The translations under genes and the position numbers were made by a program. Positions 1 through 34,661 of a DNA stretch of 34,661 nt are shown piece by piece. Source of the DNA: Bacillota bacterium (GTDB lineage Bacteria; Bacillota; Limnochordia; DUMW01); NCBI GenBank assembly GCA_012839765.1, contig DUMW01000064.1, positions 1-34,661 of the forward strand, given 5' to 3'. A model generated the notes under the pieces. It did no database searches. It was not told where the DNA came from and saw only the letters and a program-made list of their open reading frames with translations. Every line of letters starts with the position of its first letter. Positions within the stretch are counted from its first letter, which is position 1.

Positions 1-127
1 CTCCGTGGTTTACCTTCACCACGGGACTCATACGGAACGCTACTTGCCAACGAATACCTCTCCTGAGATTTTGAAGTTGCTTAGATTGGCAGGATATGAT
101 GAGAGGATATACCTCGCAAGAACCTAA
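1..127 (+). CDS. C-terminal end of an unrecognised upstream gene (partial)
   Basis: An open frame enters from the left edge and runs to a TAA at 125-127, giving about 41 residues that end in LAGYDERIYLART. The tail is rich in charged residues and has no membrane segment or metal motif. I do not recognise the family from this fragment. It lies on the same strand as the fucosidase-like gene that starts about 200 bases downstream, so it could be the last gene of a preceding unit. No clear terminator was found between them. Confidence 0.5.
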   Translation, partial: SVVYLHHGTHTERYLPTNTSPEILKLLRLAGYDERIYLART

Positions 128-324
128 GAAAAAAATTCAACGGCTTCTGCGTGCAAGGGTGCAAAATACCGGATCAATGTCGAAAAGTAATATACAAGCA
201 TGAGGGAACGGTACCACAATTTCGCTAGAACTAAAACCAATTGGAACTGGCCCTGCTTTGATTGGGGGCAGGCTTGATTCTGAAAGGCTATGGGAACGCG
301 CCGTGGACGAGGAGAGTGAGTTCG

Positions 325-1248
325 ATGTCGCACTGGTTCAAGGAAGCAGGGTGGGGTGTGTTCTTTCATTACTTGGGCAGTGAAGGCATGTCAGCGGAGG
401 CGTGGAATGAGCGGGTGGATTCCTTTGATACCCTTCTGTTTGCCCAGCAGCTGGCGCAGATTAATCCCGGGTATTGCTTCTTTACAATCGGTCAGAACTC
501 CGGCCATTACTGTGCCCCCAACGAAACCTATGATGAGATTGTCGGCATCGTTCCCAGTAAGTGTTCCAAACGGGATCTAATTGCGGACTTGGCCGCTGCC
601 TTGGCTCCGGTGGGGATTCCGCTTTTGGTGTATCTTCCCAGCGGAGCTCCCACCCTAGACCAACGGGCCCAGGAGAAGTTGGAGTGGGAATGGGGGTCCC
701 AAACCCCCTGGCCCGACTCCCGGGGCCCCAGGAAGGGCAAACGACTGGCCTCTTTCCAAAGGAAGTGGGAGGCCATCATCCGGGAGTGGTCTCTCCGGTG
801 GGGAGAACAGGTGAAGGGTTGGTGGTTTGACGGCTGCTACTTCGCCGAAGACATGTATCAATACCCGGACCCGCCAAATTTCGAAAGCTTTGCCCAGGCG
901 GCAAAGGCGGGAAATCCCGGGAGCATTGTTGCTTTCAATCCCGGGGTCAGGGTCCCGGTCACTTCTTTGACGGAGTATGAGGATTATACGGCAGGGGAAA
1001 TATCTACCGTGTTTCCGGTGGCGCGGGGGCCAATTCCTGAAAAGGTGCAGTATCACATCTTGACATATCTAGGGGCCACTTGGGGAGGTGGAAAACCGCG
1101 GTTTTGCACGGAGTTTGTGGTAGGGTACACAAAACAGGTGATTGGCCAGGGGGGGACCATTAGCTGGGATGTGCCCATAGGACCAACCGGGGAGATCCCA
1201 GGGGAGTTCCTCGAGCAGCTGGGTGCGTTGGCAAGCTTAAGGGAGTAA
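325..1248 (+). CDS. Short alpha-L-fucosidase-like glycosidase (GH29-type TIM barrel)
   Basis: This 307-residue protein opens with HWFKEAGWGVFFHYLG, close to the WF-EA-FGIF-HWG start of GH29 alpha-L-fucosidases. It carries WWFDG with Asp169 at the position of the GH29 catalytic nucleophile. The end (GGTISWDVPIGPTGEIP) matches the usual N-IGP-DG-IP segment. GH29 enzymes hydrolyse alpha-L-fucosyl linkages. At about 307 residues this one is shorter than typical members and lacks the C-terminal beta-sandwich, so its substrate is uncertain. No signal peptide is visible, so it is probably cytoplasmic. ATG 325 is preferred over the upstream TTG 262 because GAGGAGAG lies about 9 bases before it. It sits 32 bases before a sugar-binding protein gene, suggesting co-transcription. 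Confidence 0.75.
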   Translation: MSHWFKEAGWGVFFHYLGSEGMSAEAWNERVDSFDTLLFAQQLAQINPGYCFFTIGQNSGHYCAPNETYDEIVGIVPSKCSKRDLIADLAAALAPVGIPLLVYLPSGAPTLDQRAQEKLEWEWGSQTPWPDSRGPRKGKRLASFQRKWEAIIREWSLRWGEQVKGWWFDGCYFAEDMYQYPDPPNFESFAQAAKAGNPGSIVAFNPGVRVPVTSLTEYEDYTAGEISTVFPVARGPIPEKVQYHILTYLGATWGGGKPRFCTEFVVGYTKQVIGQGGTISWDVPIGPTGEIPGEFLEQLGALASLRE

Positions 1249-1280
1249 CAAAGATACTTCGGACAAGGAGGACAGTGCCC

Positions 1281-2570
1281 ATGGTGAAAAAGGCACGGAA
1301 GTCTATCGTGATTATTGTGGTCCTACTGCTGGTGACAAGTCCTGTAGTCTTGGCCCAAGATATGCTAACTGTTCTCCATTGGAAGGACATTTCCAGCAGT
1401 GAATTCGCAGAAAGTGAGATCATTGCCCAATTTGAAGAGGAAACAGGGATCAAGGTCAACTTTATGGTTCTGCCCTTGTGGCAGTATTGGGAGAAACTGC
1501 TTCCCATGGTGATGACCGGTACAGCACCGGATATCATCTTTGTACATAGCAGCTATGTGGAATGGGATCTGGTAAAGTACGTGGGTATGGATCTCCGCCC
1601 CTTTGCCGAAGGGGATCCGGAATACGATCTGGATGACTTTGTACCGGCCTTCGTTGATCTGTGTACCGATGAGCAGGGGCGTCTTTTGGGTATCCCCACG
1701 GAATGTAGTCTGGGGGAAATCATCATGTGGAATCCAGAGCTCCTTGGCCAAGCGGGCCTGGTGACACCGCCTGAGCTTTGGGAACAAGGGCAATGGACTT
1801 GGGACGCCTTGGCCGAGACAGCCCGGAAACTGACGATTCGCGACGCCAGCGGGAGGGCTGAGCAGATCGGGTTTTCACAGATGGGTTCTCCCTCCGAGTC
1901 CATGTGGAAGGCATGGGGCGTAAAGATTGCAGATGAGGCCCAGGAGAATTCTCTCCTGTACTCGCCAGAGACGATCCAGTGGCTTACCTGGGTTCAGGAA
2001 CAGCATCTCAACTATGATTGGATGGTGAGTGAAAAGGATATCTTGGAGGTCTTCGGCGGCTATGGTGGTGGTGAGTTGTCATGGAACCAATTTGCCACCG
2101 GGAAACTGGCCATGTTTACCCAGAATCTGCGGACCAATTTCGATACGGTGGATGTGGTGCCCATGCCGATGGGTCCGGCGGGTAAAGCCGCCACTGTGAT
2201 GGGGGTCTGGGCTACCGTCAATAAGGACGGCAACGTGGAAGCGGCCTGGGATCTACTCCGTCGTCTGACCGACAAGAACATGGAAGCCAGGAAAACTGCA
2301 ATTGGGGATTGGCCCCAAAGGTTGTCCTATGCCGATGTGTTCTTCGCGGTCCAGGGACAGAAAGTAGACCACATTTACTATTACATGGACATGTTAACCT
2401 ATGCCGAGCCGCGGGTCGCCATCCGAATGCGCAATTGGGCGAATATAAGCAACGGGTTGACGGAGGCCTGGAAGATGCTGGTTAACGGCACTATCTCTCC
2501 GGAGGATGCAGCCCGCAGGATGCACGAGCACGTGCAAAGGAACCTGGTATCACAGCCTGCTTATCTTTGA
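1281..2570 (+). CDS. Secreted extracellular solute-binding protein, family 1 (sugar ABC type)
   Basis: This 429-residue protein has a basic start, a hydrophobic stretch and a probable signal-peptidase-I site at VLA|QD. The mature part has the layout of family 1 sugar-binding proteins: an early EFEEETGIKV-type segment, then TGTAPDIIFVHSSY and TEAWKMLVNG near the end. Such proteins bind oligosaccharides and hand them to an ABC permease. There is no lipobox cysteine and no permease or ATPase gene nearby. ATG 1281 is chosen because AAGGAGG sits about 9 bases upstream; GTG 1275 would be too close to it. It lies between the fucosidase-like gene and a LacI regulator. It is distinct from the three mutually similar binding proteins further right. 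The exact sugar is unknown. Confidence 0.88.
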   Translation: MVKKARKSIVIIVVLLLVTSPVVLAQDMLTVLHWKDISSSEFAESEIIAQFEEETGIKVNFMVLPLWQYWEKLLPMVMTGTAPDIIFVHSSYVEWDLVKYVGMDLRPFAEGDPEYDLDDFVPAFVDLCTDEQGRLLGIPTECSLGEIIMWNPELLGQAGLVTPPELWEQGQWTWDALAETARKLTIRDASGRAEQIGFSQMGSPSESMWKAWGVKIADEAQENSLLYSPETIQWLTWVQEQHLNYDWMVSEKDILEVFGGYGGGELSWNQFATGKLAMFTQNLRTNFDTVDVVPMPMGPAGKAATVMGVWATVNKDGNVEAAWDLLRRLTDKNMEARKTAIGDWPQRLSYADVFFAVQGQKVDHIYYYMDMLTYAEPRVAIRMRNWANISNGLTEAWKMLVNGTISPEDAARRMHEHVQRNLVSQPAYL

Positions 2571-2626
2571 TGTTTCCGGGTTGGAGCTGGTGATCATTTG
2601 TGGGTCGGAGAAGGAGACAAGCGAGT

Positions 2627-3655
2627 GTGGATGAGATGACCAAGGAGCGACGGACGCCCACTATCCTGGATGTGGCCAAACGGGCCGGTGTGTCGAAATC
2701 TACCGTTTCCAGGGTCCTGACTGGTAGCGGTTATGTGGGCACAGAAACCCGCCAGAAGGTGGAAGAGGCCATTGCCAAACTGGGGTACAGCCCTAATCGG
2801 GCCGGGCGTATGCTGGCGAAACAAAGGTCTAACATCATCGGTGTGATGACCACCGATCGGACCCTTATTAACCCCGAAAGGCAGTTGGGGATCTACGTTT
2901 TACATTCCATGCAACGGATAGCTAATAAGACCGGGTATTCCATTGAACTTTTTTCTGCCTCTGGTCCTACGTCACCAGGCCTGGCTGCCATCCGGGCCGG
3001 TGAATGTGCGGGGTATATAGTCTTCGAGTATGAGAAGTGCACGGAAGTGGTGCATGAGTTGATGGAGCGGAAGACTCCCTTTGTGGTGATCAATCGCTAT
3101 GTCACCGAGCCACTCATTCATACCGTCTGTGCCGCGGAAAAATACGGTAGCAGGTTGTTGACGGAGCACCTGTTGGATCACGGGTATACCTGTTTGGCCT
3201 TTTTCGGGGAAAAGAGCGATTCACCCGTCACGGTGGCCACGCAGCGGCAATTGGGTTTCAAGGAAGCTTTGACCGAGCGGGGCATCCCGCCGGCACAGCA
3301 GTATATCATTACCGCAGGGGAGCAATTCCCGTGGCTGACGAGGATGAAGGAGGCCGGCATCAAGCCAGCGATAATTGCCCACTCGGATCTGCAGGCCATG
3401 ATGGTGATCAAGCATGCCCAGAGGATGGGCCTTCGGGTCCTGGAGGATTTTGTCATCGGCAGTTTCGACAATATCCAGTCCGGAGCCCTGATTAGCCCTG
3501 CCTTAACCACGGTGGATGTGCGGTGGCAGGAGATGGGGGAGAAAGCGGTGGATTTGCTGTTGGGTCTAATGGACGACCAGGGAACGTCAGTGGTTAGTAA
3601 ATTGATCTTGAAGCCACGGTTAGTTGTCCGGGAGTCCTGTGGTTGTAAGGGATGA
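2627..3655 (+). CDS. LacI-family transcriptional regulator
   Basis: The protein (342 residues) begins with a classic LacI DNA-binding head: TILDVAKRAGVSKSTVSRVL forms the helix-turn-helix, followed by the hinge region at ANRAGRMLAKQ-like residues. The rest is a periplasmic-binding-protein-like effector domain ending in the usual LILKPRLVVRESC segment. Members repress sugar-use operons until a sugar or sugar phosphate binds. It lies in the middle of the first operon, 56 bases after the binding protein, so it probably controls this operon autogenously. GTG 2627 is chosen over GTG 2600 and ATG 2636 because AAGGAG at 2611-2616 is 10 bases from it. No operator could be assigned with confidence. 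Confidence 0.92.
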   Translation: MDEMTKERRTPTILDVAKRAGVSKSTVSRVLTGSGYVGTETRQKVEEAIAKLGYSPNRAGRMLAKQRSNIIGVMTTDRTLINPERQLGIYVLHSMQRIANKTGYSIELFSASGPTSPGLAAIRAGECAGYIVFEYEKCTEVVHELMERKTPFVVINRYVTEPLIHTVCAAEKYGSRLLTEHLLDHGYTCLAFFGEKSDSPVTVATQRQLGFKEALTERGIPPAQQYIITAGEQFPWLTRMKEAGIKPAIIAHSDLQAMMVIKHAQRMGLRVLEDFVIGSFDNIQSGALISPALTTVDVRWQEMGEKAVDLLLGLMDDQGTSVVSKLILKPRLVVRESCGCKG

Positions 3656-3700
3656 ACTGGTAGGATTTTTCCCAAGTTAACCTGGAAAGGAGTTGACACT

Positions 3701-4373
3701 ATGCTGTCCCGTTTTCGTGTTCTGTTACTACTTGTCATGGTGATTAGCTTGACCAGCTGTATCAGCATCGAAGAGCATGAAGACCCGGTGGAACAGTGGT
3801 ATCGTTGTGGAGAATTTTGATGACTTGGTGGAAGGTACCATCAACCAACAGGATGGTTGGGTGGATACCTATGAGAATTGTATCATCCAGAGTGCCAAAG
3901 CCTTTGGCGGTGCGGGGAAGGCCTTACAGTTAGCCTTGCCTGCGGATGTGGGGAAAGTATTCTCCGAGACGGGTAAGGATGGTGTGGTGACGATTGGTCT
4001 TTCTTTGTTGCTGGAGGATCCCTTAGCCAAAGTAGTGGTGAGGGCCTATGATCCAGAAGGCAAGTCGATTATGATGTTTTTCCATGACGAAAGGGACTAC
4101 TGGGGCATTCAGTATCAGGGTCAGACGTGGAAAACCGTCTCTGCAGGGATCACCCCGGAAGTCTGGATCGATGTGGTAATCCGATTGGACTTTTCCAGCA
4201 AGCAGTTCACCGTTGAGGTAGATACAGGATCAGGCTTTACCACCCTTTGGTCCGGAATGGGCTTCATTGATGATGAGTCTACGGGTTTTGCCCGTTTGGC
4301 CTTGATCAGGTATGAGGGACAGGGGGACCCCAGTCCGATCTACGTGGACAACATCGAGATTCGCCAAGACTAG
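3701..4373 (+). pseudogene. Secreted lipoprotein with carbohydrate-binding-like module, interrupted by an apparent frameshift
   Basis: ATG 3701 has a strong ribosome site (GGAAAGGAG, 8 bases upstream) and starts a textbook lipoprotein leader ending in ISLTSC. That frame stops at TGA 3818 after 39 residues. The rest of the protein continues in another frame, open from 3753 to the stop at 4373. The downstream part aligns with the N-terminal module of the next gene: both have a V-NFD/VDFD start, QDGW, a Y-KS-MMFFHD / RAVLFFHDE segment and a closing YVDN/YFDQ strand. Reading the leader into the mature module needs a single-base shift between about 3761 and 3800. ATG 3777 exists in the second frame but has no good ribosome site. 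It may be a real mutation, a sequencing error or recoding. Confidence 0.7.
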
Positions 4374-4390
4374 GGGAGGTTCGGTGCAGG

Positions 4391-6706
4391 ATGAACAAAG
4401 GGAAGTTGGTCTTGCTGACCATGGGCTTCGTACTGCTGATGACCGGCGTCCTTGGGGCCAGCGGACCCCTCGTGGTTGATTTTGACCACTATCAACCGGG
4501 CCTCGTCGGTGGGCAAGACGGTTGGACCTCGCGATACGGTCATGGAATGATTCAAAATACTGTAACCCCCGATGGAACGGGGTATGCGCTAGAAGTGCTC
4601 CTTCCCGCGGAGCTGACGAAGGCTTTCCCGGAGCTAATTGGGGCCAGGCAGGTGGAGATCACCTTTAAACTGCAGCTTTCGGATCGGGACTCCAAAGTGG
4701 TGTTCTATGCCCTAGACAGCGCCGGCCGGCGTGCGGTGCTATTCTTCCACGATGAAGGGTCCCGTTGGGGGCTGCAAAGTGGCAGCGATTGGGTCTTCGT
4801 TCCCAACTCCTTGTCGCCGGGCCTTTGGATCGACCTGCGGCTGGTGATCGACTATACGAAACGTACGGTTTCGGTATACCGGGGCAGTGGCGGTCAATGG
4901 ACTCCCCTGTGGACGGATCGGGCCTTTACCCACGGTGACGCGGAACATTTTGCGACCTTTGTCATTATCCGTCACCCAGAGCAGGGGAGCGATACTCCGG
5001 TGTACTTTGATCAGCTGCAGATTACGGCCATAGGAGGAGAAGAGATGAAGGACCAGGTATCCGTTACTACCTCCCGGCCCCGTTACAGTATCTTTCAACC
5101 CGACGAGGAGGTAACCCTGACCTTTCGGGTGGAGCGGCAGGCCTACGACCGGGCGGATCTGCTAGAGTGGGAAATCAAGGATTTTTTCGGATCCAGAGTG
5201 CTTTTTGGCACTCTGGATCTTCCCGCGGGATTAGAAATCTATGAAGAGTCCCTTGTCCTTCCTCGGTTGAGACCCGGGTACTATGAAATCCAGGCTACCG
5301 TTAAAGGCTCCAATTCCCGATTGCCCAAAATGGGCAGCAGGCCCGCGGGAATCGCCACCTTCGGGGTGCTGCCTGAGGTTGAGCCCCTGCGGCCTGTGCA
5401 TCGGGACGATTCTAGGTTTGGGATCCAGGGGACTAACTTTCTCGATACGGGAGTCTTCATGTTGGGCGATCCCTATGATCCTCTGTATCACCTCTTGGGG
5501 GTCCGCTGGGTGAATCATGCTAGAAGCTGGCGGCAGTTGGAACCGGAGTTTTCTGGACAATACGAACCGAAGCTCAATCGCTGGGAGTTCCTTTATCCCT
5601 CCTACGAGGCCCAGAACGAACTGTCTCTGCTAACGTGTATTGACGGGCTGCCCTACTGGGCCATTGCTTGGCCCGATCCTTCTACCGCACCGAAGAGCCC
5701 GGCGGAACTCACCCATCCCTTAAGTCAAGCCTACCCGCCGCTGGACTATGAACAATATAGTGATTTTCTCGCCAAGGTAGCCGCGGAAGACTATGTCCGC
5801 AGGCAAACCCATTTTGCTGACATGCGCCATGGGTATTACCAGGTGCATTGGGAGCCCGATTGGCACTGGAAGGGTACCGATGAGGAGTTCATTCAGATGT
5901 ATGCCAGTGCCTATGAGGGGTTGCACCGTGGAGATCCCGAGGCGGTGGTCATGGGACCGGGCTATGGTGTTCTGGATGTGGCGGTGGAGGAGCTGGCCCG
6001 TCTGCTTCCGGCAGGACTTAAGGATTACCTGGACGGCATCGCAGTCCACGGGTACTACTGGGGCCAGTTGCAACCGGAAAGCCAGCCCCCCGAGGAGGGT
6101 TTGATTGAAAACCTCAGGAAGCTACGCAGTCTGGTGGATACATACCTGGGGCCTGAGGCCAAAGTGTTTCAAACCGAATGGGGGTTGGATTATCGGACCA
6201 GTTATGATTTGTTGACCCCCGAGATTCTCGATCGCCAAGCGGCCTACAGTATTCGCGCCCATATCATCTTCCTCGGTGAGGGGATGGATATTACCTACCT
6301 GTTCTATACCGCAGATTATTCCGGAGAAAGCGGCTATGGACTATGCTTCAATCTAAGCATGGAAGAACACAACTTTGGCGCTACCGCCATCTCCCCTAAG
6401 CCGGTGGCCATGGCTGCTGCCACCATGACCCGGGTGCTGGAGGGCACCAAGACCATCGGTCCTCTGCCGTTGACCGATGGACTCTACGCTTACCTGTTTG
6501 CCAGGGGTGACCAGTACGTCTGCGCCGCCTGGTCGGTCAACGGTCCGCAAGAGGTGACGGTGAACACCGACGCCACAGTCGTCGAGGTCATTGATTTCAT
6601 GGGAGGCCGGAGCGTACACCAGTCCCCAACGGGAGAGTACTCCTTGGCCTTAGATTCGTATCCCCTATATGTATTGTCCGCTGCCCCGATCCAAATTCGG
6701 CCATAG
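4391..6706 (+). CDS. Large secreted clan-A-like glycoside hydrolase with N-terminal binding-like module
   Basis: This 771-residue protein has a signal peptide (cleavage near LGA|SG). Residues about 28-215 form a beta-rich module like that of the upstream frameshifted lipoprotein. Residues about 220-330 look Ig-like. From about residue 345 the sequence resembles GH39/GH5-type TIM barrels: VHWEPDWHW places Glu488 as candidate acid/base, VHGYYWG lies between, and FQTEWGLD places Glu596 as candidate nucleophile. The C-terminal 90 residues resemble the small beta domain that often follows such barrels. The family and substrate are not certain; family 39-like or an unclassified clan-A family fits best. 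It follows the lipoprotein by 17 bases and ends the first operon. Confidence 0.75.
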   Translation: MNKGKLVLLTMGFVLLMTGVLGASGPLVVDFDHYQPGLVGGQDGWTSRYGHGMIQNTVTPDGTGYALEVLLPAELTKAFPELIGARQVEITFKLQLSDRDSKVVFYALDSAGRRAVLFFHDEGSRWGLQSGSDWVFVPNSLSPGLWIDLRLVIDYTKRTVSVYRGSGGQWTPLWTDRAFTHGDAEHFATFVIIRHPEQGSDTPVYFDQLQITAIGGEEMKDQVSVTTSRPRYSIFQPDEEVTLTFRVERQAYDRADLLEWEIKDFFGSRVLFGTLDLPAGLEIYEESLVLPRLRPGYYEIQATVKGSNSRLPKMGSRPAGIATFGVLPEVEPLRPVHRDDSRFGIQGTNFLDTGVFMLGDPYDPLYHLLGVRWVNHARSWRQLEPEFSGQYEPKLNRWEFLYPSYEAQNELSLLTCIDGLPYWAIAWPDPSTAPKSPAELTHPLSQAYPPLDYEQYSDFLAKVAAEDYVRRQTHFADMRHGYYQVHWEPDWHWKGTDEEFIQMYASAYEGLHRGDPEAVVMGPGYGVLDVAVEELARLLPAGLKDYLDGIAVHGYYWGQLQPESQPPEEGLIENLRKLRSLVDTYLGPEAKVFQTEWGLDYRTSYDLLTPEILDRQAAYSIRAHIIFLGEGMDITYLFYTADYSGESGYGLCFNLSMEEHNFGATAISPKPVAMAAATMTRVLEGTKTIGPLPLTDGLYAYLFARGDQYVCAAWSVNGPQEVTVNTDATVVEVIDFMGGRSVHQSPTGEYSLALDSYPLYVLSAAPIQIRP

Positions 6707-6844
6707 GTTTAAGGCTTTGTTTACTCTCTTGAGGACGTGGTCCTAGGCAAGACGCGATTTCCCGGAGACGACAGCCGATCTTGTTTCTATACCGACTTGG
6801 GAGCAAAACCCTTGGTTTCTTTGCAGTCAACCGCTGGCCCGCAC

Positions 6845-6890
6845 AGGCATCCCGAACTGCTGAAAAGGGATGCCTCGGGGCCTTCTTTCT
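6845..6890 (+). terminator. Probable intrinsic terminator after the first operon
   Basis: A perfect 9-bp stem (AGGCATCCC at 6845-6853 with GGGATGCCT at 6867-6875) encloses a 13-base loop and is followed by a pyrimidine-rich run ending TTCTTTCTT. It lies about 140 bases after the large glycosidase gene. The T run is offset from the stem by several GC bases, so efficiency may be modest. Confidence 0.5.
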
Positions 6891-7280
6891 TCGCCTGATT
6901 AGCCGGGGTATTTCCTACCCGGGGGATCAGTAATTCACTACGACTTTACATTTTTTTCGACAGGATTTTAAAGCATCGGCTGTTGCGACCATGGTCAGGT
7001 TCGTATCGGTCAAGATCCCGACCCGAAGTCTCACCAAGGAGCAGCGTGGTTGCCTTTGTCTACCGAAGACAAGGCAAGTTCCAGGAACCGGGGACAAAAC
7101 TGTCCCACTGACCACCGGACATTAGGATTTTCCTTCCACTGAAGTGACGTACTATATCTGCGGGAAGAGGTGTTCCCCGATATTGTTCTACCACCTAAGT
7201 CTCCAAAGGAAGCGGGGGTATAGTCTATGGGAAGAATTCCGCTGGTTGGGCCACACTAGTAACGGCCATTACGGGACTTC
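6891..7280. other. Gene-free intergenic stretch with several strong hairpins
   Basis: No convincing coding frame was found here. It holds a hairpin at 6895-6930 (CTGAT/ATCAG outside, GGGTA/TACCC inside), a perfect palindrome GACCATGGTC at 6987-6996, a long hairpin at 7050-7077 (TTGCCTT/AAGGCAA plus GTCT/AGAC with one bulged T) and a perfect 6-bp hairpin at 7091-7106 (GGGACA-AAAC-TGTCCC). None matches a riboswitch or small RNA class that I recognise. It may be an untranslated or regulatory RNA region, or a decayed intergenic segment. Confidence 0.4.
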
Positions 7281-7286
7281 AGTCAA

Positions 7287-7314
7287 TTGACGTTGAGGGG
7301 GAATATGGTAATAT
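7287..7314 (+). promoter_or_regulatory. Candidate sigma-A promoter for the mannosidase operon
   Basis: TTGACG (7287-7292) and TAATAT (7309-7314) are separated by 16 bases, about 100 bases before the alpha-mannosidase start. The -35 box overlaps the perfect palindrome GTCAATTGAC (7282-7291), which could be an operator. Assignment rests on consensus similarity only. Confidence 0.4.
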
Positions 7315-7416
7315 GGGAATTGTGGTGACGGTGCCTTCCACGATAGAAAGAATCCTGGCCTTCACATAGATTTCGTTAGGTGAAACACAATCAAGAAGAA
7401 GGGCAAGGTGAAGAAC

Positions 7417-10400
7417 ATGTTCACGGAACAGGACATAAAAAAGATTGAAAAGCGTTGCCAGTGGTTGAAGCATTGGTTCTATGAACCGGTGATGGACCTG
7501 GAAGTGGTCATGGCACCTACCAAAGAACATATTCGCCATTTACAGATCGACCATCTCCAGTTTGTTCCGATCAGTCCTGGTACCCCTTGGGGGGAAGAAT
7601 GGGAGAGCGCCTGGTTCAAGAGCACATATGAGTTCAAGGAAGCACCGGGGGAGAAGCTCTTCCTGCAGGTGGAGACCGGAGGAGAATCCATTGTCTATAT
7701 CGACGGGAAAGCTAGCGCTGCCATCGATAGGGAACATCACGAGATTCCTTTGTCCGCTGAAGAACTGGCCCCGGGGAAGCATACGGTCTTGATCGAATCC
7801 TACGCGGGACACCTGATCCCCAAGGTCAATGCCGTGCCCGTCCAGTTGGCGGATAACCAATGGACCCGACCGGTGTACAGACATTGCCGGTTGGTGAGAC
7901 GTAACGATGTGGTTTGGCATCTGTACTTTGATCTTGTCACCCTCTTTGAGGTGGCGAAGGAACTGCCCAAGGACAGCCTGCGGCGGGCCCGGATTTTGGA
8001 TACGCTAAATGATGTGATCGACAGCATCACCTGGGATACCAGCGATGTAAAGCTGCAGAGGGCGCAGTTTGCGGAAGCTCGTAAGCAGCTTGCTCCCTTG
8101 CTCAGCTCCCAGAACTCACCCACCACACCTACTTTGCATATGATGGGCCATGCCCATATTGACATCGCCTGGCTTTGGCCCCTAGCGGAGACCATCCGCA
8201 AGTGTGGTCGTACCTTTGCGACCCAGCTGCGGATTATGGAGGAGTACCCCAAGTACATCTTCCTCCAAAGCCAGCCCCAGGCCTATGAATACGCGGAGAA
8301 GTACTATCCGGAGATTTTTGAGCGGATCAAAAAGGCCATTGCCGCGGGGAAATGGGAAGCCAACGGTGGTATGTGGGTGGAGGCCGACACCAACGTGCCC
8401 AGCACCGAGTCTCTAATTCGTCAATTCCTCGTGGGAGGACAGTACTTCCAGGAGAAGCTGGGCGTACGGTCCGATACCCTCTGGTTACCGGACGTTTTCG
8501 GTTACAGTGGGAACCTACCCCAGATCATTAAAGGGTGCGGTATCGACTATTTCATTACCTCGAAAATCGGTTGGAACCAGACGAACCGGTTCCCCTATGA
8601 CCTTTTTAAGTGGGAAGGGATCGATGGCACCACCATCCTGTCCCATTATATTAAGCTTAATTACAATGGTTCCATTAACCCCAGTTCCCTGTGGGCCCAC
8701 TGGCGGGCTTTCCAACCCAAGGAGCTTTCGGATACCATGGTGCATCCGGTGGGCTTTGGTGACGGCGGCGGTGGCATGACCATGGAGAACATGGAGTTTG
8801 CCAATCGGGTGGTGGATCTGGAGGGTTGCCCCAAGGCCAGGTTCGGTACCGTCAGCGATCTCATGAAGAAACTGGCGAAAAACCAAGACAGGTATCCCAG
8901 CTGGCGAGGTGAGCTTTATCTGGAGCTGCACCGGGGTACCCTTACCAGTCAGGCCTGGACCAAACGCAACAACCGAAAGATCGAGTTTTTGCTGCGGGAA
9001 ACGGAGATGCTGGCCACGGTGGCCTATCTGCTTACGGGCCACTACCCGGGGCGGGAGTTTACAGAACTTTGGAAGCCGGTGCTCACCAACCATTTCCATG
9101 ATATCCTTCCCGGTTCCTCCATTGAGCGGGTCTATGAGGATTGCGACCGCATCTACACCGATGTGGCCACGAAGGCTTTAGAACTACGGCAACGGGCCAA
9201 AGAGGATATCTATAGCCAGTTGGGTAAGGTCGCCACCGGCAGAAAACAGCTGGTGCTCCTGAACACCCTCAATTGGGATCGGCAGGATCCCGTCTCCATT
9301 CCTGTGGGATCTGTGGATCCGGACCGGAACCGCATTGGCCAGTGTGTGGTGAACGATGTGGCTTTGCCGGCCGATGGGCCAGTCCATGTGGTGGACCGAG
9401 AGGGTAATCCTGTGCCTAGCCAGTGGAGTCCTGAGCGATTGGTCTTTAAACCGGATGTGGCGGCCACGGGACTGCGGGCCTATTACCTGCAGCCGGGACC
9501 GTGTCCGGTGCAACCGGAGAATCCTGTGTCGGTGCGGGTGGAAAAGGACATTGCCTACCTGGAAAACCATCTGATCAAGGTCCAGGTGGACCAGAGCGGT
9601 CAACTACTTTCCGTATATGATAAAGAGGCCCAGCGGGAAGTGCTGCCCCAAGGCAAGCGGGGCAACGTGGTGCTTCTGGCCGAGGACCTGCCTCTGTATT
9701 GGGATGCCTGGGATGTGGACCGGTTCTATCGGGCTGCGGTGGAGGAAGTGACCGGCGGTACCCTGGAAGTGGTAGAGGAAGGACCTCTCCAGGTCCGGGT
9801 GCGGGTTACCCGCGACTTCGGCGCCGGTTCCAAGTGGGTACAGGACATTGTACTCCATGGGGACAGCAAGCGCATTGACTTCGAGACCAAGGTGGATTGG
9901 CATGAAGTCCATCGCCTGTTGAAGGTAGCCTTCCCTGTGGATGTGAATAGCCGGGAGGTCAACTACGAGATCCAAAACGGGTACATTACCCGTCCCAGCC
10001 ATGATAACACCTCCTGGGATCAGGCCCGCTTCGAGGTCTGTGGCCACAAGTGGTGCGATCTCGCGGAAACCGGCTATGGCGCCGCCTTACTCAATGATTG
10101 CAAGTATGGCCATGAGGCCATTGGCAACGAGCTGCGGTTGACTTTGCTAAAGTCCGCCTATGGCCCGGATTTGAATGCGGATCAAGGAGTGCAGGTGTTC
10201 ACCTACTCCTTCCTGCCCCATGTGGGGAACTTGCATGAGGCCGGTGTGGTACAGGAAGCCCACGCGCTTAACGTGCCCTATGGCGTGGAAATTCTAGACG
10301 ACCAACAGCTGAATCTGTCCAGCCAGCAGTTGCTTCGGATTGAGGGCGGCCAGGTGTTCCTCCATGCGGTGAAGAAAGCGGAGAAATCCCTCGGTGTGGT

Positions 10401-10584
10401 CATCCGTTTCGGTGAGCTGGTGGGACAGCGCAGCCGTGTCACCCTCACCCTGCCTGCGGCGGCGAAACGGGTCGCCGAGACAAACCTGGTGGAGGAGAAC
10501 CCGGTGGTTATTGCCATCAATGCCCAGCGGGTGGAGCTTGAGCTGAAGCCTTTTGAGATCAAGACGCTGTTGGTGGAGCTTTAG
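7417..10584 (+). CDS. GH38 alpha-mannosidase
   Basis: This full-length GH38 enzyme of about 1055 residues hydrolyses alpha-mannosidic linkages using a bound zinc ion. GHAHIDIAWLWP gives the zinc ligands His247 and Asp249. WLPDVFGYS places the nucleophile at Asp359. NHFHDILPGSSI supplies the later zinc-binding histidine. Domain order is the usual one: an N-terminal beta domain (about residues 1-230) with GHA at the barrel start, the catalytic alpha/beta barrel, the helical middle domain and C-terminal beta-sandwiches (about 620-1055). No signal peptide is visible, so it probably acts in the cytoplasm on imported mannose-containing oligosaccharides. ATG 7417 is chosen (AAGGTG 6 bases upstream); GTG 7408 is an alternative. 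The next gene starts 17 bases after its stop. Confidence 0.95.
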   Translation: MFTEQDIKKIEKRCQWLKHWFYEPVMDLEVVMAPTKEHIRHLQIDHLQFVPISPGTPWGEEWESAWFKSTYEFKEAPGEKLFLQVETGGESIVYIDGKASAAIDREHHEIPLSAEELAPGKHTVLIESYAGHLIPKVNAVPVQLADNQWTRPVYRHCRLVRRNDVVWHLYFDLVTLFEVAKELPKDSLRRARILDTLNDVIDSITWDTSDVKLQRAQFAEARKQLAPLLSSQNSPTTPTLHMMGHAHIDIAWLWPLAETIRKCGRTFATQLRIMEEYPKYIFLQSQPQAYEYAEKYYPEIFERIKKAIAAGKWEANGGMWVEADTNVPSTESLIRQFLVGGQYFQEKLGVRSDTLWLPDVFGYSGNLPQIIKGCGIDYFITSKIGWNQTNRFPYDLFKWEGIDGTTILSHYIKLNYNGSINPSSLWAHWRAFQPKELSDTMVHPVGFGDGGGGMTMENMEFANRVVDLEGCPKARFGTVSDLMKKLAKNQDRYPSWRGELYLELHRGTLTSQAWTKRNNRKIEFLLRETEMLATVAYLLTGHYPGREFTELWKPVLTNHFHDILPGSSIERVYEDCDRIYTDVATKALELRQRAKEDIYSQLGKVATGRKQLVLLNTLNWDRQDPVSIPVGSVDPDRNRIGQCVVNDVALPADGPVHVVDREGNPVPSQWSPERLVFKPDVAATGLRAYYLQPGPCPVQPENPVSVRVEKDIAYLENHLIKVQVDQSGQLLSVYDKEAQREVLPQGKRGNVVLLAEDLPLYWDAWDVDRFYRAAVEEVTGGTLEVVEEGPLQVRVRVTRDFGAGSKWVQDIVLHGDSKRIDFETKVDWHEVHRLLKVAFPVDVNSREVNYEIQNGYITRPSHDNTSWDQARFEVCGHKWCDLAETGYGAALLNDCKYGHEAIGNELRLTLLKSAYGPDLNADQGVQVFTYSFLPHVGNLHEAGVVQEAHALNVPYGVEILDDQQLNLSSQQLLRIEGGQVFLHAVKKAEKSLGVVIRFGELVGQRSRVTLTLPAAAKRVAETNLVEENPVVIAINAQRVELELKPFEIKTLLVEL

Positions 10585-10601
10585 TGCAAGGAGGGATCCC
10601 G

Positions 10602-11084
10602 ATGTTACAAGAGTGTGCACCGATGGAGTTTGTGGATTATACCGTCAAGAGACTGGAAAAGGGTGTGCTGTTGGTTTCGAAACAGGAGGGGAAGAACCCC
10701 AATGTGATGACCATCTCCTGGGGATTTGTAGGATTTCAGTGGTCCAAACCCATGTTCATCGTACCGGTGCGGACCGAACGGTTTAGCCATCCCCTCATTG
10801 AAGCTGCGGGGGAGTTTGTGGTGTCTATCCAGCCGCCCTCTATGGACGAGGATGCCCAGTACTGCGGCACCCGGTCCGGTCGGGATACGGACAAATGGGT
10901 GGATCGCGGGTTCATCCCCGTGGAGTTGCCGGGAGTACAGACCCCGGGCATCAAGCAGGCCGCTTTACATTATGCCTGTCGGGTGGTGCACACCGCCTCG
11001 GCAAAACCCAGGACCTCTCACACCTTTTTCTTCGGTGAGATTTTGGGGGTCTATCGGGATCCCACCCAGGACCTGGTACTATGA
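10602..11084 (+). CDS. Flavin reductase-like (FMN-binding split barrel) protein
   Basis: This 160-residue protein has the features of the flavin-reductase-like FMN-binding split barrel: NVMTISWGFVGFQWSKPMF near residue 33, then a VRTERFSHPLIE flavin-contact segment and GEFVVSI. Members bind FMN and act as NAD(P)H:flavin reductases or as small flavoproteins of unknown role. ATG 10602 follows AAGGAGG by 6 bases. It is co-transcribed with the mannosidase, though the functional link is not obvious. It ends just before a hairpin shared with the convergent phosphofructokinase gene. Confidence 0.85.
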   Translation: MLQECAPMEFVDYTVKRLEKGVLLVSKQEGKNPNVMTISWGFVGFQWSKPMFIVPVRTERFSHPLIEAAGEFVVSIQPPSMDEDAQYCGTRSGRDTDKWVDRGFIPVELPGVQTPGIKQAALHYACRVVHTASAKPRTSHTFFFGEILGVYRDPTQDLVL

Positions 11085-11091
11085 AGGACAA

Positions 11092-11120
11092 AACCGCCCC
11101 AACTTGGGGCGGTTCTAATC
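11092..11120. terminator. Bidirectional terminator hairpin between convergent genes
   Basis: AACCGCCCC (11092-11100) pairs perfectly with GGGGCGGTT (11106-11114). On the minus strand the stem is followed by TTTTGTCC, which suits the phosphofructokinase gene; the plus-strand T run (TTCTAATC) is weaker. It separates the flavin-reductase gene from the convergent kinase. Confidence 0.75.
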
Positions 11121-11132
11121 AAGTCCTCCGGG

Positions 11133-12152
11133 TTACAACCCCAGCTCCAACTTGGCCAGTTCCAGCCACTGGGGGGGTACTATCTGCTTCCGGCCCACCA
11201 CTTCGGCCAGCGGTACCCTTACCACTTCATCCCGTTGGAGCGCCATCATGATGCCCTTCTGACCTGCCAGAAGGGTGGAGACGGCGCCTTCGGCAAAGCG
11301 GGTGGCCAGCAATAGATCGGTAGGGGTAGGGCTGCCTCCCCGCTGCAGGTAGCCGAGGACCAAGACTCTGGGTTTTTGTTTTGTTTTTTCATGTACCTGT
11401 TTAGCTACCCAGTAGGCTACACCTTCCAGCTCCAGGTTGCCAAAAACATCCGCCTGCTCCAAATCACCCCGGGCGGAGAGGCCAAAGCCCTCGGCCACGA
11501 TGGCTAGACAACTGGGGCAACCAGCTTTCTTTCGTGCCTGGAAGCGGGAGACGAGTCCGTCGATGGTGGTATCCAATTCCGGGCACAGAAGGTAGTCTGC
11601 ACCGACGAGGATGCTAGAAAAGACGGCCAACCAGCCGGTATCCCTGCCCATCACCTCTACCAACATGTCCCGGGCGTGGGCCGCGTTGGAGTTGCGCACC
11701 GCGTTGACGTTTTTGGCAATGGCGTGTAGCGCTGTATCAAATCCTAGACAGCGGTCGGTACCGTAGACGTCATTGTCGATGGTCTGGGGGATGCCCACCA
11801 CCGGAAAACCTAAGGCCGAGAGCTTCTCTGCCACCGACAGTGTGTCATCGCCTCCGATGGCGATAAGCCCGTCCAGTTTGCATTCTTCAATGCCGGCCAG
11901 AAGCTGCTTGTCCTTCCCCTGGGTAAAGGGATTGACCCGGGCTGTGCCCAAAAGTGTCCCCGGCTGATACTCCCAACCTTTGCAGGCCTCGAGGGCCAAG
12001 GTGTCCCAGGCTCCCTCCAACAGGCCCTGCCAGCCGTTGCGGATGCCCACGGTCTCCACTCCCCGGTACCCTAGGGCCCGGACGATGGTAACAATGGCTT
12101 TATTTATTCCCGAAGAGTCTCCTCCTCCGGTCAAGATGCCAATGCGTTTCAA
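11133..12152 (-). CDS. 6-phosphofructokinase family protein
   Basis: This 339-residue member of the phosphofructokinase family phosphorylates fructose 6-phosphate in glycolysis. It has the glycine-rich start ILTGGGDSSGINKAI, the IGGDDTLSVA phosphate-donor loop, the catalytic PQTIDND segment and EVMGRDTGWLAV for substrate binding. The second Asp of GGDD usually marks pyrophosphate-dependent enzymes, where ATP enzymes have Gly. The residue before TIDND is Gln, where PPi enzymes usually have Lys and ATP enzymes Gly, so the donor is uncertain. TTG 12152 is chosen because AGGAGGG lies 6 bases upstream and the candidate -10 box would put transcription start close to the alternative ATG at 12185. 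Confidence 0.9.
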   Translation of the reverse strand: MKRIGILTGGGDSSGINKAIVTIVRALGYRGVETVGIRNGWQGLLEGAWDTLALEACKGWEYQPGTLLGTARVNPFTQGKDKQLLAGIEECKLDGLIAIGGDDTLSVAEKLSALGFPVVGIPQTIDNDVYGTDRCLGFDTALHAIAKNVNAVRNSNAAHARDMLVEVMGRDTGWLAVFSSILVGADYLLCPELDTTIDGLVSRFQARKKAGCPSCLAIVAEGFGLSARGDLEQADVFGNLELEGVAYWVAKQVHEKTKQKPRVLVLGYLQRGGSPTPTDLLLATRFAEGAVSTLLAGQKGIMMALQRDEVVRVPLAEVVGRKQIVPPQWLELAKLELGL

Positions 12153-12186
12153 CGGTAACCCTCCTAATCTGACTTTTGCCGACATT

Positions 12187-12195
12187 AGTATAGCA
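12187..12195 (-). promoter_or_regulatory. Candidate extended -10 promoter for phosphofructokinase
   Basis: On the minus strand TGCTATACT forms a TGn plus near-consensus -10 box. A good -35 box was not found, as is common for extended -10 promoters. It would give a leader of about 30 bases before the TTG start. Confidence 0.4.
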
Positions 12196-12290
12196 TGAAA
12201 ATCCCTGGAGGAAAAAGTCGTGACCTGTTTTGCAGGGATCCATTTGCTCTGGTCTGGCTGAATATGCTAAAGTCTTGTTGTAGGAAAGTC

Positions 12291-12319
12291 TTTACTAAAA
12301 GGTGTTGCGTGGGTAATAC
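12291..12319 (+). promoter_or_regulatory. Candidate sigma-A promoter for the M42 peptidase operon
   Basis: TTTACT (12291-12296) and TAATAC (12314-12319) are 17 bases apart, about 140 bases before the first peptidase start. Both boxes are imperfect, so this is a tentative call. The remaining bases between the two divergent genes (12196-12290) show no other signal that I can name. Confidence 0.35.
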
Positions 12320-12456
12320 AAAGGATGGAAGAAGTCAATATTAAGATGGATTAGGGATTGTTCCTGGGATTTTCTCTTTTGTGCAGGTTAAGGCGAGTCT
12401 GTGAGGAATATATGAGTAGGATACCAGAAACAACCAGAAATGATAGGGTGGAAGCG

Positions 12457-13503
12457 ATGGATGTAAAAACTTTCTTGATGGAGTTGTCCAGGTCCACGGG
12501 TGTTTCGGGCTATGAGCAGCCGGTGGCGGACGTGGTGAGAAGGGCCTTTGCCCCCCATGTGGACGAAATCCGGGAAGATGCCCTGGGGAACGTGATCATG
12601 TTGAAAAGGGGCAGCGGCGACGGAGCCCCCAAGGTCATGTTGGCGGCGCATATGGACGAGATTGGTCTGGTGGTCACCAAGGTGGAAGAGGATGGTTTCA
12701 TCCGGTTCTCCAGCATCGGCGGTGTGGATCAAAGGATCTTACCCGCTGCCGAGGTGGTGGTCCACGGTAAAAAAACCCTTTTGGGTGTAGTGGGGGCTAA
12801 GCCACCCCATGTGCAGTTGGCCGGTGAGCGGGACAAAGCAGTCAAGATGGAGGATCTTTTCATCGACGTGGGACTGGATGGCAAGGAAGCCAAGGAACTG
12901 GTGTCGGTGGGGGACATGATCACCCTCCGGCAGGAACCCATCGACATGAACGGTAAGCTGGCGGGAAAGATCATGGACGATCGATCCGGGGTGGCAGCGC
13001 TATACGCCTGTTGTCAGACCCTGAAGAAGCTGCACCACACGGCCGATGTGTATTTCGTGGCTACGGTGCAGGAAGAGGTGGGGGTGCGGGGCGCAACGGT
13101 AAGCACCTTTGGTATTCTCCCGGACGTGGGCATCGCGGTGGATGTGGGCCACGGGGACATGGCCGGTGTAAGCGGCGGTACACTGAAGCTGGGGGGTGGC
13201 CCGGGAATTGGTCTAGGACCCCATGTGCATCCGAAGTTGTTCGACAAACTCAAGGACGTGGCGGACCGCTGGAAGATCGAGTACAGCATAGAACCGTCTC
13301 CCTATCCCGGCGGGACCGATGCCTATGCTATCCAGGTGGTGCAGGCGGGAGTACCCACCGCGCTGATTTCCATTCCTCTCCGGTATATGCACACGCCGGT
13401 GGAGATGCTGGATTTGGCCGATGTGGAGACCGCCGGTCGCCTTATGGCCCTATTCATTAGTGAAATGGATGTTGAATTTGTGGAGGGATTGCGGTGCTAC
13501 TAA
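12457..13503 (+). CDS. M42 family metallo-aminopeptidase (TET-type), paralog 1
   Basis: This 348-residue M42 peptidase has the full set of co-catalytic metal motifs: AAHMDEIGLVV, MDDRSGVAAL, QEEVGVRGA, VDVGHGD, PGGTDAYA and RYMHTPVEM. The first Glu of QEEVG is the expected general base. M42 enzymes assemble as large dodecameric tetrahedral particles that trim short peptides; some relatives were once annotated as endoglucanases. ATG 12457 gives an N-terminus like those of its two neighbours (KTFLMELSRSTGVSGYEQ) and has AGGGTGG 5 bases upstream; ATG 12412 is a possible alternative. It overlaps the next M42 gene by 10 bases, so translation is probably coupled. Confidence 0.93.
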   Translation: MDVKTFLMELSRSTGVSGYEQPVADVVRRAFAPHVDEIREDALGNVIMLKRGSGDGAPKVMLAAHMDEIGLVVTKVEEDGFIRFSSIGGVDQRILPAAEVVVHGKKTLLGVVGAKPPHVQLAGERDKAVKMEDLFIDVGLDGKEAKELVSVGDMITLRQEPIDMNGKLAGKIMDDRSGVAALYACCQTLKKLHHTADVYFVATVQEEVGVRGATVSTFGILPDVGIAVDVGHGDMAGVSGGTLKLGGGPGIGLGPHVHPKLFDKLKDVADRWKIEYSIEPSPYPGGTDAYAIQVVQAGVPTALISIPLRYMHTPVEMLDLADVETAGRLMALFISEMDVEFVEGLRCY

Positions 13504-14504
13504 AACGACTCAGTGAGGCCATCGGTGTATCCAGCCGGGAACAGGAAGTGCGGGACATTCTCCGGGAAGAAGTGGGCCAGTACGCCAGTCTGCGCACCGA
13601 TGCCTTGGGAGATCTCATTGCGGAAAAACCCGGTACCGGACCGAAGGTGATGCTGGCCGCCCATATGGACGAAGTGGGCCTGATGATTACCAGCATTGAG
13701 AAGAACGGAACATTGAAGTTTAAGCCTGTGGGTGCCATCGATCCCCGGGTCCTGGTGGCCAAGCAGGTCTTGGTGGGCCCCAACAAGATACCAGGGGTGA
13801 TCGGTTCCAAGCCCATCCATCTGCAGCGGCCCGATGAGCGGAATCATCCCATTAAACTAGAGGATATGTGTATAGATATCGGCGCGAAGGATGAAGGCGC
13901 GGCAAAGGAGAAGGTGAAGCTAGGGGATTGTGCCGGCTTTGCCACCAAGTTCGAAGAGTTGCCCGGCGATTTAGTGAAGGGGAAGGCCTTCGATGACCGG
14001 GTGGGCTGTTTTGTAGTGGCCGAGGTGCTCCGTACCGACTTCAAAGTGCCTGTCTGCGGTGCTTTCACGGTCCAGGAAGAAGTGGGCGGTCGGGGGGCCG
14101 GAGTGGTGGCCTACGATGTGATGCCCGATGTGGCCATCGTCTTGGAGGGGACCACCGCCTCCGATGTGGCGGGGATCGATCCCCATCTGCATGCTACCAG
14201 CGTCGGTAAGGGACCAGCCATTACCATCATGGACGGCTCTGTCATCGCTTCCCGGAAGATTGTGGATCGCTTGGTACAGGTGGCAGAGAAACTAGGGATC
14301 CCTTATCAGTTTAGGAGAAGTACGGCCGGGGGGACCGATGCGGGTAAGATCAATGTCACCCAGACAGGGATTCCCGTGGGCGTTGTCTCGGTGCCCTGCC
14401 GTTACATTCATTCGCCCGTTTCCATCGCTAGCCGGAAGGATATCCAGGGAGCGGTGGCCTTGGTGCGCGGGTTCATTGAAAGCTTGCAGGAAGGTGGTTT
14501 GTAA
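13494..14504 (+). CDS. M42 family metallo-aminopeptidase, paralog 2 with Asp-to-Glu metal position
   Basis: The second of three tandem M42 genes (336 residues) starts at GTG 13494 with GGAGGG 5 bases upstream and overlaps the previous gene by 10 bases. It keeps AAHMDEVGLMI, FDDRVGCFVV, QEEVGGRGAG, AGGTDAGKI and RYIHSPV. Where paralogs 1 and 3 have VDV with the metal-binding Asp, this one has VLEGTTASD, placing Glu there. Glu can still bind metal, so it is probably active, perhaps with altered specificity. Three different paralogs in one operon raise the possibility of mixed TET particles, which have been described in archaea. Confidence 0.92.
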   Translation: MLLKRLSEAIGVSSREQEVRDILREEVGQYASLRTDALGDLIAEKPGTGPKVMLAAHMDEVGLMITSIEKNGTLKFKPVGAIDPRVLVAKQVLVGPNKIPGVIGSKPIHLQRPDERNHPIKLEDMCIDIGAKDEGAAKEKVKLGDCAGFATKFEELPGDLVKGKAFDDRVGCFVVAEVLRTDFKVPVCGAFTVQEEVGGRGAGVVAYDVMPDVAIVLEGTTASDVAGIDPHLHATSVGKGPAITIMDGSVIASRKIVDRLVQVAEKLGIPYQFRRSTAGGTDAGKINVTQTGIPVGVVSVPCRYIHSPVSIASRKDIQGAVALVRGFIESLQEGGL

Positions 14505-14507
14505 CCT

Positions 14508-15503
14508 ATGAAAGACTTGATTGAAAAACTGGTGAATGCCTTTGGTCCTTCGGGATATGAGGACGAGATCGCCACGGTAATCACCGAACTGATTTCTCCC
14601 CATGTGGACGAAGTGCGGCGGGACACCCTGGGTAATGTGATTGGGATCAAACGAGGCAGTGGCAAGAAGATTATGCTGGCTGCCCATATGGATGAGATAG
14701 GGATTATCGTTACCCATATTGACGATAAGGGGTTCTTGCGCTTCTCCAACGTTGGCGGACTGAACCCCTACGGGCTCGTCGCTCGACGGGTGCGCTTTGC
14801 CGATGGCACCGTGGGAGTGATCCACCACGAGAAGTTGGACAGGATCACCGATCTAAACCTCTCCAAAATGTATATTGACATCGGTTGTACCTCCAAGGAA
14901 GAGGCGGAAAAGAAGGTTTCCGTCGGCGACATGGCGGTGTTTAACGAAGGTGTGGACCAGTTGGGCAACCGGGTGGTCTCCAAGGTGCTCGATGACCGGG
15001 CGGGATGTGCGGCCCTCATTGCCGCCGCCCAGCAGGCGCCCCAGACCGACAACGAGATCTACTACGTCTTCACCACCCAGGAGGAAGTGGGGACCCGGGG
15101 GGCCAAGACTGCAGCCTTCGGTATCGCTCCTGACTTCGGTATCGCGGTGGACGTAACCCTCACCGGCGATACCCCCGAAGCCCGCACCAATAACGTGGGC
15201 CTGGGCAAGGGTGCTGCAATCAAGGTGAAGGACTCCTCGGTGATCACCCACCCCAAGGTGAAGGATTTTCTAGTGGAAGTGGCCAGGCAGAACGACATAC
15301 CTTACCAGTTTGAGGTGCTAGATGGCGGCGGCACCGACGCAGGGCCCATCCATCTTACCCGGGAAGGCGTCCCTACCGGGGCCGTTTCCATTCCCTGTCG
15401 GTATGTCCATTCCGCATCGGAAATGCTCGATCTGGGCGACTTTGATGCCTGTGTCAAATTGCTGGTGGCTGCCATCACCGCAGACCTCAGCGACCGCTTC
15501 TAA
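14508..15503 (+). CDS. M42 family metallo-aminopeptidase, paralog 3
   Basis: The third tandem M42 gene (331 residues) starts 3 bases after the stop of paralog 2, with GGAAGGTGG upstream. The metal and catalytic motifs are intact: AAHMDEIGIIV, LDDRAGCAAL, QEEVGTRGAK, VDVTLTGD, GGGTDAGPI and RYVHSASEM. It probably cleaves short peptides from the N-terminus in the cytoplasm. It is followed immediately by a GC-rich hairpin. Its sequence is about equally distant from both neighbours by eye, suggesting old duplications rather than a recent triplication. Confidence 0.93.
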   Translation: MKDLIEKLVNAFGPSGYEDEIATVITELISPHVDEVRRDTLGNVIGIKRGSGKKIMLAAHMDEIGIIVTHIDDKGFLRFSNVGGLNPYGLVARRVRFADGTVGVIHHEKLDRITDLNLSKMYIDIGCTSKEEAEKKVSVGDMAVFNEGVDQLGNRVVSKVLDDRAGCAALIAAAQQAPQTDNEIYYVFTTQEEVGTRGAKTAAFGIAPDFGIAVDVTLTGDTPEARTNNVGLGKGAAIKVKDSSVITHPKVKDFLVEVARQNDIPYQFEVLDGGGTDAGPIHLTREGVPTGAVSIPCRYVHSASEMLDLGDFDACVKLLVAAITADLSDRF

Positions 15504-15506
15504 GTC

Positions 15507-15526
15507 GAGGGGGCTAAAGCCCCCTC
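15507..15526. terminator. Hairpin terminating the M42 operon and facing the AraC gene
   Basis: GAGGGGGC (15507-15514) and GCCCCCTC (15519-15526) form a perfect 8-bp stem with loop TAAA right after the third M42 stop. The following bases (AAATGATTTC) are only weakly T-rich. It lies between convergent genes and may serve either side. Confidence 0.55.
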
Positions 15527-15592
15527 AAATGATTTCAGAGCGCATACCTGCCGATGGAGTCCAGGCAGAAGGTCGCCTGTCAAAGGTGGTCT

Positions 15593-16441
15593 TTACTTGG
15601 CCAGGGAGCGGCCGTAGGAATGGCGGATGTACTCACTGGGGGAGGAGCCCACGATCTGGCGGAAGACCCGGGAGAAGTAGGAGGGATCGTTGAAGCCTAG
15701 AAGCTCGGACACCTGGGCGATGGTCTGCCCTTCCTTTAACTCCAAGAGCAACACTTGGGCCTCCTCGATCCGCAGGTGGTTGATGTATTCCACGATGGTC
15801 ATGCCCATGGCTTGGCGGAAAATGCGACAGGCGTATTCGTAACTGAGGTTGACCCCATGGGCAATATCCGTTGCACCCAGGGGCCGGCGATAATTCTCCT
15901 CCAAGAATCGCCGGACGCGGTAGACCGCCTCGGCCCGTTTCGGTGACGTGACCTGGACTGTCTCTGCCCCATGGTCGAAGGATTGGTGCTGACGGGCTAA
16001 GGTGATCAGGATGTCGGTGAACAGGGTGCGGATCTTCAAGCGGTAGTGAGGGCTACGGGTGGTAGTTTCACGTACAATGGCCGCGAACAACTTGGGTACT
16101 TCCGGGGCGGTGGAGTAACCATGGGCCGGCAGCAGGATCCGTTCGTCATCGATGGAACACTGTACTTTGTTGTCGAAGGTTTCCACGGAGGCGGCAAACT
16201 GGGCGAAGTAGAACCCATAGGAGCTAGGATGATTTCCCCAGGAACGGTGTACTTCATTGGGCCAGAGGATGAGGAAGTGTCCCTCGTTTAACACCAGTTT
16301 GCGGGTGCCCCGCTGGAAATGAAGGCGGTTACCGACAGCTACCACCAGTTCCCAGTGGGGATTGCTATGGGCGTTGGTACGCCAGTGTTGGGAATCGTCG
16401 GGTACGTAACCGGCGGATCGCACCAGCAGCTCCTCAGGCAT
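15593..16441 (-). CDS. AraC-family transcriptional regulator with cupin-like sensor domain
   Basis: The 282-residue protein has an N-terminal AraC-type sugar-sensing beta barrel (HWELVVAVGNRLHFQRG, then GHFLILWPNEVH). The C-terminus has two helix-turn-helix motifs, ending in the signature LLGFNDPSYFSRVFRQIVGSSPSEYI. Such regulators usually activate sugar-use genes when bound to a sugar. ATG 16441 is preferred to the longer frame opening at 16579 because the sensor domain starts right after it, a GGGGTGG ribosome site precedes it and the extra 46 residues resemble nothing. The gene is divergent from the sugar isomerase/epimerase gene, whose promoter carries two AACCATGGT copies, making that gene its likely target. 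Confidence 0.9.
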   Translation of the reverse strand: MPEELLVRSAGYVPDDSQHWRTNAHSNPHWELVVAVGNRLHFQRGTRKLVLNEGHFLILWPNEVHRSWGNHPSSYGFYFAQFAASVETFDNKVQCSIDDERILLPAHGYSTAPEVPKLFAAIVRETTTRSPHYRLKIRTLFTDILITLARQHQSFDHGAETVQVTSPKRAEAVYRVRRFLEENYRRPLGATDIAHGVNLSYEYACRIFRQAMGMTIVEYINHLRIEEAQVLLLELKEGQTIAQVSELLGFNDPSYFSRVFRQIVGSSPSEYIRHSYGRSLAK

Positions 16442-16494
16442 CTTCGACCACCCCAAAGGCAAGTGTTCCCGGTTGTTTGTATATTTTCTTCTTC

Positions 16495-16504
16495 GTTCCG
16501 GAAC
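16495..16504. promoter_or_regulatory. Palindromic operator candidate GTTCCGGAAC
   Basis: A perfect 10-bp palindrome with a central CG lies about 55 bases before the AraC start. It is a plausible repressor or activator site by symmetry only. A TATACA-like -10 for the AraC gene lies just downstream on the minus strand. Confidence 0.35.
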
Positions 16505-16547
16505 AGAAAAAGACCTTCTTTGCCTAAGTTTCGAGACACTGAAACCT

Positions 16548-16587
16548 AACCATGGTTGTTCACAGGGAATTTCAACCATGGTATAAT
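16548..16587 (+). promoter_or_regulatory. Sigma-A promoter with two AACCATGGT sites for the sugar isomerase gene
   Basis: TTCACA (16559-16564) and a perfect TATAAT (16582-16587) are separated by 17 bases. The sequence AACCATGGTT (16548-16557) abuts the -35 box, and a second copy AACCATGGTA (16574-16583) overlaps the -10 box; the copies are 26 bases apart. This layout looks like a regulated promoter, with the divergent AraC protein as the natural candidate. The leader to the gene at 16769 is about 175 bases and holds no recognised riboswitch. Confidence 0.65.
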
Positions 16588-16768
16588 GAACCCAAATGAC
16601 GGTCGAAAGATGCCGTTGATTTTGCCGAAATATCCAATGATGGGACTAGCTCGCGTCAATATGGGTTACGGTGTATGTTGCCTGCGATGGGGGGAAGAAA
16701 TACCCTGGTGGGCAGGGAGTATGGTGAACCGAAAGGTGAGGAAAAAACACGTAGGAAGGGTGTTATTT

Positions 16769-17587
16769 ATGAAACTTGGAGTCATAATTGGCCAGAAGGA
16801 GAATATGGAAGAACAGTTTGTCCGGGTGGCGGAGCTGGGGGTGGAGACCTGCCAGGTGTCCTGTTGGAATGGCGCTTTGGTGAGTCCCCAGGCCGGTGAA
16901 GCGATGAAGCGGGCCGCGGCCAACGCGGGAGTGGAGATCTCCGCCATTTGGGCCGGCTGGCCTGGACCGAAGGCCTGGAACCTCACCGAAGGGCCACTTA
17001 CCCTGGGGTTGGTGCCTAGGGCCTATCGGCATCGCCGGGAGGAGGCCATCATCGCTGGTGCCAAGATGGCGGAAGCAGCCGGTGTGGAACATGTGGCGAC
17101 CCACGTTGGTTTTATCCCCGAGGATCCCAACGATCCCGTCTACAAGGAGGTTGTGGTATCCGTCCGGTCTATCGCCCAGGCGCTGAAGGCCAGTGGTCAA
17201 AGCTTCCTGTTTGAGACGGGGCAGGAGACCCCCGTCACCCTGTTGCGGACCATCGCCGATGTGGGCACCGACAATCTAGGTGTGAACCTGGATCCGGCCA
17301 ACTTGCTGATGTATGGGAAGGCCAACCCGGTGGATGCGGTGGAGCTTTTTGGCAGCTACATTAAGGGTGTCCATGTTAAAGACGGAGAGTACCCCACCTG
17401 CGGTACGCGCCTAGGGAGAGAACGGGCCGTTGGGGAAGGACGGGTGAATTTCCCTCTGTTCATTGCTAAGTTGAAGGAGCAAGGTTATGCTGGTCCTTTG
17501 ACCATCGAACGGGAGATCAGTGGGGAACAGCAGCGGATCGATATTCTCAAGGCCATCGATCTTCTGCGCAGCTTAATCGCCCAGTAA
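16769..17587 (+). CDS. Sugar phosphate isomerase/epimerase-like TIM-barrel protein
   Basis: This 272-residue protein belongs to the xylose-isomerase-like TIM barrel superfamily. Visible metal-site segments include FLFETGQET (Glu), GVNLDPANL (Asp), GVHVKDGEYP (His and Asp) and a closing TIEREI (Glu). Such proteins isomerise or epimerise free or phosphorylated sugars and inositols. The substrate cannot be read from the sequence. ATG 16769 is preferred to the far-upstream ATG 16556 because GGAAGGGTG lies 6 bases before it, the family N-terminus (KLGVIIG) begins there, and the promoter -10 box at 16582 lies inside the longer version. It is divergent from an AraC regulator and ends at a terminator, so it appears monocistronic. 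Confidence 0.88.
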   Translation: MKLGVIIGQKENMEEQFVRVAELGVETCQVSCWNGALVSPQAGEAMKRAAANAGVEISAIWAGWPGPKAWNLTEGPLTLGLVPRAYRHRREEAIIAGAKMAEAAGVEHVATHVGFIPEDPNDPVYKEVVVSVRSIAQALKASGQSFLFETGQETPVTLLRTIADVGTDNLGVNLDPANLLMYGKANPVDAVELFGSYIKGVHVKDGEYPTCGTRLGRERAVGEGRVNFPLFIAKLKEQGYAGPLTIEREISGEQQRIDILKAIDLLRSLIAQ

Positions 17588-17595
17588 AAGGTTCA

Positions 17596-17640
17596 GCCCT
17601 GGCAAGGTCCGGATCGGGACTTTGCCAAGGCTCTTTTTTT
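17596..17640 (+). terminator. Intrinsic terminator after the sugar isomerase gene
   Basis: TGGCAA and GTCC on the left pair with GGAC and TTGCCA on the right around a GGATCG-type loop, followed by CTCTTTTTTT. The long T run makes this a convincing Rho-independent terminator. Confidence 0.8.
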
Positions 17641-17971
17641 CTAGCTGAGATGATAGTACAGAAGGCCTACGGTGGTCTTGCTTGCCCACTGAGCCCGTAG
17701 GGCCATCCCTTGGGGATGGTGAACCAGTGCAACCGATGCGAAAGCCAGTTTTTTACCCGCAGGAGCGAACCCACCGGCCCGATCCTTTCCCCCTTTTTCT
17801 ACCCGCCTAGAGAGAATCAGAGTGTGGACGGTGAGCCTGTCTTTTCCTTTCTTGCTCGCCTTTCCTGCTACCTAGCTTACTGACACGTGTTTTGGGAAGG
17901 GTTGGTCCAGGATTTGGGTTTCCTGTGGGGAAGGAAAGTCCAGGGGTATCCAAGAAAACATTACGGTAGAG
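17641..17971. other. Gene-free intergenic stretch with paired stems upstream of the aldo/keto reductase
   Basis: No convincing coding frame lies here. GGCCTACGG (17664-17672) can pair with CCGTAGGGCC (17694-17703) with one bulge, and CCATCCC (17703-17709) pairs with GGGATGG (17713-17719). A T6 run follows at about 17738. An 8-bp palindrome ACACGTGT lies at 17883-17890. The stems could be part of a leader RNA for the reductase gene, but I do not recognise a known class. Confidence 0.35.
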
Positions 17972-17980
17972 GTGGTAGGG

Positions 17981-19057
17981 ATGGAATATGTTCCTTTGGG
18001 AAAAACCGGAATGAACGTATCTAGACTGAGCTTTGGAGCGATTAAGCTTCCCGATGTGGATCAGCAGACAGCCTCCCGGGTTTTGCATACTGCTTTAGAT
18101 TTGGGGATCAACTTCGTGGACACGGCCCGCGTCTACGGCGACAGCGAGATCAAGATCGGAAAAGCCATCAAGCATCGTAAAGATGAGTTTTTCCTTGCCA
18201 CGAAGACACCAAAGCTGGATATGCAGGGGGCGATGGAGGATATCGAGACGTCGTTGCGGAATCTCCAAGTGGATTGCATTGACCTGTACCAACTGCATAA
18301 TGTGTCCACTCCCGAACGTTTTCGGGCGGTAATGTCCGAGGATGGGGCCATCGCTGCCTTGCGAAAGGCCCGGGAGCAGGGGAAGATTAGACATATTGGG
18401 ATTACGATCCACCAGGCCCTGGACGTGATGCAGGAGGCCATCGCCCTCGGTGAGTTTGAGACCATCATGTTGCTGATCAATATCTTGGATGAAGAGGCGG
18501 TCATCGATCAGGTCTTGCCCCAGGCGAAGGAGGTAGGCATCGGGGTAATCGCCATGAAGGCGTTGTCCGGTGGTAAGCTGGTGCCTCCGGGAGCCGATAG
18601 TAACGACCCGGTGGTGCGGGGTTGTCTCCGGTACGTTTTGTCCTTAGATACGGTGCATACCGCCTTGGTGGGTATGAAATCCGAGGAGGAAGTGCGGAAC
18701 AATGTGGCCATTGCCGAGGAAGGCGGGGCAATGACGAAAGAGGAGCGGGACGAACTGCTCCGGAGAATCCACGAACGCCAAGGCGATTTGAAACGGGACT
18801 ACGCTTGTTTAAGCTGTGGATACTGCAAGCCCTGTCCAGAGGGGATCAATATTCCCGTTATCCTGAAGGCCCGCCATATCCATGAGAAGTATCCTGAGGA
18901 GCTGAAGGGACTTGGCAGAAAACTTTACGACGAACAGCCAGTGGGTCCAGAAGCTTGTACCGAGTGTCGGACCTGTGTAGCAAGATGTCCTGCGGGGTTA
19001 GATATCCCCGCGGAGCTGAGTTTGGCCGCTGAGGTCTTTGCTAAGAAGACGAGCTAG
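17981..19057 (+). CDS. Aldo/keto reductase with C-terminal 4Fe-4S ferredoxin-like domain
   Basis: Residues 1 to about 270 form an aldo/keto reductase barrel with the catalytic tetrad Asp47, Tyr52, Lys75 and His106 (VDTARVYG, ATKT, YQLHN). The C-terminal 90 residues carry two cysteine clusters, CLSCGYCKPCP and CTECRTCVARCP, expected to hold two 4Fe-4S clusters. This fusion is a known family common in anaerobes. The exact substrate is usually unknown, but the clusters suggest electron transfer to or from ferredoxin. ATG 17981 follows AGAGGTGGT closely and starts the typical EYVPLGKTGMNVSRL; GTG 17972 is less likely. It ends at a strong hairpin and appears to be transcribed alone. Confidence 0.93.
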   Translation: MEYVPLGKTGMNVSRLSFGAIKLPDVDQQTASRVLHTALDLGINFVDTARVYGDSEIKIGKAIKHRKDEFFLATKTPKLDMQGAMEDIETSLRNLQVDCIDLYQLHNVSTPERFRAVMSEDGAIAALRKAREQGKIRHIGITIHQALDVMQEAIALGEFETIMLLINILDEEAVIDQVLPQAKEVGIGVIAMKALSGGKLVPPGADSNDPVVRGCLRYVLSLDTVHTALVGMKSEEEVRNNVAIAEEGGAMTKEERDELLRRIHERQGDLKRDYACLSCGYCKPCPEGINIPVILKARHIHEKYPEELKGLGRKLYDEQPVGPEACTECRTCVARCPAGLDIPAELSLAAEVFAKKTS

Positions 19058-19063
19058 TTTTAC

Positions 19064-19091
19064 GATGCCGGATAGCCTGCTATCCGGCATC
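19064..19091 (+). terminator. Strong hairpin terminator after the aldo/keto reductase
   Basis: GATGCCGGATAG (19064-19075) pairs perfectly with CTATCCGGCATC (19080-19091) around a CCTG loop. Only a weak T run (TTGGTCCT) follows, so it may act as a terminator or an mRNA 3'-end stabiliser. Confidence 0.6.
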
Positions 19092-19207
19092 TTGGTCCTG
19101 CGACGTGACTGCGCAAACTACCTCCCTCTCGAATTCTTTTCCGATGTTCTCCCTTTTATGTTTGACCAGCAGGAATCACTTTCTCCCGTGTCGAAATACA
19201 CTTATAA

Positions 19208-19232
19208 AGAACGGTGTTCGCATATAATGAAC
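19208..19232 (+). promoter_or_regulatory. Promoter -10 box with upstream GAAC-N3-GTTC operator candidate
   Basis: A perfect TATAAT (19223-19228) followed by GAAC lies 44 bases before the SBP start. Just upstream is the inverted repeat GAAC-GGT-GTTC (19209-19219). The same arrangement, with the same spacing, precedes the SBP gene at 28242. No good -35 box is visible, which suggests activator dependence. Confidence 0.55.
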
Positions 19233-19275
19233 CGCCTATGGGGGCGAGTCGAGAACTCAAAAGGGAGGACAGTAT

Positions 19276-20523
19276 ATGAAGCGCTTGGCTGTTCTGTTGC
19301 TGGTATGGATGGCTTTTTTCGGTTTTGGTGTCCATGCCCAAGGAGTGCTGAGAATGGCGGGGTTTGGTCCTCCGCCGACGGCGCAGATTGAGAGATTTAC
19401 TGAGCAGACGGGAATCGCGGTTGAGTATGAATGGGTATCCGGCAGTTACAATTTCATGGAAAAGGTTGTGGTATGGACCATCGCAGGGACGCTCCCCGAT
19501 GTCCTGGCCATTCCCTATTGGGGTTTGCCCCAAATGGCCACCCAGGGTTCTTTGCGGCCCCTCGATGATTTGATGGAGCAGGACGTCGAGTTTCGCGATG
19601 GTTTCCTACCTCAAGGGATGGAGAGTTTTCGGTGGGAGGGGCAGCTTTACGGTGTGCCGTGGGTTTTGGCCCAGCAAACCATTCTTTTTGATCGTAGTCT
19701 CTTTCTTGAGGCAGGAATCCCCACCCCCTACGATCTAATTGCCCAGGATCAGTGGTCTATGGAGAACCTTATTCTGGCGGCCCGTAAGCTGACAGACCCC
19801 GTGCCCGATGGCAGTGGTTTCAACACCATTGGGCTATTCACCCGTACAGACCAAATGTCCTATTACGCCCCCCTAATCTGGGCCCTAGGCGGAGACATCC
19901 TGGCCAATGATGGTCGTACCCTGTTGTTGCGCCAACAATCCTCCCAAGACGCGGTTGTCCGCTTGGCGGAGTTGTTCACGGAACGGATCTTCTTGTCCAA
20001 TTCTGTCCGCGGGGAATACGGCTTGGATTATATGGAGGTGTTGACCCAGCGGGATGTGGGAATGCGGGCTTTTGGGGTCTATCTGCTGCAGGACATCAAA
20101 AACGCAAATCCGATGCTCAGTGAAAGTATTGATATTGCGCCCTATCCAGCCTACGACGGTGTTGGGACGAACGGGATCGATCCCGGTGCCATCGGGATTT
20201 CCAGTACCACGGAACAGCCAGAGGTAGCCTGGCAGTTTCTCAAGTGTGCTCTGGCGGATCCGGTGTTAGAGCCTGGATTGCCGGCGGTTCGGCAGCATTT
20301 TGACGTCTGGGTGGCTTATATGGAGGATCACTTTGGTGTCAGTGCAGCCCGGTATTTGCAGGTGGCTGGGGACTCTTTGCGTTTGAGTCCGCGGGCGGTC
20401 AACCCCGACGTGGAACAGGCGATCTGTCTCCCCTTACAAGAAGCTTTGCTAGGGCGCAGGACCATTTCCCAGGTCTTGGATCGGATCGAGCTGGAGTTAG
20501 GGTTTTTGCTTGAGGTTCAGTAA
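19276..20523 (+). CDS. Secreted extracellular solute-binding protein (sugar type), paralog A
   Basis: This 415-residue protein has a signal peptide with a probable SPase I site at VHA|QG, and no lipobox cysteine. The early segments RFTEQTGIAVEYEWV and GTLPDVLAIPYWGL are shared almost word for word with the binding proteins at 26794 and 28242, so the three are paralogs. It is expected to bind an oligosaccharide outside the cytoplasmic membrane. ATG 19276 is preceded by GGGAGGA at a good distance. It is the first gene of a long operon of secreted glycan-related proteins. No permease or ATPase accompanies it. Confidence 0.88.
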   Translation: MKRLAVLLLVWMAFFGFGVHAQGVLRMAGFGPPPTAQIERFTEQTGIAVEYEWVSGSYNFMEKVVVWTIAGTLPDVLAIPYWGLPQMATQGSLRPLDDLMEQDVEFRDGFLPQGMESFRWEGQLYGVPWVLAQQTILFDRSLFLEAGIPTPYDLIAQDQWSMENLILAARKLTDPVPDGSGFNTIGLFTRTDQMSYYAPLIWALGGDILANDGRTLLLRQQSSQDAVVRLAELFTERIFLSNSVRGEYGLDYMEVLTQRDVGMRAFGVYLLQDIKNANPMLSESIDIAPYPAYDGVGTNGIDPGAIGISSTTEQPEVAWQFLKCALADPVLEPGLPAVRQHFDVWVAYMEDHFGVSAARYLQVAGDSLRLSPRAVNPDVEQAICLPLQEALLGRRTISQVLDRIELELGFLLEVQ

Positions 20524-20617
20524 GTCAAAGCATTTTTACATTTGCAAGGTGCGACACTCTTGATGTGTGTTGCTGGCTAGGTTTAGGGCTCTTAAGACAA
20601 AGATGGGAGTGTGGAAG

Positions 20618-21589
20618 ATGCAGAGTACTTTTGTGTTTCAAGGCAATGATCGTTGGCCCACCTGTCATGCAGGGACCATCTGCGAACTAAAGACCGGTGA
20701 GCTGGTGGCGGCCTGGTTTGCTGGAGAAAGGGAATCCTCCGATGATTCCGGGATTCTTTTGAGCAAATGGACCGGTGATCAGTGGACGCCTCCCCGGGTG
20801 GTGGTCAATGTACATAAGCGGGCTGCTGGTAATCCGAAGCTGTTTATCGGTCCCGACGGTGTCCTCTGGCTGATTGCCCCCGTCAATTATGGGGCCTGGT
20901 GCGAGGGGGGTACTTGGCTATTTGTGAAGCGCTCCTTTGACCATGGAGAAACCTGGACCGATCTGGAGCTCTTGCTACAGCGACCGGGCATCCTGGGGAA
21001 GAACAAGCCGATTCAGCTACGCAGTGGTGTATGGTTGATTCCGGTGGAGGACGAAGTGGCTAGCACTCCCATGTTCTTGCGTTCGGAGGACCAAGGGGTA
21101 ACCTGGGAATTGGTACCGGTGGAAAACGACGACTGGGTGATCCAACCTACTGTGGTGGAACTGGCCGATGGCACTTTGCTGGCCTATTGTCGCTCGGGGT
21201 CCGGTGCGATCTACGAAACCCGGTCTAAGGATGAAGGACGTACGTGGACCAAGACCCAAAGGACCACCCTGCCCAATAATAACAGTGGCATTGATATGGT
21301 CCGCTTACGGTCGGGGCTTTTGGTTCTGGTCCTAAACTGGGTGGAGCCCCGGGACGATGACAAGTGGATCAAAGGAGTTCGCTGGGGTCGGCGTACACCT
21401 TTAAACCTTGCGGTATCTCCTGATGAGGGCAAGACCTGGCTTCCGGGCCCGGTCCTTGAGGATGGACCGGGTGAGTACAGTTATCCGGCGATTATCCAAG
21501 GCAGTGATGGGTTGATCCATGTGATTTACACCCATCGGCGGACTGCTATGAAGCATGTGGTGTTGGAGGAGGACGAATTGCTGGATTGA
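20618..21589 (+). CDS. Sialidase-like protein with four Asp-box repeats (predicted neuraminidase family)
   Basis: This 323-residue protein is a six-bladed beta-propeller of the sialidase superfamily. The start (WPTCHAGTICELKTGELVAAWF) matches the predicted-neuraminidase family seen next to glycan-use genes. Four Asp boxes of the S-x-D-x-G-x-T-W type are visible: SFDHGETW, SEDQGVTW, SKDEGRTW and SPDEGKTW. Family members are usually called exo-sialidases, but many act on other sugar acids or are untested. There is no signal peptide, so it appears cytoplasmic. ATG 20618 is chosen because GGGAG lies about 9 bases upstream; the frame is open further left without a good ribosome site. Confidence 0.85.
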   Translation: MQSTFVFQGNDRWPTCHAGTICELKTGELVAAWFAGERESSDDSGILLSKWTGDQWTPPRVVVNVHKRAAGNPKLFIGPDGVLWLIAPVNYGAWCEGGTWLFVKRSFDHGETWTDLELLLQRPGILGKNKPIQLRSGVWLIPVEDEVASTPMFLRSEDQGVTWELVPVENDDWVIQPTVVELADGTLLAYCRSGSGAIYETRSKDEGRTWTKTQRTTLPNNNSGIDMVRLRSGLLVLVLNWVEPRDDDKWIKGVRWGRRTPLNLAVSPDEGKTWLPGPVLEDGPGEYSYPAIIQGSDGLIHVIYTHRRTAMKHVVLEEDELLD

Positions 21590-21676
21590 GTGTTGTTGGT
21601 AGAGCGATGCTCCTTGTTCTCGCGGACAATGAAGGTGGTGCCTAATCAATTTCAAAAGCAAAGGAGTGTTGTCCCT

Positions 21677-22390
21677 GTGCGCAAAGCTCTTTGTCTTGTT
21701 CTTGCCCCATTATTGCTGGTGGGCTGTCTTGTTGCACCGGCACCGGATCCTGGCGAGACCCATGACGGTGTCATCTACCTAGAGACCTTCTCTGGGGCAC
21801 CCACAGAGTTTCTCCATGGCAAACAGCCAGACCAGGGGCGGGCTACATGGTTATCTATCATTACCCATACGGTACCTAGTTGGCGGGCCGATGGAACCCT
21901 GGCCAGTCCACCGTCGCGGCAGAACCGCAATGCTTTCCTTCCCTTTGTCCCCAAGGACGGCAGGATCTATACCCTTTCTTTGGAGGTGAATCCCACTTCC
22001 GGTGATGCCGCCGCCGAATTCTTTGCCCTCGGATTTGCCAAGGATCCATCGCCAGAACAGATTTTCGCCTCGCGGGATGTGATCATGGCTGGTCCGTGGT
22101 GGGCCCAGGCGTGGAACCGGGAACATGTGGCTGTTTCCTATGTGGGACCCGGAGACCAAGGCGGTGCCAACACTCCGTCCAAAGAAGGCTGGGTTGAGCT
22201 GAAGATTGTGTTAAACACCACCGAAGAGCAGTGGATAGCAGAATGGTTTTACGATGGTGAAAAGGTGAGGACTCACCAATACGCAACAAATCCAACGATT
22301 AATTATGTAGGATTTGGGGCTATGCGGTTTGCCGCGGGTGCAGTGCGGAATTTCCAGCTGGTGGGAGAGATACCAGCGAAGGACAAGTAA
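21677..22390 (+). CDS. Lipoprotein with a single secreted module (family A), unknown function
   Basis: This 237-residue protein has a lipoprotein leader ending LLLVGC. One module fills the mature part. It shares with the next two genes the segments IYLETFSG, NRNAFLPFVP, YTLSLEVNPT, GPWWAQAW and NPTINYVGFGAMR...VRNFQLVG. The beta-rich pattern and context suggest a concanavalin-like carbohydrate-binding fold, but I cannot name the family. GTG 21677 is chosen because AAGGAG is 10 bases upstream and the leader starts there; the longer frame from 21590 has an implausible start. It follows the sialidase-like gene by less than 100 bases and is probably co-transcribed. Confidence 0.75.
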   Translation: MRKALCLVLAPLLLVGCLVAPAPDPGETHDGVIYLETFSGAPTEFLHGKQPDQGRATWLSIITHTVPSWRADGTLASPPSRQNRNAFLPFVPKDGRIYTLSLEVNPTSGDAAAEFFALGFAKDPSPEQIFASRDVIMAGPWWAQAWNREHVAVSYVGPGDQGGANTPSKEGWVELKIVLNTTEEQWIAEWFYDGEKVRTHQYATNPTINYVGFGAMRFAAGAVRNFQLVGEIPAKDK

Positions 22391-22475
22391 AGACTAACTG
22401 GAATTGCACGAAATTTGTGGATACAGGCAACAAGGAGTTAGACTCCTAAATCATATTACTTGGGGAGGAATACCC

Positions 22476-23168
22476 ATGAAGAGACAGTTGAAAGTGTTTC
22501 TACTATTGGTAATATTCTTGGTTGCTGTACAGACGATGGTGTTTGCCCAAGTGACGATCCTTTACCAGGATTCCTTCTCGGGAAGTCCTGAGGAGTACCT
22601 GGCTGGTCGGGTTCCGGAGATCAGCTATACCGGCCAAGGTTGGATCAGTCCCCTTATTCCTGCGCTGGTGAACTGGCAGGCCGACGGAACTACGGAGCGG
22701 CCGGTGGATAATCACAATCGAAATGCTTTTCTACCCTTTGTCCCCGAGGCTGGGAAGGTGTACCGGCTGTCTTTGGAGGTCAATCCCACCGAGGGCAATG
22801 CTCCGGCCGAATGGTTCGGCGTGGGCTTTACTGCGGATTGTCCCCAGACTACCATCTTTGCCCACGATACAGTGGGAGCGGGTCCCTGGATTCTGCAGTC
22901 CTGGGATCGTTCTCTGCCGAGCAATACCTTTACGGGTCCGGGAACCGCAGGTGAAGCAAGGCACCCTGCGGCCTCGGGCTGGGTCAAGCTGGAGATCGTC
23001 CTGGATACAACCAGGGAGGATTGGCGCGCGGAGTGGTATTACAACGGTGAACTGGTGAGGACATACCTTTACTGGGGCAATCCTACCATCAATTACGTGG
23101 GTTTTGGTGCGATGCGCCAGGCAGCTGGTCAAGTTCGCAATTTCCTTTTAACGGTGGAGGAGCGGTAG
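22476..23168 (+). CDS. Secreted single-module protein (family A), unknown function
   Basis: This 230-residue protein has a signal peptide cleaved near VFA|QV and no lipobox cysteine. The mature part is one family-A module, nearly the same as the N-terminal module of the following large gene: NRNAFLPFVPE, YRLSLEVNPTEGNAPAEWFG, DTVGAGPW, LQSWDRSLP and NPTINYVGFGAMRQAAG are shared. ATG 22476 has GGGGAGGAA 5 bases upstream. Its place between the lipoprotein version and the enzyme-fused version suggests duplication of one binding module into three delivery forms: lipid-anchored, free and enzyme-fused. The ligand is unknown. Confidence 0.75.
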   Translation: MKRQLKVFLLLVIFLVAVQTMVFAQVTILYQDSFSGSPEEYLAGRVPEISYTGQGWISPLIPALVNWQADGTTERPVDNHNRNAFLPFVPEAGKVYRLSLEVNPTEGNAPAEWFGVGFTADCPQTTIFAHDTVGAGPWILQSWDRSLPSNTFTGPGTAGEARHPAASGWVKLEIVLDTTREDWRAEWYYNGELVRTYLYWGNPTINYVGFGAMRQAAGQVRNFLLTVEER

Positions 23169-23198
23169 ACCGTTGGGCTATTGCCCTGGGATCTACGA

Positions 23199-23222
23199 CC
23201 GGGCCCATTCCCTTGGGCCCGG
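23199..23222 (+). other. Very stable intra-operon hairpin
   Basis: CCGGGCCCA (23199-23207) pairs perfectly with TGGGCCCGG (23214-23222) around a 6-base loop. No T run follows, so it is unlikely to be a simple terminator. It sits between the free module gene and the large fusion gene and could stabilise the upstream mRNA or lower downstream expression. Confidence 0.5.
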
Positions 23223-23243
23223 GATACTATAAGGGAGCTGAGG

Positions 23244-26200
23244 ATGATGCGCTTATCATGGCAGGTTTTGCTATTGGGGGCAATACTAGTGGTTTTTGCG
23301 GGTGGAGCAGTGGCTCAGCAGGTCGAACCCCAGATTATCTACCTGGAAACCTTTTCCGGTGATGGTCTGCTGGATTTACAGGATCGGAGTCCGGACGTTA
23401 GCTTGACCGGTGCCCGATGGATTACCCCAGCCATCTCCGGCACACCCAACTGGAAGGCGGATGGTACCATCTCCAGGCCAGTATCCAATCAGAACAGGAA
23501 TGCCTTCTTGCCCTTTGTACCAGAGCAGGGCTGGGTTTACCGTCTTTCTTTGGAAGTGAACCCCACCGAAGGGAATGCGCCGGCAGAATGGTTCGGACTG
23601 GGATTCACCCAGGATTGCCTGGAAACCATCATCTTCTCTCACGATACCGTCGGTGCGGGGCCTTGGATGCTCCAGTCCTGGGATCGCAGTCTGCCGGGCA
23701 ATACCTTCAGTGGCCCTGGGGTTGTTGGTCAACAGAATCACTCCACTAGTGCTGGTTGGGTGAAGATGGAAGTGGTTTTGGATACCACCCAGGAGCAGTG
23801 GTCTGCGGAATGGTACTGCAATGATCAACTGGTAAGGACGTATACATACTTGAGGCAACCAACGATTAACTACGTGGGTTTTGGTGCTATGCGGCAAGCC
23901 GCCGGTGCTGTACGGAACTTTCAACTGGTGGGGATCCCCGCGGCGATGGACGCCAAAACAGTAGAAACGGAGGCTGGGCCGGAGGTACCGGTGACAGCAG
24001 ATCTCCCGCGGTTGGGCGGTCCGACCCCGCAGCCTAGATTCGTTGATGAGCCTATTCCCACGGAGCCTCGCCAGAAGGAGATTCCCTTGATTGTGCACCG
24101 CATGCCCTCGATGCCCACCAATGTGATTTCCCGGGCCGGTCGGTTCAACTACGCAGATGAGAGTCTACTTGAGGTGGAGGCAACCATTGAAGAAGAATTC
24201 GGCAGGATCGCGGAGTGCGGTGCCACCGCGGTGATGGTGGATCGGGCCTATGCCCAGTACGCGGAAGCTGCCACCAAGGCGGGGCTAAAGATTCTGTTGA
24301 TGATCAATGTGCAGCAGATTGTCCTGGGCAACTTTCAGATCCCCGAGACCCCGGAGGGGGTAGCTGATTATCTGATCCGGGAGCTTGAGAGTGTGAAAGC
24401 GGTTTGGGATGCTATGTACAAGAGGGACGGCAGGATTGTGGTCTGGGTGTATTCGGCACCCCGCTTTCCCGCAGAGTTCTATCGGGAAGTGTTGTCCATT
24501 GTCCGGGACGCAGGATACGACCCCTTTGTGCTTTATCATACCCAGTATCAACTGCAGAAGACCGAAAGCGAAGTGGCCAAGTATCTTGAAGTCTTTGATG
24601 GTGTTTTGATCTGGGCCAATAGTACCGAGGAAACCCGCCAGACGCTGGACTTGGTGATCCCTGCCCGGGACCAGATTTTGCGGGAAACCGGTGTCAGGAA
24701 AGCGGTGATGCTGACGGCTAAGCCGGGACATTGGCGGCCGGAGCGGGGCCTTGTTATTGATCCCCGTGGTACTGCAGAGTTTCGCCAGACGGTGGATTTC
24801 GTCTACAAGTATGACCTCGACGGTCTACACGTGGAAAGCTGGAATGACTTTAGTGAAAACCATCATATGCAGCCCACGGTAATGAAGTCCACAGTGCTGG
24901 CGGACCTGATGTACTATTATGGGCGGCTTGGCATGGGCGAGTTAGCTACCTTGCCGGAACCGGGTCTATACGTTAGCCATCGTAGAGAAATAGTTCTGGG
25001 TGAATACTTCCAATGCGAAGTAATGTATTTGCCCGTAGCAGCCCAAGGAACCAGGACCATCCGTCTGGTGGTGCGTCGGCAGGATGGGGAGGTTGTGTAT
25101 GCTTCGGAGCCATGGACCGTGGAGAATTTGGCCGCAGGGGTGAGGACCTTCAATATCCCCACTGCCACTTTGGGTCCTACGGATGTGTTGTTGCCAGCTG
25201 TGGAGGTTAACGGAGAAGAAATTGCCACCGCGAGTTTTTGCTTAGTGAGCTCCAGTCGGATTCAGCAGCCTTTCACCATGCACGTGGCATTGTCTCAGGT
25301 GCTCCGTCCTATCGAAGTGGAGTTCACCATCGACGGCTACGGACCAGGGGAGACCTTTACAAGTACTGCTCCCAGGGAAGCGGTGATCAAGGTAAGTACT
25401 GATCAGAAGCTGCAGCGCATCGAGATTTTGAAGAATTACCTGCCGGTTTTCAGTGCCGATTTCGATCGGGAGATGCAGGTGCGATCTGGGAACCAGGATT
25501 ACCAGGTGGTGAGGTTTTCTTGGAGCATGCCAGTTCCGGGGGATGAACAGTATTCCAACGATTTTACCAATGGTTCTATTCGCATAACAAATGGGCGGGC
25601 GATCAGTGCCTTTGAAGTGGCCAGAGCCCAATCTTGTCTAAAATGGGCAACCTATGCCCAGTGGCTATCTTACCGGGCGGCCAATGACGCGGTGGAGATG
25701 GTCTTTCTGGGGGATGAAAGGACCGTGTTCACGGTGGAGATTCCCCTCCAAGGGTTCTCGGTGGATGTGCCCTGGGCCGAGGTGGTAGAAAAAGGACGGA
25801 TCGAGTACTTGATCCATCCCTGGGCGCGACTGTTGGTGGAACGGATCCCAGGTCCCACGGGCAATCCGTGGTCCATTGGAGTGACGGATTACACCAAGAC
25901 GATTCTTTTACCCCAGTGGGATGATCAGGCCTGGAACGTGTATTACCTCCGTCTCATTACCGAAGACGGTGCCATCTACCGCAGCGCTCCCATTCAGGTG
26001 ACCCCCTATGACTTGAAGGAAACTGTCGATGCCTACATCTGGGATGTGGAAACTCAACAGCGTGTCCGCATCTCCGCCCCCAAAGCCCAGCTTTTAGACG
26101 TGACGTGGGATTTGGGAACCAATACCCGAATGATCCCTGATGTGCACGGTGTTGGGTTTGATCTGGAACTGGGAGGCCGTTTTGTGCGGGAGGGGAGGTA

Positions 26201-26738
26201 CAGCCCAAACCAGGTGCCCGTTGTCACCCACGACAGTGTCTTCGGTGCAGTCCTCGCCTTTGACGGTAACGACGTCTTGATGACCAATGCCCAACTGACA
26301 CCCCTAGGTTGTTGGGGTGTGGATCTTTGGATTAAGCCTACCAAGGTGGGTACTGGTTCCCAGCAGTACATTTTCCAACCCAATGAGACGTTGTTTCTAA
26401 CCCTGCAACCCGATGGCACCATCGGGGCCAGGTTTGGGGACCGTGCCGGGTTGATGTCTTTGCGCGGAACTACTATCCTGAAGGAACATGAGTGGTACCG
26501 GATCACCTTTGTATATGATCTGACCAAGGCGGTACTGATGGTGGACGGAAGGATTGAGGCTGTTGTACCGGTCCACGGTCTGCGGGAACGGATTACGGGT
26601 TTGACCAGTATCGGTGCCTATGTTCAGGATTCCGCCAGCCTGCAACCCGCTAGCCAGGGCTTCCATGGGTTCCTTGGTCCCATCAAGATTGTGACCAGTG
26701 CCCAAGAAATAGATGAACTGCTGCGTTTGGCCGATTAA
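23244..26738 (+). CDS. Large secreted protein: family-A module, GH71/GH99-like domain and LamG-like C-terminus
   Basis: This 1164-residue protein has a signal peptide (VAQ-type cleavage near residue 25). Residues about 28-230 are a family-A module like those of the two preceding genes. A linker rich in Pro and acidic residues follows. Residues about 265-560 resemble the GH71/GH99 TIM-barrel group: the segment HVESWNDFSENHHMQPT matches the WN-[ED]-x-x-E-x-x-x-x-EP signature, with Glu538 a candidate catalytic residue. Residues about 570-980 look like beta-sandwich domains, and about 985-1164 a LamG-like domain. The GH71/99 group cuts alpha-glucan or alpha-mannan linkages internally. ATG 23244 has AAGGGAG 6 bases upstream. 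It is the largest gene of its operon. Confidence 0.75.
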   Translation: MMRLSWQVLLLGAILVVFAGGAVAQQVEPQIIYLETFSGDGLLDLQDRSPDVSLTGARWITPAISGTPNWKADGTISRPVSNQNRNAFLPFVPEQGWVYRLSLEVNPTEGNAPAEWFGLGFTQDCLETIIFSHDTVGAGPWMLQSWDRSLPGNTFSGPGVVGQQNHSTSAGWVKMEVVLDTTQEQWSAEWYCNDQLVRTYTYLRQPTINYVGFGAMRQAAGAVRNFQLVGIPAAMDAKTVETEAGPEVPVTADLPRLGGPTPQPRFVDEPIPTEPRQKEIPLIVHRMPSMPTNVISRAGRFNYADESLLEVEATIEEEFGRIAECGATAVMVDRAYAQYAEAATKAGLKILLMINVQQIVLGNFQIPETPEGVADYLIRELESVKAVWDAMYKRDGRIVVWVYSAPRFPAEFYREVLSIVRDAGYDPFVLYHTQYQLQKTESEVAKYLEVFDGVLIWANSTEETRQTLDLVIPARDQILRETGVRKAVMLTAKPGHWRPERGLVIDPRGTAEFRQTVDFVYKYDLDGLHVESWNDFSENHHMQPTVMKSTVLADLMYYYGRLGMGELATLPEPGLYVSHRREIVLGEYFQCEVMYLPVAAQGTRTIRLVVRRQDGEVVYASEPWTVENLAAGVRTFNIPTATLGPTDVLLPAVEVNGEEIATASFCLVSSSRIQQPFTMHVALSQVLRPIEVEFTIDGYGPGETFTSTAPREAVIKVSTDQKLQRIEILKNYLPVFSADFDREMQVRSGNQDYQVVRFSWSMPVPGDEQYSNDFTNGSIRITNGRAISAFEVARAQSCLKWATYAQWLSYRAANDAVEMVFLGDERTVFTVEIPLQGFSVDVPWAEVVEKGRIEYLIHPWARLLVERIPGPTGNPWSIGVTDYTKTILLPQWDDQAWNVYYLRLITEDGAIYRSAPIQVTPYDLKETVDAYIWDVETQQRVRISAPKAQLLDVTWDLGTNTRMIPDVHGVGFDLELGGRFVREGRYSPNQVPVVTHDSVFGAVLAFDGNDVLMTNAQLTPLGCWGVDLWIKPTKVGTGSQQYIFQPNETLFLTLQPDGTIGARFGDRAGLMSLRGTTILKEHEWYRITFVYDLTKAVLMVDGRIEAVVPVHGLRERITGLTSIGAYVQDSASLQPASQGFHGFLGPIKIVTSAQEIDELLRLAD

Positions 26739-26793
26739 CAACTGTGGACTTCGCCGGAAGAAGCCGGACAAATCCTTTACGAAAGGATGATCC

Positions 26794-28038
26794 ATGATGT
26801 TGCGTAGGGTATTGTCTATCGTGGTAATCGTGCTGTGTCTTGCCAGCTCCTTCGGGACCAGTGCCAAGACACTGCGTATGGCCGCCTGGTTTGAGGAGCC
26901 CGCGGACCTCATTGAGGCCTTTGAAGAGGCGACCGGCATTACAGTGGAGTATACCTATGTACCGGATAGCCGTGCCTATCTGGAAAAGGTTACTCTGTGG
27001 GCCATCAGTGGTACGCTGCCCGATGTGCTGTATATTCCCTATTGGGGACTTTTTCCCATGACCGATGTGGGGGTGCTACATCCCCTCGATGGTTTTCTCT
27101 CGGAGGACTTTGAAGGGGATTTTCTTCCCCAAGGTATTCTCAGCTTTCAGCGGGACGGGAGACAGTTTGGGATGCCGTGGGAACTGAACCCGATGGTGAT
27201 CATCTATGACCAGCGGATCTTTGAGCGCTATGCTCTCGCTACTCCCGATGACTACGTTCGGAACGATGATTGGAATGCGGAATCCTTGGTGGAAAGTGCG
27301 CGGAAAACCACCAAGCTGACTCCGGACCGGACCAACTTCGAGACTATAGGGTTGGTTACGTGGTCAAACGCGATCAACAGGTTCACCTCTTTCATTTGGG
27401 TCTTTGGCGGCGATGTTCTTGCTGAGGACGGGGCCACTGTTCTCCTGGATCAACCTGGCTCCATTGCCGCTTTGGAACAGCTGGCTTCCCTTTTCCAGGA
27501 AGAACGGGTGTTCATGGCCACAGGACAACGCGGTAGATACGGTCTAGAATTCATGGAGATTCTGGCTGGGGATATAACCGCTATGCGCGGTGCGGACATT
27601 CCCTTGTTGAACAACATCCGGATGGAGAATTCGGACCTGGCCCGTAACGTAGGGGTGGTACCGATGCCCTTGGCTCCGGACGGAGCTCCCACCAGTGGGC
27701 TAATTGTTCATGGCATTGGGATCGCCGCTTCTTCTGAACAGAAGGAGGAGGCGTGGCAGTTCATTGAGTTTGCCATGAACAACGTAGCGCAGAATGCTTC
27801 CATCCCCGCAAGACAATCCCAAGTGGCGGACTGGATTGATTACATTTCCCGTGAATATGGTTTCAATGTGATGAATTACGTCCAGGGATTGGAAAAGAAC
27901 CTCCGCTTGCAGCCGAGAGCCATCAACGATCAAGTGGAGGCGATCCTGAACACCTACGTGGACCGCATACTCACCCAAGGTGTGCCAGTTGTAACCGCGG
28001 TGGAGAATGCCATTAGAGAGATCGGAGCCATACTGTAG
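26794..28038 (+). CDS. Secreted extracellular solute-binding protein (sugar type), paralog B
   Basis: This 414-residue binding protein has a signal peptide with a probable SPase I site at TSA|KT. It shares ITVEYTYVPDSRAYLEKV, SGTLPDVLYIPYWGL and VQ-type C-terminal segments with the proteins at 19276 and 28242; the closest by eye is 28242. It binds a sugar or oligosaccharide by family expectation. ATG 26794 follows GAAAGGAT. It ends the operon, followed by a terminator, so it is the second binding protein of one transcript. No transporter membrane subunit is nearby. Confidence 0.88.
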   Translation: MMLRRVLSIVVIVLCLASSFGTSAKTLRMAAWFEEPADLIEAFEEATGITVEYTYVPDSRAYLEKVTLWAISGTLPDVLYIPYWGLFPMTDVGVLHPLDGFLSEDFEGDFLPQGILSFQRDGRQFGMPWELNPMVIIYDQRIFERYALATPDDYVRNDDWNAESLVESARKTTKLTPDRTNFETIGLVTWSNAINRFTSFIWVFGGDVLAEDGATVLLDQPGSIAALEQLASLFQEERVFMATGQRGRYGLEFMEILAGDITAMRGADIPLLNNIRMENSDLARNVGVVPMPLAPDGAPTSGLIVHGIGIAASSEQKEEAWQFIEFAMNNVAQNASIPARQSQVADWIDYISREYGFNVMNYVQGLEKNLRLQPRAINDQVEAILNTYVDRILTQGVPVVTAVENAIREIGAIL

Positions 28039-28047
28039 GTTGGACTG

Positions 28048-28080
28048 AACCCCGGGGGCCACTAACCTCCGGGGTTTTCT
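28048..28080 (+). terminator. Intrinsic terminator after the second SBP-led operon
   Basis: AACCCCGG (28048-28055) pairs with CCGGGGTT (28069-28076), followed by TTCTC. It separates the operon from the next promoter about 70 bases downstream. The T run is short. Confidence 0.65.
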
Positions 28081-28142
28081 CAACCAAAAAAATTTCAATA
28101 GGGTGCAGGAATACCGTAATCCGAAGGCGAATTATATATTAG

Positions 28143-28167
28143 AGAACACGATTCTACTATAATGAAC
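28143..28167 (+). promoter_or_regulatory. Promoter -10 box with upstream GAAC-N3-ATTC operator candidate
   Basis: A perfect TATAAT (28158-28163) followed by GAAC lies 75 bases before the SBP start. GAAC-ACG-ATTC sits at 28144-28154, the same distance upstream of the -10 box as in the promoter at 19208. The region upstream is AT-rich with no convincing -35 box. Confidence 0.55.
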
Positions 28168-28241
28168 AGCGCGTTTGTATCAAGTGAGGGTTTTCTCTGC
28201 TGTACATAGTTATTGACAGAGTCCTACTGGGAGGGAAATTT

Positions 28242-29495
28242 ATGCGAAGAATGGAAAAAACGATGGTGTGCCTTGTGTTCATTGGTGTGCTTTTAATCGG
28301 CCAGGTGGCCGCAGCCAAGACTTTAACGATAGCCGGATGGTTCCCGGCGCCGGAGAAGTATATCGAAATGTTTGAAGAGCAGACGGGGATCGATGTGGAA
28401 TACATCTACGTTCCCGATAGCCGTGCCTATCTTGAGCGGGTGGTGCTGTGGGGTATTGGCGACACGTTGCCGGATGTTCTTTTCGTTCCCTATTGGGGCG
28501 TTAACTCCCTGGCCAGTCACGGTCTTTTGCGTCCCATCGATGATCTGCTAGCCGCGGATGAAGCGTATCTGTTTGACTTCCTCCCCCAGGGCTTGGAAGC
28601 CTTCCGACGGGACGGCGGCCTTTACGGCTTACCTTTCGAGCTGAATCCGGACGTGGTCATCTTCGACCCCCGTCCCTTTGAGGAAAGGGCCGTGCTCACC
28701 CCCAGTCAGCAGGTGAAGAACGGTACCTGGACTCCCCAGAGCCTGGTGGACAGTGCTCGCAAGCTTACGGAGCTGACCCCCGATGAATCCACCTATATTT
28801 CCATCGGTATGGTCACTTGGTCAGATCAGTTGAACCGACTGGCTCCCTATGTCTGGATGTTCGGTGGGGAACTGGTGAGTGAGACCGGAGAGGAATTCCT
28901 CATCGGCACGATTGAGACCAAGGAAGCCTTGGAAGAGATCGCTAGATATTTTCAAGAAAAAATCTTCCTGTCGGTGGCCTACCGTACCGCCTACAACCTT
29001 GATCATTGGGAGATCCTCGTGGGCAATCGCACCGGAATGCGCGGTTGTGATATTCCTCTGCTGGGAGATATTGCTTCCCAAAATCCCCAGTTGGCGGCGG
29101 TGGTTGGTGTAGTGCCCTATCCTATGGGCATTAACGGCGAGCCCACCACCGGTTTGACCATCCACGGTGTAGGTATTACCCCCACCAGTCAACAGGTGGA
29201 GGAAGCGTGGTCCTTCATTCGTATGATCCTCGATGTTCCCTCGGATGGGGCATCGATCCCAGTACGGCAATCCCAATTCGGTGACTGGATCCAACGGGTG
29301 GACACCGCTTTCCCCGGCATCGATGCACTGTCCTTGATGCAGCAGTTGAATGCCGGGATGCGCCTGGGACCTCGGATCCTCAGCCAGGATATGGAGTATG
29401 TCGTGCGGACATACATTCACCGGGCTATGATCGGGCGCATTTCCGTGGTCCAGGCTATCGAAAACGCCTTGGCCCAACTGAGTGCCCTGCAGTAA
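28242..29495 (+). CDS. Secreted extracellular solute-binding protein (sugar type), paralog C
   Basis: This 417-residue protein has a signal peptide with a probable SPase I site at AAA|KT and no lipobox cysteine. It shares the opening EQTGIDVEYIYVPDSRAYLE, the DTLPDVLFVPYWGV segment and VRQSQFGDWI near the end with the paralog at 26794, and is less similar to the one at 19276. It is expected to bind oligosaccharides outside the membrane. ATG 28242 follows GGGAGGG at a suitable distance. It opens the third SBP-led cassette and again has no adjacent permease or ATPase. Confidence 0.88.
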   Translation: MRRMEKTMVCLVFIGVLLIGQVAAAKTLTIAGWFPAPEKYIEMFEEQTGIDVEYIYVPDSRAYLERVVLWGIGDTLPDVLFVPYWGVNSLASHGLLRPIDDLLAADEAYLFDFLPQGLEAFRRDGGLYGLPFELNPDVVIFDPRPFEERAVLTPSQQVKNGTWTPQSLVDSARKLTELTPDESTYISIGMVTWSDQLNRLAPYVWMFGGELVSETGEEFLIGTIETKEALEEIARYFQEKIFLSVAYRTAYNLDHWEILVGNRTGMRGCDIPLLGDIASQNPQLAAVVGVVPYPMGINGEPTTGLTIHGVGITPTSQQVEEAWSFIRMILDVPSDGASIPVRQSQFGDWIQRVDTAFPGIDALSLMQQLNAGMRLGPRILSQDMEYVVRTYIHRAMIGRISVVQAIENALAQLSALQ

Positions 29496-29582
29496 GAAGA
29501 GTGGTAACGTCCCTACCGGTGGGAGCAAAGGTGTGGTGATGAACCCGGAAAGGGCCGGCCTTGCAGAGAGGAGAAGGGTTCT

Positions 29583-30347
29583 TTGAAGGACTGTGGACAA
29601 CCGATCTTGGTTCTAATTGCGTTACTCTGGATGATCCTTGTTTCCGGGACTGTGGCCTGCGGGGCGGAGAAGGACGTGCTGTTTCACTTTATCCCGAGCG
29701 GAGCGGTGGGCAGCCCTGTGACGGTGCAGCGGGCCGATGGGGCTAACTTGGATGTCCTGCCCCGCACTACAGCCCGGACAGAGCTCACCTATGGTACGTC
29801 CAATCCCATCACTGGCAATCAGTCGATTGTCTTTCACAACCCCAATACGGGGAATGACAATGGTAGTTTCTTGTATGTGCCCAATCGGCGGGAACTGGAT
29901 CTGGCCTATCTGGATGAGTTTACCATCGAAGTAGTCCTTTGTCCCGGTGAGCTTAAGAACTGCGTGGTCCTGCGTCGGACCGCCCCTGGTTCGTCGGTGG
30001 GCTACGTCCTCGCCATACTGACTAACGGAGCCTTTCAGTTTGATCTAAACTCCGGCTGGGAACGGCTAACCCTTTCCAGTGCCGTGGGCATGATCCAGTT
30101 AGGTCAATGGTATCATGTGGCGGTGACTTGGGATGGGGTCAATGCTACCATGTATGTGGATGGTCGCCCCGTAGCCAGTGGGGTCTTTGCCGATTGGCTA
30201 GACCCGGTGGATGCGGTGTTGGGCATTGGGGCCATTGTGCGGGATCTTAACCTAAACAGTACCGGACAGTTCTTCCATGGGGAAATCAGTGAGATCCGGA
30301 TTACAGGTAAGGCCCTCGCCCCGGTGGAGTTCCTGCGGGTGCGTTAA
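29583..30347 (+). CDS. Secreted LamG-like (concanavalin-type) protein 1
   Basis: This 254-residue protein has a signal peptide ending near TVACGAE. The mature part shows the LamG/concanavalin pattern: FTIEVVLCPG, VVLRRTAPG, GQWYHVAVTWDG, ATMYVDGRPVASG, LGIGAIVRD and GQFFHGEISEIRI. Such domains bind glycans or proteins. TTG 29583 is chosen because GGAGAAGG lies about 5 bases upstream and the leader starts there. The gene lies between an SBP and a sialidase-like gene, and shares its fold with the proteins at 32764 and 33528. The ligand is unknown. Confidence 0.78.
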   Translation: MKDCGQPILVLIALLWMILVSGTVACGAEKDVLFHFIPSGAVGSPVTVQRADGANLDVLPRTTARTELTYGTSNPITGNQSIVFHNPNTGNDNGSFLYVPNRRELDLAYLDEFTIEVVLCPGELKNCVVLRRTAPGSSVGYVLAILTNGAFQFDLNSGWERLTLSSAVGMIQLGQWYHVAVTWDGVNATMYVDGRPVASGVFADWLDPVDAVLGIGAIVRDLNLNSTGQFFHGEISEIRITGKALAPVEFLRVR

Positions 30348-30350
30348 AGG

Positions 30351-32702
30351 ATGCGTTACAGACCGGCGAAAGGGGTATCGGGGTTGAATAGGGTGATGGT
30401 TGGTTTAGCGTTTACATTGTTGTTGGTGGGTGTAGTTTTTCCCCGTGGTCTTGCCGCCCAAGGGATTGAACCGGATATTGCGGCGGCAAGCAGTGACGTC
30501 TTTACGATTAGCAACTACTTCCGGTTTACACCGGCGGATCTTTCGGGATTCGGAGACCAGACGTTCATCCTCGGTGGCTTTGCCCATACCGCCGATGTTC
30601 AGGAAGTGGATGTGGCCTTTCGGTGGGTAAAAAGTACCGAAGGGTGGGTTCCCCTATGGAAGCTGCAGGTTGTGGCCCGAGGATGCTTGCCGGATAAGTA
30701 CCAGAACTACATGAAGGTGCAGGGGGAAGAACAGGTTATCGATCTTACGGTGGTGACGCCTAATCCCCAGGTGGACTACCGCGCGGATTGCGCCTTTGAC
30801 CTTACCCGAGGCCTGGCTTCCTTTGTCCTTGTGCGGTTGGACACCGGGGAGAAGGTTTACAGTTCTGTTTTTGAGTTGGAGGTCTTGCAGGAGGTGGCCT
30901 TCCCGCGCTGGGACGATCTGCCTGCGGGAAAGGTGAGTCTCAGTTCCACCTACGAGACGGCGGGGCTGCCCTTCTTGTTGAAGAAGGACTTGGTGTACCG
31001 GGTGGTGCGGGAGGAAGCGACGCGCTATACAATCCTGGGCCGAGAACCCATCTTTGTGGATGATCCGGTGGGGCTGTATGTCGATTGGCCGCAGCATCCC
31101 GTCGCGGGCAACATTGACGTAGAGCTTGTACACAATGGAGAAATCCGGCAAAGGGATAGTCTGGTTTGGGAGGAAAGGGATTTCTTACCTTTCGAGCTAC
31201 CCATCGGTTCTTCCCAGGTGGTGGTGGCAGCTTCCTTCGATGGGTATAGGGAGGTGTTGGGTGTAACGCCGATGATGGTGTACGCCGGTGAAGTAAAGGT
31301 GCAAATTGGGCGTTTGGAGGTCCCCGGGCAGTGGACGGTACCCAGTCAGGTGAGCTGGCGGTTTGCCGAGGGAAACCAGGAAAGCATCACAGGGCAGGTC
31401 CGGTTACTGTCTGATGTGGAACTGACTGGAGTAAACTTACAACTGCAACTGCGGGACGCCAAAGGTAAAGTGGTGAGGACCGTCTTTGAGCGGCCGGTGG
31501 ACTTGGTGGCCGGCGAGCCTGCCATTTTCGACTTTAACCTTTCAGGTTTGGAACCAGGGGAATCGTTGGAGCTGGTTCCGGTGCTTGGAAGTTCCTCCAT
31601 TAATGTGATGTATCGGACCACGGTGTGGCTAGAGACTGCTCCCGCCTATTTCAGCCTGCCAAGGCCCGAGCGGGGACGGGTGGATCTTCCCTTTGTTGAA
31701 GGGGTGGAGCACTATCTGATCTATGAGGGCAGTGCACCCGATTCCCGGTTCAATCACGTGCCGCGAATTCTCTATCATGGGGGGGTCTTCTACGCCTGTT
31801 GGAACACCCATCCCCGGGATGAGGATGCGCCCGGTATGTATCCCTTAGCGGCCATTTCTAGGGACGGCAAGAACTGGAGCAGTGCTTTTGAGCTTTTCCC
31901 CGCTTTGGGACCGGTGGGCTGGGGACAAAGCAGTGGGGTATGGGTGACGATCCAACCGGTGGACTACGCGGAAAGCTGGGTCGTGGTGGATGATGTGGTA
32001 TATAGTACTGCCACCATCTATGAGTGGGTGGATGGCGGGCGCAATAAACTGGGGGTTATTGCCCGGTCCGTCGGTCCGGACGGATCCTTGGGTCCCATCT
32101 TCTGGCTTTTGGGGGACTCCATCAACCAGCAGAAACTGTCCATGACCTTCCCCGATGCCCGGGATCCCGAGGTGGCTCCCTTGGTGCAGAAACTACAAAA
32201 GAACCTGCTTCGCATGTGGAGTTCCAAGGAATATACCGCCGCGGACGGGCATCGTTTGACAGAGCTCACCTACTATACCAGGCCCGACGGGGTAATGACC
32301 ACCCTGGGCCGGGATCTAAACTGGTCCTATGGATTGCTCTATGCCTGTCACAGCTATGACGGGGGAGTCACTTGGACACCAATGTTGCGGACAAATATTC
32401 CCGATTGTCCCTCGATGAGCAACGCCGGGACTCTGCCCGACGGTGGGGTTTACCTGATTCACAATCCGGTTTATCTCCAGCGGGATCCGTTGATCATCAG
32501 TCTATCTAAGGATGGAGTGAATTTTGACAGGGCAGCGGTAATCCGTAGTAACGCGCCGCCGAGCCGTTATACCGGCATTGGCAAAGGGGATGGGTATCAG
32601 TACCCAGCTTCGGTTATTGCCGAGGGAGCCCTTTGGGTTATCCATTCCATCAACAAGGAGGACATTGCCATCAGCCGGATTCCCTTGGAGTCTCTGCAGT
32701 GA
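30351..32702 (+). CDS. Large secreted sialidase-superfamily (Asp-box) protein
   Basis: This 783-residue protein has a signal peptide (cleavage near LAA|QG). The N-terminal half (about residues 40-440) is beta-rich, probably several Ig-like domains with no family I can name. From about residue 460 it resembles a sialidase-type propeller, with Asp-box-like segments SRDGKNWSS, SYDGGVTWTP and SKDGVNFDR. The catalytic Arg triad of true sialidases cannot be assigned, so hydrolase, lyase or pure binding roles are possible. It begins 3 bases after the LamG gene stop, so translation is probably coupled. ATG 30351 has a weak ribosome site; TTG 30384 with AAAGGGG upstream is a real alternative. Confidence 0.7.
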   Translation: MRYRPAKGVSGLNRVMVGLAFTLLLVGVVFPRGLAAQGIEPDIAAASSDVFTISNYFRFTPADLSGFGDQTFILGGFAHTADVQEVDVAFRWVKSTEGWVPLWKLQVVARGCLPDKYQNYMKVQGEEQVIDLTVVTPNPQVDYRADCAFDLTRGLASFVLVRLDTGEKVYSSVFELEVLQEVAFPRWDDLPAGKVSLSSTYETAGLPFLLKKDLVYRVVREEATRYTILGREPIFVDDPVGLYVDWPQHPVAGNIDVELVHNGEIRQRDSLVWEERDFLPFELPIGSSQVVVAASFDGYREVLGVTPMMVYAGEVKVQIGRLEVPGQWTVPSQVSWRFAEGNQESITGQVRLLSDVELTGVNLQLQLRDAKGKVVRTVFERPVDLVAGEPAIFDFNLSGLEPGESLELVPVLGSSSINVMYRTTVWLETAPAYFSLPRPERGRVDLPFVEGVEHYLIYEGSAPDSRFNHVPRILYHGGVFYACWNTHPRDEDAPGMYPLAAISRDGKNWSSAFELFPALGPVGWGQSSGVWVTIQPVDYAESWVVVDDVVYSTATIYEWVDGGRNKLGVIARSVGPDGSLGPIFWLLGDSINQQKLSMTFPDARDPEVAPLVQKLQKNLLRMWSSKEYTAADGHRLTELTYYTRPDGVMTTLGRDLNWSYGLLYACHSYDGGVTWTPMLRTNIPDCPSMSNAGTLPDGGVYLIHNPVYLQRDPLIISLSKDGVNFDRAAVIRSNAPPSRYTGIGKGDGYQYPASVIAEGALWVIHSINKEDIAISRIPLESLQ

Positions 32703-32763
32703 GACGAATCTGTATCAAGAGGGCAGCTTTGCCCACAACCAAAAGAAGGGAGTGACAAAAGGA

Positions 32764-33516
32764 ATGAAAAGAAGATACGGGCTGGTCTTGCTTCTGGTGT
32801 TGTTCGGTGCGGTTTCCTGTTTCAGTCTTCCGGAGATGATAGAGCCAGAAGGACCAACGGTGATCCACTGGCGGGGTGACGGGGAGATTGGGAAGTCTGT
32901 CCTCCGACTGGTGGATGAAGTGCGGGGCCTGGTGGCTGTCAAGATGGGGGCGGAGGACATACGCTACGGAGAGCCATCTCCCTGGAGTTCGTCTCCCTCG
33001 TTGTACTTCGATAACGGGTCGAACCAAAACGGTGGTTTCTTCAAGGTGTCCGACGGTCCTGTGGTGGATCTGCAGCTGATGGATGCTTTCACCATTGAGG
33101 TGACCCTCAAACCGTCCTCGATTCGCCAGTCGGTGATTCTACGGAAGACCGAAGGTACCAGCAGCAACGGTTACCAGTTGGTGCTCACCGCCAACGGTAG
33201 TGTGGCCTTCTACCTTGGCAACGCGGAGTTGAATAGATATGTGGTGAGTTCTGGCGGAGCCGTTGCCGCCGATACGTGGTACCACGTGGCGGCGACCTTC
33301 GGTAACGGTGAGATGGCTTTGTACCTGAACGGCGAGCTAGTGCAGAGCAAGCCCTTTGAAGAGCCCTTGGAGGACACATCCGGCGTCCTGGGAATTGGTG
33401 CTTTGGTCCGGGATACCGAAGGACTGAATACCGGACAGTATTACCATGGTTTCATCGGGGAGATCAAGGTTAGTGACTATTGTCTTGATCCCAGTGAGTT
33501 CTTAATTAATCTTTAG
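32764..33516 (+). CDS. LamG-like lipoprotein
   Basis: This 250-residue protein has a leader ending GAVSC, consistent with a lipoprotein. The mature domain is LamG-like and closely resembles the next gene: FTIEVTLKPSSIRQSVILRK, TEGTSSNGYQLV, TWYHVAATF, LYLNGELV, LGIGALVRD and YYHGFIGEIKVSD. ATG 32764 is preferred over the upstream in-frame start at 32578, which lies inside the preceding gene; AGGGAGTGA is about 9 bases before it. It is probably surface- or membrane-anchored, and forms a pair with the soluble version downstream. Confidence 0.78.
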   Translation: MKRRYGLVLLLVLFGAVSCFSLPEMIEPEGPTVIHWRGDGEIGKSVLRLVDEVRGLVAVKMGAEDIRYGEPSPWSSSPSLYFDNGSNQNGGFFKVSDGPVVDLQLMDAFTIEVTLKPSSIRQSVILRKTEGTSSNGYQLVLTANGSVAFYLGNAELNRYVVSSGGAVAADTWYHVAATFGNGEMALYLNGELVQSKPFEEPLEDTSGVLGIGALVRDTEGLNTGQYYHGFIGEIKVSDYCLDPSEFLINL

Positions 33517-33527
33517 GAGGTCTAACG

Positions 33528-34241
33528 ATGAAGAAGTTTTCTTTTGTCCTAGCTTTAGTGTCGGTACTGCTTCTTTCTCTTTCGGTGGTCTCCGCCAATA
33601 CCGTGGTACATTGGCGGTTTACCGGTGAAGAGGGCGAACGGCCCGAGGTTTTGGAAAACAGCTACGGAATTCCGGCCTACGTTGTGCAGCTGGAGCCCAC
33701 CGGAGTTTACTATGTGGATGATGCCCTGTACTTTGATAACCCCACCGCCACCAATAACGATGGCAGTTTCCTCTACTGCCTTGATACGGATCCCTTGGAT
33801 CTGGCGGGCTGGCAGGGTTTGACCTTCGAAGTAATCTTCAATCCATCCACCATCCGTCAGTGTGTTTTGTTGCGGAAAACTGAAGGAACTAGTAACAACG
33901 GTTACCAATTGGTAATCACCAACAACGGTAGTCTGGCCTTCTTCCTTGGTTCCTCTATGGGGAGCAAGTACGCAGTGACCGATGCCGGGGCAGTGGTACC
34001 CGGCCAGTGGTATCATGTGGCTGCCACTTGGGATGGTGACCGGATGCGTATTTTCCTAGACGGGGTGGAAGTGGCAAACACCTTGTACCTTGATGAACTG
34101 GAGCACACCTCGGGCCATCTGGGGATCGGTGCTTTGGTGCGGACCACCGCTTTGGATAATATCGGACAATACTTCCACGGTTACATTCGGGAAATCCGGA
34201 TCTCGGATCGAGCTTTAGATCCCAGTGAGTTCCTGAAATAA
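33528..34241 (+). CDS. Secreted LamG-like protein 2
   Basis: This 237-residue protein has a signal peptide cleaved near VSA|NT and no lipobox. The LamG-like domain shares IRQCVLLRKTEGTSNNGYQL, GQWYHVAATWDG, LGIGALVRTT and QYFHGYIREIRISD with the lipoprotein just upstream; by eye it is the nearest relative in the window. AGGAGG precedes ATG 33528. The pair of anchored and free versions mirrors the family-A pair at 21677 and 22476. The ligand is unknown. It is the last gene of its operon. Confidence 0.8.
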   Translation: MKKFSFVLALVSVLLLSLSVVSANTVVHWRFTGEEGERPEVLENSYGIPAYVVQLEPTGVYYVDDALYFDNPTATNNDGSFLYCLDTDPLDLAGWQGLTFEVIFNPSTIRQCVLLRKTEGTSNNGYQLVITNNGSLAFFLGSSMGSKYAVTDAGAVVPGQWYHVAATWDGDRMRIFLDGVEVANTLYLDELEHTSGHLGIGALVRTTALDNIGQYFHGYIREIRISDRALDPSEFLK

Positions 34242-34274
34242 TTGTTAGCGCAGGGTACAATCTACTTGAGCTTT

Positions 34275-34317
34275 GGGGATAGGGGGATGCAGTTTCCTTC
34301 TATCCCATAGTTCTTTT
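34275..34317 (+). terminator. Possible terminator after the third SBP-led operon
   Basis: GGGATAG (34276-34282) pairs with CTATCCC (34300-34306), followed after a few bases by TTCTTTT. The loop is 17 bases and the T run is offset, so strength is uncertain. No clear promoter for the next gene was found. Confidence 0.4.
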
Positions 34318-34355
34318 GAGGGGAAAGACAAATGTGCCGAAAGGAGAGTAAGGCT

Positions 34356-34661
34356 GTGGAACGAAAGTATTCAGTGATCTTGGGAAACCTGGGGAATACG
34401 AAGGATCGCTTTTGCGGCGGATACAAGACCAATCCCACCACCATGGAGATGCTCAAACAGGCGGCAGCCATCGAATATGTCAGGGGCATTGAATTGGTGG
34501 GCACCTGGGACATTGACGTGGACAATGCCAAGGGAATGAAAAGGGCCTTGGATGATCTAGGCTTGCAATGTGTATCCATTATTCCCGATCTTTTTGCGAA
34601 CAAACTCTATTGGAAGGGCGCCTACACCAGCAAGGAGGCGGCGGTGCGCCGGCAGGCCATC
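34356..34661 (+). CDS. Sugar phosphate isomerase/epimerase-like protein (N-terminal part, cut by window end)
   Basis: The frame from GTG 34356 runs to the window edge (102 codons). It opens with YSVILGNLGNTKDRFCGGY and continues with EYVRGIELVGTWDI, then LGLQCVSIIPDLF, the alternating strand/helix pattern of xylose-isomerase-like TIM barrels. AAGGAG at 34341-34346 is 9 bases upstream, supporting the GTG start. It probably processes sugars released by the preceding cassette. It is a different subfamily from the complete one at 16769. Confidence 0.7.
   Translation, partial: MERKYSVILGNLGNTKDRFCGGYKTNPTTMEMLKQAAAIEYVRGIELVGTWDIDVDNAKGMKRALDDLGLQCVSIIPDLFANKLYWKGAYTSKEAAVRRQAI

Follow-up and report, generated by a model that had tools for sequence, protein, structure and literature searches.

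Three consecutive genes of the analysed stretch of a Limnochordia contig (34,661 nucleotides, hereafter the window) share a module of about 205 residues that none of the searched family libraries names. We think it rather probable that the module is an unnamed family of the concanavalin A (ConA)-like lectin/glucanase superfamily, as its predicted fold suggests, and that it serves as a non-catalytic, extracellular glycan-targeting module. On this account, with glycan binding presumed from lectin-like fold neighbours and enzyme fusions, it would have been acquired from a PVC-type donor long ago and then duplicated in tandem.

Three genes share one module

The first-pass annotation had described one module delivered as a lipoprotein, a free secreted protein and an enzyme domain, and the open reading frames, export signals and fusion are as it described (Table 1). 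The interval it assigned, 21677-23930, spans all three modules but omits the remainder of the enzyme, which extends to 26738. Each gene has a ribosome-binding site upstream of its start codon: AGGAG before the GTG at 21677, GGGGAGG before the ATG at 22476 and GGGAG before the ATG at 23244. Gene 1 has the basic N-terminus and hydrophobic core of a bacterial lipoprotein, followed by ...LLLVGC ending in Cys17 (lipobox [LVI][ASTVI][GAS]C). The gene 2 product has an ordinary signal peptide, cleaved at about VFA/QV, after which about 205 residues follow, and that of gene 3 is cleaved at about AVA/QQ. The spacer separating genes 2 and 3 holds an inverted repeat which, lacking a T-run, is not a canonical terminator; it is perhaps a processing or attenuation hairpin.

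Table 1. Coordinates of the module genes, their domains and other features in the window
Feature	Position	Strand	Remarks
Gene 1, lipoprotein	21677-22390	+	237 aa, little beyond the module; lipobox LLVGC, Cys17
Module copy of the lipoprotein	21758-22363	+	Earliest-branching of the three copies
Gene 2, free secreted protein	22476-23168	+	230 aa; signal peptide and module
Module copy of the free secreted protein	22551-23159	+	
GC-rich inverted repeat in the spacer after gene 2	23199-23222	+	No T-run; intergenic fold z -2.0
Gene 3, multidomain enzyme, secreted	23244-26738	+	1164 aa; module after the signal peptide, then GH71/GH99-like barrel, middle region and LamG
Module copy at the enzyme N-terminus	23325-23936	+	Sister to the free secreted copy, support 98/89
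GH71/GH99-like TIM-barrel region	24039-25000 (end approximate)	+	Contains WNDFSENHH near 24840-24866
LamG (Laminin_G_3) domain at the enzyme C-terminus	26271-26582	+	Pfam E 3.9e-8
Sugar-type ABC solute-binding proteins	1275-2570, 19276-20523, 26794-28038, 28242-29495		Four, two adjacent

The free and enzyme copies of the module are 67% identical, and either is 51-53% identical to the lipoprotein copy. The free/lipoprotein pair aligns with 221.7 bits, while the best of 500 shuffles reached 7.7. The shared blocks quoted in the first-pass annotation were correct apart from two details: VNPTEGNAPAEWFG is present in copies 2 and 3 only, where the lipoprotein has VNPTSGDAAAEFFA instead, and NPTINYVGFGAMR is replaced by QPTINYVGFGAMR in copy 3. 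In the tree, the three copies form one clade with 100/100 support, from which the lipoprotein copy branches first. Values of dN between copies range from 0.27 to 0.48 and synonymous sites are near saturation, indicating old paralogues under purifying selection. The genome (2.56 Mb, 96% complete) contains exactly three copies.

The module lies outside named sequence families

The first-pass annotation could not assign the module to a named family, and searches of Pfam, NCBIfam and PDB sequences bear this out. At E ≤ 1, neither Pfam nor NCBIfam matches genes 1 and 2 or the module part of gene 3. Across 39 members (the three window copies and 36 relatives), nothing better than E 0.011 was found in these libraries, and each weak match was confined to a single member. 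When a profile of the 39 members was searched against all PDB sequences, the best match, to the bean lectin arcelin-5A, had an E of 0.19, and the best PDB profile matches of the module, at E 0.06-0.19 and with bean lectins on top, are weak. These values, together with the lack of a Pfam match, place the module outside the legume lectin family at the level of sequence and profile. None of the 39 members matches Laminin_G_3 (PF13385) through the module itself, and hhalign against a LamG alignment returned a probability of 0.7% (E 0.08). No named CBM family was matched by any of the 39 members, as judged by Pfam, NCBIfam and PDB sequences, and the literature searched gave no account of a module of this kind. 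By sequence, the module therefore falls outside named families.

An extracellular domain that recurs in Planctomycetota and Verrucomicrobiota thus has neither name nor model in Pfam and NCBIfam; with a name, many PEP-CTERM and multidomain proteins now called "hypothetical" could be annotated. The module is new in a restricted sense: it is a widespread PVC-bacterial domain left unnamed by curated libraries, and the fold superfamily around it is both large and old.

The predicted fold is a ConA-like beta-sandwich

The structure prediction that the first-pass annotation had proposed returned a lectin-type ConA-like beta-sandwich. The AlphaFold2 model, built from a nine-row alignment (A4) that also provided the profile for searches of PVC genomes, is an all-beta sandwich with a pLDDT of 84.5 and a pTM of 0.87, in which residues 129-136 are unreliable. 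It replaced an initial, poor model from three sequences (pLDDT 51).

Foldseek aligned the model with 244 PDB chains at E ≤ 1e-3, and the best 50 of these 244 are nearly all ConA-like. The neighbours include peanut lectin (2pel, E 1.3e-6), a legume-lectin domain of M. jannaschii (7elv) and FRIL, the lectin domains of Emp46/47 and ERGIC-53, calreticulin, and the sialidases BT_1020 and GH181. Enzymes of the same fold class, namely a GH16 endo-1,3-beta-glucanase (3dgt, TMq 0.60) and glucuronan lyase (2zzj), are also among them, as is YesU (1oq1). TMq values over the query are moderate (0.42-0.60) and indicate a remote relationship within one fold class. Among viral predicted structures, the best matches include phage tail proteins and proteins annotated as "concanavalin A-like". 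We conclude that the module, as modelled, is predicted to belong to the ConA-like lectin/glucanase superfamily at the level of fold.

Relatives occur in Planctomycetota and Verrucomicrobiota

Exact-motif scans of genomes and viral contigs, built from the three window copies, detected no relatives, and tblastn found none in plasmids. By themselves these negatives would point, wrongly, to an orphan module. A degenerate pattern for the hairpin, LDTTx3Wx2EW, occurs in 23 genome stretches, six of which encode full-length relatives according to a profile search (53-115 bits). These six belong to Sedimentisphaerales, Phycisphaerae, Phycisphaeraceae and, in three cases, Verrucomicrobiales. The A4 profile detected full-length relatives in 13 of 241 Verrucomicrobiota and 5 of 246 Planctomycetota genomes, counts that include two centre genomes already known as carriers.

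The search was negative closer to home. The A3 profile across 73 genomes of the class and the A3 and A4 profiles across 299 genomes of the phylum recovered only the window's own copies (0 of 72 and 0 of 298 other genomes), apart from one weak chance match. Two weak matches from the phylum and class searches (L004 and L005) were rejected as only their signal-peptide end aligned, and a third weak match (L009) as it lies antisense to other genes.

Tandem copies also occur in relatives: one genome (G798) has three within about 4 kb, two others (G704 and G730) have two each, and a fourth (G692) has two modules inside one gene. The arrays of G798 and G704 hold mutually closest copies in the tree, indicating that arrays are partly conserved. 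Stand-alone secreted module proteins with PEP-CTERM tails are common among the relatives. Fusions combine the module with a weak GH29 alpha-L-fucosidase match and F5/8C, with a sulfatase followed by two modules, with PA14/GLEYA/cadherin, with F5/8C, or with LamG. A sulfatase protein with two module copies (L096:31-3699, G402:C188) also bears InlB B-like repeats. A Verrucomicrobiales MAG contains an 18,544-codon open frame with one module copy (L023/L042, around 160923 of G363:C57, JARGNI010000001.1), which encodes an extremely large adhesin-like protein.

The enzyme part of gene 3 has a similar distribution of relatives. Its barrel has no direct Pfam match (PF03659/PF16317). The GH71/99-like assignment of the first-pass annotation gains support from two-step homology, through relatives that pass Pfam cut-offs and share a motif. 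The window enzyme matches three of the nine scanned relatives (L120, L128 and L129) at E 1e-13 to 5e-10; these three exceed the Pfam GH71 cut-off, and L128 and L129 also exceed that of GH99. Its WNDFSENHH motif aligns with WN[DE][FY]xE[NH]T of the relatives. LamG matches occur in all nine, most above cut-off. Relatives of the enzyme were found in 27 of 241 Verrucomicrobiota genomes, and none elsewhere in the class, in plasmids or in 246 Planctomycetota genomes, the last of these searches having been run without a positive control. No fusion to a GH71/99-like enzyme occurs among the module relatives examined.

The occurrence of module and enzyme relatives in PVC bacteria and their absence from the sampled class suggest transfer. 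Composition rejects a recent event: the contig correlates at 0.966 with the rest of the genome's contigs, the module region does not stand out, and both look native. Judging from the patchy distribution, a single ancient acquisition from a Planctomycetota/Verrucomicrobiota-type (PVC-type) donor is probable, with later amelioration and tandem duplication. The tree rows nearest to the window clade are from Planctomycetota, with support (81/82) that is not strong. Absence from the class may instead reflect loss in relatives rather than transfer.

Proposed function and alternatives

The module would be displayed on the membrane by gene 1, released in soluble form by gene 2 and, in gene 3, placed ahead of a GH71/GH99-like glycosidase that already bore LamG. 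Membrane, secretome and enzyme could thus recognise the same or a related glycan, within a cluster of genes for glycan use. The lectin-like fold neighbours, the fusions to glycosidases and sulfatases and the glycan-use context of the window all argue for such a targeting role; against it, enzymes and purely structural domains likewise occur in the ConA-like superfamily. In its arrangement, as a discrete and presumably non-catalytic domain on a carbohydrate-active enzyme, the module is a candidate CBM in the functional sense, here with a GH71/99-like enzyme and elsewhere with GH29-like and sulfatase proteins. A more specific version of this proposal is tentative: the module could represent a new carbohydrate-binding family across PVC bacteria, with a ConA-like fold and a sugar site unlike those of legume lectins and galectins, and with one putative specificity in three delivery formats directed at one glycan. 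At the level of sequence conservation, no legume-type metal or sugar residues were recognised.

The window offers a plausible setting for glycan targeting. A borderline GH29-like gene, a GH39-like gene that stays below cut-off, a GH38 alpha-mannosidase gene and a BNR sialidase-like gene, at 262-1248, 4391-6706, 7408-10584 and 20567-21589, give the contig a glycoprotein- or mannan-degrading flavour. Downstream, between 29583 and 34241, three LamG genes surround a protein (30351-32702) with BT_1020-like propeller and BNR matches.

A different reading, which we regard as less likely, is that the module serves structure or adhesion outside the cell in a general way (surface layer, matrix or protein-protein contacts), has no specific sugar ligand and is fused to the enzyme incidentally. 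Most of the conserved residues (W31, G184, F9, F93, G92) are hydrophobic or glycine and thus probably structural, and the relatives include many small PEP-CTERM proteins and segments of giant cadherin/VCBS-like proteins. Carbohydrate genes are also not significantly enriched beside module genes. Among 20 large neighbours, eight are carbohydrate enzymes, sulfatases, esterases or beta-helix proteins, while 20 random large open reading frames from largely the same genomes gave 4-5 (Fisher p 0.3-0.5). Adjacency therefore adds little and fusions weigh more, and it is the recurrence of fusions to glycosidases and sulfatases, along with the lectin-like fold neighbours, that speaks against a purely structural module. 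Here, moreover, the module is N-terminal to a glycosidase-like enzyme in a glycan-use cluster.

The stand-alone lipoprotein and soluble forms sit between genes for solute-binding proteins, an arrangement that would also suit a SusE/F-like role, in which a substrate-capturing surface lipoprotein and a soluble glycan shuttle feed the ABC solute-binding proteins of the cluster instead of targeting an enzyme. We consider this improbable, given that the third copy is enzyme-fused and that no ABC permease was recognised among the Pfam-scanned window genes. A diverged catalytic domain of GH16-, PL- or 3-keto-disaccharide-hydrolase-like type, to which the structural matches to 3dgt and 2zzj and a weak PF06439 match (E 0.011) in one of the 39 members could point, is slightly less probable still, as neither an acidic pair nor an ExDxxE-type motif is conserved in the module and D152 is the sole acidic residue conserved in more than 90% of members. 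From these missing acidic residues we infer that the module is non-catalytic.

Glycan targeting thus remains our preferred reading, and the window supplies material for its study. The gene 2 protein is a natural stand-alone form of the module that can be expressed directly for a ligand search. Comparing the three paralogues can show cleanly whether it was the specificity or the delivery format that changed once the gene had been duplicated.

Comparison with known systems

Like the window genes, the stand-alone proteins of Verrucomicrobiota and Planctomycetota carry the full-length module, mostly 20-35% identical to the window copies, but they end in a PEP-CTERM tail, which is absent from the window genes. 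Legume-lectin and other ConA-like folds (2pel, 7elv, Emp46/47, ERGIC-53) share the predicted beta-sandwich, the size and the secreted or luminal setting, whereas the module is 7-13% identical to them in the listed structural alignments and has no significant sequence-profile match. YesU, a galectin-like protein of Bacillus subtilis, is alike in fold (TMq up to 0.56) without a sequence match to the module. LamG (Laminin_G_3, PF13385) belongs to the same broad fold class and is frequent in the same proteins and gene clusters as the module, and in a weak profile alignment the LDTT...W...NG hairpin of the module falls near the WYHVA...LYLDG of LamG.
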